From contig NZ_LPUY01000078.1 of the NCBI RefSeq assembly GCF_001518015.1, positions 1-64,000 of the forward strand: DNA of 64,000 bases. The letters run 5' to 3'. Shown here piece after piece: positions 1 to 64,000 of this stretch; position 1 is the stretch's first letter; every line of letters starts with the position of its first letter. The position numbers were made by a program, and so were the translations under genes. This DNA is from Tritonibacter horizontis. Its GTDB lineage: Bacteria; Pseudomonadota; Alphaproteobacteria; Rhodobacterales; Rhodobacteraceae. Under the pieces are notes generated by a model that made no database searches, was not told the origin of the DNA, and worked only from the letters and a program-made list of their open reading frames with translations.

Positions 1-14
1 CGCCGCCGGTGAAG

Positions 15-56
15 GGGGTTCTAAGCCCACCAACCAAGACCCGCAACCCCTTTTTT
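15..56 (+). terminator. possible terminator of an off-window gene
   Basis: GGGGTT at 15-20 can pair with AACCCC at 45-50, and a run of six T follows at 51-56. The loop is long (24 nt), so the structure is weak. It would end transcription entering from the left. The rest of 1-311 shows no convincing gene; the short open frames there lack a ribosome binding site and recognisable protein features. Confidence 0.3.
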
Positions 57-226
57 GACGTTTCTGTAAAAAACCGCTCCCCATCTGTAAAACTGATGAA
101 AAACAATGCATTGCGCGGGCAGTTTTCGCCCCACTGCCCTGATCCGTAGCGACCGGCGGCCTTGGAGGATCCGTGCGACATCAAGATATGGTGGCTGCCG
201 GCCCGCAATACACAAGTGTAAACCCA

Positions 227-262
227 CAAAAGGCGAGTCGCCTGCCGCAGCAGCGGCGACTC
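227..262 (-). terminator. putative terminator of the reductive dehalogenase gene
   Basis: A perfect 8-bp stem, GAGTCGCC (235-242) and GGCGACTC (255-262), lies about 50 nt beyond the stop codon of the leftward gene. Read on the minus strand it is followed by GCCTTTTG, a short T tract. This fits a Rho-independent terminator of moderate strength. Confidence 0.5.
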
Positions 263-311
263 AACCGGGCTGTGTCAGGGACGACTCTCGGGTTTCAGAC
301 CATCGAACGGA

Positions 312-3300
312 TCACAGGTCGACTTCCAGGACCCCATCCGGTTCCGCCGCGCGGGACTGGCACAAGATGATCGCCTCCTTTCGCTGGGCATTCGACAGCA
401 CGAAGTCCCGATGCTCCGCCGTGCCAGACACAAGGCCACATTTGCAGACCCCACAAATGCCATCGGCGCATTTCACGTCGATGTTGATTCCGTGATCTGC
501 CAATGCATCCGTTGCCGACTGGTCGGCCCGGACCGGGATCTGCCGCCCCGACCGCGCAAGTCGCAATGAAAAGGGATGGTTTTCATAGGCGGGCTGTTCG
601 GGAACCGAGAAATACTCAAGGTGACGGGCGGTTTCGGGGAAACCAGCATCAGTTGCGGCCGCGATCACGGCCTCCATGTAGGGCGCAGCACCGCAGGTGT
701 AGACATGCCATCCCGGCTGATAGCCCTCAAAGACCGCGGCCAGATCCGCGCGCGTCCCTTCGGCCGACACATGCAACTGGACCCGGTCCGCCCAGGGCAT
801 GCGCGCCAGATCGGCGAGATAACCGCCCTGGTCACGGGACTTGATCGAGTAGTGAAACGCAAAGGGTTTGCCCAAGGCATGCAGGCGATGCGCCATGGCG
901 ATCATCGGTGTGACCCCGATGCCGCCGCCCATCAGAAAGGTTTTTGTCGCCGTTTCGTCCAGCGGAAAGTGATTAATCGGGCGGGAGATATAAATCCGGC
1001 GGCCCTCGGCAAAGATCCGGTGCAGGAGCCTGGAGCCGCCCCGCCCGGTTTCTTCGCGCAGGACGCCGATCTGATAGGTCATTCGGTCCGCCGGGTCCCC
1101 GGACATGGAATATTGCCGAAGGAATTCCGGCGCCACCACGATGTCGAGATGCGCGCCAGCGGTCCATTCGGGCAAGGGGCCGCCATCTGCGGCCTGAAAT
1201 TCGTACTTGGCGATCCCCGTCGCCATCTCCTCCACCTTGCTGACGCGCACCTCCAGCACCGGGCTTTCACTGTCGCTGGTATAGATGTGATCCCAGGCGC
1301 CGCTTTCGCCCCGGCTGCGGCGGGTTTTGTAATCCTCGGCGGGGATCATCGTCTGATAGGCTTTGATGCCGGCTTCGCGGTCCATCGGAAAGGGATAGGG
1401 ATAGGGATGCGGCGCCAGGTTTGCCGGGTAGACCGCCAGCGTCTGGTCCTCGTATCGCAAATCAAGGTCTGTCTGCAGGGCACGGGCATTCACCGGGTGG
1501 CGCGTCGGCCGATAGGCCCCATCCTCCTGCAGTTCCAGATCCCACCACCATTTCTTGGCCGGGTTCATCTCCCCGTGACCCAGTGCATCGTCAAGCCGCG
1601 CCAGCGCCGGGGCGGCCTTGGGGATATTCATCGCAACCCAGCGAAAGGGTTTTTCGGCAAAGATCCCTTCGAGGTTCCAGGGGCAGGTCTTCATGCAGCG
1701 GCCACACATGGCGCCGCCCGGCGTTGTGATGCGATAGGTCGTGCACTTCTGGCTGTCCGATTTCCAGATCTCATAGCCGTTGAACATCAGCTTTGGTCCG
1801 GCGGTGATCGCGCCCGAGGGACATTCGCGGGCGCATTTGTTGCAGCTCTCGCAAAACCGCTGCAGGCCGAAATCAATCGGCCTGTCATGGCTCAGCGGCA
1901 TATCGGTGGTGACAACGCCCGATTTCAACCGTGGGCCAAGGAACGGATTGAGGATCACCTCGCCAATGCGCGAGACCTCTCCCAACCCCGACAGCAACAA
2001 CAGCGGTGGCTGCAAAACTTCGCCGTCCATCACCGTATGAGCCTTAGCCTTGTAGCCGAGGTTGCGGATCTGTTTGGCCATCACACCGCCCAGCAACGAG
2101 AACCGCAGGTAGGCGCGCATGGATTGCGCCACCGCGATCCAGTCATCCCCGGAAGTGCCTTCAGTGGTGTCAAACCCCTGGTCGACAATCATCGAAATCG
2201 CCTGTGGATGGTCTGGCACGATCGGCGCGCCAGTGGCGTCATGACTGTACCAGGTCCAGTCCGGGCAGCGGCTGATCCCGACAGCATCAATGCCCAGCCA
2301 GTAAGAGGTCGCCTTGATCAGATCGGCATTGCGCCGGGCGTCGGTTGGGCGCGGGCCTGGCGCGGGCGCGCCATCCTGCAACAGAACAAACGCCCCGAGC
2401 ATGCGCCGCTGCGCCATCGAGGGCGCAGCCTTGCGGGCATAATAGCCGCCGGTCGCAGCCTTCTGATTGGTCTTGCCCATGTCACCGAACTGCGCCCGGG
2501 CAAACATGTCGGTGCGTTTCGGCACCCGCGCGACGCGGGCCTCGTCTATATATGTCGTTGGCTGGTCCACCCGTTTCAGGGTTTCAAACGGATGCGGCCC
2601 ATCACGAAAGGCCCGTTTGCGAAAGGGATCTCCGTTCAGGGCCGACCGGGGCGCCCCTGCCCCGACCCACCAGCGCGCATCGCGCCCCTTGTGGCCAGGT
2701 TGTTCCGACAGTGGCGCCAGCGGGCGGTCCTCGGCCAGGTCCAGGTCGGTGGTGACCACCGCCAGTCCGAAACCTGTGCCAAGGTAGGGCGCCACCAACG
2801 CCCCCTCCTCGACCCGGACCAGGCCGGCAGCGACCGCCAGACGGTTCAGATCCACATCCGAGGAGGTCCCGGTATGGGCCTTGGCGTCCCAGCCAAGCAG
2901 GCGGATGTAGTTGGCCAGAACCACGGCTATCTCTGCACTGCGCAGGCAGGCCCGATGTGCTTCGGCCCCCTCGATCCAGTCGCAGCCCGGCTCCTCCGGG
3001 CCTGGATCGCGGGGCATTTCATAAAGGAACACGATGGCATGTTTATGCGCCCCAATCGTGGTCGGCGGCGCTTGCAAGGCGTCTTTCAGGTCGGCCATGA
3101 TCATGTCGATCCCGGAGGCCAGCGTCTTGGTCTGGCGCGTCTTCAGATCGTCCGCCAGACGGTCGATATCAGGATTGCGCCAGGGCGTGTCCAGCCGTGC
3201 CGCTTGTGTCATCGGCCCAATGCCCACCATCGCGGCATCGGCGAAATATCCAAACGCCTTGAGATGATCAGAGCGCTCTTGCAGGTCCTCGGGCACATCG

Positions 3301-3524
3301 GCGCGCGCGCCGTTCACCAACCCATCCCGGATTGCATCCATCATGGCCTGATATTCGCACATGGCATTGACGATGCTGGCAGGGCGGTCCGGGCGGCGAA
3401 AATTCAATACCTTGGACGGGGGGACATCCGCCATGTCAGCCTGCGCCACACGTTTGAGCCGCTCCAGAGGGAACGGTCCCAGATGCACCGGCCGATGTTT
3501 TGACGAAAAGAAACGAACGGACAT
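312..3524 (-). CDS. self-sufficient catabolic reductive dehalogenase (RdhA-reductase fusion)
   Basis: This 1070-residue protein probably removes halogen from an aromatic using cobalamin, with electrons from NAD(P)H. Residues 1 to about 740 are an RdhA-type module ending in two [4Fe-4S] clusters: C558/C561/C564/C568 and C594/C607/C610/C614. Residues about 750-1070 are a phthalate-dioxygenase-reductase-like module with RQYS (803-806, flavin), GGGIGVTP (866-873, nucleotide) and a plant-type [2Fe-2S] set, C1019/C1024/C1027/C1055. There is no Tat signal and no RdhB anchor gene beside it, so it should be cytoplasmic, like the catabolic dehalogenases of the BhbA type. The start at 3524 has AGGAG about 7 nt upstream; an in-frame ATG at 3599 lacks this. 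The N-terminal half shows an internal repeat (about 199-270 resembles 479-553). Family assignment is firm; the substrate is unknown, halogenated 4-hydroxybenzoates being the family precedent. Confidence 0.88.
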   Translation of the reverse strand: MSVRFFSSKHRPVHLGPFPLERLKRVAQADMADVPPSKVLNFRRPDRPASIVNAMCEYQAMMDAIRDGLVNGARADVPEDLQERSDHLKAFGYFADAAMVGIGPMTQAARLDTPWRNPDIDRLADDLKTRQTKTLASGIDMIMADLKDALQAPPTTIGAHKHAIVFLYEMPRDPGPEEPGCDWIEGAEAHRACLRSAEIAVVLANYIRLLGWDAKAHTGTSSDVDLNRLAVAAGLVRVEEGALVAPYLGTGFGLAVVTTDLDLAEDRPLAPLSEQPGHKGRDARWWVGAGAPRSALNGDPFRKRAFRDGPHPFETLKRVDQPTTYIDEARVARVPKRTDMFARAQFGDMGKTNQKAATGGYYARKAAPSMAQRRMLGAFVLLQDGAPAPGPRPTDARRNADLIKATSYWLGIDAVGISRCPDWTWYSHDATGAPIVPDHPQAISMIVDQGFDTTEGTSGDDWIAVAQSMRAYLRFSLLGGVMAKQIRNLGYKAKAHTVMDGEVLQPPLLLLSGLGEVSRIGEVILNPFLGPRLKSGVVTTDMPLSHDRPIDFGLQRFCESCNKCARECPSGAITAGPKLMFNGYEIWKSDSQKCTTYRITTPGGAMCGRCMKTCPWNLEGIFAEKPFRWVAMNIPKAAPALARLDDALGHGEMNPAKKWWWDLELQEDGAYRPTRHPVNARALQTDLDLRYEDQTLAVYPANLAPHPYPYPFPMDREAGIKAYQTMIPAEDYKTRRSRGESGAWDHIYTSDSESPVLEVRVSKVEEMATGIAKYEFQAADGGPLPEWTAGAHLDIVVAPEFLRQYSMSGDPADRMTYQIGVLREETGRGGSRLLHRIFAEGRRIYISRPINHFPLDETATKTFLMGGGIGVTPMIAMAHRLHALGKPFAFHYSIKSRDQGGYLADLARMPWADRVQLHVSAEGTRADLAAVFEGYQPGWHVYTCGAAPYMEAVIAAATDAGFPETARHLEYFSVPEQPAYENHPFSLRLARSGRQIPVRADQSATDALADHGINIDVKCADGICGVCKCGLVSGTAEHRDFVLSNAQRKEAIILCQSRAAEPDGVLEVDL

Positions 3525-3641
3525 GCGGGCTCTCCTGTTGCTGGCACCGATGCCGAGTTCTGGCTGTTGGGGCCACATCTGGACGACATCGGCCCGCATG
3601 CTAGCCGGAACAGGGCAAGGCCCTAGAACTACACAGGGGAT

Positions 3642-3658
3642 GTGCCATTAAGTGGCAC
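3642..3658. promoter_or_regulatory. inverted repeat GTGCCA-N5-TGGCAC
   Basis: A perfect 6-bp inverted repeat with a 5-nt spacer lies 118-134 bp upstream of the dehalogenase start. It could be an operator. The right arm also begins a sequence resembling a sigma-54 promoter pointing rightwards (TGGCACG-N4-CTGC, 3653-3667), but no rightward gene follows, so that reading is doubtful. Confidence 0.35.
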
Positions 3659-3705
3659 GGATGCTGCCACACCAAACCGCAGGATCGTTGCGCCGCCTCG
3701 CCGGG

Positions 3706-3754
3706 CTGACAGGCGGGATTGACAGGCCGGCCTGTCAGGCGACCCGGACTGACA
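3706..3754. promoter_or_regulatory. cluster of TGACAG motifs with an 18-bp palindrome
   Basis: Within 49 bp there are TGACAGGC (3707-3714), a perfect 18-bp palindrome made of TGACAGGCC and GGCCTGTCA (3720-3737), and CTGACA (3749-3754). The repetition suggests a multi-site operator, about 180-230 bp upstream of the dehalogenase gene. No T tract follows, so it does not look like a terminator for the chemoreceptor gene. The regulator is unknown. Confidence 0.4.
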
Positions 3755-3935
3755 AACGACGATGGGTCTTGCGGTCGGGCACAGCTGCGGGAGCGCGCGG
3801 ATCAGTGGCTGTCCTTCGGTCTGTTCTCGACCTATCGGATGCCCTGTGCCCGGCGCGTCGAACTGACACCGGCGATGGTGCCAATGAGGCGGAAGGCTTG
3901 CCGCCGTCCCTGCCCCCTCTGCCAGACGGCGTGGC

Positions 3936-6371
3936 TCAGAAATCGGTCCACTTGTCATTGGCGGCGGCAGCTTTGGCGGGCTTGGCAAAGCTGTCCTCCG
4001 CCGCATCGTCCCAATCTATTTCTGCGGCGCTGGCTTCGGGTTCCGGCCAGTCTTCCGCTATAACGCCATTATCATCCGCTATGACGACAGGAACATCCGC
4101 AACAGCGGAAGAGGATTCCTTTATATTGGATACCTCAAGGGCCGGCTGCGCGTCGCCTGCTATAGGTCTGCTGTCCTGCGTTTTGAACCGGCCGACGAAC
4201 TGCGACAGCTTCTGCGCATCTGTGCGCAGCAAATGGCAGGCGGCGGTGTTTTCTTCGACCATCGCCGCATTGCTTTGAGTGACCTGATCCAGCTGCGACA
4301 TGCCGGTGCTGATTTCGCTCAACGCCGTGGACTGCTCTTGCGAGGATTGGGAAATCTGCTTGATCAGCCCGGAGATATCCTTGACCTGATCCGCGATCAT
4401 GGTCAGGGCGTCGCCGGTCCGTCCGACCATCTCGACCCCCTTGCCGACCTGCTGGCCGCTCTTCTCGATCAGCGCCTTGATTTCCAGCGCGGCATCAGAG
4501 GACCGTTGCGCCAGACCGCGCACTTCGGAGGCAACAACGGCGAAACCGCGACCCGCCTCGCCCGCACGCGCGGCTTCGACACCGGCATTCAGCGCCAGAA
4601 GGTTGGTCTGGAATGCGATGTCGTCGATGACGCTGATGATCTGGCTGATCTGCTCCGAAGATTGCTCGATCCCGCTCATGGCCTGAATGGTCGCCCGGAC
4701 GATCTCGCTGCTTTCCTCGGCCTTGCTGCGTGCGGTGTTCACGGTGTCTTCAACCGTCTGCACATGTTCGGTGGCCGATTTGACGCTGACCGTCACCTGT
4801 TCCAGGGCCGCAGCGGTCTGTTCCAGGGTGGCGGCCTGGCTTTCGGTCCGGGAGGACAGCTCATCCGCCGAAACGCTGATTTCATAGGCGCCACGATTGA
4901 TGCCCTCGGCCGTATCGCTGACGTTCAGCACCACCTCGTTCAGGCCATCCATCGCATCGTTGAGACTGTAGCGCAGTTTCTTGTGCTCTTCCGGGAAATG
5001 GTCCGTAAGCTGGTTGCGAAAATCTCCTCTTGCGAGATCCATCAGCGCCTCGCTCAGGATGCGGACGACCTGGGCATTGTTTTCCAGCACCACTTTTTCG
5101 CGCGCCTGCGCCTCCGCCCCCTGCCGCAGGCAGTTCTGCAGACTGGCCAACATTCGCGAAATGAAGCCGATTTCATCCTGGCAGGCCTGATCCGGAATTT
5201 CGCGCTCGTACTTCTGTTGCGCCAACTCGCCGATTTCTGTCGACAATCGCCCGATGCGCCGGGCCACACTGCGCGCCGCAAGCCAGGACAAAAGCGCCAG
5301 CAAAACCACCGCAATCGCAAGCTCGACAGCCTTCACGACCATCGCCTTGCGCACGATCTGCATCGTTTCGGCACGGTCCTTTTCAAAAATCAGCCCCCAG
5401 CGGTCGCCCCCCGGTACAACGACGCTTTCGGTCATTGCAGTGGACACCGCCCCTGTCACCCCGACCGCGGTCGGGAAATAGGTGCTTTCACCGTTCAGGG
5501 CGGACTGAACATGCGGCCGTTCCGGCAGCTGGTCCAGCGCCACGAAGCCCCCCTCGTGACGCGAGTTGGTCAGAACCTTGCCGGTTGCGTCCACCAGATA
5601 GACTTCGCCGGTTTCGCCCAGAATTTCCGCATCCGACAGGACCCGTGTCATGACATCCATCGGCACCTGAACAGCAACCACGCCAATACGCTCCGCGCCC
5701 TCAAAAATCGGCGCCGACATGAACATGGCTGCGGCGCCGGCGCTTGGCCCGTAGGGGGCAATGTCGGTCATGTGAAACGCACCCGCATCCAGCGCCTGCC
5801 CGGCCTGAAACACCTCGCCCAGGCCACTGTCCGCATAGGCCCCGTCAACAAAATTCAGGCCGAAGTCATCTTCCTTGAACACCGAATAGACCAGGTTCCC
5901 CTGCATATCGAAGAGGAAAAGGTCATAGTACCCCCTTGCCCGCTGGTAGGAGCGCAAGCCGACATGATGCAGCTGGTGCGCCGCCGACCATGCCGACCCA
6001 TCAGAGGCATCGAGCAATTCGTCCTTCTGCCCCAAGGGGTGCGGGTTCTCGGCAATATAAAGGGAGCGCAGGTCGGCGCTGACCGACCCCTCGTAGCCCT
6101 GCCAGGCGGCGTTGAAATCCTTGAGCGCGGTGGTGATCGCATAGCTGGAGGTCAGCGCAAGCACGTCGCCCTGCACCCCTTCCAGCCACTGTTCCAGCGC
6201 ATCACTGCGCCCATGGACAAAACTGGAGTAGGTCGTTTCGTGTTCTTCATCGAGCGACTTGGTCAACTGAAAGAGGTCCAGCGCTCCAAGGGCAATCACA
6301 ACCACCACCGCCGGAATGGCAATCATCAGCGACAGTTTTTTGGCCAGATTTAGATTGGAGAACCGAAACAT
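3936..6371 (-). CDS. methyl-accepting chemotaxis protein
   Basis: A transmembrane chemoreceptor of 811 residues. TM1 is at about 13-33, followed by a large periplasmic Cache-like sensor region (about 40-340), TM2 at about 346-366, HAMP, and a cytoplasmic coiled coil whose conserved tip (about 583-612, with [19 protein letters not shown]) binds CheA/CheW. The last five residues, KWTDF, match the x-aromatic-x-x-aromatic tail that tethers CheR and CheB in some receptors. The start at 6371 has GAGGTG 6 nt upstream; an in-frame ATG at 6425 has no such site. It lies between the dehalogenase and the ThDP enzyme genes on the same strand, so its ligand could be a substrate of this catabolic region, but that is inference. 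No che genes are in the window. Confidence 0.93.
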
Positions 6372-6606
6372 TTTTTCACCTCGAAACACACAAGCAAGCG
6401 CCCGCAGAACACAGAGCGCAGCCAAAACGTTACCTTTGACCTATCCGGCGGGCCCTTTCGTATTGGTAAAGGCTTTGCTGCCAGCGACGATTTAACGAAA
6501 GCCGGTTTTTTTTAACGCCGCCGCCCTGGATCGGCGCCCCGCAGCCGAAACGCCGCGCGGCCCGGGTGCGAGGCCGGGGTCAAGCACGCTGGTTTCACAT
6601 TCGAAA

Positions 6607-8337
6607 TCAGGGTGTTGCGTTGCGGGCAATGGCAATGTTGAGCAGCACCTGACGACGCTCGGACACCGCCACGGCAATCGCGCGTTCCAGCGCAGCCGGC
6701 AGGTCGGCGCCGTCGGTCACGGTTTCGGTCCAGGCGCGGCTGGCGGCGGCTGTCCGGGTAAAATCCGGGCTGGGACGGAGCGACGTCAGCGGCACCTCAT
6801 TGGCGGTGCGCGCCGCGCCCTGCAGATAAAGACCCTCGACCGAGTGGCGCACAGCGCCCCATTCCTCGTTGTTGAGCACCAGAACAATGACCGGGACCTC
6901 ATGCGCCTCGGCCACCTGATGGCAGGCGGTGGGGTTGGCGAACATGTAGCTGCCATCCCCCATCGTGGCAAAGACCAGCCGCTCCGGGTCCGCCATCTGG
7001 GCGCCGATGGCCGCGGGCAGCCCCCAGCCCAGCCCGCCGGAATGCGGCTCCTGAAAATAGCTGTCCGGCTGGTCCAGATCGAGCGGAGACAGCGGACAGC
7101 CCAATTCGTGAAACACCGTCGCCCGACGCCCCTTGGCCGCCTGCGCCCGGATCGCGCGCCCCAGACAGAGGCTGACCCAGTCCTTGCTCATCGGGGCGGC
7201 GCAACCGGCCTCTGCCGTGGCGGTTACCTGCGCCCGTGTCCGCTCCGATGCCGCGGTGATCCGCGCCCGACGCGCGCCAAGCCGCGCACCGTCGCCGGCC
7301 ACAGCGGCCATTTCCCGGGCGAGCCCCCTGATCACGCGGTCAACCGGTCCGGCCAGGGACAGATCCGCCTGAAAGTTGCGCACCGGCGTGCGGGTGAACA
7401 GCGGATCGGGACCGGCCTGAATGACGCAGACATCGTCGCGCAGCTGGGTCTTGTCGGGAAACCATGGCGCCAACGCGTCCAGAACCAGCACCACATCGGC
7501 CTCTGCCAGCCAGGGACCGGGATCAGCCCCCACCTGCATCGGATGCGCCAGCGGCAGGGCCAGCTGGTTCGACCAGTAGTGCGACAGCGGCAGCGCATGG
7601 GTCTGGCAGAGCGTTTGCAGCGCCGCAAACCCGGCCGCGCCACCTGCGCCGCGCTGCGCGATGATAAGCGGATTTTCGGCCGCCACCAGTGCCGCGGCCG
7701 CCTGGGCCAGCGCCTCCGGGTCGGGGCCGGTCACCACAGGGGTCATCCGCGAGGGGGCATCCAGCCCGGCGCCGGGACAGGGCTCGCACAGGACTTCGCG
7801 CGGCAGGCTCAGGTAAACGGGACCCTTTGGGGTGGAATTGGCGATGGCCCAGGCCCGGTCCATCAGGTCGGAAATCTGGTCGGCGAAGCGCAGTTCATAA
7901 TGCCACTTTGTGGTCTCGCGGATCAGCGCCTCCTGGTCGAACATCTCCTGCCCCCAGCCGATGGGAACGGTGCGCGCGCCAAAACGCGAATGTTCGGTCA
8001 CCGGGGTGCGCCCCGACATCACGATCATCGGAACCTGATCGCACCAGGCATTGATCGTGGCCGTCGCCCCATTCGCAAGGCCGACGTTGGTATGCAAGAG
8101 CACCGCCTGCGGCCGCCCCGTCACTTGCCAGACCCCATGCGCCATGGACACCGCCGCATGTTCATGCGGCACGGTCACCGGCACCGGCAGATCCAGCCCC
8201 GCCCGGCGGGCCTCCAACAGGCCTTCGATGATGGGCGGGAAATCCGTGCCGGAATTGGCAAAGACATAATCGACGCCCAGGGCCTTGAGCTTGCCAAAGA
8301 TCGCACCGCCAGCCGTGATTGAAGTTGCGTCGCTCAT
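6607..8337 (-). CDS. ThDP-dependent decarboxylase/acetolactate-synthase-like enzyme
   Basis: A 576-residue thiamine diphosphate enzyme. The N-terminal Pyr domain contains the catalytic-Glu region (VPHEHAAVSMAHG), a middle domain follows, and the C-terminal PP domain has the ThDP/Mg motif GDGSYMF ... LNNEEWG. The family includes acetolactate synthase and benzoylformate, oxalyl-CoA and phenylpyruvate decarboxylases; the exact reaction cannot be read here. With an aldehyde dehydrogenase and an aromatic-cleaving cupin nearby, decarboxylation of a 2-oxo acid to an aldehyde is a reasonable guess. The ATG at 8337 has GGAG 9 nt upstream; the ATG at 8352 has none. It is transcribed divergently from the IclR gene across a 101-bp region with a candidate operator. 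Confidence 0.85.
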   Translation of the reverse strand: MSDATSITAGGAIFGKLKALGVDYVFANSGTDFPPIIEGLLEARRAGLDLPVPVTVPHEHAAVSMAHGVWQVTGRPQAVLLHTNVGLANGATATINAWCDQVPMIVMSGRTPVTEHSRFGARTVPIGWGQEMFDQEALIRETTKWHYELRFADQISDLMDRAWAIANSTPKGPVYLSLPREVLCEPCPGAGLDAPSRMTPVVTGPDPEALAQAAAALVAAENPLIIAQRGAGGAAGFAALQTLCQTHALPLSHYWSNQLALPLAHPMQVGADPGPWLAEADVVLVLDALAPWFPDKTQLRDDVCVIQAGPDPLFTRTPVRNFQADLSLAGPVDRVIRGLAREMAAVAGDGARLGARRARITAASERTRAQVTATAEAGCAAPMSKDWVSLCLGRAIRAQAAKGRRATVFHELGCPLSPLDLDQPDSYFQEPHSGGLGWGLPAAIGAQMADPERLVFATMGDGSYMFANPTACHQVAEAHEVPVIVLVLNNEEWGAVRHSVEGLYLQGAARTANEVPLTSLRPSPDFTRTAAASRAWTETVTDGADLPAALERAIAVAVSERRQVLLNIAIARNATP

Positions 8338-8364
8338 ATCGCCAGGCTCCATTTAAAAATCACA

Positions 8365-8383
8365 TACAAAGATTCTATTTGTA
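8365..8383. promoter_or_regulatory. candidate IclR operator
   Basis: A perfect inverted repeat, TACAAA-N7-TTTGTA, sits in the AT-rich region between the ThDP enzyme gene and the divergent IclR gene, 28 bp from the former. Position, symmetry and size suit autoregulation and control of the enzyme by the IclR protein. This is inferred from pattern only. Confidence 0.5.
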
Positions 8384-8438
8384 AATATTGATACGAGTTG
8401 GCAAATTCATGTCAATCCCGATCCCGAAGAGGCAAAGC

Positions 8439-9164
8439 ATGGCGACACCGATCAACCATTCCGTCATCAAGGCCTTTGACACGCTGGACCTGTTCAGCGC
8501 CGAGCGACCCGAGCTGTCGGCAGAGATCGTGGCGCGGGAGTTGCAGATTTCATATGCCACCGCGCATCGGTTTCTGGTCACCCTTGAGAGCGCGGGCGTG
8601 CTGTCGACGGTCCGCCGGGGGATCTTTGCGCCCGGCCCGCGCCTGTCGCGACTGGGGCAGATGGCCGATGATCTGGCGCCGTTGCCGCGCGCGTTGCAGG
8701 CCACTCTGGACCACTTGCGACAAGAGCTGAACGAGTCGGTGATGGCCTGCCGCTACACCCCGCGCGGCCCGATCTGCGTCGCGGTTTCACAGGCGCAGCG
8801 GCCGATTTCGGTGAACATCCGCATTGGCACCACCTTGCCCATGCTGCCCACCGCACAGGGCAAGCTGTTTCTCGCGGATATGGCCCCCCGCGCGCGGCAA
8901 AGCTGGGCCGTGGCCCAGGGGATCGACCCCGAGGGGGTGCAGGCGCTGGCCCTGCAGCTCGACGCGGTGCGCGCGCAAGGCTTTGCCCGAAACCGGGGCG
9001 ACAATGAACCCGACATCGCCGCCGTCTCCGTGCCGGTCCGCCGCGACGGCCGCACTGTTCTGACGCTGTCGGCCTTCGGCACCTTGGGCCGTCTGGACGA
9101 TGCGTTCATCCAAAACGCCACGGTCAAGCTGATGGAGGCCGCAGCGGCGCTGGCGCAGGCATGA
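8439..9164 (+). CDS. IclR-family transcriptional regulator
   Basis: This 241-residue regulator has an N-terminal winged helix (about residues 8-65; AHRFLVTLESAGVL is the recognition region) and a C-terminal IclR effector domain with the typical LPMLPTAQGKLFLA and PVRRDGRTVLTLSAFG segments. IclR proteins usually sense small aromatic or carboxylic acids and control adjacent catabolic genes. The start at 8439 is preceded by AGAGG about 7 nt upstream. ATGs at 8388 and 8409 are possible but have poorer sites. It is divergent from the ThDP gene and is followed after 59 bp by the cupin gene, so both neighbours are likely targets. Confidence 0.9.
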   Translation: MATPINHSVIKAFDTLDLFSAERPELSAEIVARELQISYATAHRFLVTLESAGVLSTVRRGIFAPGPRLSRLGQMADDLAPLPRALQATLDHLRQELNESVMACRYTPRGPICVAVSQAQRPISVNIRIGTTLPMLPTAQGKLFLADMAPRARQSWAVAQGIDPEGVQALALQLDAVRAQGFARNRGDNEPDIAAVSVPVRRDGRTVLTLSAFGTLGRLDDAFIQNATVKLMEAAAALAQA

Positions 9165-9223
9165 GCGGACCACACCCCGGCAGACCCGAGGACAACGCAC
9201 CGTAAGGAGGAGAGGAGCCGACA

Positions 9224-9766
9224 ATGACAGAGCCGAAGACTGAGACAGGAGATGAATTCTGGCGTGATCTCAAACCGATCACCAAAGTATTCCAGCCGGA
9301 TGCGCAACCGGAGGTCTATCTGCCCAATGTCGCAGATGACGACATGCGCTATTACGTGCCTTTCACGGAGACGGTGTTTTCCAAACCGCTCTGGATCTCG
9401 CCGTCAAAGAACCAGTGGTGCGACATTTTGATGGCCACCGGACCGGGGCTGGTGAACCGGCACTACCATCCGCATGAGGTCTTTGCCTATACGATCTCGG
9501 GCAAATGGGGGTACCTGGAACATGACTGGATCGCCACGGCGGGCGATTTCGTCTACGAGACGCCGGGCGAGGGCCACACGCTGGTGGCCTATGCGCATGA
9601 GGACCCGATGAAAGTGCATTTCAAGGTCACCGGCCCGCTGATCTGGCTGGATGAGGACGGCGAGCCGGACGGCTATTTCGACGTCCACCAATATATCGAG
9701 ATGTGCAAAGCCCATTATGACCACACCGGAATCGGCGCCGATTATATCGAGCGCCTCTTCCGGTAG
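9224..9766 (+). CDS. cupin, 2,4'-dihydroxyacetophenone dioxygenase-like
   Basis: A 180-residue single-domain cupin. Motif 1 is GLVNRHYHPHEVFAYTISG and motif 2 is around PGEGHTLV, giving His/His/Glu/His metal ligands. The pattern and length resemble 2,4'-dihydroxyacetophenone dioxygenase, an iron enzyme that cleaves the side chain of the hydroxyketone to 4-hydroxybenzoate plus formate. I recognise the family but cannot show the substrate. A very strong ribosome binding site (GGAGGAGAGGAG) precedes the ATG. The gene is co-directional with iclR and converges on the SDR gene with a 2-bp gap. The link to aromatic catabolism fits the nearby aldehyde dehydrogenase. Confidence 0.78.
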   Translation: MTEPKTETGDEFWRDLKPITKVFQPDAQPEVYLPNVADDDMRYYVPFTETVFSKPLWISPSKNQWCDILMATGPGLVNRHYHPHEVFAYTISGKWGYLEHDWIATAGDFVYETPGEGHTLVAYAHEDPMKVHFKVTGPLIWLDEDGEPDGYFDVHQYIEMCKAHYDHTGIGADYIERLFR

Positions 9767-9768
9767 GA

Positions 9769-10548
9769 TCAGACAGACATGCCGCCATCGGCCATCAAAA
9801 GATGGCCGGTGGTAAACCCGGATTGCGCCGAGGCAAGAAACAGCACGGCGGCGGCGATCTCCTCGACACGGCCATGACGCCCCATCGGGATCAGGTCGTT
9901 GAAGAACGCGGTGCCATCCCGACCGAGGGTTTCACCCAGGCCATCTTCGACCCGCTTTTGAAACCCGTTGTCGAGCGGGCCGGGCGCGATGGCATTGACC
10001 CGAATGCCGCGCGGCGCCAGATCCTTGGCCAGCACCCGCATCAGGCCCGTCTGGGCATGTTTGGCGGTGATATAGGCGTAAACACCCGGATCGCCGCGCG
10101 TGGCCGCCACGCTGGAGGTAAAGACGATGCTGCCCCCCGTCCGCATATGTGGCACCGCATGTTTTGCCATCAGGAACCCGCCGCGCACATGCACCGACAG
10201 GACGCTGTCGAAGACATCCGTCGGATAGTCCTCGATCGGGGCAACGGTGCCAAAGATCCCGGCGTTGGAAAACAGCACATCGAGGCCGCCGAAATGCGCC
10301 ACGGTCCGCTCCAGCGCCGCCTTGACCTGAGCCTCGTCCGACACATCGACCGCCAGCGCCAGGACCTCTCCGGCCCGGTCGCCAAAGCTGTCCTGCACCG
10401 CCTGGTCCAGCGCGTCCTGGTCGAGATCGAACAGCGCCAGCCGGGCGCCTTGTTCCCACAGGAGGCGTGCAGTGGCCAGGCCAAGCGAGCCGGCGCCGCC
10501 GGTGATGACGCAGACCTTTGCGTCCAGGTTGAACATGGAAGCCCCCAT
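9769..10548 (-). CDS. short-chain dehydrogenase/reductase
   Basis: A 259-residue classical SDR. It has the Rossmann glycine motif GGAGSLG near the N-terminus, SNAG, the catalytic Ser in FTSSVAA, and YAYITAKH supplying Tyr and Lys. It should oxidise or reduce an alcohol/carbonyl with NAD(P). The start codon overlaps the stop codon of the upstream aldehyde dehydrogenase gene (TGATG), pointing to translational coupling; an internal ATG at 10536 is an alternative. It is the last gene of the leftward liv-aldehyde dehydrogenase operon. The substrate is unknown; a hydroxylated aromatic side chain would fit the context. Confidence 0.87.
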   Translation of the reverse strand: MGASMFNLDAKVCVITGGAGSLGLATARLLWEQGARLALFDLDQDALDQAVQDSFGDRAGEVLALAVDVSDEAQVKAALERTVAHFGGLDVLFSNAGIFGTVAPIEDYPTDVFDSVLSVHVRGGFLMAKHAVPHMRTGGSIVFTSSVAATRGDPGVYAYITAKHAQTGLMRVLAKDLAPRGIRVNAIAPGPLDNGFQKRVEDGLGETLGRDGTAFFNDLIPMGRHGRVEEIAAAVLFLASAQSGFTTGHLLMADGGMSV

Positions 10549-11999
10549 CAGATCGGGTAGTGCGGCTGGCCGTCCTGGACCGTGATCCAGCGCAGCGTGG
10601 TGAACTCCTCGATCGCGGCGGTGCCCCCGAAGCGGCCATAGCCGGACTCTTTTACGCCGCCAAAGGGCATCTGTGCCTCGTCATGCACCGTCGGGCCATT
10701 GATGTGGCAGATGCCGCTTTCGATCCGTTTGGCGACATTCATCGCCCGGACGGTGTCGCGGCCAAAGATGCTGGCGGAGAGGCCATATTCAGTGTCGTTG
10801 GCGACGCGGACCGCCTCGTCGATGCTGCCGACCCGCACCACGGATGCGGTCGGGCCAAAGCTCTCTTCGGCGTAGATCCGCATCGAGGGCGTCACATTGT
10901 CGATCAGGGTCGCCTCCATCAGCACGCCGTCCGCATGACCGCCTGCCACGATGCTGGCGCCTTTTTCCTCGGCGTCGCGGACAAGGGCCATGATCCGGTC
11001 CACAGCGCCCTTGTCGACCACGCAACCAAGCGATGTCGTGCCCTCGCGCGGGTCACCAACTGTCAGGCTGCGGACCTTTTCGGCCAGCTTTGCGACAAAT
11101 TCATCGGCGATGGCCTCATGCACCACCAGACGTTCGGTCGACATGCAGATCTGACCCTGGTTCATATAGGCACCAAAGGCGGCGGCGGCGACGGCGGCAT
11201 CCAGATCGGCATCGTCCAGCACGATCATCGGCGCCTTGCCCCCCAGTTCCAGCAGGGCCGGTTTCAGGTTCTCCGCCGCCAGTTTGGCAATGATGCGCCC
11301 GACGCAGTTGGAGCCGGTAAAATTCACCCGCCGCACGGCGGAATGGCGGATCAGCGTCTCGACGATCTGGCTGGCGTCATCGGGGGCGTTGGAGATGACG
11401 TTGAGCACCCCTTTGGGCAGGCCCGCGCCCTGGATCGCCTCGACAATCAGCGCATGGGTGCGGGGCGACAGTTCGGAGGATTTCATCACCACCGTATTGC
11501 CGCAGGCCAGCGGCATCGCCAGAGAGCGCACCCCGAGGATCACCGGCGCGTTCCAGGGCGCCATCGACAGAACCACCCCGGCGGGCTGGCGGATCGCCAT
11601 GGCCATGGAGCCGGGCCGGTTGGAGGGGATGATCTCGCCCTTGATCATGGTGGTCATCGCGCCGGCCTCGCGCAGCATGCCGGCCGCCAGCATCACGTTG
11701 AACCCGGCCCAGGCCGCAGTCGCGCCCAGCTCTTCTGCCATCGCCAGGGCGATCGCCTCGCGGCTGGCCTCCAGGTTGTCAGCCGCCGCCATGAGAAGCC
11801 GGCGACGCTCTGCCGGGGATGTGCCCGACCATTCGGGAAAGGCCCGCGCGGCGGCATCTGCGGCGCGGTTTGCATCCTCGACCGACGCGGCTGCCGCCTC
11901 TGTCGCGAGGCCTCCGGTCAGCGGGTTCTTGCGGGTGAAGGTCCGGCCTCGTTCGGCCGGTACTTTTTCGCCCTCGATCAACAGGTCCAAAACGTTCAT
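10548..11999 (-). CDS. aldehyde dehydrogenase, aromatic-aldehyde type
   Basis: This 483-residue NAD(P)-dependent aldehyde dehydrogenase has the catalytic Glu in LELGGKAP and the catalytic Cys in GQICMSTER. The latter motif is typical of the salicylaldehyde/vanillin/benzaldehyde dehydrogenase branch. The PFGGVKESGYGRFGG cofactor-domain motif is also present. It would convert an aromatic aldehyde to the acid. The ATG at 11999 has GGAG 6 nt upstream; an in-frame ATG at 12011 directly after the livF stop is the alternative. It lies between livF and the SDR gene in one leftward operon, consistent with metabolising the transported compound or its decarboxylation product. Confidence 0.9.
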   Translation of the reverse strand: MNVLDLLIEGEKVPAERGRTFTRKNPLTGGLATEAAAASVEDANRAADAAARAFPEWSGTSPAERRRLLMAAADNLEASREAIALAMAEELGATAAWAGFNVMLAAGMLREAGAMTTMIKGEIIPSNRPGSMAMAIRQPAGVVLSMAPWNAPVILGVRSLAMPLACGNTVVMKSSELSPRTHALIVEAIQGAGLPKGVLNVISNAPDDASQIVETLIRHSAVRRVNFTGSNCVGRIIAKLAAENLKPALLELGGKAPMIVLDDADLDAAVAAAAFGAYMNQGQICMSTERLVVHEAIADEFVAKLAEKVRSLTVGDPREGTTSLGCVVDKGAVDRIMALVRDAEEKGASIVAGGHADGVLMEATLIDNVTPSMRIYAEESFGPTASVVRVGSIDEAVRVANDTEYGLSASIFGRDTVRAMNVAKRIESGICHINGPTVHDEAQMPFGGVKESGYGRFGGTAAIEEFTTLRWITVQDGQPHYPI

Positions 12000-12011
12000 G
12001 TTTTTCTCCAT

Positions 12012-12731
12012 TTACTTGTCGCCACCCAGAAAGGCCTGTCTGACGGCGTTGTCTTTCATCAATTCATCCGAGGTGCCGGAGCCTGTGATCCGCCCCGCCT
12101 CCAGCAAATAGCCGCGATCCGCGTGGCGCAGGCTGATGCGCACGTTTTGCTCGACGATCAGCAGGCCCACGCCTGTGTCCCGCACCCGCGCCAGCGCGCG
12201 AAAGAGGTCACCGACGAGAATGGGCGCAAGGCCGAGGCTTGGTTCATCCAGCAGCAGGACATCCGGGCAGGACATCATCGCCCGCCCCACGGCGACCATC
12301 TGCTGTTCGCCCCCGGACATGGTGCGCACCCATTGGCTCCGCCGTTCCGCCAGCCGTGGGAAGATGTCAAAGACCCGGGCCAGGGTCTCTTCTTCGCGGG
12401 CGCGGGCGCGGGCCGGGGTGGCGCCAAGGCGCAGGTTTTCCTCGACAGTCATGCGGCCCACGACGCCGCGTCCCTCGGGCACCAGGGCGATCCCGGCGTT
12501 GGTGACCTCATGCGCGGGCAATCCGGTCAGAGGTTTGCCGTGCAACCGCAGCACCGCGCCCGCTTCTGGTCGCACCATGCCGGCCATCGCCTTCAACAGC
12601 GAGGATTTGCCGGCCCCATTGGCGCCCAGCGCCACCACGATCTCGCCCGGGGCGACGGAAAAGCCGACCTGGTCCACGGCCAGATGCTTGCCGTAGCGAA
12701 CGGTCATATTCTCCAGTTCAAGCATGGTCAT
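12012..12731 (-). CDS. livF: branched-chain-amino-acid-type ABC transporter ATPase LivF
   Basis: This 239-residue ATPase has Walker A GANGAGKSS, the signature MSGGEQQM and Walker B VLLLDEPSLGLAP. The pattern and size match LivF. It overlaps the end of livG by 14 nt; an ATG at 12725 is an alternative start. It energises the LivHM permease together with LivG. Because aldehyde dehydrogenase and SDR genes follow in the same operon, the transporter probably carries an aromatic or other carboxylate, not branched-chain amino acids; many Liv-type systems do. Confidence 0.93.
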   Translation of the reverse strand: MTMLELENMTVRYGKHLAVDQVGFSVAPGEIVVALGANGAGKSSLLKAMAGMVRPEAGAVLRLHGKPLTGLPAHEVTNAGIALVPEGRGVVGRMTVEENLRLGATPARARAREEETLARVFDIFPRLAERRSQWVRTMSGGEQQMVAVGRAMMSCPDVLLLDEPSLGLAPILVGDLFRALARVRDTGVGLLIVEQNVRISLRHADRGYLLEAGRITGSGTSDELMKDNAVRQAFLGGDK

Positions 12732-13446
12732 CCCCCAGATAGGCCTTGATCACAACGGGCTGGTCGAGCACTTCGGCCGAGGGGCCTTCGGCGATCACCT
12801 CGCCCGCGCTCATCACGATGCAGCGCGAACACAGGGCGCGCACCGCCTCCATGATGTGTTCCACCAGCAGCACGGTCATCCCCTGCCCCTGCAAATGCTG
12901 CACCAGGTCGATGCCGATGCGCAGCTCGGACGGGTTGAGACCGGCCAGCCATTCATCCAGCAGCAAAAGCGACGGCTCCGAGGCCAGCGCCCGCGCCATT
13001 TCCATGCGTTTCTGGTCGATGTAGGTCAGGTTGCCGACCTGTTCGTCGCCGCGCCCGGCCAGACCGACAAAGGCCAGCTTTTCCTCGACCAGATCGCGGG
13101 CCTCGCGGCCCCAGTGCCGCTTGCGACCGAAGGCCAGCGACAAAAGCACGTTCTCGGCAACGCTGAGCGTCGGCAGCGGGCGCACCAGCTGGAACGTCCG
13201 TGCCACCCCGTGTTTCGCGACCCGGTGCGGTTTCATCCGGGTCAGATCGACGCCATTGACGTTCACCCGGCCGGCGTCGCAGGTCAGCGCGCCCGAGATC
13301 ATGTTCATGACCGTGGTCTTGCCCGACCCGTTTGGCCCCAGCAGCCCGACCACCTCGCCGGGGTGCAGGTTGAAACTGACATCCTTGACCGCCACGAGGC
13401 CGCCGAACCGTTTATGCAGATTGGTGATTTTCAGCTGCGCGCTCAT
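12718..13446 (-). CDS. livG: branched-chain-amino-acid-type ABC transporter ATPase LivG
   Basis: A 242-residue ATPase with Walker A GPNGSGKTT, the characteristic LivG segment GVARTFQLVRPLPTLSVAENV and Walker B LLLLDEWLAGLNP. The usual LivG signature (LSYGxQR) is replaced here by LTYIDQKRMEMARAL, a divergent signature motif. The start at 13446 overlaps the livM stop (ATGA), so the two are translationally coupled. In-frame start codons further upstream would run through livM and are rejected. It is a cytoplasmic partner of LivF in powering import. Confidence 0.93.
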   Translation of the reverse strand: MSAQLKITNLHKRFGGLVAVKDVSFNLHPGEVVGLLGPNGSGKTTVMNMISGALTCDAGRVNVNGVDLTRMKPHRVAKHGVARTFQLVRPLPTLSVAENVLLSLAFGRKRHWGREARDLVEEKLAFVGLAGRGDEQVGNLTYIDQKRMEMARALASEPSLLLLDEWLAGLNPSELRIGIDLVQHLQGQGMTVLLVEHIMEAVRALCSRCIVMSAGEVIAEGPSAEVLDQPVVIKAYLGDDHA

Positions 13447-14363
13447 GCCCGATTTCCTTTGCGCAGATCGTCGAACTTGGCCAGCACCCCATTGGGCATG
13501 ACAAAGACGATGAGAATGAAGAGCAGCCCCAGGATGATCGAGAAATGATCCGGGAAACTGACAGAAAGCCATTCAAACAACAAGAACAGCGGCACTGCCC
13601 CCACAAGCGGCCCCCAGAGCCGCATCGCCCCGCCCAGCAAGGCCATGATCAGGGTCATGAAGCTGACGGTGGGATTGAACACGATCGATGGTTCGATATA
13701 GGTCCAGCGCGGCGCCTGAATGGCCCCGACAAGGGTGATGATCGTGGCCGAGATCACAAAGAGCAGCAGCTTGATCCGGGTGACGTCGACCCCGGCATGG
13801 GCGGCGACCGTTTCGTCATCGCCCAGCGCCTTGAGCGCGAGACCGATCCGCGACCGTCCGATCGCCCAGGAGATCAGCAGCGTCACGGCAGCAAGGACCA
13901 GCAGCTGCCAGTAGATATGCCGCCCCTCAAAGGGAAGAAACACATAGCGCCCCATGGTGTAGGTGACGTTGACCTCCCACCAGCTGACGGTCTGGCGCAC
14001 CAGCTCGGCCAGGCCAAAGGTGAAAATCACGAAATAGACCCCGGCGAGGCGCAGGGTAGAAAGCCCCACCAACAGCGCCATTGTCATGCCGATCCCGGCG
14101 GCACACAACAGCACCAGCGGATAGGGCATGACCTCGTTCAGGACCGCCACCGTATAGGCGCCGACGCCGAAAAAGGCGACCGTGGCGAGCGAGACATAGC
14201 GGGTGGGGCCGGAAAAGAGCGCCCAGGCCGTGGCCAGCGTCACATAGCCGGTCATGCCCAGCAGAACGCCGGTCCAGTAATCAGGCAGGACCAGCGGCGC
14301 CAGAGCCAGCACAACGAGAGCCAGGCCCGCCAGCGCGAATGCAAAAGATGTCTTCATCGTCAT
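13443..14363 (-). CDS. livM: branched-chain-amino-acid-type ABC transporter permease LivM
   Basis: This 306-residue integral membrane protein has many hydrophobic helices. It carries the LivM-type motif in the cytoplasmic loop (RIGLALKALGDDETVAAHAGVD, about 195-216), which contacts the ATPases. Its ATG overlaps the livH stop (ATGA) and its stop overlaps the livG start. An ATG two codons downstream is an alternative start. It forms the channel with LivH. Confidence 0.93.
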   Translation of the reverse strand: MTMKTSFAFALAGLALVVLALAPLVLPDYWTGVLLGMTGYVTLATAWALFSGPTRYVSLATVAFFGVGAYTVAVLNEVMPYPLVLLCAAGIGMTMALLVGLSTLRLAGVYFVIFTFGLAELVRQTVSWWEVNVTYTMGRYVFLPFEGRHIYWQLLVLAAVTLLISWAIGRSRIGLALKALGDDETVAAHAGVDVTRIKLLLFVISATIITLVGAIQAPRWTYIEPSIVFNPTVSFMTLIMALLGGAMRLWGPLVGAVPLFLLFEWLSVSFPDHFSIILGLLFILIVFVMPNGVLAKFDDLRKGNRA

Positions 14364-15223
14364 GCCTTTCCAAAAATGCCGTTGGGCCGCACCAGCAGCA
14401 GCAACAGAAAGACGGTATAGACCGCCGCCAGGGTCAGGCCGGGGTCGATATAGGCGGCAACGAAAGTCTCAACGAGGCCGAGCAGTAACCCGGCAACGAT
14501 GGCGCCCGGCACGCTGCCCTTGCCCCCGAGGATCACCACGATCAGCGCCTTCATGGTAAAGACCACGCCGGCGGTTGCGGTAAAGGTCTGGAACATCGAC
14601 ACCACCACGCCGCCGGTCGCGGCCATGGCCCCACCGATGGCAAAGGCGGTGCGGGCGGCGCGATCCGTGTCGATGCCGAACAACGGCGCGCTTTGTGGCG
14701 CGAGGGCCACCGCCCGCAGCACCATACCCCAACGGGTGCGATATAGCGTCAGCACCAGCACCGCGCCGATCAGCAGGCTCAGCACCAGCGCAAGCAACCG
14801 GTTGCCCGCCACCACCGTGCCCAGCAGGTTCACGGGCGTGTTGAGGAAGCTGTAGCTGTTGTAGCCGCCGCCAAAGAGGGTCAAGAGCACGCCCTGCAGC
14901 ACAAAGAGCAGACCAAAGGTGACAAGGATACTGTCCACCTCCAGCGCGCCTTCGTCCGGGGCGCGGGCCACCAGCGGCTTCATGATGACCTTGTAGATCA
15001 CCAGGCTGAAGCCATAGCCGGCGGGCACAAGGATCAACAGCGCCAGGAGCGGGCTGATCGAGAAGGCAGAGAATAAAACATAAGTGGCAAAGCAGGCAGC
15101 GATGATCGTGTCCCCGAAACTGAGGTTCATGATCCGCGCGATGCCGTACTGGATGGTCAGCCCCATGGCGACAAGCGCATAGGTGCCGCCGAGCACGAGC
15201 CCGTTGACGACGTGTTCAAGCAT
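14360..15223 (-). CDS. livH: branched-chain-amino-acid-type ABC transporter permease LivH
   Basis: This 287-residue permease begins with the family-typical N-terminus LEHVVNGLVLGGTYALVAMG. It has about eight membrane segments and the coupling loop TRWGMVLRAVALAPQSAPLFGID. The ATG at 15223 is preferred over one at 15265 because the family N-terminus starts there; the ribosome binding site is weak. It is followed by overlapping livM. It lies 95 bp after the binding-protein gene, a spacing that may allow separate control of binding-protein level. Confidence 0.92.
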   Translation of the reverse strand: MLEHVVNGLVLGGTYALVAMGLTIQYGIARIMNLSFGDTIIAACFATYVLFSAFSISPLLALLILVPAGYGFSLVIYKVIMKPLVARAPDEGALEVDSILVTFGLLFVLQGVLLTLFGGGYNSYSFLNTPVNLLGTVVAGNRLLALVLSLLIGAVLVLTLYRTRWGMVLRAVALAPQSAPLFGIDTDRAARTAFAIGGAMAATGGVVVSMFQTFTATAGVVFTMKALIVVILGGKGSVPGAIVAGLLLGLVETFVAAYIDPGLTLAAVYTVFLLLLLVRPNGIFGKA

Positions 15224-15318
15224 GAAAGATCCGGTCTTGTTCAAGTAGGGTGGAGGCGGCGGCACGTGGCGCCGCGCTCCGGTAGCGACCTGAAAAGGTC
15301 AATGCACGAGGTGCGGGA

Positions 15319-16560
15319 TCACTCCCAGGCGGGTTTCGGCAGGCTGACGGGCTTGGTGCCGGGGCCGCCCTCGGCGGAGACCGCCACGAACTGGCCGTTC
15401 TGCCACTGACCAACCCAGTTGATCGCCCGCAGCTGGTTGTTTTCCAGCCGGGTTTCTTCGCCCAGAACCGTGGAGAAGGTGCCGGTCGAGAGTTCCTGTG
15501 CCACCGCTTCTTTGTCGAGCCCGACGCGTTCGATGGTCTGTGCCAGCATCTGCAGCGACGCATAGATCAACACGGAGCCCCAGTAATCCGGTGCACGTCC
15601 GACAACCTCTTCGTGCTTGGCGCGATAGGCTGCGTTCAGCGCGTTGTCAGGGTCGATGCCGCCCAGGCTCATGACGCCCTCGACCGATCCGCCCGCGATG
15701 CCGGGATAGACCGGGAAACCGGCGCCCACACCGAGGTAGAACACCGGCGGGCTGTAGCTGGCCACCTTGGCCTGTTTGGTCAGCGCAAAGGTGTGCGGCG
15801 GATAGCTGAAGGCGACAAAAGTGTCGGCCTCGGAGTTGGAGGCCTCGCTCAGCATGGTGGAAAAATCGGATGTCTCCGGCGGAAAGGTCTTGTCATAGCT
15901 GATGTCGAACCCGGCCGCCTCAAAGCTGGGGCGGGCCGCTTTGACCAGATCGATGCCAAACCCGTCGCCAACCGAGATCATCGCGATCTTGTCGTTGATC
16001 CGGTCGGCCTCACGCTCTGCCACCAGGATCTCGGTGAAGGCGGCGACATAGTCGACGCTGCCGCCCATGAACCAGAAGCTGCTGTCCCAGCGTTTGACGA
16101 AATCGGACGCCTTGTCGGTGACTGCCGCGCCGGCCAGATGCGGATAGCCAAATTTGGCCATCAGCGGCGCAACCGCGAGGTTGAAACCGGTGCCCCAGGG
16201 CGGCAGAATGAAATCCACCTCGTCCTGGGTGGCGAGGCGTTCCACCGCGCGCACCACCTCTTCGGCCGAGGAGCGGTCGTCATAGGCGATCACCTCGATC
16301 GGGCGCTGGCTGCCGTCCGGCATCCGCAAGCCGCCGGCGGCGTTCACTTCCTCGACCCAAAGTTCATAGTTCGGCGTCACGGTCATGTCGGCGCCGCCCG
16401 CGTTCGGGCCCGACTTGGAAATGGCATAGCCGATGGTGACCGGCGCGGCATCCTGCGCCCAGAGCTGCGGGGCGCCGGCGGTGGCCAATACAGCCGCCGC
16501 AGTGGCACAGGTCATCAGGCGGCGGGCCGTGCCAACGGCCTCCGCAAACGAATAAGTCAT
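15319..16560 (-). CDS. ABC transporter periplasmic substrate-binding protein (LivK type)
   Basis: This 413-residue type-I periplasmic binding protein starts with a long signal peptide: charged N-terminus, hydrophobic stretch about 17-33, probable cleavage after LWAQ. The ligand-binding fold begins at VTIGYAISKSGPNAGG. It captures the substrate for LivHMGF. The start has GGGAGGAA upstream. It is the first gene of a leftward operon continuing livH-livM-livG-livF-aldehyde dehydrogenase-SDR and is divergent from an AraC gene, across a region with a direct-repeat operator candidate. The ligand is unknown; the Liv/amide-type binding family includes sensors of aromatic acids and amides. Confidence 0.92.
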   Translation of the reverse strand: MTYSFAEAVGTARRLMTCATAAAVLATAGAPQLWAQDAAPVTIGYAISKSGPNAGGADMTVTPNYELWVEEVNAAGGLRMPDGSQRPIEVIAYDDRSSAEEVVRAVERLATQDEVDFILPPWGTGFNLAVAPLMAKFGYPHLAGAAVTDKASDFVKRWDSSFWFMGGSVDYVAAFTEILVAEREADRINDKIAMISVGDGFGIDLVKAARPSFEAAGFDISYDKTFPPETSDFSTMLSEASNSEADTFVAFSYPPHTFALTKQAKVASYSPPVFYLGVGAGFPVYPGIAGGSVEGVMSLGGIDPDNALNAAYRAKHEEVVGRAPDYWGSVLIYASLQMLAQTIERVGLDKEAVAQELSTGTFSTVLGEETRLENNQLRAINWVGQWQNGQFVAVSAEGGPGTKPVSLPKPAWE

Positions 16561-16685
16561 GGTATTCCTCCCAAGGTTTCGCGGGGCCGGCTCGGCTTTT
16601 CAGCCTGGCTGCCCCGAACCCGCGCGTCTCCCCGTCGCGGGATGCTGGCAACCGTACGCCGTCACCGCCGACAGGATAATAGACA

Positions 16686-16716
16686 TTTTGAGGGAATAAT
16701 TGTACTTTTGACGGAA
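16686..16716. promoter_or_regulatory. candidate AraC direct-repeat operator
   Basis: TTTTGAGGGAA (16686-16696) and TTTTGACGGAA (16706-16716) form a direct repeat with a 20-bp period, about two helical turns. It lies 32 bp upstream of the AraC-family gene and about 125 bp upstream of the divergent binding-protein gene. Tandem direct half-sites are the usual layout for AraC activators. Pattern-based inference. Confidence 0.55.
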
Positions 16717-16748
16717 CTGAGATCCCGAACAAAGGACAGGCCCCGCGC

Positions 16749-17606
16749 ATGGACCGTCAGACCATTCAGGCCGAGCGCATCAAGAGCGCCCTGACCGCCA
16801 CCGAATATGCCACCTCGGGCGGGCGATCGGTCTTTGTCCTGCTCGCCGCCGGGCGGGGGACGTTCATTTCCGACGAGGTCGAGCGGGATGTGATCGGTCC
16901 CTGCCTGATCTGGGCCCCAACGGGGTGGTCGACGCGATTGGCCCTGACCGCCGGGACCCGGGGCTTTCTGATCCGCATGCCCGAACGCACCCTTGGCCGC
17001 GCCCTGCCAACGGATGTGATCGCGGCGCATGTGCGCCAGGTGGTAAGCCGGAGGATATTCCTGTCGGATCTGTCACAACCGATGATCGCGGCCTTTGTCG
17101 CCCTGTTTGCAAAGGTCGAAACCGAACTGCGCGAAATGGCTCCGGGAAGCGAAACCGTGCTGCATCACTGTGTTTCCCTGCTGCTGATCGAGATCTGGCG
17201 CGCCGCCGCACCGCCGCTTCAGGCCACCGAACCGCAACCGCACCGGATTTCCGACAGCTTCCTCAACCTGGTCGAGCTGCATCTGCAGAACCACTGGACC
17301 GTTGGCGAATATGCCCGCCGGATCGGTGTCTCGCGTGATCGGCTGAACGAAGCGGTGCGGCGCGCTATCGGCATCCCGCCGCATCAGCATCTGCAGCGGC
17401 GATTGATGGAGGAGGCCAAGGCGCTGCTGGTCACCACCAATCTGCAGGTGGCCGAGGTGGGCTACAAACTCGGGTTCAGCGATGCCGCCTATTTCACCCG
17501 GTTCTTTCGCCGTCACGAGAATTTGCCCCCCGGTCAGTTTCGCCGCACCTTCACCCCGCTCTGGCGCACCCGCTCCGAAGAAATCTCCTTTGCCGACTGG
17601 CCCTGA
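16749..17606 (+). CDS. AraC-family transcriptional regulator
   Basis: This 285-residue regulator has an N-terminal AraC-type ligand domain (about 1-160) and a C-terminal double helix-turn-helix domain (about 175-275) with WTVGEYARRIGVSRDRLNEAVRR and VAEVGYKLGFSDAAYFTRFFRR. The helix-turn-helix ending is a textbook AraC pattern. It is divergent from the liv operon and most likely activates it in response to the imported compound. AAGGA lies about 10 nt before the ATG. The gene ends in a 456-bp non-coding region. Confidence 0.92.
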   Translation: MDRQTIQAERIKSALTATEYATSGGRSVFVLLAAGRGTFISDEVERDVIGPCLIWAPTGWSTRLALTAGTRGFLIRMPERTLGRALPTDVIAAHVRQVVSRRIFLSDLSQPMIAAFVALFAKVETELREMAPGSETVLHHCVSLLLIEIWRAAAPPLQATEPQPHRISDSFLNLVELHLQNHWTVGEYARRIGVSRDRLNEAVRRAIGIPPHQHLQRRLMEEAKALLVTTNLQVAEVGYKLGFSDAAYFTRFFRRHENLPPGQFRRTFTPLWRTRSEEISFADWP

Positions 17607-18062
17607 AGCCCCACAGCCGGAGCGCGCCCTCCCCCAGGCCAACCGGCCCGGCAGGCAAGATTTCACCGGTCCGCCGCAGATCCCCCATTGCGCCGATTGA
17701 GGCCGAGATATATATCTCGAAGGCCCGTCAAAGACGTCTCGGGGTCGCGTTTCAGCGCCCCTCCCGCGTCGGCTGGGACGGACGGTCGTCACGCCCCCGA
17801 CCATGCGGGGCGATGAGGGTAAATCTTGAAAACTCCGGAGTGGCGCAGTGACGCCTGCACGTCTGTGATCCTGTCAGGGATCGCGGCGGTCTGGCCGAGC
17901 GTTTCCCCCTTATACCACGCCATACCACGCCGGGAGATGTCGGTCCCCGCCGCGCAGATGGGCCGGGCCTGCCCTGCCCCTTGTGCGCCCTTCGTCGCAA
18001 ACCGACCGGCCCCGGACAGTGGCCCGATGACGTTCCTGCAACATTTTTGAAGAGGTCCTACC
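17607..18062. other. 456-bp non-coding region with a palindrome
   Basis: No gene is supported here. At 17704-17719 there is a perfect 16-bp palindrome, CGAGATATATATCTCG, about 350 bp upstream of the transporter unit. ATACCACGCC occurs twice in tandem at about 17912-17931. The palindrome could be an operator or the end of the AraC transcript, but it has no T tract. The promoter of the following unit should lie in this region. Confidence 0.5.
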
Positions 18063-18482
18063 ATGCTCCATCTCGCAGCATTTTCCACGGGTCTGATGTC
18101 GCTCGGCCTCGTCTGCGCGATCTATTCCTGCAATATCCTGTCGCATCCCCGCAGCTGGTTGCGCAGCGAGAGTCTCGCCATGATCCTGCTGTCCCTGCTC
18201 ACCGGGCTTTGGCCACTGGCGGCGGCCACGGCGCTGCTTGGGCTCTGGACGACGGTCAGTGCGGGGGGTGATTTTGGCCAGCACTGGCTGTCCATGCTTG
18301 GCATGGATCTGGTTGGCGTCGTCACCGCGCTGGCGACAGTGCTGGTCTTTCGCGCCACTGTTCGTGCCACCTATCGCAGATTGGAAAACCCGTTGACCGC
18401 CGCGCCGGTCCTGTCGCAGCCGCAATCCCCGCGGGTCGACGCCATCGCGGGGCTGTTTCAAAAAGGCGGCGCGCTCGGATGA
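18063..18482 (+). CDS. small membrane protein of unknown function
   Basis: I do not recognise this 139-residue protein. It shows three hydrophobic segments (about 4-25, 38-62 and 78-98) and a polar C-terminal tail. A GAGG site lies upstream of the ATG. Its stop overlaps the start of the following SLC13-like transporter gene (ATGA), so the two are translationally coupled. It may be an accessory subunit or regulator of that transporter; this rests on gene order only. Confidence 0.75.
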   Translation: MLHLAAFSTGLMSLGLVCAIYSCNILSHPRSWLRSESLAMILLSLLTGLWPLAAATALLGLWTTVSAGGDFGQHWLSMLGMDLVGVVTALATVLVFRATVRATYRRLENPLTAAPVLSQPQSPRVDAIAGLFQKGGALG

Positions 18483-20281
18483 TCGCGGCGGCGATTGCGG
18501 CGGGTGCCACACCGGGTCTCGCGCCCGGTCTGGCCCTGCTGTTGGTGACGGCGGTCTTTACCGCCTTCGTGAGCGAACGATACCCGCCGTTCCTGGTGGC
18601 CTTTGTCGGCGCGATGACCGCGCTGGCGCTTGGCCTGGTCGGCACCGACGATGTGCTCAAGGCGGTGGCCAACCCCGCCCCCGCCACCATCGCGGCGATG
18701 TTCGTGCTCAGCGCCGCCCTGGTGCGCACCGGCACGCTGGAGATGCTGATCTCCGGTCTTTCGGTGCTGTCATCGCGGAATGCGACGCTGGCGCTGCTGG
18801 CCTTTTTCGCGGCCGCCGCCTTGGCCTCGGCGTTTCTCAACAATACGCCGGTGGTGATGGTCCTGATCCCCGTCGCCATCGGACTGGCCCAGCAGACCGG
18901 CAATATGCCCTCCCGGCTGCTCATCCCGCTCTCTTATATGGTGATCCTTGGCGGCACCGTGACGCTGATCGGGACCTCGACCAACCTTCTGGTCGATGGG
19001 GTCGCGCGGGAGGCGGGTCTGGCCCCCTTCGGCCTGTTTGATCTGGCCCCGCTTGGGCTTTTGGTTGCGTTGGCCGGCGGCGGGTTCCTGGCCGTATTCG
19101 GCAAACACCTGCTGCCGGAACGCACCACGGTCAGCGCCATATCAGGGCGCGCGCAGAGGGCGTGGCTGGCGGATGTCTTTATCCCCGAAGGCTCGCCGCT
19201 GATCGGGCAGCCGCCGCTGGCCGTGCCGGCGTTTTCGCGGGCCGAGGTCCGCGTCATCGACGTCTTGCGCGGCGACATGTCACTGCGCCGCGCCCTGAGC
19301 GAGGTCCGGCTGGCGGCCGGCGATATCGTCGTGGTCAAGACCCGCGACACGGAACTGGCCGCCTTTCGCGAAGGCACGGTAAAAGGCGCCGCCCTGCCAC
19401 GGGCGCAACCGGGGCAGATGCGGCCCTCGCAGATGCTCGAAGTGTTGGTCGGTCCGGGCTGCAAAGCCATCGGGCGCACCCTTGCAACGACCCGCTGGCG
19501 GCGGCGTTTTGGCGTCTATCCGGTGGCGCTGCACCGCCGGGGCATGGCGCTTGACGGGCGGCTGGAGACGACGCGACTTGTGGTCGGGGATACCTTGCTG
19601 ATCGAGGGCGCGCCCGACGATCTCGACCGGTTGCTGGAGGATCAGCGCCTTACCGCGCTGGCGCCGCACGCCGTCCGTGCGTTTCGCCGCGCCAAGGCGC
19701 CGCTGGCGGCCCTGATCCTGCTCGGGGTTGTGACCCTTGCGGCCTTTGACGTCGCGCCCATCCTGGCCCTTGCCCTGATCGGTGCCGCCCTGGTGCTTGT
19801 CACCGGCTGCATCGAAGCGGAGGAAGGACTGGCGGCGCTCGACGGGCCACTGCTGATCCTGATCGTATCCATGTTGGTGATCGGCACCGCCCTCGACCGG
19901 AGCGGCGCGGTCACCATGATCGTCGCGGCGCTGGCGCCGGTGCTGGCCACCCTTGGCCCCTGGGTGGCGCTGGCGCTGATCTACGCGGTCACCTCGGTGC
20001 TGACGGAGCTTGTGACCAACAACGCCGTTGCCGTCCTGATGACCCCCATCGCCATTGGCCTCGCGCAGGGGCTGGGCATTGATGCGCGCCCCTTTGTGGT
20101 GGCGGTGATGTTCGCAGCCTCCGCAAGTTTCGCGACGCCGATCGGCTACCAGACAAACACGCTGGTCTATACGGCGGGCGGCTATCGCTTTTCGGATTTC
20201 CTGCGGGTTGGCGTGCCGATGAACCTGATCGTGGGCGCAATCTCGGTGCTGCTGATCCCGCTGTTCTGGAGCTTCAACTGA
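18479..20281 (+). CDS. SLC13/DASS-type anion permease with RCK-C (TrkA-C) domains
   Basis: This 600-residue protein has two hydrophobic halves flanking a soluble middle region at about 220-400. Each half carries a conserved SNT-like signature: LIGTSTNLLV in the first and TPIGYQTNTLVY in the second. The middle region contains two TrkA-C-like repeats (WLADVFIPEGSPLIGQ and MLEVLVGPGCKAIGRT onwards). Such proteins transport dicarboxylates, sulfate or other anions with Na+; the substrate is not evident. It is coupled to the small upstream membrane protein. A perfect hairpin follows the stop. Confidence 0.88.
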   Translation: MIAAAIAAGATPGLAPGLALLLVTAVFTAFVSERYPPFLVAFVGAMTALALGLVGTDDVLKAVANPAPATIAAMFVLSAALVRTGTLEMLISGLSVLSSRNATLALLAFFAAAALASAFLNNTPVVMVLIPVAIGLAQQTGNMPSRLLIPLSYMVILGGTVTLIGTSTNLLVDGVAREAGLAPFGLFDLAPLGLLVALAGGGFLAVFGKHLLPERTTVSAISGRAQRAWLADVFIPEGSPLIGQPPLAVPAFSRAEVRVIDVLRGDMSLRRALSEVRLAAGDIVVVKTRDTELAAFREGTVKGAALPRAQPGQMRPSQMLEVLVGPGCKAIGRTLATTRWRRRFGVYPVALHRRGMALDGRLETTRLVVGDTLLIEGAPDDLDRLLEDQRLTALAPHAVRAFRRAKAPLAALILLGVVTLAAFDVAPILALALIGAALVLVTGCIEAEEGLAALDGPLLILIVSMLVIGTALDRSGAVTMIVAALAPVLATLGPWVALALIYAVTSVLTELVTNNAVAVLMTPIAIGLAQGLGIDARPFVVAVMFAASASFATPIGYQTNTLVYTAGGYRFSDFLRVGVPMNLIVGAISVLLIPLFWSFN

Positions 20282-20290
20282 AACCGGACT

Positions 20291-20310
20291 GTCAGCGCCC
20301 GCGCGCTGAC
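20291..20310 (+). terminator. hairpin after the SLC13-like gene
   Basis: GTCAGCGC (20291-20298) and GCGCTGAC (20303-20310) form a perfect 8-bp stem with a 4-nt loop, 10 nt after the stop codon. There is no T tract, so it may be a 3'-end-stabilising hairpin or a factor-dependent end. Confidence 0.4.
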
Positions 20311-20424
20311 GGCTGGCGACCGAACCGGGTCATGACAGCGCACGCCGACACATTCGGTCGACAGTTATTGGCTTGGGTCATGACGCTTCGGTCAATTCCG
20401 GCTGACATTCAATTTCAAGGGAAG

Positions 20425-20501
20425 TGGCGGACCGAGGAGGATTCGAACCCCCGACCCCTTGATTCGTAGTCAAGTACTCTATCCAGCTGAGCTATCGGTC
20501 C
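20425..20501 (-). tRNA. tRNA-Arg (anticodon ACG)
   Basis: A 77-nt gene with encoded CCA. The acceptor stem GGACCGA pairs near the 3' end, the D arm is GCTCAGCTGGATAGAGT, the anticodon stem is CTTGA/TCAAG with loop CTACGAA (anticodon ACG), and the T arm is GTCGGGGGTTCGAATCC. It reads CGU and, with inosine, CGC/CGA arginine codons. An identical copy lies about 1.9 kb to the right on the same strand. Confidence 0.97.
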
Positions 20502-20861
20502 ACTGAGCGGCGGTGTAGTGGTCCGGGCAGTTCGGTGCAAGTCGAAAACGGCGGGATCGCAAATTTTTTGTGACAACCCCGTCGGCACCATGTCGCGGCT
20601 CCGATCTGACCCGCCAAAGGCTGTCCTTCTATGCTGCCCCCCCCCAGACACGACCATACAAGTCCAGGGCCCTGACCACGGCGCGCGGGGACAAGAAACG
20701 ATCCGCCAATCGCATGCCCGACCATGGCGATAAATCCAGATGGGGTCCCCCCGCGGTCGTGCGCCTTGCGGCAGCGGACGGCAGCGACAGCGCGTATTGA
20801 CCTGTTTCAGATCGACACCAGCGCCTTGGTGACGCTGGTGTCGTGTCGTGGGATCGTTGTT

Positions 20862-21938
20862 TTACTTTTGATTTCTCTTCTGGAGCGCCCGGATGGTTTT
20901 GCGCAGGGCCTTGCCTTCGGATTTCCGCCTGACCAGAGAGGTGGCATTGAACCGCTCCTCCGCAACAAGTTTGGTCCAACGCCGCAGGCGATCCTGGGGA
21001 ATATCGCCATTTTTCACCGCAAGCTGGATGGCGCAGCCCGGTTCGGTCTGATGCATGCAATCGTTGAAGCGGCAATTCTCTGCCAGTGCCGCCAGATCGT
21101 CGAACACATCGGCAATGCCCTTTTGCACATCCGCCAACTGGATCTCGCGCATTCCGGGCGTATCCAGAATAGCACACCCATTTGGCAGAAAGTAAAGCTG
21201 CCGCCGGGTGGTGGTATGCCGCCCCCTTCCGTCCTCCTGACGGATCGGCGCGGTTTCCACCCGCTGATCCTGCATCAGGGCGTTGACCAGGGTGGATTTT
21301 CCAACCCCCGAGGACCCGAGAAACGCAATTGTCTGGCCCGGCTTGCACCACTCCCGCAGCTTTGTTCGCGGCTCCGGCCCAAGCGCATTGATCGACAGGG
21401 CCAACACCCGTTCGGACAGTGTCGACGCGGCCTGCTCAAAAGAGCTGGGATCGTCGCAAAGATCCGACTTGGTCAAAATGATCACCGGCGTCACCTCCGC
21501 CTCAAAGGCCAGCGCCACGTAGCGTTCCAGCCGCGCCAGGTTGAAATCCTGATTGCAGGAGGTAACGATAAAGGCGGTATCGACGTTGGCGGCAATCAGC
21601 TGCAGCCGCCGATCCGTTCCCGGCGCCCGCCGTTTGAACAGGCTTTTGCGGTGCAGCACGGCGCTCTCTGTCGGCTGGTCCTTATCGAGCAGCAGCCAGT
21701 CGCCCACCGTGGCGGCCGGCCCTGGCGGGACAAGCTGATCAACGCCGTCCCCGAGAATATGCAACCCGTTGCGGTGCACCTCGACCACCCGCACCGGCGG
21801 CGTTTTGGTCAGGTCCTCGATGCCGATCTGTTGCGCAAAAAAGGGCTGCCAGCCCAGCGCAGCCAAACCGGATCGCGCAGAGGGCGTGGTGTCCCCGTCA
21901 CCGGCCGGGGGAAGGAAATGGGAATAGTCCCGTGTCAT
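20862..21938 (-). CDS. rsgA: ribosome small-subunit GTPase RsgA
   Basis: This 358-residue circularly permuted GTPase assists late 30S maturation. An OB-fold N-terminus (about 45-100) is followed by G4 (ILTKSD), then G1 (GSSGVGKSTLVNAL) and G3 (DTPGMRE); the G4-before-G1 order is diagnostic. The C-terminal zinc site is C-x4-C-x-H-x6-C (CRFNDCMHQTEPGC), as in RsgA. The protein is slightly long, with a basic C-terminal tail. It is a single gene bracketed by two identical tRNA-Arg genes on the same strand. Confidence 0.93.
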   Translation of the reverse strand: MTRDYSHFLPPAGDGDTTPSARSGLAALGWQPFFAQQIGIEDLTKTPPVRVVEVHRNGLHILGDGVDQLVPPGPAATVGDWLLLDKDQPTESAVLHRKSLFKRRAPGTDRRLQLIAANVDTAFIVTSCNQDFNLARLERYVALAFEAEVTPVIILTKSDLCDDPSSFEQAASTLSERVLALSINALGPEPRTKLREWCKPGQTIAFLGSSGVGKSTLVNALMQDQRVETAPIRQEDGRGRHTTTRRQLYFLPNGCAILDTPGMREIQLADVQKGIADVFDDLAALAENCRFNDCMHQTEPGCAIQLAVKNGDIPQDRLRRWTKLVAEERFNATSLVRRKSEGKALRKTIRALQKRNQK

Positions 21939-22364
21939 TGGTGTGAACTTTCATGTTCGGTCACAGGCGAGCGCCTGGGCAATAATATGTCACTTTAGAT
22001 AACAAAGCGTCATGCGCAGACGAAAGGTCCGCGTCGCAATCTGATCCGCTTTGCACTGGGAGGGCGCGCTGCCTCCCCACATTACCGTGGCATAAAATCT
22101 CCATGAAAGTGGTGCTCTGGATAGCAGGCGTGACATCATTTTGCAAGAACGACGCGAAAGGGCCGCCTGGGCGGCTGGATCTGAACCGGCCAGAAACCAC
22201 GCCAATCCGACAGCTAACAGACGCCCGCTCCCTTGCCGCGAATGACAGCTGTCCAGGTCGGGACAGCCTCGCCACGGGCGATGACATCAGGGGCAACCCG
22301 ATGATAACAAGGGCACCCCAAGACCATCAGGGCCAACCCTATGCGGCGTTGCAATTTTGGGAAG
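21939..22364. other. non-coding region with a short imperfect repeat
   Basis: No gene is visible in this stretch of about 425 bp between rsgA and the second tRNA-Arg. A 19-bp element occurs twice with two mismatches at 22285-22303 and 22325-22343; each copy has a GGG...CCC core. The rsgA promoter must lie at its left end. I see no integrase fragment. Confidence 0.5.
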
Positions 22365-22441
22365 TGGCGGACCGAGGAGGATTCGAACCCCCGACCCCTT
22401 GATTCGTAGTCAAGTACTCTATCCAGCTGAGCTATCGGTCC
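22365..22441 (-). tRNA. tRNA-Arg (anticodon ACG), second copy
   Basis: Identical over all 77 nt to the copy at 20425-20501, including the encoded CCA, with matching flanking bases (GGGAAG before and CACT after on the plus strand). The two copies are direct repeats on the same strand flanking rsgA. Confidence 0.97.
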
Positions 22442-22579
22442 ACTAGGGGCGGGATTTACCCCCGCCCAGAGAGAGGCGCAACCCCAAAACGCGAAAATAG
22501 TTGCGCGGGTCGGCGCGGCCGCGCTCCCTCACGATTCATCGATACACCCCAGCGGCGCAACTCACCGCCAGAGGCGCCA

Positions 22580-23965
22580 TCACAACGCGCCGTCCCCTTT
22601 CGGCAGGCAGACCTCGAACACGGTGCCGTCGGGCCCGGTTCGGCCCAGATCCAGATGGCCGCCGTGGCCTTTGACCAGCTCGGCCGCAATGGCCAGCCCG
22701 AGGCCGGAGCCGCCCTTGCGCGCGCCGCCCTGAAACGGGGTGAAAAGGTTGTCTTGAGCCTTTTTCGGCAGGCCGGGCCCGGTATCGGCCACCGAAATCC
22801 ACCACGCGTCCTCGGTTTCGTGCAGGGATACGGTGATCTGACCCTCGCGGCCGGTGGCGGAAATCGCCTGACGCGCGTTGCGCACCAGGTTCATCACTAC
22901 GCGAAAGATCTGTTCCTTGTCGCATCGGATCATCGTCGGCCGCGGCACCGCGTTGATGATCTCCACTGCCGCCTCTGACGTGACCAGGTTTTCGCCCTCG
23001 GCCACATCATCGACGATTTCGTGCAGGCAGACCCGGCCAAAGGTCGGAGCGGGTTCCTCGGCGCGGCCAAAGGCCAGCGTGCCTTCACACAGGGACACGG
23101 CGCGGGTGATCGAATTGACCAGCTTGGGCGCCAGCCGCCGGACCAACGGGTCCTCGCTCATCTCGATCCGGTCGGTGAATAACTGTGCCGAGGTCAGGAT
23201 ATTGCGCAGATCATGGCTGATTTTGGCAACCGCGCCGCCAAGCTGGGCCAGACGCTCGCGCTGTTTCAGGGCGTGGGTCAGCTCGATTTGCAGCTTTTGC
23301 AATGCTTCTTCGGCTTCGCGCAGTTCGATCACCCCGGCCTTGGGCGTAATGATGCCGCGCGCGTCTTCGGGCGCGGCGGCATAGCGCTGCATGTAGCCAA
23401 TCACCCCCTTGATCGGCTTCACCAGCACCATACGCACCGCCACGAACAACAACACCGCCGTCAGAACCGAGATCACCGCCGACAGCACCAGGATGCGCAG
23501 CCCGTAGTCGATCATCGTCTCGCGCAGCGGCGCGGTCTCGATCGTGATTTCGATCAGCAGCCCGGCATCGCGCACCGGCGCGCCGATCACCCGGACGATC
23601 TCGTTCTTGGGGTTCGCCAGCCGTTTCAGCGCGTCCCGGATCAGGGTCACCGCCCCCGCATCACGCAGGTCAAAGGTCGCCGCGATCGGATGTGGGATCG
23701 GGGAGGACAGCACCAGCTGACGCATCTCGTCCCGCCGCAGCACCACGTTGTAGACCCCGGCGTTGGCCAGCAGCTCCTTTTCCAGCTCGCCGTCCAGCAT
23801 GTCGTCCGCCAGCAAGGCCAGCGAGGCGATCTGCGCCCGTTCCAGCCGGTCTTCCAGATAGTCCTGCCGGAAGCGGGCGATGGAGGGGACAAAGATCAAC
23901 ACTTCGGCCAACATCACGAAGACCGTCGTCAAGATCAGAAATCTGCCCGAAAGCGTGTTTAACAT
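22580..23965 (-). CDS. membrane sensor histidine kinase (orphan)
   Basis: This 461-residue kinase has TM1 at about 9-30, an extracytoplasmic domain of about 120 residues and TM2 at about 157-180. A HAMP-like linker and a coiled coil precede the dimerisation domain with the H box KISHDLRN. The ATPase domain has the N box NLVRNARQA, G1 DTGPGLP and G2 GGSGLGLAIA. All catalytic motifs are intact. No response-regulator gene lies nearby, so it is an orphan in this window. The gene ends 17 bp after the upstream FAD-enzyme gene stops and may be co-transcribed with it. The signal is unknown. Confidence 0.92.
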   Translation of the reverse strand: MLNTLSGRFLILTTVFVMLAEVLIFVPSIARFRQDYLEDRLERAQIASLALLADDMLDGELEKELLANAGVYNVVLRRDEMRQLVLSSPIPHPIAATFDLRDAGAVTLIRDALKRLANPKNEIVRVIGAPVRDAGLLIEITIETAPLRETMIDYGLRILVLSAVISVLTAVLLFVAVRMVLVKPIKGVIGYMQRYAAAPEDARGIITPKAGVIELREAEEALQKLQIELTHALKQRERLAQLGGAVAKISHDLRNILTSAQLFTDRIEMSEDPLVRRLAPKLVNSITRAVSLCEGTLAFGRAEEPAPTFGRVCLHEIVDDVAEGENLVTSEAAVEIINAVPRPTMIRCDKEQIFRVVMNLVRNARQAISATGREGQITVSLHETEDAWWISVADTGPGLPKKAQDNLFTPFQGGARKGGSGLGLAIAAELVKGHGGHLDLGRTGPDGTVFEVCLPKGDGAL

Positions 23966-23981
23966 AGGCCCCCGTTTTGCC

Positions 23982-25400
23982 TCAGGCTATCCAGTCCTGC
24001 ACCAGCCGAACACCCCGTTTTATGACGGAACTCTCAAATAGTCTCGGGGAGAAATACGCACCCGCGACCCGTTTGTTAAGCTCTGCAATTGTTGGATAAG
24101 GCGCAACCATTGCGGCAATTTGGCTCATCTTCAGGCGGTTGGCGATGGCTAGCGACCAGGTGGCGATCAGCTCGCCCGCCTGATGACCGACCACCGTGGC
24201 CCCCACCGGCCGCCCGCGCACCACCATCACCTTGATAAAACCCTTGGTCTGGCCGCCGGTGATGGCGCGGTCGTTGTGGCTGTAATCCACACGGGCGACC
24301 TCCATCCGGGCGCCGTACCGCTGGCGCGCCTCTGCCTCGGGCAGGCCGACCTGGGCCAGCTCCGGATCGGTATAGATGGCCCGTGGGATGTGGTCGGCCC
24401 TGGCGCGCGCTGGCAGCGCAAACAGCAGCGACCGCAGGATGACACTGGCCTGATAGCCGGCCAGATGGGTAAACTGCCCCTGCCCCGCGACATCCCCGAT
24501 GGCATAGACCTTCGGATTGGTGCTGCGCAGGCGCGCGTCGACCTTGATCCCGGTCTTGGTGGTTTCCACGCCGGCGTGCTCAAGCCCGAGATCCTCGACG
24601 TTGGCGCGCCGCCCGACCGCGATCAAGAGATGCGAGCCAGTTATCTGTTGTCCCGTGCCGGTGGTGAGCGTGATCTGATCCGCCGTCTGACGCAGCCCGG
24701 TGGCGGAGGTCTGTTCGAGAATGTCGGCGCCGTCCTGACGCAGCTGCTCTGTCACAAGGGCCGCGGCCTCGGGGTCTTCGCGCGACAACACGCGATCCGC
24801 CTCGACCACGGTCACCCGGCAGCCCAGACGCAGATGGGCCTGCGCCATTTCCATGCCAATGGCCCCGCCGCCGACGATGATCAGATGCTCTGGCCGCTGG
24901 CGCAGTGCCCAGAGGGTTTCATTGGTCAGATAGGCCACGTCCTCCAGACCCTGTATCGGCGGCACGGACGGGCGCGACCCGGTGGCAATGACGATGCGCC
25001 GCGCGGTGATGCGGGTGTCGCCGGCTGCGACCTCAGACCGGCCAATGAACCGGCCCCGTTGGCGGATCACCCGCACGCCCAGCCCTTCGAACCGGGACTG
25101 GCTGTCGACCGGCGCGATGGTTTCGATCACGTCGCGGACATGATCCATCGCCGCACCGTAGTCGACCGGTGGCAGATGATCGACGCCACCGGCCAGGGCC
25201 GCATCGGCAAGCACATGGGTGCGTCCTGCGCAGGCCAGCAGGGCCTTGGACGGGACACAGCCCGAATTCAGGCAATCACCGCCCATGTCATGCGATTCCA
25301 GCAACACCACATCGGCGCCCATCTGGCTGGCCCCGGCGGCCACGGACAGCCCGCCAGACCCGGCGCCAATCACAAGGAGGTCACATTTGATAGGAGTCAT
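23982..25400 (-). CDS. FAD-dependent pyridine nucleotide-disulfide oxidoreductase (MerA/Lpd-like)
   Basis: A flavoprotein of 472 residues with the FAD motif GAGSGG, the redox disulfide GGDCLNSGCVPSKAL, an NAD(P)-binding GGGAIGMEMA and the second FAD segment YAIGDVAG. In lipoamide dehydrogenase the C-terminal dimer domain carries His-Pro-Thr...Glu; here it reads YPTIAE, with Tyr for His, as in mercuric-reductase-like proteins. It lacks the C-terminal vicinal cysteines of MerA, so mercury reduction is not supported. AAGG lies 7 nt before the ATG at 25400; an ATG at 25406 overlaps the TVP38 stop. Co-transcription with the TVP38 gene is likely. Substrate unknown. Confidence 0.85.
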   Translation of the reverse strand: MTPIKCDLLVIGAGSGGLSVAAGASQMGADVVLLESHDMGGDCLNSGCVPSKALLACAGRTHVLADAALAGGVDHLPPVDYGAAMDHVRDVIETIAPVDSQSRFEGLGVRVIRQRGRFIGRSEVAAGDTRITARRIVIATGSRPSVPPIQGLEDVAYLTNETLWALRQRPEHLIIVGGGAIGMEMAQAHLRLGCRVTVVEADRVLSREDPEAAALVTEQLRQDGADILEQTSATGLRQTADQITLTTGTGQQITGSHLLIAVGRRANVEDLGLEHAGVETTKTGIKVDARLRSTNPKVYAIGDVAGQGQFTHLAGYQASVILRSLLFALPARARADHIPRAIYTDPELAQVGLPEAEARQRYGARMEVARVDYSHNDRAITGGQTKGFIKVMVVRGRPVGATVVGHQAGELIATWSLAIANRLKMSQIAAMVAPYPTIAELNKRVAGAYFSPRLFESSVIKRGVRLVQDWIA

Positions 25401-25402
25401 GG

Positions 25403-26176
25403 TCATACCTTTGATTTGCCACGGAGCGCTTTGATCAGGATCGGCAAGGCCGCCAGGGCGCACAGCCCCAGAATCGGCCCGATCACATGCGGTGCCCACA
25501 AAAGAGTCAGATCCGGGGTCTCGCCACGGTCAAAGACATCGCCCAGCCCGACCCCGATCCAGGTAAAGACAAGCGCCCCCGGCACGATCCCCACAGCCGT
25601 CGTCCAGAAAAAATTCCAGGCCCCAACACCAACCAGCGCAGGCAACAGGTTCGCGACGAAAAAGGGAACCGCCGGCACCAGACGCAGCAGCAACAGCACT
25701 TCGATCTCGGTCTCCTGCAACGCCTGCTGCACATGCCGGATGCGCCCCTGACCCGTCTTCATCTTGGCCGCGAGCATCGCCCCAAGCCCCCAGCGCGCCG
25801 CAAGGAAGATTGCCATCGCTCCGAGGGTCGCCGCCACGACGTTGAGGGCGACCCCTGCCCCGAGGCCGAACAGGAACCCGCCCGTGACCGAAGCCACGGC
25901 CGCGCCGGGCAGGGACAAGGCAACAATGGCGATGTAGAGCGCAAGGAACCCCAAAATCATCGCGCCAAAATGCTGGTCGCGATAGGCCAACAGCGCCTCG
26001 CGGTTGTCGCGCAGCGTGTCAAAGGACAACACATCCTGCAGCGTCAGCGCGCCGACGCCTGCCACAACAGCGATCCCGATGAGCGGCAGATGGCGCAACA
26101 CGCCCTTGGGTTTGTCATCGCGGTTGTCATTTGATTTTGCACCGGGGTCGTCCCTGGAAATCGGCTTACTCCTCAT
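25403..26176 (-). CDS. TVP38/TMEM64 (DedA-like) family membrane protein
   Basis: This 257-residue protein has a charged, disordered N-terminus (about 1-27) and five to six hydrophobic segments. The family core lies in LSLPGAAVASVTGGFLFG and LLLRLVPAVPFFVANLLPALVGV. Members of this superfamily move lipids across or between membranes or act in membrane homeostasis; the specific role here is unknown. Its stop overlaps the possible start of the FAD oxidoreductase gene, a pairing often seen in proteobacteria, which suggests a joint membrane-redox function. Confidence 0.88.
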   Translation of the reverse strand: MRSKPISRDDPGAKSNDNRDDKPKGVLRHLPLIGIAVVAGVGALTLQDVLSFDTLRDNREALLAYRDQHFGAMILGFLALYIAIVALSLPGAAVASVTGGFLFGLGAGVALNVVAATLGAMAIFLAARWGLGAMLAAKMKTGQGRIRHVQQALQETEIEVLLLLRLVPAVPFFVANLLPALVGVGAWNFFWTTAVGIVPGALVFTWIGVGLGDVFDRGETPDLTLLWAPHVIGPILGLCALAALPILIKALRGKSKV

Positions 26177-26551
26177 ATCGGTTCCTTCTGGCCGCGCCTG
26201 ACAGCACTAGCGGCGAAGATGGGGTGTTGACGAGGGGGGCGGCTCCGTCCTCACGGGCGCTTGAAAGATCTGCGCGGAAACGTGAGCATATAGCGGCTCA
26301 AGGCTGCCAATTGTAATATTTCGCCCGGATGATTCCCGCAGGCAGAGATTTTGCGCCCCGAACAGGCCGCGCTGTCGGCCGGCAATCCAACTCAAACGGT
26401 GCTATTTAACAGAAATGTGGCGCTTGGCGCGGAAATCTGGGCCAATGGGTTTGACAGGAGAGCAGCGGGGGTCTAGAGACCGGGCTTCGAGATAGACCCC
26501 GGGGGTGCGATTCCGCGCCAGACCCGACGTTAGCATTTGGAGACCGGAGCG
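26177..26551. other. intergenic region upstream of rpmH
   Basis: A 375-bp divergent region between the TVP38 gene and rpmH. No gene is supported. It contains the rpmH promoter candidate listed separately. I looked for a replication origin because rpmH can lie near oriC, but saw no DnaA-box cluster and no dnaA. Confidence 0.5.
26451..26479 (+). promoter_or_regulatory. sigma-70-type promoter of rpmH
   Basis: A perfect TTGACA (26451-26456) is followed by a 17-nt spacer and TAGAGA (26474-26479). The predicted start would be about 65 nt upstream of the rpmH ATG. Element quality and position make it the likely promoter of rpmH-rnpA. Confidence 0.6.
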
Positions 26552-26686
26552 ATGAAACGCACCTATCAGCCTTCGAACCTGGTTCGCAAACGCCGCCACG
26601 GCTTCCGTGCGCGCATGGCCACCAAGGCAGGCCGCAAAATCCTGAACGCACGCCGCGCACGCGGCCGCAAGGAACTGAGCGCGTAA
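26552..26686 (+). CDS. rpmH: 50S ribosomal protein L34
   Basis: The 44-residue product starts [19 protein letters not shown] and ends with a basic tail, an unmistakable L34. A GGAG site precedes the ATG. It is followed after 48 bp by rnpA, the conserved bacterial pairing. Confidence 0.98.
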
Positions 26687-26734
26687 ATTCGCGCCCCAGT
26701 ATTCCTGACGGATATGAAACCGCCGGAGGCTCCC

Positions 26735-27181
26735 ATGGACGGCATCGCTGACCAGGGGAACACGCCTCCGGCGGTTTCCGTTTTGCCCGCCCCTGCGCAG
26801 CGCGGCGGGACATCCGGCAGTGCCGCACCTGCTCCGAAGATCCGGGCGGGCATGGTCACCCTGACCAAACGGCGCGATTTTGTCGCGGCGGCGCGAGCAC
26901 GCAAGCAAGGCACCCAAAGCATGATGGTGCAGGGACGCCGTCGGGACGACGACGCCCCGTTTCGCGTTGGCTATACCTGCTCCAAGAAAGTCGGCAATGC
27001 CGTCACCCGCAACCGGGCCAAGCGCCGCCTGCGTGAAGTGGCCCGCTTGCTGCTGAAGGACCATGGGCGGCCGGGTTGGGATTATGTGCTGATCGGCCGG
27101 GCGGGCGAGACCACCACACGCCCCTTCGAGCAATTGCAGAAAGACTTCCTTTACGCCCTGCGCCGCATTCACGGCGGATGA
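26735..27181 (+). CDS. rnpA: ribonuclease P protein component
   Basis: A small basic protein of 148 residues that supports RNase P RNA in 5' maturation of tRNA. The RNR motif NRAKRRLREVARLL and the preceding RVGYTCSKKVGNAVTRN are diagnostic. The first 40 residues form a Pro/Ala-rich extension before the conserved TLTKRRDFVAAARA. The start at 26735 has GGAGG 5 nt upstream; an ATG at 26714 is possible. Confidence 0.95.
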   Translation: MDGIADQGNTPPAVSVLPAPAQRGGTSGSAAPAPKIRAGMVTLTKRRDFVAAARARKQGTQSMMVQGRRRDDDAPFRVGYTCSKKVGNAVTRNRAKRRLREVARLLLKDHGRPGWDYVLIGRAGETTTRPFEQLQKDFLYALRRIHGG

Positions 27182-27301
27182 GACCGGAACGGGGGCCTCT
27201 CCCGCCGCGGAGGGCCGCATGTCTGCGTCCATCCCGTTGGGCCCGGCGCCGCTGACGCGGCGTGGTTGCGCTGCCCCCGGCGCTCGCCTATTTCCAATGT
27301 C

Positions 27302-27577
27302 ATGCACCTGATTGCCCACCTTATCGCCCTGCCGGTTCGCGGCTACCGGCTGATTTTCAGCCCCTGGGTGGGATTCAATTGTCGCTATCAGCCGACCTGC
27401 TCTGCCTATGCGCTGGATGCGTTGGAGCGGCATGGGCCCATCCGGGGCAGCTGGCTGATGATCCGCCGGATCGGGCGATGCCATCCGCTTGGCGGATCCG
27501 GCTACGATCCGGTGCCCGGCAGCGACCCTGACCATGATCGCGCCAGCGGCAAAGGCCATCGACAGGATCGTCTGTAA
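27302..27577 (+). CDS. yidD: membrane protein insertion efficiency factor YidD
   Basis: A 91-residue protein with the YidD signature: [31 protein letters not shown], then [17 protein letters not shown] with the conserved cysteines. It is a peripheral inner-membrane factor that helps YidC. The ribosome binding site is weak; an in-frame start at 27266 adds 12 residues unlike the family. It sits in the rpmH-rnpA-yidD order, with yidC displaced about 3 kb downstream. Confidence 0.93.
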
Positions 27578-27687
27578 CGCGCCTGGCGCCACCGGTGCCA
27601 TCACGACAGCGGCATTTACGATGCTTCCGGCTGCATTTGCACAGGTTTTACTTGGCAACGGCGCAGACAGGCGCTACGCGGCAAACC

Positions 27688-28575
27688 ATGCTGGACACCG
27701 ATACTGATGATATTCATCCGCTCTTTCAGGGCGCCCCCCAAACAACCGAGTTCAAAAAGCTCCGCAAACGCATCGTGCGCAACACCCGCGAAGCGATCGA
27801 GAGCTATGGCATGGTGGAGCGGCGCGAGGATGGCTCGCTTCCCAAATGGCTTGTCTGCCTGTCAGGTGGCAAGGACAGCTACACCCTTTTGGCGGTTCTC
27901 TACGAGCTGAAATGGCGCGGCCTGCTGCCGGTCGACCTGTTGGCCTGCAATCTTGACCAGGGGCAACCCGGATTTCCCGCGACTGTCTTGCCGGAGTTCC
28001 TCACCCAGCGGCAGGTGCCCCACCGGATCGAGTATCAGGACACCTATTCCATCGTGATGGACAAGATCCCGGCCGGGCGTACGTTTTGCGCCCTGTGCTC
28101 GCGTCTGCGCCGCGGCAACCTCTACCGGATTGCGCGGGAGGAGGGCTGCTCGGCGGTGGTTCTGGGCCATCACCGGGACGATATCCTTGAAACCTTCTTC
28201 ATGAACCTCTTCCACGGCGGGCGGCTTGCAACCATGCCACCGAAACTGGTCAACGAAGAGGGCGACCTGTTTCTCTATCGCCCGCTCGCCCATGTTGCGG
28301 AGGCCGATTGCGAGAAATTTGCGCGCGCGATGGATTACCCGATCATCCCCTGTGACCTTTGCGGCAGCCAGGACGGGCTGCAGCGCCAGCAGGTCAAACA
28401 GATCCTCGACGGGTGGGAATCAAACAGTCCCGGACGGCGACAGGTGATGTTCCGGGCCCTGATGAATGCGCGTCCGTCGCACCTTCTGGACCCCAAACTC
28501 TTTGATTTTGCAGGGCTGACACTTAAAAATTTCGATGATCTGACGGAATCTGAGGGAATCGCGCCTCCGCGTTAA
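27688..28575 (+). CDS. ttcA: tRNA 2-thiocytidine(32) synthetase TtcA
   Basis: The 295-residue enzyme activates C32 of certain tRNAs with ATP and inserts sulfur using an iron-sulfur cluster. The PP-loop is SGGKDS (near residue 55), and the two CxxC pairs are CALC and CDLC, as in TtcA. The C-terminus has the typical [20 protein letters not shown]. The ATG at 27688 fits the family N-terminus; upstream in-frame starts add unrelated sequence. It lies between yidD and a c-di-GMP gene, so it interrupts the common yidD-yidC order. Confidence 0.94.
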
Positions 28576-28642
28576 CTCCCCAGTCAGACCCCGGACCTAG
28601 TCTTGGCCAGAGCCACCGGCGAAGTCGAAAGGTCCCACCGCT

Positions 28643-30187
28643 ATGAAATTCCCGAATTCACGTTTCCTAAATCGGATCAGGGACGGGATCGCACAAGTGG
28701 TTTTTGGGCCGCCAATCCTGGCCTTTCTGCCTGCTCTGACACTTGGCGCCTTCTGGTTCGGCGGCGAGACGGCGTTGCTGGCGGCGGCATTGGGTCTGCC
28801 GCTTCTGTTCGCACTGCTCGGTGGTTTTTCCCGCTCCGAGGTCCGCCCGGCCGGGCGCGACGGCCTCACCGGGCTGATGCTGTCCTCCGGTTTTGAAGCG
28901 CATGTCAAAACCGTTTTTGAGCGCACCGAAGACAGCGGCCTGAAATCCGCTCTGCTGGTCATCGAGATCGACGATTTCGACGAATTGGTCGCCGCCCACG
29001 GGCAGGACGCCGGTGATATCGTGATGCAGCGCTGCGGCGAACGGATTGGATCAGCCCTGCGGCATCGCGATACCGTCGCGCGGATCGGGCGGAACCGTTT
29101 TGCGATTTGCCTGACCCCGATTCTGCAACTGGACCTGGAACTCTGCATTCAGCTTGCCGGTCGGATCCAGGTCGCGGTCGAAGAGCCCATCGGCGTCGAT
29201 GGCACATCGCTGTTCGTTTCCTGCTCCATTGGGATGTGCCAGCGCCACCGCGCCCCCAAAGGCGCGCCGGGAAATTGGCTTGAATGCACGGTTGCGGCAC
29301 TGGATGAGGCGATCGGCGTCGGCCCGTCCAGCATTCGCGCCTATTCCAGCGACACCCCCGTCCACCTTCATCGCGGCGACGATTTGATGGAAGACGCGGC
29401 AGCGGCCCTTGAAAACGGCATGATCCAGGCCTGGTTTCAGCCACAGATCAGCACCGATACCGGCCGTGTCTCGGGGTTTGAGGCGCTGGCGCGCTGGTGT
29501 CACCCCGTCAAGGGCATGATCCCGCCCTCTGCCTTCCTGCCCGCGCTGGAGCAGGCCGGGTTGTTGCAGAAACTCAGCCAGCAAATGGTGCAACAGGCCC
29601 TCACCGCGATCAAATCCTGGGATGCCGCCGGATTGAAAGTCCCGTCCGTCGGCGTCAACTTCGCCACGGATGAGTTGCGCGACCCCGCCCTGATCAACCG
29701 CATCCGGTGGGAGCTGGACCGGTTTGGCCTCACGGCGGACCGGCTGACGGTCGAGGTTCTGGAAACCGTCATGACCGACCAACCGGACGAAGTTGTGGCG
29801 CGCAACATCACCGCGCTCGGCGAAATGGGATGTCACATCGATCTGGATGATTTTGGCACCGGCCATGCATCGATCGCCTCGGTCCGGCGGTTTCGCGTCT
29901 CTCGCATCAAGATCGACCGCTCTTTTGTGACCAAATCCGACCACGATCCGGAACAGCAAAAACTGATCGCCGCCATTCTGACCATGGCCGAACGCCTGGA
30001 GCTGAAGACCCTCGCAGAGGGTGTGGAAACCGTCGGCGAACACGCCTTGCTGGCGCAACTGGGCTGCGATCATGTTCAGGGGTTCGGGATCGGTCGCCCG
30101 ATGCCCTTCGACCAGACCCTGGATTGGGTCATCAGCCATGAGGCAAAGCTTCAGGACGCTCCCTTGATCGGCCGCCAGCGGCACTGA
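28643..30187 (+). CDS. EAL-domain c-di-GMP phosphodiesterase with degenerate GGDEF
   Basis: This 514-residue protein has two hydrophobic N-terminal segments (about 20-62), a GGDEF-fold domain (about 75-235) and a C-terminal EAL domain (about 255-500). The GGDEF signature is replaced by GRNRF, so diguanylate cyclase activity is unlikely. The EAL domain keeps EALARW, EVLETV, DLDDFGTG, KIDRSFV and KTLAEGVET, which supply metal and catalytic residues, so it should hydrolyse c-di-GMP. The degenerate GGDEF domain may bind GTP and activate the EAL domain. The gene stands alone between ttcA and yidC and is followed by a hexanucleotide repeat. Confidence 0.92.
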   Translation: MKFPNSRFLNRIRDGIAQVVFGPPILAFLPALTLGAFWFGGETALLAAALGLPLLFALLGGFSRSEVRPAGRDGLTGLMLSSGFEAHVKTVFERTEDSGLKSALLVIEIDDFDELVAAHGQDAGDIVMQRCGERIGSALRHRDTVARIGRNRFAICLTPILQLDLELCIQLAGRIQVAVEEPIGVDGTSLFVSCSIGMCQRHRAPKGAPGNWLECTVAALDEAIGVGPSSIRAYSSDTPVHLHRGDDLMEDAAAALENGMIQAWFQPQISTDTGRVSGFEALARWCHPVKGMIPPSAFLPALEQAGLLQKLSQQMVQQALTAIKSWDAAGLKVPSVGVNFATDELRDPALINRIRWELDRFGLTADRLTVEVLETVMTDQPDEVVARNITALGEMGCHIDLDDFGTGHASIASVRRFRVSRIKIDRSFVTKSDHDPEQQKLIAAILTMAERLELKTLAEGVETVGEHALLAQLGCDHVQGFGIGRPMPFDQTLDWVISHEAKLQDAPLIGRQRH

Positions 30188-30602
<415 letters not shown>

Positions 30603-32423
30603 ATGGACGATCAGAACAAGAATCTACTTCTCGCAACTGCCCTGAGCGCGGTGGTTCTCCTCGGCTGGTACGCCTTCTTTCCGCCGCCGGAAACGGCTCC
30701 GGAACCAGGTGTCGAGATCAGCGAGACCGCGCCCCAGACCGGCGCCACGGGCACGCCTGCCACCGCGCCAAGCGCGGGCATCGCCGCCAGCGAAGGCGCG
30801 GCCGGGCTTGTGACCCAGGATCCACAGGACGCGCCGCGACTGTCGATCGACACCCCCCGTGTGGTGGGCTCGATCTCGCTTCTCGGCGGCCGGATCGACG
30901 ATCTGCAGCTGAAAGATTACCGTGAAACTCAGGACGACGATTCGCCCATCGTGACGCTGCTCTCTCCCGCCGGTCAGCCCAATGCCTATTACGCGTTGTT
31001 TGGCTGGGCGCCTGGAACCGGGCTTGGCATCGACGACGTGCCCGGCGCCAACACCCTGTGGCAGGCCGCCGAGGGCGCAACCCTGACGCCCGACAGTCCG
31101 GTCACCCTGACCTGGGACAATGGCAAGGGCCTGACCTTTGCGCGTGAGATTTCGATTGATGAGGACTACATGTTCTCGGTTTCGCAATCGGTCACCAACA
31201 CCAGAGATGCCTCGGTGGCGCTCGCCCCTTACGGCACGCTCGCGCGCCACGGCGAACCTGCGAACCTGGAGAATTTCTTCATTCTCCACGAGGGCGTCGT
31301 CGGCATGGCCGATGGCGAATTGTCCGAGATCGACTATGACGACATGACCGACCTCGATCCCGACCCGCGCGATGGCTCGCGTGCGCAGGTGACCGCCGTG
31401 ACCGAAAACGGCTGGATCGGATTTACAGGTCACTACTGGATGTCCACGCTGATCCCCGCGCCCGGTGATGCCTTCCGCGCGATTGCCAAATACGACGAAC
31501 GCCGCGACATCTACCAGACCGACGTGGTGCTGCCGACCGTGACGCTGGCGGCGGGCGAAAGCACCAGCGCCAACACCCAGCTCTTTGCCGGGGCCAAGGA
31601 ATGGGCCGCGATCCGCGACTACGAACGCGGCGGCATCGAAGGCTTCCTCGACAGCATCGACTGGGGCTGGTTCTTCTTCTTCACCAAGCCGATCTTTGCC
31701 GTGCTGCACTGGCTGAATGCCGCCATCGGCAACATGGGTGTGGCGATCATCGCGCTGACCTTCCTGTTGAAAATCCTTGTGTTCCCGCTGGCCTACAAGT
31801 CCTACGCCTCCATGGCGCGGATGAAGGAATTGCAGCCCGAGATGGAAAAACTGCGCGAACGCGCAGGCGATGACCGTCAAAAGGTCCAGAAGGAGATGAT
31901 GGAGCTCTACAAGCGGGAAAAAGTGAACCCGGCTGCGGGCTGTTTGCCGATCCTGATCCAGATCCCGATCTTCTTTTCGCTCTACAAAGTGATCTTCGTC
32001 ACGCTTGAACTGCGCCATTCGGCCTTTTTTGGCCCCTTCAGCGATCTGTCCGCGCCTGATCCGACCTCCTTGTTCAACCTCTTCGGGTTGCTGCCCTGGG
32101 GGGCACCGGCACCGGATTCGATCCTGGCCCTGGCGTTCATCGGCATCCTGCCGATCCTGCTGGGGATTTCCATGTGGCTGCAGCAAAAGCTGAACCCGGC
32201 CCCGACGGATGAAACCCAGGCGCTGATCTTTGCCTGGATGCCTTGGGTCTTCATGTTCATGCTGGGCGGCTTTGCTTCCGGGCTGGTGGTGTACTGGATC
32301 ACCAACAACGTGATCACCTTCTCGCAACAGTACCTGATCATGCGCAGCCACGGCTATTCGCCGGATGTGTTCGGCAACATCCGCAAAAGCTTCAAGCGCA
32401 AAGAAAAAAACGCCGAAAAGTAA
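30603..32423 (+). CDS. yidC: membrane protein insertase YidC
   Basis: The 606-residue insertase places proteins into the inner membrane, alone or with SecYEG. TM1 (about 8-24) is followed by a Thr/Pro/Ala-rich linker and the large periplasmic beta-domain (about 75-350). The conserved insertase core begins at WGWFFFFTKPIFAVLHWLN, continues through the cytoplasmic coiled-coil loop (MARMKELQPEMEKLRERAG) and PAAGCLPILIQIPIFFSLYKVI, and ends in a basic tail. The ATG at 30603 has GAGGTGG upstream. A strong hairpin terminator follows. Confidence 0.97.
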   Translation: MDDQNKNLLLATALSAVVLLGWYAFFPPPETAPEPGVEISETAPQTGATGTPATAPSAGIAASEGAAGLVTQDPQDAPRLSIDTPRVVGSISLLGGRIDDLQLKDYRETQDDDSPIVTLLSPAGQPNAYYALFGWAPGTGLGIDDVPGANTLWQAAEGATLTPDSPVTLTWDNGKGLTFAREISIDEDYMFSVSQSVTNTRDASVALAPYGTLARHGEPANLENFFILHEGVVGMADGELSEIDYDDMTDLDPDPRDGSRAQVTAVTENGWIGFTGHYWMSTLIPAPGDAFRAIAKYDERRDIYQTDVVLPTVTLAAGESTSANTQLFAGAKEWAAIRDYERGGIEGFLDSIDWGWFFFFTKPIFAVLHWLNAAIGNMGVAIIALTFLLKILVFPLAYKSYASMARMKELQPEMEKLRERAGDDRQKVQKEMMELYKREKVNPAAGCLPILIQIPIFFSLYKVIFVTLELRHSAFFGPFSDLSAPDPTSLFNLFGLLPWGAPAPDSILALAFIGILPILLGISMWLQQKLNPAPTDETQALIFAWMPWVFMFMLGGFASGLVVYWITNNVITFSQQYLIMRSHGYSPDVFGNIRKSFKRKEKNAEK

Positions 32424-32442
32424 CGCTTTTACGCAGGACCTG

Positions 32443-32470
32443 AAATGCCGCGCCCTCTGCGCGGCATTTT
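32443..32470 (+). terminator. Rho-independent terminator after yidC
   Basis: AAATGCCGCGC (32443-32453) pairs with GCGCGGCATTT (32459-32469) around a 5-nt loop, ending in TTTT. It lies 20 nt past the yidC stop. Confidence 0.8.
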
Positions 32471-32534
32471 CCATTGTGACCCTGACTGCGCCAATGGTAG
32501 TTAGGGCCTAACCGCCAGTCATAAGGCCACCCCG

Positions 32535-33185
32535 ATGCAACTGCCCTTTCCGCTCGCTGAAGAACCCGACACATTTGCCCTGGAAACCGGGCGCAAGCTG
32601 TTTGCCGGGCAGTCGGAATTCCTGAAGGGCGTGGTCGCCATGTCCGGCCTGCCCCCTGCCGACCGGATCGAGGTCTGCTTTGCCGGACGGTCGAACGTCG
32701 GGAAATCGTCGCTGATCAATGCGCTGACCGGGACCAAAGGCGTCGCGCGGGCCTCCAACACGCCGGGGCGCACGCAGGAGATCAACTTTTTTGTGCAAAG
32801 CCCCGAACTCTACCTCGTCGACCTGCCCGGCTATGGCTATGCCAATGCGCCGCTCGCCGTTGTGGAAAAGTGGCAAAAGCTGCTCAAGCAATATCTGTCG
32901 GGCCGTCAGACCCTGCGCCGCGCCTTTGTGCTGATCGACAGCCGCCACGGCGTCAAATCCGTCGACGAAGAAATCATGTCGCTGCTTGATAGCGCCGCCG
33001 TCACTTTTCAGGTGGTCATGACCAAGGCTGACAAGGTCAAGGAAAAGGACCGCGCGAAAGTTCTGGAACAGGTGCGCGCGGCGCTGTCCAAACACGCGGC
33101 CGCCTATCCCGAACTGGTGCTGACGTCGTCAGAAAAAGGCGACGGCATCGCGACCCTGCGATCCATCATCGCGCATCTGGACTAG
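32535..33185 (+). CDS. engB: ribosome biogenesis GTPase EngB (YihA/YsxC)
   Basis: This 216-residue GTPase is required for large-subunit assembly. G1 is GRSNVGKSSLINAL, G2 lies around NTPGRTQEINFF, G3 is DLPGYGYA and G4 is TKADK, all intact. AAGG lies 8 nt before the ATG. It follows the yidC terminator, so it has its own promoter. The next open frame begins immediately after its TAG stop in the same reading frame. Confidence 0.96.
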   Translation: MQLPFPLAEEPDTFALETGRKLFAGQSEFLKGVVAMSGLPPADRIEVCFAGRSNVGKSSLINALTGTKGVARASNTPGRTQEINFFVQSPELYLVDLPGYGYANAPLAVVEKWQKLLKQYLSGRQTLRRAFVLIDSRHGVKSVDEEIMSLLDSAAVTFQVVMTKADKVKEKDRAKVLEQVRAALSKHAAAYPELVLTSSEKGDGIATLRSIIAHLD

Positions 33186-33188
33186 GTT

Positions 33189-33563
33189 CTGAAACGGCTG
33201 GTTCCATATCTTGGCCTGCTGGCCATTGTCCTGGCCGGGCTGATCCCCGCAGGCTGGATGCCGTCGAGTGATCAGGACGGCAAGGTGCTGCTGGTACTTT
33301 GTACCGGCGATGGCCCCCAAGAACGCTGGGTGTCCCTGGACGACAGCGACCCGCAGCAATCCCCCGTCCCGCAAGACGACCACCAGAGCGACGCGCAGAG
33401 CTGTTCGTTCGGGCTCTATGGTCCGGTTGCCTTTGTGCCCGGTGAACGCCCCCTGCCGCTGATGGGGCGCGAGCAGGACCTGTGGTTCCGCGCCCCCTTC
33501 ACCCACCACACAGCCGGGTTTTACTGGCAATATGACGCCCGCGGCCCGCCCGCCCTCTCCTGA
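33189..33563 (+). CDS. DUF2946-like exported protein with no canonical start codon
   Basis: The encoded chain of about 124 residues begins with a hydrophobic, signal-like segment (KRLVPYLGLLAIVLAGLIP) and continues with PAGWMP, LCTGDG and a second cysteine in SCSFG. This layout resembles DUF2946 proteins, often found beside copper-responsive genes. In this frame there is no ATG, GTG or TTG between the engB stop (33183-33185) and the ATG at 33258, which would delete the signal segment. A CTG at 33189 would keep it. Possibilities are a CTG start coupled to engB termination, readthrough of the TAG, or a sequence error. The PepSY gene follows after 71 bp. Confidence 0.6.
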   Translation: MKRLVPYLGLLAIVLAGLIPAGWMPSSDQDGKVLLVLCTGDGPQERWVSLDDSDPQQSPVPQDDHQSDAQSCSFGLYGPVAFVPGERPLPLMGREQDLWFRAPFTHHTAGFYWQYDARGPPALS

Positions 33564-33634
33564 CCCATCGTTGAACCCCTTCTGATGACGCGGACCCTTC
33601 GGGGCCGCATTTCCTCTGGTCTGGAGAATTTCCA

Positions 33635-35047
33635 ATGGCAAACAGCCAAACCGTCGGCGCGGACCACAGCTCCGCCGCCAAAAACCTGTCGCAAAAGTTT
33701 TATTTCGCCGCCTGGCGCTGGCATTTCTACGCCGGGCTATACGTGATCCCGTTTCTGATCATGCTGGCCATCACCGGTCTCAGCATGATGTATATCTCCG
33801 TCTTTGACGGCCGGGACGGGGAATATGTCTCCGTTCCTGTTGGCGAAACCGTGCAGCCCATCGCGGTGCAGACGCAGGCCGCGCTGGAGGCAATGCCCGG
33901 ATCGACCCTGGTCGAGTGGATCGGCCCCAAGGCCGAGGATCGCGCTGCCGTGGTGCGTGTCGCCGTCGAGGGGGGCAACCGGATGATCGCAGTTGATCCC
34001 TATTCCGCCGATGTGGTGGAGACCTGGGACCGCCGGGCCGGCTGGTACGATTTTCTGCAGGACATCCACGGCACGCTGCTGATCGGCACCACCGGAGACC
34101 GGATGATCGAGATTGCCGCCGGGCTGGCCATCGTGCTGGTTCTGACCGGTCTCTACCTCTGGTGGCCGCGCGACGATTGGAAATCGGCCTTTGTGCCGCG
34201 TCTGGCCGCCAGGGGACGTGCCCTGTGGAAGAGCCTTCATGCGGTGGTCGGGGTCTATATCTCCATCCTGCTGGTGTTGTTCCTGCTCTCCGGCCTGTCC
34301 TGGGCCGGGATCTGGGGCGAACGCTTCGTGCAGGCCTGGTCCACCTTCCCGGCGCAGAAATGGGAGGCCGTCCCGCTGTCGGACACCACCCACGCCGGTC
34401 ATATGAACCACGGTGCCACCAAGGACGTGCCCTGGGCACTGGAACAGACCCTGATGCCGGAATCCGGCTCTGACGCCGGTCTCACCGGCCTGCCCGAAGG
34501 CACCCCCGTCACGGGCGACAGTATCGCCGCGCTGGCCCGCGCCCTGGGCTATGAGGGTCGCTTCCGGATCGTGTTTCCACGCGACGACGCGGGCGTCTAT
34601 ACCATCAATCAGGACAGCATGAGCAACGACAGCCATTGCCCCACCTGTGACCGCACGGTGCATATCGACCAGTTCACCGGCAAGATCCTCGCCGATGTGG
34701 GCTTTGCCGATTATTCGCTGGCGGGCAAGTCCATGGCCGTGGGCATCGCCCTGCACGAGGGCGACATGGGGCTGTGGAACATTGTGCTGAACACGCTGTT
34801 CTGCCTGTCGGTGATCTTTGTCTGCGTCTCCGGCGTGGTCATGTGGGTGAAACGCCGGCCGAGCCGCGCAGGCCGCCTGTCGGCGCCGCCGCTTCCGGCT
34901 GATCTGCCGTTCTGGAAAGGAGCTGTGTTGATCGGCCTGTTCACCTCCCTCGCCTTTCCGCTGGTGGGGATAACCCTCCTGGCGGTGCTGGCGCTGGACG
35001 TTCTGTTGCTGTCCAACCTGCCCCTGCTGAAACGCGCTGTCAGCTGA
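33635..35047 (+). CDS. PepSY-associated TM-domain protein
   Basis: This 470-residue membrane protein starts with the family motif WRWHFYAGLYVIPFLIMLAITG (TM1, about 28-50). It has further TM segments at about 158-178, 205-230, 380-405 and 430-460, and two extracytoplasmic loops. The second loop is rich in His and Met (HAGHMNHG) and has SHCPTC, suggesting metal contact. PepSY_TM proteins often accompany siderophore, haem or copper uptake and some act as ferric or cupric reductases; the role here is not proved. GGAG precedes the start. The upstream DUF2946-like gene supports a copper-related unit. Confidence 0.87.
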   Translation: MANSQTVGADHSSAAKNLSQKFYFAAWRWHFYAGLYVIPFLIMLAITGLSMMYISVFDGRDGEYVSVPVGETVQPIAVQTQAALEAMPGSTLVEWIGPKAEDRAAVVRVAVEGGNRMIAVDPYSADVVETWDRRAGWYDFLQDIHGTLLIGTTGDRMIEIAAGLAIVLVLTGLYLWWPRDDWKSAFVPRLAARGRALWKSLHAVVGVYISILLVLFLLSGLSWAGIWGERFVQAWSTFPAQKWEAVPLSDTTHAGHMNHGATKDVPWALEQTLMPESGSDAGLTGLPEGTPVTGDSIAALARALGYEGRFRIVFPRDDAGVYTINQDSMSNDSHCPTCDRTVHIDQFTGKILADVGFADYSLAGKSMAVGIALHEGDMGLWNIVLNTLFCLSVIFVCVSGVVMWVKRRPSRAGRLSAPPLPADLPFWKGAVLIGLFTSLAFPLVGITLLAVLALDVLLLSNLPLLKRAVS

Positions 35048-35090
35048 TGATCCTGCTTCCGCGGCCCCCTCTGGCTGCGGAAGCCTCGCC

Positions 35091-35822
35091 TCAGACGTGT
35101 TGACCGCCGTTCACTTCGATTTCGGTCCCGGAGATATAAGAGCTTTGTTCCGAGCACAGGAAATAGATCGCATCGGCAACCTCTGATGGCTGGCCCAGCC
35201 GCCGCATCGGCAGTTGATCGACGATTTTCTCGGTGCCGGGGCTCAGGATCGCCGTCTCCACCTCGCCGGGCGCGATGGCGTTGACGCGCACCCCCAGTGG
35301 CCCGAAATCATGCGCCATCTCTCGCGTCAGCGCCGCCAAGGCGGCCTTGGACGTGGAATAGGCCGCACCGGCAAAGGGATGCACCCGGCTGCCTGCTATC
35401 GAGGTGACGTTGACAACCGCGCCTTTTGCCGCCGCCAGTTCGTCCCGCAATCCTCGAGCCAGCACGACCGAGGCAAAGAAATTCACGTGAAAGACCTTGG
35501 CCCAATCCATCAGGTCAGTGGTCAGAGTGCTCAGCCTTTCGCCGTTAGGCCCCTTGGGGGAGATCCCAGCGTTGTTGACCAGCGCATCCAGTTTGCCATC
35601 ATCCAGCCGGTCCTGGATCGCCCCCACCGCATTGATGGTATCCGACGGATCCGACAGGTCGAGCTGCACGTGATTCTCTTCGCCACCGCCCCAGGGGCAC
35701 TCCTTGGGGAAAGGATGACGCGAACAGGTGATGACGCGCCAGCCTTCGGCGTTGAACCGACGCACGGTTGCATGACCAATTCCCCGGCTGGCTCCGGTCA
35801 GAAGCAAGGTTTTCCGGCGCAT
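35091..35822 (-). CDS. short-chain dehydrogenase/reductase (FabG-like)
   Basis: This 243-residue classical SDR has GASRGIG (cofactor), NNAG, the catalytic Ser in NVTSIAGS, and YSTSK giving Tyr/Lys. The C-terminus ends GGQHV in the FabG manner. AGGA lies 8 nt before the ATG at 35822; in-frame extension upstream would run into the divergent argB region and is rejected. The substrate is unknown. It converges with the PepSY gene and is divergent from argB across 165 bp. Confidence 0.88.
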   Translation of the reverse strand: MRRKTLLLTGASRGIGHATVRRFNAEGWRVITCSRHPFPKECPWGGGEENHVQLDLSDPSDTINAVGAIQDRLDDGKLDALVNNAGISPKGPNGERLSTLTTDLMDWAKVFHVNFFASVVLARGLRDELAAAKGAVVNVTSIAGSRVHPFAGAAYSTSKAALAALTREMAHDFGPLGVRVNAIAPGEVETAILSPGTEKIVDQLPMRRLGQPSEVADAIYFLCSEQSSYISGTEIEVNGGQHV

Positions 35823-35987
35823 GAAGCAGGTCCTTTCACGGTATTTCTGCACCTGCAACACTAGCACCACAGTCTGGCGCCGCAATGGGGCGACGCCGAT
35901 CCTCCCCTTGGCAGGCGGCAGAGAAATGCGTAACACCCCTATGACACCCCGCGCCCGGCTTCCGGGCCGCCTCAGGACCTGACAGCG

Positions 35988-36848
35988 ATGAAGACCCGAG
36001 ACATGAACCGCGACTGGATTGCCACTGCCGAAACCCTTTCGAGCGCCCTGCCCTATTTGCAGCGCTACGATGACGCCATCGTGGTGATCAAGCTCGGCGG
36101 CCACGCCATGGGCAGCGACGAAGGCATGGAGAGCTTTGCCCGCGATGTGGTGCTGCTGCGCCAGGTCGGGGTCAATCCGGTCATCGTCCATGGCGGTGGT
36201 CCGATGATCAATTCGCTGCTTGATCGGCTGCAGATCAAATCCGATTTCGTCAACGGCAAGCGCGTCACCGACAAGGCCACCATGGAAGTGGTGGAGATGG
36301 TGCTTTCCGGTATGGTCAACAAACGCATCGTTCAGGCAATCAATGCCCAGGGCGGCAGGGGCATCGGCCTATCGGGTAAGGATGCCAACCTGATCACCTG
36401 CGAAATGACCGACCCCGCGCTGGGATTTGTCGGCAGCCCGTCCAAGGTCAATGACGAGATGCTGCGCAACCTGTTCGAAAAGGAATTCATCCCGGTGATT
36501 GCACCGATCGGCGCCGGGCTTGAGGGCGAGACCTTCAATATCAACGGCGACACGGCAGCCGGGGCGGTTGCTGCCGCGCTCAAGGCTGACCGGCTGCTGT
36601 TGCTGACGGATGTCGCCGGCGTCAAGAACGCCCAGGGCGTCGTGGTGACGGAGTTGACCGCCGCCGACGTCGAAGCCATGACCGCAGAGGGCGTCATCGC
36701 CGGCGGCATGATCCCCAAGACCGAAACCGCGGTGAACGCCGTGCGTGGCGGCGTGCGGGCCTGTACCATCGTCGATGGGCGGGTGCCCAACGCGGTGCTG
36801 CTGGAACTGTTCACCGACCACGGTGCCGGGTCGATGATTCGCGGCTAG
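35988..36848 (+). CDS. argB: acetylglutamate kinase
   Basis: The 286-residue enzyme phosphorylates N-acetyl-L-glutamate, the second step of arginine synthesis. Motifs seen are [34 protein letters not shown] and GGMIPKTE, covering the nucleotide and substrate sites. The ATG at 35988 has AGGA about 10 nt upstream; an ATG at 36003 is an alternative. The N-terminal extension of about 15 residues before the kinase core is of the kind that mediates hexamer formation in arginine-sensitive enzymes. Confidence 0.96.
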
Positions 36849-36924
36849 GCAGAGGCCACTATCCGCCTGCATCGGCCATCACTGACCGCTTGCCAAGCGT
36901 CGCGCCATGCGCCTAGCTGGCCCC

Positions 36925-37626
36925 ATGTCAGAACCATCGCCCTCCGCACCCCCGGCTCTTCGGGCCGCCCCCTATGATGACCTCGCCAAGGCGCTCACGC
37001 CTCTGGGGTTGATGATTTACGGCGCCCTGCATCCGGCGCGTGTCTCTGTGCCCGAGGCAACGAAGGGTACGCTGATCCTGATCGGCACGGCCGGGTCATT
37101 CTGGTCTGTCCTGCGCGCCGCGCCCGAAGGCCGCGATGGCCAGCCCGATCCGGTGGATCGCTGGTCGGAACGGGGGATCGGAACTCTGGCCCGCCACTTT
37201 GGTGCGACGCCGCGCTACCCTTTTGGCGGCCCCCCGCATGCGCCCTTCATCGCCTGGGCTCTTGCATCGGGACGGGCCTTCACATCCCCGTCGCAGATGC
37301 TGGTGCATGATGAGGTCGGTTTGATGATTTCCTACCGCGGAGCACTGCTTTTTGACGAGGTTTTCGATTTTCCTGTGCCGCCTCTGGCACAGTCTCCCTG
37401 CCAAAGCTGTGCAGCGCGGCCTTGCCTATCTGCCTGCCCGGTACACGCATTGGTTGACGCAGGCCCCTACAAACTGGCAGCGTGTCACGACCACCTTGCA
37501 ACACAATCGGGCGCGGTGTGCATGGCATCGGGCTGTCTCGCGCGACGGGCCTGCCCGCTCAGTTCCGGATCCGGTCGTCAGGCTGCCCAGTCGGCCCATC
37601 ACATGAGATATTTTCACCGCCAATGA
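36925..37626 (+). CDS. ferredoxin-like protein with one 4Fe-4S motif
   Basis: The chain is 233 residues. The N-terminal two thirds resemble the QueG/reductive-dehalogenase-like fold in spacing only. The C-terminal part has a cysteine cluster, C-x2-C-x4-C-x3-C-P (CQSCAARPCLSACP), followed by isolated cysteines near the end (ACHDHL, CMASGCLARRACP). It probably binds iron-sulfur and moves electrons; the reaction is unknown. The start is uncertain (36907 or 36925); neither has a clear ribosome binding site. Its stop overlaps the start of sixA (ATGA). Confidence 0.75.
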   Translation: MSEPSPSAPPALRAAPYDDLAKALTPLGLMIYGALHPARVSVPEATKGTLILIGTAGSFWSVLRAAPEGRDGQPDPVDRWSERGIGTLARHFGATPRYPFGGPPHAPFIAWALASGRAFTSPSQMLVHDEVGLMISYRGALLFDEVFDFPVPPLAQSPCQSCAARPCLSACPVHALVDAGPYKLAACHDHLATQSGAVCMASGCLARRACPLSSGSGRQAAQSAHHMRYFHRQ

Positions 37627-38120
37627 CCTGTACCCTGATCCTCACCCGTCACGCCAAATCCGCCTGGAACACCAACGCGCCGAGCGATCATGCACGGCCG
37701 CTCAATGCACGGGGGCGGCGCTCAGCCGAAGCGCTCGGGACCTGGCTGCAAGAACAGTCACGCCTCCCCGATCAGGTCCTCTCCTCCTCCGCGCTGCGGA
37801 CGCGCGAAACCTTTGAGTTGATGCAAATCAGCGCTCCGGCGATCTTCACAGAACGGCTCTATCACGCCACACCACAGATCATCCTCGAGGTCCTGCAAGA
37901 GGCGCAAAGCGAAACGCTCCTGCTTCTGGGACACAATCCAGGATTGATGGAGTTTGCGCATCAGATCGTCAAACACCCCCCCTCTCATTCCCGTTTCGAA
38001 GACTATCCCACCGGCGCAACGCTCCTGGTGGAATTCGATATTTCCAACTGGCGTGACCTCCAACCCGCCAGCGGCAAGGTGCTGGATTTCGTGGTGCCAC
38101 GAGAACTCCTGGGCGAATAG
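37623..38120 (+). CDS. SixA-like histidine phosphatase
   Basis: This 165-residue phosphohistidine phosphatase-type protein of the histidine phosphatase superfamily has the catalytic motif LTRHAKSAW (RHG-type) near the N-terminus, SSSALRTRET and the second catalytic histidine in LLLGHNPGL. SixA acts on phosphohistidine in signalling or PTS proteins; the target here is unknown. The start overlaps the ferredoxin-like gene stop, indicating translational coupling, an arrangement that gives no obvious functional hint. Confidence 0.87.
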   Translation: MTCTLILTRHAKSAWNTNAPSDHARPLNARGRRSAEALGTWLQEQSRLPDQVLSSSALRTRETFELMQISAPAIFTERLYHATPQIILEVLQEAQSETLLLLGHNPGLMEFAHQIVKHPPSHSRFEDYPTGATLLVEFDISNWRDLQPASGKVLDFVVPRELLGE

Positions 38121-38244
38121 CAATCGCCGCCCGCCCTGTTTCACGGGCCAAGACTCCAGATTGTGAAAGAGGATCGGCTGATTCCGCGACAGGACATACC
38201 GGTGGCTCTCCCGCGCGTCGTCACCGCATTGACATGCGGCTCCG

Positions 38245-38350
38245 CCCGTTGGGCATAGCGCCGCTGCGCGGCGCGGTCCTTCTCCTTCACCTTTTTGCCA
38301 AATACCTCGGGGGTGCGGGCCTGCAGGGCCCGCAAGGGGGCAGCGCCCCC
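38245..38350. repeat. REP-like intergenic element with double hairpin
   Basis: Two adjacent hairpins, GCGGGCC/GGCCCGC (38315-38333) and GGGGGC/GCCCCC (38336-38350), follow the segment CCCGTTGGGC...GCGCCGCT (38245-38273). A related segment occurs at 27233-27262 (CCCGTTGGGC...GCGCCGCT again). Such GC-rich palindromic units recur between genes in this bacterial group as I remember it. No gene is seen in 38121-38419. Confidence 0.45.
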
Positions 38351-38373
38351 TCTTGACCCGCGCGCAAAAAGCG

Positions 38374-38400
38374 AAAAGGCCGGGCAATGCCCGGCCTTTT
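38374..38400 (-). terminator. bidirectional Rho-independent terminator after bztD
   Basis: AAAAGGCCGGGC (38374-38385) and GCCCGGCCTTTT (38389-38400) form a perfect 12-bp stem with a 3-nt loop. A and T tracts on both sides let it work for the bzt operon on the minus strand and for read-through from sixA. Confidence 0.88.
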
Positions 38401-38419
38401 CTCAATCTGGTAACACGTC

Positions 38420-39211
38420 TCAGTGACCGAGGATCTGGCTGAGGAACAATTTGGTCCGTTCGCTCTTGGGGTTGTTAAAGAACTCTTCCGGTTCGTTCTG
38501 TTCCACAATTTGCCCCGCATCCATAAAGATCACCCGGTTCGCGACCTGACGGGCAAAGCCCATTTCATGGGTCACGCAGAGCATCGTCATGCCTTCTTCG
38601 GCCAGCTCGATCATGGTGTCGAGCACCTCCTTGATCATCTCCGGATCCAGAGCCGAGGTCGGCTCATCAAACAGCATAATCCGGGGCATCATGCAGAGTG
38701 AGCGCGCAATCGCGACCCGCTGTTGCTGGCCGCCGGACAGCTGCCCGGGGTATTTGTCGGCTTGCTCCGGGATTTTCACCTTTTCCAGGAAATGCATCGC
38801 CCGTTCTTCGGCTTCCTTCTTGGGAGTCTTGCGCACCCAGATCGGCGCCAGCGTGCAGTTCTCTAGGATCGTCAGATGCGGGAACAGGTTGAAGTGCTGG
38901 AACACCATGCCAACCTCCGACCGGATCTTGTCGATATTCTTGAGGTCATTCGACAGTTCAGTGCCATCGACGATGATATTGCCAGCCTGATGCTCTTCCA
39001 ACGCATTCAGGCAGCGGATCAACGTGGATTTACCAGATCCGGAAGGCCCGGCGATGACGATCCGTTCGCCACGGTTCACCGTGAGATTGATATCGCGCAG
39101 CACGTGGAATGTCCCGTACCACTTGTTCATGTTGGAAATCTGGATCGCAACCTCATCAGAGACTTGCATCTTGGTCCGGTCGATTTCGCGGTCGAGTGCC
39201 AGTTCAGACAT
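38420..39211 (-). CDS. bztD: glutamate/glutamine/aspartate/asparagine ABC transporter ATPase
   Basis: A 263-residue polar-amino-acid ATPase with Walker [11 protein letters not shown]-loop [11 protein letters not shown], signature [13 protein letters not shown] and Walker [15 protein letters not shown]. The length and order match BztD of Rhodobacter. The start is 11 bp after the bztC stop. It drives uptake of acidic amino acids and their amides. Confidence 0.95.
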
Positions 39212-39222
39212 CGTTGAACTCC

Positions 39223-40521
39223 TTAGCGGTGATCGGTGGCGAGACGACGCTCAAGCCACTGTGAGTATTGAGAAATGCCGTAGCAAACGACAAAGAAGAG
39301 AGCAGCGGCCGCACCGAGAAGTTCCCAGTACACCCCGTTCCACTCGGTGGAGGCGAGGATGGGACCCCGGATCATGCCGACCAGATCGAACATCGAGATG
39401 ACCGAAACCAGCGTGGTGTCCTTGAACAGGCCCACGGCGACGTTCACGATCCCTGGAATGGAGATCTTGAGCGCCTGCGGCAGGATGATCAGGCGCATCG
39501 CCTGCGGATAATCAAGCCCAAGGCTGTCGGCGGCTTCGTACTGTCCCTTTGGCAAGGCAGCGAGACCACCCCGGATCACCTCGGCGATATAGGCCGAGGA
39601 GAACATGGTGATCATGATCACCACCCGCAGGAACAGATCCACGGTGCTTTCCGGTGGGAAGAAATACGACAGCATCACCGAGGCCACGAACAGAAGCGTA
39701 ATCAAGGGCACACCGCGCACGAATTCGATGAACACTACGCAGACCCATTTGATCAGCGGCATGTCCGATTGACGCCCCAGTGCCAGCGCAATGCCCAGCG
39801 GCAATGACAGGGACACACAGGTGACCCCGAGCATCAGGTTCAACATGAACCCGCCAAGGTCCCGTGAGGGCACCGGCGACAGCATCGCATTCTCCGACGC
39901 GCCTTCCGGGATCAGCATCCCGCCCAAAATCCAGACCGCAAAGGCCACCACAATCGCACCAAAGAAACCCAGCGCGAAACTGCCTTTGCCAAAGTGCTGG
40001 AAAAAGGCCGCCGCCGCTGCAAAGCCAACAAAGGCGACGATCGGCGCCATCAGCGTGCCACCCCAGATCAGCCAGAAGGCCAGGAAGGGATAGATAACGG
40101 TGAAGGCCAGCATCTTGCGCGGCAGGTCGAAAAACAGCACCGGTGCAATCGCAACCAACAACAGGACCAGCGCAAGGTTCGGACGCCAATAGCTGTCGTA
40201 GGGATATTTGAACCCATAAAGCAGCTGGTTCCAGCGTTCGGTCAGGACCGAGAAACAGGCCCCAACCTTGCCGTCGAGCACTTCGCGGCACTCATTCAGC
40301 GAACTGGTGGTCCAGACCCCGTTAAAGATCCACGGCAAAGTGCTGCTCAGCACCAGGTAGAGCAGCCAGAGCGTCGCAAGGGTCAGGATCGAATTGGTGA
40401 CATTGGAGAACAGGTTGGCCCGCAGCCATTTGACGATGCCCCTTTCCCGCGCCGGTGGCGGCGATTCCGGGATAATGGACTCGGCCACGAATGCGACAGA
40501 ATTCTGTGTCTGATCAGTCAT
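39223..40521 (-). CDS. bztC: glutamate/aspartate ABC transporter permease BztC
   Basis: This 432-residue permease has TM1 near residues 38-60 after a cytoplasmic N-terminus, a cysteine-containing periplasmic loop ([15 protein letters not shown]) and the conserved permease core. The ATPase-coupling EAA loop is [31 protein letters not shown]. It is unusually long for the family, as is characteristic of BztC/AapM. It pairs with BztB. Confidence 0.94.
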
Positions 40522-40524
40522 GGC

Positions 40525-41757
40525 TCAGCGCTCCTTCAGCTTGACGGAGGAGTTGTAGATGTTCATCCCCATCGAAATCAGCAACGAGGCTGTGAGATAG
40601 AACAACATCAGCAGCAGCACGCATTCAATGGCCCGACCGGTCTGGTTCAGGGTGATGCCGCCAAGCGTCGCGGTGATATCCGCATAGCCCACCGCAATCG
40701 CCAGCGAAGAGTTTTTGGTGATGTTGAGGAATTGCGAAATCAGCGGCGGGATGATCACCCGCAACGCCTGCGGCAGGATCACAAGGTTCATGATCCGGCC
40801 CTGGCGCAGGCCAAGTGCCGCCGCCGCTTCGGATTGACCTTTAGAAATCGCCTGGATGCCGGAACGGACGTTTTCCGCGATAAAGGCACCCGTATAGATC
40901 GACAGCGCGAACCACAGCGCAATCAACGGCCCGCCGATCTTGATGCCGCCGGAAAAGTTAAAGCCTTTGAGCTCCGGCATCTCCCACGACAGCCCCATGA
41001 TGAGCATCAGCAGCAGCACAGGAACCAGCCAGACCCCGAGGATTATCGGCAGCGTGTTTGGACGCAGGCCGGTCGCCTCCTGCTTGGCCGTTGCCCAGGT
41101 GTTGATCTTGCGCGCGCCAAGGAATGACCCCACAAGCACCGCAACAACCAAAAGCCAGTTCAGCGTCACACTGCCAAAAATTCCGCGTTCGAAATACGGC
41201 GCCGGCGTATAAATCCCCCGGTTGGTAAAGGCAAAGGCGTCAAACAGCATGCTGCTGGTCGCATCATCGCCTCTGAATTCCCGTGGTCCGGGCAGAACGG
41301 CGGTCATGATCGTAAAGATGATGATGATCCAGATCAGCACCGGAATGTTGCGAAAGATCTCAACATAGACGGCCATCACCTTGGACACGAGCCAGTTCTG
41401 CGACAGACGCAGCACCCCGGCGATGACGCCAAAGATCGTCGCTGTAATACAGGCCAGAACGGCCACCAGCAGGGTGTTGAGAACCCCCACAAGCGCAGCC
41501 CGCGCGTGCGAGGACTGGCTGTCGTATTCAACCAGTCGCTGGTTGATATCGTAGCCCGCCGGATCGGCAAGGAAACCGTAGGAGATGTTGAGACCTGCAG
41601 CCCGCAGGTTCTGGATCAGGTTGTTGCCAAGGTACCAGATACACAAGGCAAGTACGACTGCCGCGATCGCCTGAAAGGTCAGCGAACGATAGCGGGTATC
41701 GTGAATAAGCATAGACAGCCGAAAACTCTCTTTCGGCGGGTCGGTCAAGGTCGACAT
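40525..41757 (-). CDS. bztB: glutamate/aspartate ABC transporter permease BztB
   Basis: This 410-residue permease contains the EAA loop QAISKGQSEAAAALGLRQGRIMNLVILPQALRV. The N-terminal TM (about 28-46) is followed by a long periplasmic segment, as in BztB/AapQ. The gene lies 3 bp before bztC. It is separated from bztA by 135 bp with an intrinsic terminator, which should lower its expression relative to the binding protein. Confidence 0.94.
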   Translation of the reverse strand: MSTLTDPPKESFRLSMLIHDTRYRSLTFQAIAAVVLALCIWYLGNNLIQNLRAAGLNISYGFLADPAGYDINQRLVEYDSQSSHARAALVGVLNTLLVAVLACITATIFGVIAGVLRLSQNWLVSKVMAVYVEIFRNIPVLIWIIIIFTIMTAVLPGPREFRGDDATSSMLFDAFAFTNRGIYTPAPYFERGIFGSVTLNWLLVVAVLVGSFLGARKINTWATAKQEATGLRPNTLPIILGVWLVPVLLLMLIMGLSWEMPELKGFNFSGGIKIGGPLIALWFALSIYTGAFIAENVRSGIQAISKGQSEAAAALGLRQGRIMNLVILPQALRVIIPPLISQFLNITKNSSLAIAVGYADITATLGGITLNQTGRAIECVLLLMLFYLTASLLISMGMNIYNSSVKLKER

Positions 41758-41848
41758 ATGATGGGATCCCCGAGGCCTGCGGCTCTAAACATCCCGGCGA
41801 GGTTTGCCTCGCTCTGTGTTTGGCCACAGAAGTTCGTTTTTATCTTGG

Positions 41849-41877
41849 AAAAAGGGCGCGGGATCATCCCGCGCCCT
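41849..41877 (-). terminator. intercistronic terminator between bztA and bztB
   Basis: A perfect inverted repeat (41853-41864 with 41866-41877; arm GGGCGCGGGAT) is followed on the minus strand by TTTTT. It lies 16 nt after the bztA stop. It probably stops most transcripts there, leaving partial read-through into the permease genes and thus high binding-protein output. Confidence 0.8.
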
Positions 41878-41892
41878 ATCCGGTTCGCTAAC

Positions 41893-42909
41893 TTAGCGGA
41901 ACGGGGGAGCGTAGAGCAGGCCGCCGTTTGTCCACTGAGCGTTCAGACCGCGCGCAAGGCCGATCGGAGTGTCTTCGCCGATGTTCTTGGCAAAGACTTC
42001 ACCGTAGTTGCCGCCAACGGACAGAGCTTTCAGCGCCCAGTCAGCTTCGAGGCCGAGCATCTCGCCCAGGTTGCCCTCGGTGCCGAGCAGACGGTTGATC
42101 TCCGGGTTGCCGGTGCCAGACGCCATCTCGGAGAGATTGGCGGAGGTCACACCCAGTTCTTCTGCCGCGATCAGTGCGTTCAGAGTCCAGCGCGCAACAT
42201 CGCCCCATTCGCTGTCGCCGTGACGGACCAGCGGGCCGAGCGGCTCTTTGGAGATGATTTCCGGCAGAACCGCGTGGGCTGTCGGATCGTCAAATGTGGC
42301 ACGCGTTGCCGCGAGGCCAGATGCGTCGGTGGTGTAAACGTCACATGCACCCGCGAGGTACTGCTGCTGTGCTTCGGCGTTGGTTTCGATCGGAACCGGC
42401 TCGTAGCTGATGTTGTTGGAGCGGAAGAAGTCCGCCAGGTTCAGCTCGGTGGTGGTACCGGTCTGGATGCAGACAGTGGCGCCATCCAGCTCTTTCGCGG
42501 AGGACACACCCAGTTCCTTGGGAACCATGAAGCCCTGACCGTCGTAGTAGTTCACGCCGACGAATTCGAATTTCAGGTCGACATCGCGCGAGAAGGTCCA
42601 AGTGGTGTTACGCGCCAGCAGGTCGATCTCGCCGGAGGCCAGAGCGGTGAAGCGTGTTTTGCCGGTGGTGGGGACGAATTCGACCTTGGTCGGATCGCCC
42701 AGAACGGCGGCTGCAACAGCGCGGCAGATCGCAACGTCAAAGCCTTCCCATTCGCCGTTTGCATTCGGCGCGGCAAACCCGACGAGACCGGTGGTGACGC
42801 CGCAGTTCAGCTTATCACGGGCCTTCACGTCGTCCAATGTGCCGGCAGCTGCGGCACCGGCGGCGAGACCGGCCACGGTCAGCGCACCAAAGAATACGGA
42901 GTTGTTCAT
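41893..42909 (-). CDS. bztA: glutamate/aspartate ABC transporter binding protein BztA
   Basis: This 338-residue periplasmic protein of SBP family 3 has a signal peptide at about 1-22 (MNNSVFFGALTVAGLAAGAAAAG). The mature region begins TLDDVKARDKLNCGVTTGLVGFA. Ligand-domain motifs such as WEGFDVAICRAVAAAVLGD and TTELNLADFF follow. GAGG lies 6 nt before the ATG at 42909; an in-frame start at 43014 would place 35 residues ahead of the signal peptide and is rejected. First gene of bztABCD. Confidence 0.95.
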   Translation of the reverse strand: MNNSVFFGALTVAGLAAGAAAAGTLDDVKARDKLNCGVTTGLVGFAAPNANGEWEGFDVAICRAVAAAVLGDPTKVEFVPTTGKTRFTALASGEIDLLARNTTWTFSRDVDLKFEFVGVNYYDGQGFMVPKELGVSSAKELDGATVCIQTGTTTELNLADFFRSNNISYEPVPIETNAEAQQQYLAGACDVYTTDASGLAATRATFDDPTAHAVLPEIISKEPLGPLVRHGDSEWGDVARWTLNALIAAEELGVTSANLSEMASGTGNPEINRLLGTEGNLGEMLGLEADWALKALSVGGNYGEVFAKNIGEDTPIGLARGLNAQWTNGGLLYAPPFR

Positions 42910-43251
42910 TTTTACCTCTTCCTGACTACCCACCTGGATACGGTGGTTCTTTGTCGCTTGCGCCGTCACGGCCCAAGCTGAGTGAAACGGGGTTCGCCCC
43001 GTTTTCGAGGTCAAGTTTGGGCGAATTCATCAACAAACGTCAAGGGTCCGATCACCGTATTCAATGGGCTTTTCGACTTTGGATGGCGACAACCGACATT
43101 TTTTAAGCGTCACCTCCGCCCCGCGGACGGGCACGAATAGACCATCCGGCACCGCAATCTGGCGCCGTTGTTCAATTTGGGCTTTTCTCGGCGTCACCGC
43201 CCTGCCCCGGGCCTCCGGGGGCCTTGGATTGACCGCCCCCCGGGCCGTGTC
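42910..43251. other. bztA upstream region with leader hairpin
   Basis: A 342-bp non-coding stretch. A perfect 8-bp hairpin with a 4-nt loop, AAACGGGG (42985-42992) and CCCCGTTT (42997-43004), lies about 76 nt upstream of bztA, probably in its 5' leader. Just upstream on the minus strand is TTGACC, a possible -35 element. No gene is seen. Confidence 0.5.
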
Positions 43252-43956
43252 TCAGACCAATGCGTAAAAGGCCGCGGCGTGCAAAAATGCCTGCCGTTTA
43301 AGGGCTTCATGCGCCTGAGCTTCCTCATCCGCGCCCCAAAGCTCCGCCTGCCAATGCTCGTCAATGCGGGAGATTGTCCAAATCTCTTCCAGGCTGCGCC
43401 AGTTGTGGGTTGCGGCGAATCCAAGCACCAGGGACCCGGTCAGCCCGACAAGGTCGTGAAAGGCCGCCAGCTGGAAGGGAGACATCGCATGCACGCGGGC
43501 ACGCAACCGCTGCAGGGCGGTGGCATCCTGCGGCGCATGCAGCAATCCGGTTCGGGGCAATAGCCGCACCTCCAGCGTCGTTGCCGCCCAATCCAGCGCC
43601 GCCCCCCAAGATTCGGTCTGACGCGCCACCAGCCCTTCCGGGCTTTCTGCGCGATAGCACAACAGGTCGCTGTCGCCGTAATCCGCAATCAGATCAGCCA
43701 CTTCGTCAAATTGCGGCGTGACCTTGTCCAGGGCGGAGTTCGCGGACCGCGTATGCGGCATCGCGCGCGGATCCACCAGATCCTGCTGCGCATCCCACTC
43801 TGCAGCAATGGCATCAGCAAGGGCGCTTGTTGGCACAATCAACGGCGTCTTGGCCGGGGTTTTCACCCGCCGCCCGTCCAGCGCGATGGCAAATCCCGCC
43901 TCTTCCGGCTCGACGCTCACAGCTTTCCAGAATCGTTTCTGTTTCCATTCACTCAT
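43252..43956 (-). CDS. ATP12-family F1-ATPase assembly chaperone
   Basis: This 234-residue protein is similar to mitochondrial Atp12, which chaperones the F1 alpha subunit. Seen features are the N-terminal KRFWKAVSVEPEEAGFAIALDGRRVKTPAKTPL and the central ADYGDSDLLCYRAESPEGL region, both typical. ATP12 is a hallmark of Alphaproteobacteria and mitochondria. The start overlaps the end of the upstream phosphatase gene by 8 nt. It is the last gene of crcB-rluC-gph-ATP12. Confidence 0.93.
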   Translation of the reverse strand: MSEWKQKRFWKAVSVEPEEAGFAIALDGRRVKTPAKTPLIVPTSALADAIAAEWDAQQDLVDPRAMPHTRSANSALDKVTPQFDEVADLIADYGDSDLLCYRAESPEGLVARQTESWGAALDWAATTLEVRLLPRTGLLHAPQDATALQRLRARVHAMSPFQLAAFHDLVGLTGSLVLGFAATHNWRSLEEIWTISRIDEHWQAELWGADEEAQAHEALKRQAFLHAAAFYALV

Positions 43957-44695
43957 CTGTCGTGTCCTTCCTTCTCACTCCGTCGGCAGTCTGGGCAGCC
44001 ACCTGCGGCCAGATCCGTTGCAATACCCCCGGCAGCGCCGAAAAATCCGACAAGCGGTGGTCGGCCTGCAACTGGTCTGCCGGGTGATAGCCCCAATCGA
44101 CTGCAATGGTTTTGACCCCGGCCGCGCGGCCCATTTCCATATCGAAACTGGTGTCGCCGATCATCACCGTATCGGCAGGCGGAATGCCGGTTTCCGCCAT
44201 TGCGGTCAGCACCATCGAGGGATGCGGCTTTGAGGGGTGATGATCTGCCACCTGCCGGGTCACGAACATGCGCAGGTCATGCGCTTCGATCAGCGCGTCC
44301 AGTCCACGCTGCGATTTGCCTGTGGCCACGCCGAGAATGTATTCCGGCACCGCATGCAGGGCCTCAAGTACCGTGCGTGCGCCCGGAAACAGCGGCGAGT
44401 GAGCCGCCCCCTCGCGCAAGCGCTCGGATTGGTAGGCGCGCTTGTAGCCCTCCACCAGTGCGGCCTGTGTCACCCCCGGCACATCCGGCGCCAACTGCGC
44501 CAGCGCCTGCGGCAACGACAGACCGATAATGGCGCGCACCGCCGCAGGCAGCGGCGGTGGCAGGTCCTGTGCGACAAAGGCCTGTGTCATGCAGCGCACA
44601 ATCGTGCCCTGACTGTCGACCAGCGTCCCGTCCACATCGAACAGAATCAGCCGCAAAGGTCCCGTGGCAGGTTCGACACCGCGCCCTGCTGTCAA
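43949..44695 (-). CDS. HAD hydrolase, phosphoglycolate-phosphatase-like
   Basis: This 248-residue haloacid-dehalogenase-fold phosphatase has motif I FDVDGTLVDSQ, motif II in GVATGKSQ, the motif III lysine in the HHPSKPHPS region and motif IV GDTSFDMEMGRAAG. The sequence is closest in style to phosphoglycolate phosphatase or pyrophosphatase PpaX-like enzymes; substrate assignment is tentative. The start overlaps the rluC stop (ATGA). Confidence 0.87.
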   Translation of the reverse strand: MTAGRGVEPATGPLRLILFDVDGTLVDSQGTIVRCMTQAFVAQDLPPPLPAAVRAIIGLSLPQALAQLAPDVPGVTQAALVEGYKRAYQSERLREGAAHSPLFPGARTVLEALHAVPEYILGVATGKSQRGLDALIEAHDLRMFVTRQVADHHPSKPHPSMVLTAMAETGIPPADTVMIGDTSFDMEMGRAAGVKTIAVDWGYHPADQLQADHRLSDFSALPGVLQRIWPQVAAQTADGVRRKDTTDE

Positions 44696-45738
44696 AACAG
44701 GCTCTCGAACGGATCATCGGCGGCCAGATCTTCGGTCCAGCCGAGCGTATCCCAGCTGTCCTTCATGTGATCCGGAAGCGTTGCCGTCACAGAAATCGTC
44801 TTGCCGGTGATCGGGTGTTCAAATTGCAGCCGCCGCGCGTGCAGGTGCAGTTTTTTCGAGATCAGACCACCCATCTGCGCGCCCCAGCCATCACCCAGGT
44901 TTTCCTGACCGGAACCGCCATATTTGCCGTCCCCGACAATCGGATGCCCCATGCCCGCCATATGCGCGCGCAGCTGGTGAGTGCGCCCGGTCACCGGTTC
45001 CATCGCGATCCAGCTTGCCCGGCTCGCGACCCGATAGAGCGTCGCGTAATAGGTATGCGCACGCTTGGCCCCCGGGGTGGAATCGATCTCCCGCGGGTCC
45101 ACCGGGATCATCTTTTCGCCCTCGCCGGACTTGCCATGACCGGGTGCTTTGACCAGGCCGGTCTTGATTTCGCCCAGGTATGGCGTCGGCACGCCGGCCA
45201 CCAGTGCCCAATAGATCTTGCGCGTGTTCTTGTGCCGGAACGCCGTCGTCAGCCCCTGCGCGGCGCGCCGGGTGCGGGCCAGAACCAGAACACCCGAGGT
45301 GTCCTTGTCCAGACGGTGCACCAGCCGGGGTTTCTCTTCGGCATCGAACCGCAGCGCTTCGGCAAGGCCATCCACGTGTTTGACGGTGCCGGAGCCGCCC
45401 TGCACCGCGAGCCCTGCGGGTTTGTTGATCGCCAGCACATCGTCATCGCGGTAGATCACGCAATCGCGGATCATCTTCGCATCGGCGTCAGAGACCTGCA
45501 CCACCCGCGGCTCCGCCGGTTTCAGATCCGACGCGGCCAAGGGGGGCACACGCACCACCTGACCCGCCTCGACCCGGCTGGAGGCCTTGACCCGGCCGCC
45601 GTCGACCCGCAGCTCGCCCTTGCGGCACATCTTTTCGATGCGGCCCTGATTGACGTGGGGAAACAGCCGACGCAACCAGCGGTCGATCCGCTGGCCGCCG
45701 TCGTCTTCGGTGACGGTGATCATCTGCACGCCGCTCAT
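44692..45738 (-). CDS. RluC/RluD-family pseudouridine synthase
   Basis: A 348-residue rRNA pseudouridine synthase. An N-terminal S4-like RNA-binding domain (about 18-75, RIDRWLRRLFPHVNQGRIEKMCRKGELRVDG) precedes the catalytic domain with HRLDKDTSGVLVLA, whose Asp attacks the base, and the YWALVAG and RTHQLRAHMA motifs. It is probably RluC (23S rRNA 955/2504/2580). The start at 45738 overlaps the crcB stop (ATGA); in-frame extension into crcB is rejected. Confidence 0.93.
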   Translation of the reverse strand: MSGVQMITVTEDDGGQRIDRWLRRLFPHVNQGRIEKMCRKGELRVDGGRVKASSRVEAGQVVRVPPLAASDLKPAEPRVVQVSDADAKMIRDCVIYRDDDVLAINKPAGLAVQGGSGTVKHVDGLAEALRFDAEEKPRLVHRLDKDTSGVLVLARTRRAAQGLTTAFRHKNTRKIYWALVAGVPTPYLGEIKTGLVKAPGHGKSGEGEKMIPVDPREIDSTPGAKRAHTYYATLYRVASRASWIAMEPVTGRTHQLRAHMAGMGHPIVGDGKYGGSGQENLGDGWGAQMGGLISKKLHLHARRLQFEHPITGKTISVTATLPDHMKDSWDTLGWTEDLAADDPFESLF

Positions 45739-46115
45739 GTCAGCACTCCTCTGGCCGCCATCATGCCAAGGGCAAGGGCTGCAATGGACAGGCCTACGGA
45801 AAGGCCAATATAGAGCGCAGCATGGCCCAGGGCCCCGCGCTCGATCAAGGTGACAGCCTCCAGTGAGAAGGCCGAAAATGTCGTGAATCCGCCCAGCATG
45901 CCGGTCATCACCAAAGGCGACAGATGGGTCAGCCCCTTGTGCGCTGCCAGCACAACAAAGCCTCCCATCAAGGCAGAGCCGAGGACGTTCACGCTCAGGA
46001 TCGCGATGGGGAACGGCGTCGGCCCGAAGAGGCGCATCAGCCCCAGCCCCATCAGGTACCGGCAACTGGCCCCAAACGCGCCACCCAGCGCCACATTCAA
46101 TACGGATATCAACAT
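45735..46115 (-). CDS. crcB: fluoride channel CrcB/Fluc
   Basis: This 126-residue four-helix membrane protein exports fluoride as a dual-topology dimer. Family motifs are NVALGGAFGASCRYLMG, FPIAILSVNVLGSALMGGF and the TM3 break motif GGFTTFSAFSLE. The ATG at 46115 matches the family N-terminus. I looked for a fluoride riboswitch in the 133 bp upstream and did not find a convincing one. First gene of a tightly overlapping operon. Confidence 0.93.
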   Translation of the reverse strand: MLISVLNVALGGAFGASCRYLMGLGLMRLFGPTPFPIAILSVNVLGSALMGGFVVLAAHKGLTHLSPLVMTGMLGGFTTFSAFSLEAVTLIERGALGHAALYIGLSVGLSIAALALGMMAARGVLT

Positions 46116-46248
46116 GCAGGCGTCCATCGCGCGCGCACGCGCAGATGTCAAGTTTTGCTGGCCCATGGCCGGGATGCGCCGCACGCAGGTCAGCGGATCA
46201 AGTCTGGCCGTGCCGGTCCCTGATCCCGGGCGTCGTCACGCAGGCGCC

Positions 46249-47583
46249 CTAGTCGCCCCCCTGCCGCTGGATGCGTTTTTTGGCAAAGAACTCCACCCGC
46301 TTGCGCAGGTCCCGTTCGAACCCACGCTCCACCGGTTGATACAGCACCGGACGTTTGATCCCGTCAGGAAAGTAGTTCTGGCCCGAAAACCCATCCTCGG
46401 CATCGTGATCGTAATTGTAGCCAGTGCCATATCCCTGCTCTTCCATCAGTTTGGTCGGCGCGTTGAGGATATGTTTCGGCGGCGGCATGGAGCCGGTTTC
46501 CTTGGCGAGCCTGCGGGCAGCCTTATAGGCCATGTAGCCCGCGTTGGTTTTGGGCGCGAGCGCAAGATAGATCACCGCCTGCGCCAGCGCCAGCTCGCCC
46601 TCGGGACTGCCAAGCCGCTCGTAGGTTTCCCAGGCCTGCAAGCAGACCGCCTGCGCCTGCGGGTCGGCCAAGGCGATGTCCTCGACCGCCATCCGGGTCA
46701 ATCGCCGCGCCAGATAGCGCGGGTCTTCGCCGCCTTCCAGCATCCGCGCGAACCAGTAAAGTGCGGCATCCGGGTCCGACCCGCGGACCGATTTGTGCAG
46801 GGCAGAGATCAGGTTGTAATGTTCATCGCCGGATTTGTCGTATTTCGCAGCGCGGCGCATCAGCCGCGTTGCCAGCGCCTCCCGGCTCAAGGGCTGTTTT
46901 ACGGTCCAGGCGCTGACCTGCTCGATCAGATTCAACAAGGCACGGCCATCCCCATCCGCCATCTGATGCAGCGCATCGCGCGCCTCAGGCAGCAGTGGCA
47001 GGGCCCGCTCCAGCGCCTGTTCGGCGCGTTGGGTCAGACGTTCCAGATCCGTAAGGCTCAGCCGTTCCAGCACCAGCACCTGACTGCGCGAAAGCAAGGC
47101 CGCGTTCAGCTCGAAACTCGGGTTCTCCGTGGTGGCGCCGACCAGCAGGATGGTGCCATCTTCCATATGCGGCAGGAACCCGTCCTGCTGTGCCTTGTTG
47201 AACCTGTGGATCTCATCGACGAACAACAGGGTGCCCTGACCGTTCTGGCGGCGAATGCGCGCGCCTTCGAAAACTCTCTTCAGGTCCGGCACGCCGGTGA
47301 AAATGGCCGAGATCTGGACGAAATGCAGATCCGTCTCCTGCGCCAAGAGCCGCGCGATGGTGGTTTTCCCCACACCCGGCGGACCCCAGAAGATCAGTGA
47401 CGACAGGCTGCCAGAGGACAGCATGACCCCCAGCGGTGCCTCTGGCCCCAGCACCTGCGCCTGTCCGATCACCTCCGCCAGGGTCCGGGGCCGCAACCGA
47501 TCCGCGAGCGGGCGCGGGGCTGCGCCGGCCCCAGCCTCACCGCTCTGGGCGCCCGCATCCCCGCTGTCAAAAAGATCCGCCAT
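46249..47583 (-). CDS. rarA: replication-associated recombination protein RarA
   Basis: This 444-residue AAA+ ATPase of the RarA/Mgs1/WRNIP1 family acts at stalled replication forks with SSB. Walker A is GPPGVGKTT, Walker B LLFVDEIHRFNKAQQD and sensor 1 GATTENPSFELN. The C-terminal tetramerisation region includes GSDPDAALYWFARMLEGGEDP. The start is 6 bp after the Deg-protease stop, so they are co-transcribed. Confidence 0.95.
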   Translation of the reverse strand: MADLFDSGDAGAQSGEAGAGAAPRPLADRLRPRTLAEVIGQAQVLGPEAPLGVMLSSGSLSSLIFWGPPGVGKTTIARLLAQETDLHFVQISAIFTGVPDLKRVFEGARIRRQNGQGTLLFVDEIHRFNKAQQDGFLPHMEDGTILLVGATTENPSFELNAALLSRSQVLVLERLSLTDLERLTQRAEQALERALPLLPEARDALHQMADGDGRALLNLIEQVSAWTVKQPLSREALATRLMRRAAKYDKSGDEHYNLISALHKSVRGSDPDAALYWFARMLEGGEDPRYLARRLTRMAVEDIALADPQAQAVCLQAWETYERLGSPEGELALAQAVIYLALAPKTNAGYMAYKAARRLAKETGSMPPPKHILNAPTKLMEEQGYGTGYNYDHDAEDGFSGQNYFPDGIKRPVLYQPVERGFERDLRKRVEFFAKKRIQRQGGD

Positions 47584-47589
47584 CCCGAC

Positions 47590-49026
47590 CTACAGCCGGA
47601 AGCGCAGGGCGACGCGCTTCCCCTGGCGAAGCAGATCCAGCTGCATCCAGCGACCGCTTTCCAACAGCAGGCGCGGCACATCCTGCGGCGCGGCGACGGG
47701 CTGCCCGTTCACGCCCATCACAATATCTCCCGACTGCACTCCACCTCTGCCCGCATAGGGGCCGGGATCGAGCACCACGACACCGGTTGCCGACAGCGGC
47801 AATTGCAGCCTGTTGATCACCCGGGGATTGATCTGCGCCACCACAAGCCCAGGCATCGGGGTCTGTTCGTTCAGCTGAATGGGTGCCGAGGCCGGCTCAT
47901 CCGGGGCTTCGCTCAGCGCCACCTGCACGGTAGCCGATGCGCCCTGCCGCAGCCGGGTGATCTCGCTCTGCCCGCCCAGCCCGGCAACGGAGAGGCGAAA
48001 TGCCATCTCTGAGGGGGAATTCACCGGCTCGCCATCGACCGCAGTGACCACGTCCCCCACCTCGAAACCCGCCGCGACAAAGGGGCTTTGCGGATGCAAT
48101 TCAGAAATCAGCATGCCGTCAACCCGCGCCATCCCCAGCGCTTCGGCCAGATCCGCATCAACCGGCTGGCCGGTCATGCCCGCCCAGGGCCGCTGAAACT
48201 CCGTTGCGCCGTCCTGCGCCTGACGAACAAATTCACGCACCAGATTGGCCGGGATCGCAAAGCCGATCCCGTTGGAGCCGCCCGACCGGCTGAGGATGCG
48301 GGTATTGATGCCGATCAGGTCACCGTTGACGTCAATCAAGGCCCCGCCGGAATTGCCCGGGTTAATCGGCGCATCGGTCTGGATGTAATAGCCAAACCCC
48401 TGCCCGCCGCCGGTCCCCGTGCGCGCCAATCCCGAGATGATGCCCGAGGACACGGTTTGCCCGACCCCAAAGGGGTTGCCGATGGCCAGCGTCAACTCGC
48501 CCACTTCGACCGCATCGCTGTTGCGCAGCTCAAGAAAGGGCAAGTCATCCGCGTTGTGCAATTGCAGAATCGCCAGGTCAGAAGCCTCATCGGCCAGGAT
48601 GACCTCGGCCGCGTATTCGCGCCGGTCGTTGGTTACGACGCGGATGTCAGACGCCTCTCCGACCACGTGATAGTTGGACACCACGATACCATCCGCCGAC
48701 AGGATCACACCGGATCCGAGCGAGTTCTGCACCCTGGGCTGCGGCTGGGCAAACTGGCGAAAGAAATCGTCAAAGAAAGGGTCGTTTGCAAAGGGGCTGC
48801 GGTTGCGATCTTGCCGAATGATCCTGGCGTAAATATTCACAACCGCAGGCGCCGCCTCCTTGACCAGAGGCGCAAACCCCAAAGAGATCTCCGACTGGCT
48901 TTGCGGTATCTGCGTTTCGGCCTGACCGATCTGCGGTCCGGTCACAAAAAGACCAGCAAGAAGCACAAAGGTCAGCGGACGGGTGAGGATGCGACGCAAT
49001 TGGGAGCCTCCGGTAGGTTTTGCCAT
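47590..49026 (-). CDS. Deg/HtrA-family periplasmic serine protease
   Basis: This 478-residue protease has an N-terminal signal segment (about 14-37), a trypsin-like domain and two PDZ domains (about 255-345 and 385-475). The catalytic triad is His in NYHVVGE, Asp in EASDLAILQL and Ser in NPGNSGGALID. It degrades or refolds damaged envelope proteins. MAKPTGG at 49026 is the likely start, placing the signal peptide at the N-terminus. It lies upstream of rarA in one unit. Confidence 0.93.
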   Translation of the reverse strand: MAKPTGGSQLRRILTRPLTFVLLAGLFVTGPQIGQAETQIPQSQSEISLGFAPLVKEAAPAVVNIYARIIRQDRNRSPFANDPFFDDFFRQFAQPQPRVQNSLGSGVILSADGIVVSNYHVVGEASDIRVVTNDRREYAAEVILADEASDLAILQLHNADDLPFLELRNSDAVEVGELTLAIGNPFGVGQTVSSGIISGLARTGTGGGQGFGYYIQTDAPINPGNSGGALIDVNGDLIGINTRILSRSGGSNGIGFAIPANLVREFVRQAQDGATEFQRPWAGMTGQPVDADLAEALGMARVDGMLISELHPQSPFVAAGFEVGDVVTAVDGEPVNSPSEMAFRLSVAGLGGQSEITRLRQGASATVQVALSEAPDEPASAPIQLNEQTPMPGLVVAQINPRVINRLQLPLSATGVVVLDPGPYAGRGGVQSGDIVMGVNGQPVAAPQDVPRLLLESGRWMQLDLLRQGKRVALRFRL

Positions 49027-49149
49027 GCCCCAACCATATGCGGAGACGCCCGGAGGATTGCAAGTCATGGTGCCCCGCCGTCCTGCTGTTGACCGGCACA
49101 GCGACCGGAGGCGGCAGCTGCCGCCCCCGGATGTCGCCCATGGTTCCGC

Positions 49150-50232
49150 TCACCCCGCAAGGCGCGTGTTCTGTCTGCGCCGGTGTTCGACCGCTTCGGC
49201 CAGCTTCCGCAGTTCGGCCTCGGTTTTGTCCCAGCCCATACAGCCGTCGGTCACCGATTGGCCATAGGTGAGTTTGCTCAGATCACCGTCCTTGGGCAGG
49301 TCCTGACGTCCGTGAACCAGATGGCTTTCGATCATCACGCCGGTGATGCGCCCCTCACCGGCGGCCATCTGGCCCGCGACATCTTCCAGTACAACGCCTT
49401 GTTTGGCTGGATTTTTTTCAGAATTGGCATGGCTGGCATCAATCATGACCTGGCCGCGAACCCCGTCTGCCTCCGCCGTTTTACAGGCGCTGTCGACACT
49501 GGCCGCATCATAGTTGGTGCCGCCGCCGCCACGCAGAATGATATGGCAATCCGGGTTGCCCGCCGTTGCCGCAATCGCCGCAAGCCCAGATGGGGCGAGC
49601 GCCATGAAATGATGCGGCGTCGCCGCTGAACGCACCGCATCAATCGCGATCTGCACATTGCCGCGGGTGCCGTTTTTGAACCCGACAGGACAGCTCAGCC
49701 CGGAGGCCATCTCGCGGTGAATTTGGCTTTCGGTGGTCCGCGCGCCAATGGCCGCCCAGCTGACCAGATCAGCGATGTATTGCGGCACCGAGGCATCCAG
49801 GAATTCGGTCCCGACGGGAAGCCCCATTTCGTTCAGCTCCAGACACAGCTTGCGGGCCACCGACAGCCCCTTGTTGATGCGAAAAGACCCATCCAGGTCC
49901 GGATCGTTGATCAGCCCCTTCCACCCCGCAATAGTACGCGGCTTTTCGAAATAGACCCGCATCACGATTTCCAACTGCCCTCCCAGCTCAGCCTTCAGCG
50001 GCGCGAGGCGACGGGCGTAGTCTATCGCAGCCTCTGGATCATGCACGGAACAGGGGCCGACCACGACAATCAGCCGGTCGTCCGCCCCTTGCAGGATTTT
50101 CTGAATGTTGGCGCGAGAATTCAAAACGGTCTCGCGGGCATCGCTGGTCAGCGGATGCTTCACCGCAAGGGCTTCTGGGCAGATCAATTCCTGCATATTG
50201 GTAATCCGGAGGTCATTTGTCGGGGTCGTCAT
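49150..50232 (-). CDS. aroG: 3-deoxy-7-phosphoheptulonate synthase, class I (AroF/G/H type)
   Basis: The 360-residue enzyme condenses phosphoenolpyruvate and erythrose 4-phosphate, the first step of aromatic amino acid synthesis. Motifs include VVGPCSVHDPEAAIDYA, MRVYFEKPRT, GFKNGTRGNV and DASHANSEKNP, as in the E. coli-type class I enzymes. An attenuator with an aromatic-rich leader peptide precedes it, so expression should respond to charged tRNA-Phe/Trp/Tyr. The gene symbol denotes the family, not a specific isozyme. Confidence 0.95.
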   Translation of the reverse strand: MTTPTNDLRITNMQELICPEALAVKHPLTSDARETVLNSRANIQKILQGADDRLIVVVGPCSVHDPEAAIDYARRLAPLKAELGGQLEIVMRVYFEKPRTIAGWKGLINDPDLDGSFRINKGLSVARKLCLELNEMGLPVGTEFLDASVPQYIADLVSWAAIGARTTESQIHREMASGLSCPVGFKNGTRGNVQIAIDAVRSAATPHHFMALAPSGLAAIAATAGNPDCHIILRGGGGTNYDAASVDSACKTAEADGVRGQVMIDASHANSEKNPAKQGVVLEDVAGQMAAGEGRITGVMIESHLVHGRQDLPKDGDLSKLTYGQSVTDGCMGWDKTEAELRKLAEAVEHRRRQNTRLAG

Positions 50233-50280
50233 GGGCTTGGTTCCTTTGGCGGGGTGCCCCTGTCAGACTTGGCCGGATAC

Positions 50281-50310
50281 AAAAAAACCGCCCTGGTCCC
50301 GGGGCGGTTT
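50281..50310 (-). terminator. attenuator terminator in the DAHP synthase leader
   Basis: On the minus strand AAACCGCCC pairs with GGGCGGTTT around an 8-nt loop, and the stem runs directly into a tract of seven T. It lies about 50 nt before the synthase start codon and after a leader peptide, so it can stop transcription before the structural gene. The 5' arm (CCGCC) can alternatively pair with GGCGG in the leader coding region (50366-50370). Confidence 0.85.
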
Positions 50311-50342
50311 GGTGCGGTATTCTAATGCTTCTGGTATTTTAT

Positions 50343-50420
50343 TCAGAAACGCGAAGACCCTCCGTCCGCCATGTGGCGCGGATAAAAGTAATACCAGAAC
50401 TGGGCAAACTGTTGGGTCAT
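50343..50420 (-). CDS. aromatic-rich leader peptide of the DAHP synthase attenuator
   Basis: A 25-codon open frame (ATG at 50420, TGA at 50345-50343) encodes MTQQFAQFWYYFYPRH and nine further residues. Eight of 25 residues are Phe, Trp or Tyr, six in an unbroken FWYYFY run. Directly after the run, CCGCGCC (50381-50375) can pair with GGCGG (50370-50366). A ribosome stalled on the aromatic codons would cover the first arm, freeing GGCGG to pair with the terminator's 5' arm. This is the standard 1:2, 2:3, 3:4 attenuator logic. No strong Shine-Dalgarno site is visible. Confidence 0.8.
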   Translation of the reverse strand: MTQQFAQFWYYFYPRHMADGGSSRF

Positions 50421-50462
50421 GCGCGAAACGCTAGCGGAGATTCGGGCCTCTGTCGAGACCCT

Positions 50463-50468
50463 ATTGTA
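50463..50468 (-). promoter_or_regulatory. putative -10 element of the DAHP synthase leader
   Basis: TACAAT on the minus strand lies 43 nt upstream of the leader-peptide ATG. No good -35 hexamer is seen at the usual distance, so the promoter is weak or needs an activator. It would give a leader of about 220 nt. Confidence 0.4.
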
Positions 50469-50497
50469 CGGCTCTTGTTCCGGGTCCTATCGCGGGC

Positions 50498-51181
50498 TTA
50501 CCCCCTGGGGCGGCCCGTGCGTGCGTCCGGCGACGTTGCTTTCGGCATCGCTGCACCACGCCCATACCCCGGTCGACCTGTACCGCTTTGGGCGACATCG
50601 AAATTCCAGACGATAATCAAATTGGTCACCAGCGCCCCCATGAACGAATAGATCAGCTGGGCCGGTGTCAGAACCAGCGCCGCAGCGGCGAAAACCGCCG
50701 CATCAACAAGCAGTTGAAACCAGCCCGCCTTGAACCCGGTGCGCTGTTCGATGATGATGCCCACAATCGTCATGCCACCGGCCGAGGCGTTGTGACGAAA
50801 GATCGCGATCAAACCGGCCCCGTTGCATAGCCCGCCCAGCAGCGCCGCCGCTGCCGGATGCAACAGATCGAAGGCCACATACTGCGGCAGGGTTTGCGCC
50901 CCGGCCGAGATCCCCACGACCACCGCCACAGTGCGCAGCGCAAAGGCCGGACCGCGTTTGATCCAGGCCAGAACCAGGAACGGCACCCCGATCCCGAAGA
51001 AGAGCACACCAAAATCCACGGGCAGCACGTAGGACAGCAACAACGCCATCCCAGCAGTCTGCCCGGTGACCAGCCCCGCTGATTTCAGAAAGACGAGGCC
51101 AAGGCTGCACATCAGCACCCCAAACAGCAACCCCTGGAGGTCGAACAACGAAAGCGCAGGTCTGGAGCTGGGCAAAGCCAT
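50498..51181 (-). CDS. YitT-family membrane protein
   Basis: A 227-residue protein with about five to six hydrophobic helices. The family core QGLLFGVLMCSLGLVFLKSAGLVTGQTAGMALLLSYV near the N-terminus and HNASAGGMTIVGIIIEQRTGFKAG in the middle are typical of YitT/DUF161-type proteins, whose function is not established. It is followed by the DAHP synthase leader on the same strand with no terminator seen, and is divergent from the epimerase gene. Confidence 0.82.
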   Translation of the reverse strand: MALPSSRPALSLFDLQGLLFGVLMCSLGLVFLKSAGLVTGQTAGMALLLSYVLPVDFGVLFFGIGVPFLVLAWIKRGPAFALRTVAVVVGISAGAQTLPQYVAFDLLHPAAAALLGGLCNGAGLIAIFRHNASAGGMTIVGIIIEQRTGFKAGWFQLLVDAAVFAAAALVLTPAQLIYSFMGALVTNLIIVWNFDVAQSGTGRPGYGRGAAMPKATSPDARTGRPRG

Positions 51182-51322
51182 CTTGGTGTCCTCGGGTCGG
51201 AGAATAGGGCGGCATCGGTCGTCCTGTGATAGGGCGCGCAGCCGACAATCACAATGTCCATGCTGGACCTCGGAGACCTTGCCGCTATTGTCCGGTCAAA
51301 CACATCCACGGAGGAGACCCCC

Positions 51323-52222
51323 ATGCGTATTCTGTTTACTGGCGGATCCGGCAAGGCCGGACGACACGCGATTGCCTATCTGCTGGCGCAGGGGCACCGG
51401 GTGGTCAATGTCGATCTGACGCCCCTGGACCTGCCTGGCGTGGACAACCGGATCGCGGATATGACCGATGCCGGACAAATGCATGACGTGATGCATGCCT
51501 GGGCCGGCTATGACGAGATGGAGGATCACCGGTCGCCCCCCCGCTTTGACGCGGTTGTTCACTTTGCCGCCGTGCCCCGGTTGCTGATGAAATCCGACAA
51601 CGAATGTTACCGGATCAATACAATCGGCACCTATAACGTCATTGACGCGGCGCTGAAGGCGGGTGTGACCAAGGTGATTTTTGCCTCCTCCGAAACCACT
51701 TATGGCGTCTGTTTTGCCGGTGGCGAACGGCGGCCAGACTATCTGCCCCTGGATGAGGCGCACCCGGTTGTACCCGAAGACAGCTACGCCATGTCCAAAG
51801 TCGCAAATGAGGTCACCGCGCAGTGTTTCCAGCGGCGCACCGGGGCCGACATCTATGGCCTGCGGATCAACAATGTCATTGAGCCGCACGAGTACAAGGC
51901 AAACTTCCCCGCCTATATGTCCGACCCTGACCTGCGGCGGCGCAACATCTTTGCCTATATCGACGCCCGCGACCTGGGCCAGATGGTGGAGCGGTGCCTG
52001 CAGACAAATGGACTGGGGTTCCAGATCTTCAACGTCGCCAACAAGGATCATTCGGTCAATCTGACCACAAAGCAGATCATTGATCGCTATTACAAAGGCG
52101 TGCCCGCGGCCGAAATGGGAGAACGGGAAACCTTCTATTCCATTCGCAAGGCCGAAGAGCTTTTGGGGTTTGCCCCGGAGCACAATTGGCGCATGTATCT
52201 CGACGATCCGCTCGAGGTCTAG
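51323..52222 (+). CDS. NAD-dependent epimerase/dehydratase (extended SDR)
   Basis: This 299-residue extended SDR has the Rossmann motif TGGSGKAGRHA at the N-terminus, the catalytic Ser/Thr in FASSETTYG and YAMSK supplying Tyr/Lys. Family members interconvert nucleotide sugars or oxidise sugar acids; no neighbour suggests which. GGAGGAG lies 7 nt before the ATG at 51323; the in-frame ATG at 51254 is poorer. Confidence 0.88.
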   Translation: MRILFTGGSGKAGRHAIAYLLAQGHRVVNVDLTPLDLPGVDNRIADMTDAGQMHDVMHAWAGYDEMEDHRSPPRFDAVVHFAAVPRLLMKSDNECYRINTIGTYNVIDAALKAGVTKVIFASSETTYGVCFAGGERRPDYLPLDEAHPVVPEDSYAMSKVANEVTAQCFQRRTGADIYGLRINNVIEPHEYKANFPAYMSDPDLRRRNIFAYIDARDLGQMVERCLQTNGLGFQIFNVANKDHSVNLTTKQIIDRYYKGVPAAEMGERETFYSIRKAEELLGFAPEHNWRMYLDDPLEV

Positions 52223-52334
52223 AGAGCCGCTCAAGGCCTGAGCCCGGGCGGGGGCGGCATCGACGCCCGGGCATTCGCCCCGTGCCCCAACAGACCCAAG
52301 CGCCCCAGCGTTTTTACCCGAAAAGAAGCCCGCC

Positions 52335-52670
52335 ATGACCGACAGCCTGCCCCCCTGCCCCGAGTGTTCATCGCCCTTTGCTTACGAGGTAGACGCGCTT
52401 TTGATGTGCCCGGAATGCGGCCATGAATGGTCCGCCGACACCGACGACGACGCCGTCGTGCGCGACAGTGTTGGCAACCCGTTGCAGGATGGGGATACGG
52501 TGACGGTGATCAAGGATCTCAAGATCAAAGGCACCTCCAGCGTGGTCAAAGTCGGCACCAAAGTGCGCGGCATTCGTCTGGTGGACGGCGATCACGACAT
52601 TGATTGCAAGGTGCCCGGCGTCGGCCCCATGGGCCTCAAGAGCAAATTTGTGAAGAAGGTGGCCGACTAG
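52335..52670 (+). CDS. PhnA/YjdM-type zinc-ribbon protein
   Basis: This 111-residue protein has an N-terminal zinc ribbon (CPEC near residue 8 and CPEC near 25) and a C-terminal PhnA domain ([24 protein letters not shown] ... GLKSKFVKK). It was historically linked to phosphonate use, but the family lacks a proven role and is no longer considered phosphonoacetate hydrolase. It stands alone. Confidence 0.9.
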
Positions 52671-52732
52671 CCACCCTCCCGTTTTTTGACCCGCCCGTCA
52701 CGACACAGGCCGGTTGCGGTATCATTTGCGGG

Positions 52733-53638
52733 TCAGGCGGCAGCCGTCTTCTTGACCTGAGCGCCCAGCTCCTTCATCTGAGCCGTGCCCGCGGCCAGAG
52801 ATTTGTCAAAGTGATCCAGCACGGCGATCAGTTTTTTGCTGTCAGGGTTGGCTTTGATGTCTTTTTCGCATTTCTTGCGGGCGCGCTTGTAATCACCCAC
52901 AAGTTTGGCAAGCTCCTTCAACTTCAACAATCCGACCTTTAGCTGTGTCTGCGCCGATTTTGCATCCTCGGCGGCGATAGAGACACCTTTCTTATGGGCT
53001 GCCTCAATGGCCCCAGACAGCGACGTCACCCGCGCCGCGCTCCGCTTGAGCTGCTTTTCTTCAAGCAATTTTGGCAAATCCGCCTCGGATGCGGACGCCT
53101 TGTCATCTGACAACAGTTTTTCCAGGATCTTCTTTGATTGCACCGCATAGAATTTGTCACCTGGTTTCATCTTGCCAGCGTAACCCATCACGGTTTTCAG
53201 CTCGGATTGCTGTTTCTTGACATCGGCCAGAAAGGCGTCGATCTCTTTTTTGTCGGGCGATCCCTTACCTGCTGACTTGCTGATTTTCTCGGCCGAGGAC
53301 TCCAGCTTTGCCAGCGTCGGCACCAGCGATTGCGCCTTGGCCACCAGGGCGAGCATCGCATCCAGCTGGGCCTTTTGCGCGACGACCGCTTTTTGCCAGA
53401 CCGACAGGCTCGACTTGACGCCCTTGTCCTTGATCGCATCTGCCAGTTTCTTGGAGGTCATGCCTTGCTCGCGCGCCGTGGCGATCGCTTCGCGCAGATT
53501 ATCCTCGGCGTCCCAACATTTCTCCAGGGCCTGCGCCATGGATTTCTTGGTCTTTTCCGCTTCCGCCTTGGTGGTCTGTTTCAGATCAGCGGCGCATTTT
53601 TTGTAATCTTCTTGGATTTTTGAAAACTCTTTGGACAT
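52733..53638 (-). CDS. Lys/Ala-rich helical protein of unknown function
   Basis: I do not recognise this 301-residue protein. It is rich in Lys, Ala, Glu and Leu, predicted almost wholly alpha-helical, with heptad-like stretches suggesting coiled coils throughout. It has no signal peptide or membrane segment, and only two cysteines in the first 45 residues plus one near the C-terminus. ATG at 53638 is chosen; the frame extends to a TTG at 53698 without support. It lies between phnA and the ribosomal block, on the ribosomal strand but after the rplQ terminator, so it is probably transcribed separately. Confidence 0.8.
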   Translation of the reverse strand: MSKEFSKIQEDYKKCAADLKQTTKAEAEKTKKSMAQALEKCWDAEDNLREAIATAREQGMTSKKLADAIKDKGVKSSLSVWQKAVVAQKAQLDAMLALVAKAQSLVPTLAKLESSAEKISKSAGKGSPDKKEIDAFLADVKKQQSELKTVMGYAGKMKPGDKFYAVQSKKILEKLLSDDKASASEADLPKLLEEKQLKRSAARVTSLSGAIEAAHKKGVSIAAEDAKSAQTQLKVGLLKLKELAKLVGDYKRARKKCEKDIKANPDSKKLIAVLDHFDKSLAAGTAQMKELGAQVKKTAAA

Positions 53639-53768
53639 CCGTGATCCCCCCGGCCCCAACAACGTTACATACTGAAATCTGCTGTCAGTATGGCGCAAAG
53701 GACCAGGAGACCAAAATCAAAAAACCTTCCCCCCGTCGGCAGGCGGGCCAAGTCGCGACAGCCCAACG

Positions 53769-53799
53769 AAAAAACCCCGCCCTGTTGCCAGAGCGGGGT
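53769..53799 (-). terminator. Rho-independent terminator after rplQ
   Basis: ACCCCGC (53774-53780) pairs with GCGGGGT (53793-53799), and on the minus strand the stem is followed by six T. It lies about 30 nt beyond the rplQ stop and ends the alpha operon. Confidence 0.85.
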
Positions 53800-53828
53800 C
53801 AGGTCCGACGGTCCAATGACCGGCAGTT

Positions 53829-54251
53829 TTATTCTTCGTCGGCGGATTCAACTTCCACCAGGCGGGCCTTGTCGGCTGCACCTTTGGCAGAGAGATCGCG
53901 ATCAACGAATTCGATGATTGCCATCGGCGCCATGTCGCCATACCGGAAGCCGGCTTTCAGGATGCGAACGTAACCGCCCTGACGATCCTTGTAGCGCGGG
54001 CCGAGGATGTCGAACAGTTTTGCAACGTCCTTGTCCTGCTTCAGCTTGGACGCGGCCTGACGGCGGGCGTGAACGTCGCCGCGCTTTGCCAGGGTGATCA
54101 TCTTTTCGATGATCGGGCGCAGTTCTTTTGCCTTGGGCAGGGTGGTCTTGATCTGTTCGTGTTCGATCAGCGAGCCAGCCATGTTGGAGAACAGGGCCTT
54201 ACGGTGCTCGTGAGTACGGTTCAGGCGGCGATAACCACGTGCGTGACGCAT
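53829..54251 (-). CDS. rplQ: 50S ribosomal protein L17
   Basis: The 140-residue product starts [20 protein letters not shown], an unmistakable L17 N-terminus, and has a C-terminal acidic tail (VEVESADEE) typical of alphaproteobacterial forms. It follows rpoA by 149 bp and is the last gene of the alpha operon. Confidence 0.98.
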
Positions 54252-54400
54252 TTTCTAAATCCTTATCTTGCGTGTTTTGCTTTGTCAGGCGGCTGATGCG
54301 TGTCGGCCGCTCACCTTGGGGCATGTGCCCGTCTTGACCCCGGCAAACCCCGGGAATTTTTTGGGGAGGACTTGCGCCCTCCCCGTTCGAAGCTCAGCGA

Positions 54401-55417
54401 TCAGAAGCTGTCTTCGAATTTCTTGGCCAGCTCTTCGATGTTGTCCGGCGGCCAGTCCTCGACGTCCATGCCAAGGTGCAGACCCATGCCAGACAGCACT
54501 TCCTTGATCTCGTTCAAGGACTTGCGGCCAAAGTTCGGCGTGCGCAGCATCTCTGCTTCGGTTTTCTGGATCAGATCCCCGATGTAGACGATGTTGTCGT
54601 TCTTCAGGCAGTTTGCCGAACGGACAGAGAGTTCCAGCTCGTCCACTTTCTTGAGCAGAAGCGGGTTGAACTCCAGACCGTCGTCCTCGTCCTGGCGGCC
54701 AGCGGCTTCGGGCTCGTCGAAGTTGACGAAGATCGAAAGCTGGTCCTGAAGAATGCGGGCAGCAAAAGCCAATGCATCCTCGGGCGTGATCGAACCGTCG
54801 GTTTCCACCTTCAGTGTCAGCTTGTCATAGTCCAGCACCTGGCCCTCACGGGTGGGCTGCACATCGTAGGAGACGCGCTTGACCGGAGAATAGATCGCAT
54901 CAATCGGAATCAGACCAATCGGTGCATCCTCTGGTTTGTTCTTGTCGGCAGAGACATAGCCCTTGCCGGTATTCACAGTCAGTTCCATGAACAGATCGGC
55001 ACCATCGTCGAGGTGGCAGATCACGTGTTCGCGGTTCAGAACCTCGATCCCGGCCGTTTCAGCGATGTCACCGGCGGTCACGACTGCCGGACCCTTTGCA
55101 TTCACCGACAGGCGCTTTGGCCCTTCGACTTCCATGCGCAGGGAAACCTGCTTGAGGTTCAAGATGATATCGGTGACGTCTTCACGCACACCGGCCACGC
55201 TCGAAAACTCGTGCAGCACGTTGTCGATCTGGACGCTGCTGATGGCTGCGCCCTGCAGCGAGCTCATCAGAATACGACGCAGAGCATTGCCAAGCGTCAG
55301 GCCAAAGCCACGCTCCAGCGGTTCTGCAACGAGTGTTGCCTGACGCGCCGGATCATTGCCCGGCTTGACCTCAAGCTGTGTGGGCTTGATCAACTCAGCC
55401 CAATTCTTATGGATCAT
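54401..55417 (-). CDS. rpoA: DNA-directed RNA polymerase subunit alpha
   Basis: A 338-residue protein. The N-terminal assembly domain ([20 protein letters not shown], about 35-54) and the C-terminal domain (about 255-325, [24 protein letters not shown]), which contacts UP elements and activators, are both complete. GGAGG precedes the ATG at 55417; the in-frame start at 55498 is rejected. Order rpsM-rpsK-rpoA-rplQ. Confidence 0.98.
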
Positions 55418-55529
55418 GCGTTCCCTCCATTCCTGTCTGAACCCCATGTCCAAAGGATCAGACGCCCGAGGTTTCAATGACATACTGGGGCCCTGCACGC
55501 GGCAAGGCCCCAGTAAGCGGTAAAATCGC

Positions 55530-55919
55530 TTAGACGCGGCGGCGTTTCGGCGGGCGGCAGCCGTTGTGCGCGATCGGGGTCACATCACGGATATTGGTGA
55601 TGTTGAAGCCGATTGCAGCCAGGGCGCGCAGCGCCGATTCACGACCGGAACCCGGACCCTGAACCTCGACCTCAATGGTCTTTACGCCGTGTTCCTGTGC
55701 CTTGCGGCCTGCATCTTCTGCAGCCATCTGCGCGGCATAAGGCGTGGACTTACGAGAGCCCTTGAAGCCCATGGTGCCAGCAGAGGACCAGGAAATTGCA
55801 TTCCCCTGAACGTCAGAGATCAGGATCTTGGTGTTGTTGAACGAAGAGTTCACATGTGCAACGCCGGAGGCGATGTTCTTGCGCTCTTTTTTCTTTGTAC
55901 GAGTCTTATCGCGTGCCAT
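55530..55919 (-). CDS. rpsK: 30S ribosomal protein S11
   Basis: The 129-residue product has the highly conserved [19 protein letters not shown] and the C-terminal [18 protein letters not shown]. It starts 16 bp after rpsM. Confidence 0.98.
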
Positions 55920-55935
55920 CTGTCAGGACCCTCCC

Positions 55936-56304
55936 TTACTTCTTCTTACCGGCAATGGCCTTTGCGGGGCCTTTGCGAGTACGAGCGTTGGTGTGGGTGC
56001 GCTGACCGCGGACAGGCAGGTTGCGACGGTGGCGCAGGCCACGGTAGCAGCCCAGGTCCATCAGGCGCTTGATGTTCATCTGCACTTCACGACGCAGGTC
56101 GCCTTCAACGGTGAAGGTGGCGTCGATGTGCTCACGGATGGCCAGAACCTCGGCATCGGACAGCTCGTTCACACGACGGGTTTCGTCGATGTTCACAGCC
56201 GCGCAGATCGCTTTGGCAGAGGAAGGGCCGATGCCCGTGATATAGGTGAGGGCGATTGGAACCCGTTTGGAAGTCGGGATGTTAACGCCGGCAATACGTG
56301 CCAC
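55936..56304 (-). CDS. rpsM: 30S ribosomal protein S13
   Basis: The 122-residue product starts [21 protein letters not shown] and ends in the [21 protein letters not shown] tail that reaches the P-site tRNA. It is the first gene after adk in this direction, 344 bp downstream of it, so it probably has its own promoter. Confidence 0.98.
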
Positions 56305-56648
56305 GTGTCACTTTCCTTTTGGTTGCGGTTCCGTAACTCCAGAACCTTTTTTCACAACACTCAACCATCAGCGCAACGCGCGAAAGGTCCAGCATGTATC
56401 GAGGTGGTCAGGTGGACAACAAAAATTGCCCGCCTGGAATGATTCCCAGCAGGGATGTTGGTCAATACGGTCTGTGAAGGGGGGCGTCAAGGGGGGTCCG
56501 CGCCTGGACGACATGCAGGTCGAATCAAAGGCCGAAAAACGCAAAGGTCGCCCCATCGGGCGACCCATTTTTTGCATTCCAAATCAGACTTGCCACTGGG
56601 GTCGGCGTACCACCATGGCGCAGTCCCCTGCCCCATGGCGCGGGAGGA
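56305..56648. other. intergenic region between adk and rpsM
   Basis: A 344-bp gap in the ribosomal block. It contains the terminator listed separately near the adk end; the remainder should hold the rpsM promoter. No gene is seen. Confidence 0.5.
56546..56565 (-). terminator. terminator after adk
   Basis: GGTCGCCC (56546-56553) and GGGCGACC (56558-56565) form a perfect 8-bp stem with a 4-nt loop; on the minus strand TTTGCGTTTTT follows. It lies about 85 nt beyond the adk stop. Confidence 0.7.
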
Positions 56649-57292
56649 TCAGGACCCCAGCATCCAGGAGATGGATTTCTTCACCTCGTCAATCGACGCC
56701 AGCCCATCAAGGCGCTGCAAATCGCCCTTGGCCCAGTAGTAGCCGATCAGCGGCGAGGTCTTTTTGTAATACTCCATCAGACGGGTTTTGAGGCTCTCCT
56801 CATTATCGTCCGGACGGCGCTTTGCGGTGGTGCCACCGCAATTGATGCATTTGCCATCGGCGGGCCAGGGTTTGGTCTCGTCGTGGTAGACCTCGCCACA
56901 ATCAGCACAGGTCGAGCGGCCCGTGATGCGGGCCACCAATGCCTCGTCATCCACCTGCATCTCGATCACGGCGTCCAGTTTCAGACCCATCTCGGTCAGC
57001 AGTTTGGCAAGGGCGTCGGCCTGCGGCAGGGTGCGCGGGAAGCCATCAAAGATGAACCCGCCTTCGGATCCTTCCTGCAGCTTTTCACGGATCAGACCGA
57101 TGACGATCTGGTCGGTGACCAGCTTGCCTTCGGCCATGATCGCCGCAACTTTCTTGCCCATTTCAGAGCCAGACGCCTGGGCATCGCGCAGCATGTCACC
57201 GGTGGACAGCTGCACCATCTTGCGGGTTTCCACCAGATGACGCGCCTGCGTCCCCTTGCCCGCACCGGGCGGGCCTATGAGAATGATGTTGG

Positions 57293-57296
<4 letters not shown>
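56649..57296 (-). CDS. adk: adenylate kinase
   Basis: The 215-residue long-form enzyme equilibrates ATP, ADP and AMP. The P-loop is GPPGAGKGT, the AMP site STGDMLR, and the LID carries a zinc-type four-cysteine set (CADC and CINC, about 129-152). The start overlaps the secY stop (ATGA), the usual secY-adk coupling. Confidence 0.97.
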
Positions 57297-58657
<1,361 letters not shown>

Positions 58658-58680
58658 GAAATAGGTCTCTTTTTGCGAAA

Positions 58681-58716
58681 ACGCCGCCCGGAACCGTTTT
58701 CCGGCTCGGGCGGCGT
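58681..58716 (-). terminator. rplO-secY intercistronic hairpin
   Basis: ACGCCGCCCG (58681-58690) and CGGGCGGCGT (58707-58716) form a 10-bp stem; on the minus strand TTTTCGC follows. It may partly terminate after rplO or adjust secY levels. The short T tract argues against full termination. Confidence 0.5.
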
Positions 58717-58767
58717 ATGGGAAAACTGATGACTTGTGTAAGCGGCTTACGCGCCGCTCACAAGCCG

Positions 58768-59241
58768 TTACTCAGCTGCGGCCTCAGTCGTTGCCACGGT
58801 CAGGGCGCCGCCTGCCTTTGCAACTGCCTCAACGGCAGTCTTGGACGCACCGGTCACGGCGATGTTCGCCTTGGCGGTGAAGTCCCCTTTGGCCAGCACA
58901 CGGATGCCGTCCAGCTTGCGACGGACCACTCCGGACGCCACCAGGCTGCCTTCGGTGATGGAGCCGGCGTCGAGCTTGCCCGCGTCGATGAATTTCTGGA
59001 TCAGGCCGAGGTTCACAACCGCGTATTTCTTGGCGTTCGGCTTGTTGAAGCCGCGCTTCGGAAGACGCTGGTAGAGGGGCATCTGGCCGCCTTCGTAGCC
59101 TTTGATGGCCACGCCGGAACGGGATTTTTGACCTTTGATACCACGGCCACCCATTTTGCCCTTGCCGGAGCCGGGGCCACGGCCAACGCGTGTGCGTTTC
59201 GGGGTTGCGCCTGGGTTGTCGCGCAGTTCGTTGAGTTTCAT
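58768..59241 (-). CDS. rplO: 50S ribosomal protein L15
   Basis: The 157-residue product starts [22 protein letters not shown] and has [35 protein letters not shown], the L15 hallmark. AGGAGAAG precedes the ATG. Normally it follows rpmD directly; here 2.2 kb of unrelated genes intervene and it must have its own promoter. Confidence 0.98.
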
Positions 59242-59640
59242 TTCGCTTCTCCTAGAGCCGGAAGTGACCCCATGAAGCGAAGAGGGTCAGACACGGCGTT
59301 TTTTGGTTTTGATTCTGCGGCGCCTAAGGCCACCGGGGGCGTATAGACGGGATAAGGGGCAGGATCAAGGTTTCACTTTTGTCAGCCGCTGCCCCCCGGG
59401 TTCCTTCTGGTGCAGTCGCCTTTTACGTTGCGTGCTTTGCGGGCCTCATTGGCCCGGCAAAGGCTGTCCCTCTCGTGCGCCATGGCGAAACTCCTGCCGC
59501 AGAAGAACGGTCCTCCGCAGCTGTGGCTTGTCGTCGCGACCGGCGCGACTCGCCGAACACGATGCCATCTCAACAGAACCAATCGGGTCCTGGCGCGCGG
59601 ACCGGGGCAACGAGGCGGGCCAGCTCCAGGTGGAGGCGGC
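59242..59640. other. non-coding region upstream of rplO
   Basis: A 399-bp stretch between the HxlR gene and rplO. It should contain the promoter of rplO-secY-adk. An inverted repeat TGACCC/GGGTCA at about 59266-59290 lies in the likely rplO leader. No gene is visible. Confidence 0.5.
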
Positions 59641-60114
59641 TCAGCCCTTCGGTTCAGGGTAGGTCGGCAGGCACTCCTGTGTCCCGACAGGCTCCAAATC
59701 CGCCGCCACGACCTCCTCGCCGCAGCACGCACAGGTCACAACACTGCGCAGCTCCGCCCCGCAGCTTTTGTGGCGGAGCCGAAACGGTGGCGCATTGTCG
59801 AACAACCATTTGTCCCCCCAGGCCGCCATCGACAAAAGAACGGGCACAAAGTCCATGCCCTTCTCGGTCAGCAGATACCGATAGCGTTTTGGTCGATCAT
59901 TATAGGCCTCGCGCTGCATCAGCCCCTCGGCGACCAGCCGGTTGAGCCGTTGAGTCAGCGTGTTGCGACTGATGCCGAGGCTGTCACAAAACCCATCGAA
60001 CGTCTGCACCCCACGCGACGCGTCCCGCAGGACAAGCGGCGTCCACCAATCTCCGATCAGATCGGCCGTTCGCGCCACCGAACATTGCCAGCCGGAAAAA
60101 TCTTGTTTCTTCAT
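59641..60114 (-). CDS. HxlR-family transcriptional regulator
   Basis: This 157-residue winged-helix regulator has the HxlR N-terminus (CSVARTADLIGDWWTPLVLRDASRGVQTFDGF), the recognition helix ISRNTLTQRLNRLVAEGL and the wing RPKRYRYLLTEKG. The C-terminus has a possible metal site (HKSCG and CACCGEE). The family often senses reactive electrophiles or aldehydes through cysteines. It is divergent from a membrane-protein gene over 84 bp with two matching inverted repeats, so it most likely controls that gene and itself. In-frame starts upstream would cross the operators. Confidence 0.9.
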   Translation of the reverse strand: MKKQDFSGWQCSVARTADLIGDWWTPLVLRDASRGVQTFDGFCDSLGISRNTLTQRLNRLVAEGLMQREAYNDRPKRYRYLLTEKGMDFVPVLLSMAAWGDKWLFDNAPPFRLRHKSCGAELRSVVTCACCGEEVVAADLEPVGTQECLPTYPEPKG

Positions 60115-60124
60115 GACAAGAGTA

Positions 60125-60178
60125 AGTTGCCTAAATGAACTGACTATGCAATGTCTTTCTAAGTTCATCATTGGAACT
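60125..60178. promoter_or_regulatory. two candidate HxlR operators
   Basis: Two 17-bp inverted repeats of the form AGTT-N9-AACT occur at 60125-60141 and 60162-60178, 37 bp apart centre to centre. The second is AGTTC-N7-GAACT. They fill the 84-bp divergent region between the HxlR and membrane-protein genes. Confidence 0.6.
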
Positions 60179-60198
60179 GATTAAAAACGGAGACTCTC

Positions 60199-60864
60199 AT
60201 GACCCAGGACCAAACCTTCAGACAGGCTGCCCTCGCGGCACTCGCCGGGGCTGGATTTGTCGTTACTATGCTCTCACTCACGATCCTGAACGGCGTCGGG
60301 TATCAGGATTTCGAATCCCTGCTGCGCTTTGGCACGCCGCAGGCCTATGGCGACAATCTCGCCCGCGCCGCCCCCGTGCTTCGGATGCTCTATCCAATTG
60401 ATACACTTTATATTTTCTCATATGTCTTGTTGGTCTTTGCGATGGTCCACTGCGTCCCGGAGCGCCGCGCCGCCGGGCAGTTGGCGATCATTGCAGTGCT
60501 GGCGACCGCAGGGTTCGACTTTGTCGAAAACAACTTTATTCTGGCCATGGCCAACGGCGCGGAACGCGGCAATGTACCCAGCCTGGCGAATATCACCTTT
60601 GAAACAACGATCACCCAGATCAAATTCAACTGTGGACTGCTGCTGACGCTCAGCCTGTCGTTCCTGATCCCGCTTCAAGGCAAACTGGCCACGGTCAGCC
60701 GCTGGCTACCGAGGGCGGCGGTGGTTGTCGGGCCTTTTGCCATTCTCAGCCCGGAAACCGTGCTGATCTATCTGGCCATGAATATCGGGTTGGGTGTTTG
60801 CATCGGGATTCTGTACTGGCAACCGCGCCCGCTTCAGAACGCTCCATCACCGCTCAGGACATAA
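60199..60864 (+). CDS. membrane protein of unknown function
   Basis: I do not recognise this 221-residue protein. It has about six hydrophobic segments (about 10-32, 66-85, 92-110, 145-162, 172-190 and 193-210), so it is an integral membrane protein. A GGAG site precedes the ATG. Control by the adjacent HxlR regulator is likely. Its stop runs into a terminator, so it is a single-gene unit. Confidence 0.8.
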   Translation: MTQDQTFRQAALAALAGAGFVVTMLSLTILNGVGYQDFESLLRFGTPQAYGDNLARAAPVLRMLYPIDTLYIFSYVLLVFAMVHCVPERRAAGQLAIIAVLATAGFDFVENNFILAMANGAERGNVPSLANITFETTITQIKFNCGLLLTLSLSFLIPLQGKLATVSRWLPRAAVVVGPFAILSPETVLIYLAMNIGLGVCIGILYWQPRPLQNAPSPLRT

Positions 60865-60896
60865 AAAAACGCCTCCACAATGGTGGAAGCGTTTTT
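60865..60896. terminator. bidirectional terminator
   Basis: AAAAACGC-c-TCCAC (60865-60878) pairs with GTGGA-a-GCGTTTTT (60883-60896) with one mismatch and A/T tracts on both sides. It serves the rightward membrane-protein gene and the leftward DUF1127 gene, which converge here. Confidence 0.85.
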
Positions 60897-60956
60897 CTCT
60901 ACGTGCGGGGACCCGAGGGAGGAGGAAGGACCCTGCGCGTGGTTCGGAACGTGCGC

Positions 60957-61172
60957 TTATGCGCCGTAAACGTGCGTGCGCGCCAGGTCGTCGACATCAC
61001 AGCGGCGCACGCCGATATCGGCAAGGTCGCGATCCGTGAGGGCATTCAGTTCGTTGAAGGTGCGTTTGTATTCCTTGTACAGATCCCAGGAATTGCGGGT
61101 CTGGTCAGCCATGCCGCGCAGGCGGGAGACGAGCGAGGAAGTCGCGAAATTTGTGTTCAGTGCATGTGCCAT
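60957..61172 (-). CDS. DUF1127-containing small protein
   Basis: A 71-residue protein. The C-terminal half (FNELNALTDRDLADIGVRRCDVDDLA) is the DUF1127 motif, and the N-terminal MAHALNTNFATSS is a form common in Rhodobacterales. Small DUF1127 proteins have been linked to RNA turnover and phosphate or stress responses in some alphaproteobacteria; the role of this copy is not known. AGGA precedes the ATG. It has its own terminator. Confidence 0.9.
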   Translation of the reverse strand: MAHALNTNFATSSLVSRLRGMADQTRNSWDLYKEYKRTFNELNALTDRDLADIGVRRCDVDDLARTHVYGA

Positions 61173-61330
61173 TGTGTTGGTCCTTTCCTAGCCGGGACGG
61201 TTTTCCGCGGCTCCTGGTGTCTTTGTGAGCTTCTCTTGACACCTTGGAAGATAAGGCCAGGTGTTGGCGGTAACAACTGACGGTTCGTTAGACCCGTTAT
61301 GCAGCTGCAGCATAGAAAAGGTCAGTAAGG

Positions 61331-61349
61331 TTAACCTAATTTTGGTTAA
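61331..61349. promoter_or_regulatory. inverted repeat TTAACC-N7-GGTTAA
   Basis: A perfect 6-bp inverted repeat with a 7-nt AT-rich spacer lies 158 bp upstream of the DUF1127 gene. It is not a CtrA site of the usual TTAA-N7-TTAA spacing. A candidate operator only. Confidence 0.35.
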
Positions 61350-61372
61350 TTTGCGCACCGCGCCCGATTCTG

Positions 61373-61409
61373 CACAAAAAAACGCCCTCGCATGTCTGCG
61401 AGGGCGTTT
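61373..61409 (-). terminator. strong terminator after rpmD
   Basis: AAACGCCCTCGCA (61380-61392) and TGCGAGGGCGTTT (61397-61409) form a perfect 13-bp stem; on the minus strand seven T follow. It lies 30 nt past the rpmD stop and ends the upstream half of the split spc operon. Confidence 0.92.
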
Positions 61410-61438
61410 CTGTCAGTCAGTCGGACCGTGAAAGAGGC

Positions 61439-61627
61439 TTAGCCGCGCTCTTCGACGATTTCGACCAGATGCGGGATCTTGTTGACCATACCGCGCACGG
61501 AGGGGGTATCCTCCAGTTCGCGAGTCTTGTGCATCTTGTTCAGACCCAGACCGATCAGGGTTGCGCGCTGTTCGGCGGGGCGACGGATCGGCGAACCGAT
61601 CTGTTTCACGACGATAGTTTTAGCCAT
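61439..61627 (-). CDS. rpmD: 50S ribosomal protein L30
   Basis: The 62-residue product has the L30 core [36 protein letters not shown]. It lies 12 bp after rpsE and is followed by a strong terminator instead of rplO. Confidence 0.97.
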
Positions 61628-61639
61628 GGAACGATCTCC

Positions 61640-62218
61640 TTACGCTTCTTCTGCGACTTGCGTCGACGCGGCCGGAGCCTCGTCCCGCTTCGGCAGGATA
61701 TCCGCAACTTTCTTACCACGACGCTGAGCAACGGCACGGGGGCTTTGCTCTTTCTTCAGGCCGTCGATGGTGGCGCGGATCATGTTGTAGGGGTTCTGCG
61801 AACCAACGGACTTGGAAACCACGTCCTTGATGCCCAGCATCTCGAATACGGCACGCATCGGACCACCTGCGATGATCCCGGTCCCTTCAGGCGCGGTGCG
61901 CATGACGACCTTGCCGGCACCGTGACGACCATACATGTCGTGATGCAACGTGCGGCCCTCTTTCAGTGCAACACGGATCATCTGACGCTTGGCCTGCTCG
62001 GTTGCCTTGCGGATCGCCTCGGGGACCTCTTTGGCCTTGCCCTTGCCGAAACCGACGCGGCCCTTCTGGTCACCCACAACGACGAGTGCGGCGAAGCCAA
62101 AGCGCTTACCACCCTTGACGGTCTTGGACACGCGATTGATTGCGACCAGACGATCTGCAAATTCCGGTGTTTCTTCACGATCGCGGCGGTTGCCACGACG
62201 GTTATCACGTTCTGCCAT
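61640..62218 (-). CDS. rpsE: 30S ribosomal protein S5
   Basis: The 192-residue product has [22 protein letters not shown] and [20 protein letters not shown], typical S5 motifs. A 165-bp gap with a GC-rich hairpin (about 62352-62377) separates it from rplR, larger than usual. Confidence 0.97.
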
Positions 62219-62383
62219 GAGGCATTCCTTTTACAGAGTGACGAGCTGGACGAACCGACCCGTCAAATTTTCCAATCCTGGTGAGAGACGATTAGGCCCG
62301 CTCTCCCGGATCATCGGGGCTGCCCAAAGGGCACCCACTCTCGAAATCTGACGGGCGCCCCGAACAAGGGACGCCCGAATGAT

Positions 62384-62743
62384 TTAGATCTTCAGACCAC
62401 CTTCACGCGCAGCGTCGGCCAGAGCCTTCACTTTGCCGTGGTACAGGAAGCCGCCGCGATCGAAATAGGCTTCGGTCACGCCAGCGGCTTTCGCGCGCTC
62501 TGCGATCACGGAACCCACTTTGGTTGCCGCTTCGATGTTGTTCTTGCCGAAGAACCCAAGATCCTTTTCCAGGGTCGAGGCTGCGGCCAGAGTTACACCT
62601 TTGACGTCGTCGATCACCTGAACAGAGATGTTCTTGTTCGAGCGGTGCACGGAGAGACGCAGACGGCCTGCGTTCACCTTGCGAAGCTTGTTCCGGACGC
62701 GCAAGCGGCGCTTCAGAAACAGGGTACGTTTGCTGTTTGCCAT
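62384..62743 (-). CDS. rplR: 50S ribosomal protein L18
   Basis: The 119-residue product ends [28 protein letters not shown], the L18 hallmark. It starts 11 bp after rplF; the frame runs into rplF upstream, so 62743 is the start. Confidence 0.97.
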
Positions 62744-62754
62744 TGTTGTCGTCC

Positions 62755-63288
62755 TTACTTCTTCTTGCCTTCCTTGCGGAAGATGAACTCGCCTTTGTAA
62801 CGGATGCCTTTGCCTTTGTAGGGCTCGGGACGGCGCCAATCGCGGATTTTCGCCGCAACTTCGCCAACCGCTTGCGCGTCTGCACCTTCCACAACGATTT
62901 CGGTCTGCTTCGGAGCGGTGACAGTGACACCTTCCGGAGCAACGAAGTCGACGTCATGGGAATAGCCGAGGTTCAGTTTCAGGGTGTTGCCCTGTACCTG
63001 CGCCCGGTAACCCACACCCTGGATTTCAAGCTCTTTCTTGAAACCCTGGGTCACACCCTGAACCAGGTTGGCAACCATGGTGCGGGACATGCCCCACTGC
63101 TGGCGCGCGCGCTTGGAAGATCCACGCGGCTCAACTTTGATCAGGTTGTCCTCGATCGTGAGGGTAACGTCGTCTGTTGCAGTAAAGCTCTGGGTCCCTT
63201 TCGGGCCCTTCACTTCGATGGTCTGACCGGACATGCTCGCGGTAACGCCGCTGGGCAGATCGACCGGTTTTTTACCAATACGTGACAT
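62755..63288 (-). CDS. rplF: 50S ribosomal protein L6
   Basis: The 177-residue product starts [15 protein letters not shown] and ends with [24 protein letters not shown], typical of L6. It lies between rpsH and rplR. Confidence 0.98.
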
Positions 63289-63302
63289 TGTGCTAGGCCT
63301 CC

Positions 63303-63695
63303 TTAGAAGACGGTGCAGAGCACTTCGCCGCCAACGTTGGCTGCGCGTGCGTTTGCGTCCGACATCACACCCTTGGGGGTGGAGACAATCGACACACCCA
63401 GGCCCTGACGGACCGACGGGATGTCATTGACGCCCATGTAAACGCGACGACCGGGTTTGGAGACCCGCTTCACTTCGCGAATGACAGGTTCGCCTTCGTA
63501 GTACTTCAGGCTGATTTCCAGCGCCGGATGGCCGCGTTCGTCAGTCGTTTTCTCATAGCCGCGAATGTAGCCCTCGTCCTGCAGGACATCCAGAACCCAC
63601 GCGCGCAGCTTGGAAGCTGGGCTGTGGACGGTGGATTTACCGCGCAGTTGAGAGTTACGGATACGGGTGAGCATATCGCCGATAGGATCGTTCAT
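63303..63695 (-). CDS. rpsH: 30S ribosomal protein S8
   Basis: The 130-residue product starts [20 protein letters not shown] and has the C-terminal [27 protein letters not shown], typical of S8. It lies 13 bp after rpsN. Confidence 0.98.
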
Positions 63696-63708
63696 ATCTG
63701 TCTCTCCC

Positions 63709-64000
63709 TTACCAGCTCGATTTCACCATACCGGGGATCTGGCCGTTCGAGCCCAGTTCCCGCAGTGCAATCCGGCTGACCTTCAGCTTACGATAGTAAG
63801 CGTGAGGACGGCCAGTCAGCTGGCAGCGATTGTGCAGACGCGTTGCCGAGGAATTCCGCGGCAGCTTTGCCAGTTTCAGACGCGCTTTGAAACGCTCTTC
63901 CATCGGCAGGGTTTCGTCATTCGCGATCTCTTTGAGCTCGGCACGCTTTGCGGCGTATTTTGCCACCAGGCGCTCGCGCTTCTTCTCGCGTTCGATCATT
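63709..64000 (-). CDS. rpsN: 30S ribosomal protein S14 (partial at window edge)
   Basis: The visible 96 residues include [30 protein letters not shown] and end GMVKSSW, the zinc-free S14 type. The first visible Met is at the very edge. Family members normally begin a few residues earlier (MAKxxMIERE-like), so the true start is probably just outside the window. Confidence 0.95.

Follow-up and report, generated by a model that had tools for sequence, protein, structure and literature searches.

A predicted ribosome-mediated attenuator with a conserved aromatic leader peptide precedes the class I DAHP synthase gene of Tritonibacter horizontis

Organization of the leader region

The window, a 64,000-nucleotide stretch of the Tritonibacter horizontis genome, carries on its minus strand a gene for a class I DAHP synthase (3-deoxy-7-phosphoheptulonate synthase) lying downstream of a YitT-family gene. 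The interval between these genes contains a leader (Table 1) that a preliminary description, made from the letters alone, had proposed to be a ribosome-stalling attenuator. Inspection of positions 50420-50281 on the minus strand revealed a 25-codon frame, a hairpin situated right after a run of aromatic codons and an intrinsic terminator that ends 48 nt before the ATG of the DAHP synthase gene (50232), close to the 50 nt or so first reported. The frame with its six consecutive aromatic codons, the CCGCGCC/GGCGG hairpin directly after them, and the CCGCCC/GGGCGG stem whose T7 tract completes the terminator (50310-50281) are all present as originally described. The region thus combines a short frame with clustered codons for the pathway products and an intrinsic terminator between that frame and the gene, as leader-peptide attenuators do.

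Table 1. Features of the leader region and its flanking genes in the window
Feature	Position	Strand	Basis or remark
YitT-family gene upstream of the leader	50498-51181	-	same strand as the leader
TACAAT	50468-50463	-	-10-like box of the preliminary description
-35 element TCGACA	50451..50456	-	in most relatives TCGACA or GTGACA; ACA fully conserved in the alignment of 31 Rhodobacteraceae leaders
-10 element TAGCGT	50428..50433	-	17 nt after the -35 element, 7 nt before the ATG
Predicted transcription start, A of the leader ATG	50420	-	from spacing; preceding base C
Leader peptide frame MTQQFAQFWYYFYPRHMADGGSSRF	50343..50420	-	25 codons, ATG to TGA
Control codons F8 W9 Y10 Y11 F12 Y13 (FWYYFY)	50382..50399	-	conserved aromatic run
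Segment 1, TCCGCGCC	50375..50382	-	5' arm of the 1:2 hairpin
Segment 2, GGCGG (50366-50370) and CGGA (50361-50364)	50361..50370	-	pairs with segment 1 or segment 3
GGAGG resembling a Shine-Dalgarno sequence, within the leader frame; function uncertain	50359..50363	-	anti-SD scan
Stop-codon hairpin, GTTTCTG (50350-50344) with CAGAAGC (50333-50327)	50327..50350	-	fold p 0.015
Segment 3, AAACCGCCC	50302..50310	-	terminator 5' arm, partner of segment 2
Segment 4, GGGCGGTTT	50285..50293	-	terminator 3' arm
T7 tract of the intrinsic terminator	50281..50287	-	sequence
Class I DAHP synthase, regulated gene	49150..50232	-	PF00793 E 1.1e-92; TIGR00034 and NF009395 over cut-off

No other stretch of six aromatic codons besides FWYYFY occurs in the window, whose six frames comprise 127,996 codons and otherwise contain one run of five and three of four. 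When the 156-nt leader was shuffled, 12 of 200 shuffles folded as well (z -1.55); the folding energy of the whole leader taken alone is weak evidence, and conservation is strong evidence.

Two further observations concern the surrounding sequence. Located 3' of the stop codon, AATACCAGAA (50329-50340 of the plus strand) repeats exactly, in inverted orientation, the TTCTGGTATT of the aromatic run, and the plus strand therefore reads FWYF there; near relatives share this inverted copy in part. Elsewhere in the window, two tRNA genes (20428-20501 and 22368-22441, minus strand) lie approximately 1.9 kb apart and have identical Rfam scores.

A conserved promoter close to the leader start codon

The preliminary description had also pointed to TACAAT as a -10-like box. 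The letters are there, but they do not mark the promoter: within the 60 nt upstream, TACAAT occurs in one of 34 Rhodobacteraceae leaders, that of the window itself, and TCGACA-17-TAGCGT is conserved instead. The alignment of 31 Rhodobacteraceae leaders displays TCGACA or GTGACA, a spacer of approximately 17 nt, TAGCGT or a variant of it, and 6-7 nt up to the ATG; 26 of 34 leaders have exactly TAGCGT at 6 or 7 nt from the ATG. A scan for the best two-box promoter places its end 6-8 nt upstream of the ATG in 55 of 58 alphaproteobacterial leaders, compared with 7.1% of 5000 random 60-mers, the starts of two of the 58 (L083, L097) having been set by hand at an upstream in-frame ATG that fits the promoter spacing better. 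Moreover, the -1 base is C in 41 of 42 non-redundant alphaproteobacterial promoters. Betaproteobacterial and gammaproteobacterial leaders exhibit the 6-8 nt spacing in just 7 of 32 cases. Because the conserved promoter lies 7 nt before the ATG, the transcript probably starts at the AUG of the leader frame and would be leaderless.

The spacer between the -35 and -10 elements (50434-50450, minus strand) holds GAATCTCCGC, which is common to many Rhodobacteraceae leaders. Its conservation exceeds the apparent needs of a promoter spacer, and it is a possible operator. As a genome-wide motif, the spacer has one exact copy in its own genome and eight with at most two mismatches, against four for the reversed control.

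Distribution of the leader among relatives

The class I DAHP synthase gene was detected in all 18 genomes of the genus, and the leader in all 17 with readable upstream DNA, the gene of the remaining one (G156) being cut at a contig edge. In the family, the gene occurs in 17 of 394 sampled genomes, each of which has the leader. The leader is also carried in Leisingera, at loci L001 and L002. Comparison of the upstream regions of orthologous genes, along the lines suggested at the outset, placed the aromatic frame at the same position in every one of the 34 Rhodobacteraceae leaders examined. Among the 27 distinct 78-nt frames, a count that leaves aside frames of other length (L083, L088, L089, L097, L110 and L113), W9 is invariant, codon 11 encodes Phe in 16, Tyr in 10 and Ser in one, and codon 12 encodes Phe in 14 and Tyr in 13. 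The Phe/Tyr swaps at codons 11 and 12 suggest that selection maintains an aromatic codon and not a particular peptide. A terminator is present in all 79 leaders, these having been chosen by their aromatic frame. Rare aromatic codons are not strongly favoured: 55 distinct alphaproteobacterial frames contain TTT and TTC in a ratio of 89:70 and TAT and TAC in a ratio of 121:36, the comparison being with six window genes, where TTT makes up 51% and TAT 58%.

Several loci need individual mention. L106 was dropped since its gene is cut at the contig start, and so was L127 of genome G608 (E 9.9e-4, 25% identity over 118 aa); the upstream region of L118 is cut off, and the leader of that genome lies on another contig (L174). 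At L120 (G437:C34:4012-5076), the class I DAHP synthase gene has one in-frame TAG and the leader is present. In L123, the terminator is separated from the start of the DAHP synthase gene by roughly 100 additional bases that include inverted repeats.

We built a covariance model, R1 (137 positions, 6 pairs), from 52 alphaproteobacterial leaders. In its own genome, R1 gives one strong full match of 106 bits, followed by a 21.7-bit match to a terminator only. Searches of the class and the phylum were conducted with the stricter filters of Infernal. Across 385 genomes of the class, the 14 full matches of at least 50 bits correspond to the 14 genomes with a class I DAHP synthase, a count that leaves out G608 (E 9.9e-4) and in which 12 genomes, that of the window included, had contributed to R1 training while G594 and G683 had not; 13 of these matches adjoin a class I DAHP synthase gene, and that of G594 lies at a contig edge. 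The search of 398 Pseudomonadota genomes gave 44 full matches scoring 36 bits or more, each of them beside a class I DAHP synthase gene; three had been in the training set and one is the window itself. Furthermore, among the best 80 named loci R1 finds 47 (13 in training), identical to the 47 picked by eye. Judging by genus names, we take the 47 to represent Rhodobacteraceae, Rhizobiales, Phenylobacterium, Burkholderiales and Xanthomonadales; the leader therefore also precedes class I DAHP synthases outside the bacterial group considered in the preliminary description. The 33 loci of the best 80 that lack an R1 match include relatives from Vibrionaceae, Enterobacterales, Rhodocyclales, Chromatiales and Neisseriales, and one of them, L047, has only 61 nt of upstream sequence.

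Below 36 bits, R1 recovered three further class I DAHP synthases (L240, L241, L245). No new target gene emerged among the matches fetched below this score, which otherwise consisted of pheA and trpE leaders, bare terminators or chance matches. The leaders at three loci of one gammaproteobacterial genus (L237, L238, L239) resemble the DAHP synthase leader in general layout; R1 gives them 34-35 bits, and L238 is followed by a gene for a chorismate mutase.

Association with the class I enzyme

The genome of T. horizontis holds both types of DAHP synthase, class I on contig C78 and class II at C74:154165-155475, and the class II enzyme is found in 58 of 61 family genomes, this one included. The switch belongs to the class I enzyme, the second DAHP synthase found in few family members, because none of 30 class II loci (30 of the 58 were fetched) carries an aromatic frame together with a terminator in the 450 nt before the class II domain match, or a full-length R1 match above 8 bits. 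Near-matches at class II loci comprise a frame only (L140, L156) or a weak terminator only (L152). A switch on the class I copy beside a switchless class II copy may define when extra flux is wanted.

Alternative pairings of the leader RNA

The GGCGG of segment 2 was described initially as able to pair with either neighbouring C-rich segment, giving mutually exclusive forms, and conservation, geometry and folding support this in silico. The 31-sequence alignment shows double-sided changes at two pairs of the terminator (3:4), in seven cells overall; 0 of 500 shuffles reached seven cells and 24 of 500 reached two pairs. Flanking terminator pairs also covary in 74 distinct leaders, where the cores were located by pattern and only the flanks count. 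Hairpin 1:2 is nearly invariant and does not covary, its pairs forming in 94.9% of cells (31 sequences); at L085 the outer stem is shifted and, by eye, still complementary. The compensatory changes in the stems that had been put forward as a check were thus found in the terminator, but within Rhodobacteraceae neither 1:2 nor 2:3 provides any, their cores being nearly invariant there.

For the antiterminator (2:3), we compared the pairing of each leader's own arms with that of swapped arms, in permutations that ignore relatedness. Own arms pair better in 79 distinct leaders (0 of 20000 permutations as good), within the alphaproteobacteria (25/20000) and within the beta/gamma set (18/20000); the advantage is absent within Rhodobacteraceae (11392/20000) and within the other alphaproteobacteria (3362/20000). 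The antiterminator has 5 bp against the 9 bp of the terminator, and therefore must act kinetically. A clamp helix between the bases preceding the terminator and those following the T tract was considered and rejected, own pairs being no better than swapped ones (10183/20000).

The distance between control codons and segment 2 is mostly fixed. An 11-nt distance from the last aromatic codon to the start of GGCGG is seen in 28 of 34 Rhodobacteraceae and 13 of 24 other alphaproteobacterial leaders, that is, in 41 of 58 alphaproteobacterial leaders, and in 5 of 32 from the beta/gamma set, or 46 of 90 overall. The stop codon ends 28 nt after the start of segment 2 in 53 of 90 leaders. Two leaders in which segment 2 had been anchored wrongly by pattern (L116, L120) were kept in the covariation, arm-swap and spacing counts and taken out of the folding scans.

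Around the stop codon, folding of the spacer reaches p<=0.05 in 13 of 33 Rhodobacteraceae leaders, in 2 of 20 from other alphaproteobacteria and in 3 of 31 from the beta/gamma set. Its arms pair better with their own partners than with swapped ones in Rhodobacteraceae (59/20000, or 385/20000 after thinning to 20) and in the other alphaproteobacteria (48/20000); eight Xanthomonadales give a weak signal (964/20000), and the remaining, mostly betaproteobacterial set none (11454/20000). Such a hairpin would probably make the loop enclosed by 2:3 shorter, and would be melted by a ribosome that has reached the stop codon.

A Shine-Dalgarno-like signal recurs within the frame: in 38 of 58 alphaproteobacterial leaders, the best anti-SD window has its end 15 nt upstream of the stop codon's last base. 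Binding to the anti-SD exceeds that of synonymous controls, with a mean of -8.84 over 55 distinct frames versus -7.56 (sd 0.28) in 40 control sets, and GGA accounts for 57 of 105 Gly codons in alphaproteobacterial leaders versus 9% in six window genes. The GGAGG overlaps the CGGA of segment 2, and structure may therefore explain part of this signal.

Predicted effect of the stall position and amino acid specificity

The transcript ending after segment 3 was folded in a thermodynamic model in which a ribosome with an assumed footprint blocks 30 nt. In the window leader, the probability of the antiterminator, P(2:3), is 0.002 without a ribosome and 0.000 with a ribosome at the stop codon; it rises to 0.96-1.00 with the A site at Y10, Y11 or F12, and is 0.20 at W9 and 0.02 at Y13. 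For Y11 and F12, P(2:3) is at least 0.94 for all footprint edges from 12 to 16 and at 25 or 37 C, and Y10 is on from footprint edge 14.

The full pattern, off alone, off at the stop codon and on at an aromatic codon, is displayed by 24 of 34 family leaders versus 91 of 408 shuffles that keep both cores in place. The other 10 of the 34 depart from this strict pattern; five family leaders are predicted to be on without a ribosome and six to be on at the stop codon. A stall-dependent, exclusive antiterminator, as required of an attenuator of this type, is thus found in silico, clearly in the window leader and in those 24. Across 88 leaders from all groups, the scan discriminates less well, mean P(2:3) being 0.30 both without a ribosome and with one at the stop codon. 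With a ribosome placed 4-9 codons upstream of the last aromatic codon the medians likewise exceed 0.9, and past the run the value falls to 0. In this model, the scans support release within or before the aromatic run and closure after it, with sharp codon specificity predicted for some leaders only, that of the window among them.

The mixture of Phe, Trp and Tyr codons had led to the proposal that the leader responds to all three products of the pathway, which the model does not support. Because the antiterminator opens only at Tyr10, Tyr11 and Phe12 in the folding scan, we infer that the window leader senses Tyr and Phe, with a weak response to Trp, and does not respond equally to the three. 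Equal sensing of the three aromatic amino acids, in which Trp9 would count as much as the Tyr and Phe codons, seems to us unlikely. The invariance of W9 would agree with equal sensing, and some relatives (for example L086, L100-L105 and L107) are on at W; these, however, are also on at the preceding non-aromatic codons, and in the window leader P(2:3) at W9 stays at 0.08-0.26 over all footprints and temperatures tried, well under the values at Y11 and F12. With the assumed footprint, moreover, a ribosome waiting at codon 9 falls short of segment 1.

Proposed mechanism and alternative explanations

We consider it very probable, from sequence comparison and modelling, that the leader is a ribosome-mediated transcription attenuator placed before the class I DAHP synthase gene, with a leaderless start and stalling at Tyr and Phe codons; the core of the initial proposal is well supported by conservation, geometry and folding. 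Transcription would start at the leader AUG, and a ribosome would load on the leaderless RNA. With sufficient charged tRNA, this ribosome would pass the aromatic codons and reach the stop codon, and hairpin 1:2 would re-form behind it. Segment 2 would then be unavailable, the 3:4 terminator would form and RNA polymerase would stop after approximately 140 nt. When Tyr- or Phe-tRNA is short, the ribosome would stall at codons 10-12, covering segment 1 and leaving segment 2 free. The 11-nt distance between the run and segment 2 means that a ribosome halted towards the run's last codons can cover segment 1 and still spare segment 2. Free segment 2 would pair with segment 3, no terminator would form, and the DAHP synthase gene would be transcribed. 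The transcription start, termination in the cell and the starvation response are what we infer here.

On a broader and rather improbable view, the leader would be an ancient cassette travelling with class I DAHP synthase in Alpha-, Beta- and Gammaproteobacteria, with Tyr and Phe interchangeable by codon position, a stop-codon hairpin gating the loop in alphaproteobacteria, and a leaderless messenger of approximately 140 nt whose RNA or peptide also acts in trans.

A different possibility, to which we give little credence, is a role chiefly in trans for the leaderless RNA released by termination and for its peptide, as with S. meliloti rnTrpL and peTrpL, attenuation being secondary. The predicted leaderless architecture does resemble that of rnTrpL as presented in the parts consulted of PMC7298713 and PMC10117765, and the peptide is conserved in its C-terminal half (PRHMADGG...F); that conservation, however, may stem from segments 1 and 2 and from the stop-codon hairpin.

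The presence of the YitT-family gene upstream on the same strand (50498-51181) could suggest an ordinary terminator of that gene beside a chance aromatic frame, with the DAHP synthase transcribed from another promoter; this is highly improbable, as conservation extends jointly to promoter, frame, control codons, segment 2 and terminator, and the strong model matches found sit with class I DAHP synthase in three proteobacterial groups. Equally hard to credit is a metabolite- or protein-binding riboswitch controlling the terminator in place of ribosome stalling: the leader is structured and has a terminator, but no Rfam family exceeds its gathering score here, the control codons keep a mostly fixed distance from segment 2 in alphaproteobacteria, and Phe and Tyr codons swap at fixed positions.

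The attenuator reading may explain, in simple and testable terms, how many proteobacteria regulate entry into aromatic biosynthesis, a step for which no curated RNA regulator was found in them; with a single covariance model, the switch is picked up in each of the 14 alphaproteobacterial genomes sampled that have a class I DAHP synthase. It predicts leaderless translation of the leader and, by a codon-position rule taken from the folding model, control of this copy by Tyr and Phe but not Trp.

Comparison with known systems

Neither the RNA nor any of five leader peptides gave a match over threshold to a known leader family in Rfam, NCBIfam or Pfam. The best Rfam match is the pheA-type RF01859 Phe_leader, which aligns over its full model length but at 23.9 bits against a gathering score of 55, and which belongs to a different gene. 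A search of openly accessible papers found no record of this leader in Proteobacteria, and the portions consulted of PMC2965389 and PMC4448311 hold nothing on it. The suggestion that the leader is undescribed is hence not contradicted by the open literature, but the kind of system is already known.

Other DAHP synthase genes have been linked to attenuation. The consulted part of PMC8632094 describes the uORFC-13-1 motif of Acholeplasma, a candidate uORF before an apparent terminator and an aroF DAHP synthase gene; set against the window leader by this description, it differs in belonging to another phylum, in having a ribosome-binding site and in containing at least one Phe codon. The same part cites a 1980 paper hypothesising attenuation of E. 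coli aroF, and reports a cysS leader in Rhodobacterales. Attenuators at DAHP synthase operons are predicted for Vibrio (PMC1173090, Table 7) and Shewanella (PMC2659441, Table 3) in the tables consulted. R1 detected no leader at the Vibrio, Enterovibrio and Photobacterium loci L015, L033, L055 and L060, which may represent another paralogue.

The trpL attenuator of Sinorhizobium meliloti is likewise alphaproteobacterial, with an rnTrpL RNA that starts at the AUG of the leader frame (PMC7298713 and PMC10117765, parts consulted); for the window leader such a start is predicted. The S. meliloti leader has Trp codons only and controls trpE(G), whereas that of the window has Phe, Trp and Tyr codons and precedes a DAHP synthase gene. 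The window leader lacks the consecutive Trp codons before trpE of the S. meliloti type, having a single Trp codon ahead of a DAHP synthase gene. A Rhizobium-type trpE leader with NWWWAR (L242) scores 31.8 bits with R1, and the 90 residues downstream of it match TrpE models below whole-protein cut-offs.

By function and position, the window leader is like aroR of Corynebacterium glutamicum, which encodes a Phe-Tyr-Phe peptide before aroF and in which ribosome stalling reportedly raises read-through on Phe limitation, with no response to Tyr (PMC11802643 and PMC4046766, parts consulted); both place an aromatic leader peptide before a DAHP synthase gene. As far as these parts go, aroR differs in coming from an actinobacterium and in having three aromatic residues, compared with six contiguous codons including an invariant Trp in the window. 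Set against aroR, the RNA layout of the window leader is common across Proteobacteria. The mechanism class is known from C. glutamicum aroR and S. meliloti trpL, and the window leader belongs to a conserved family of this known kind, with a corrected promoter and the prediction that this copy responds to Tyr and Phe rather than to all three amino acids.
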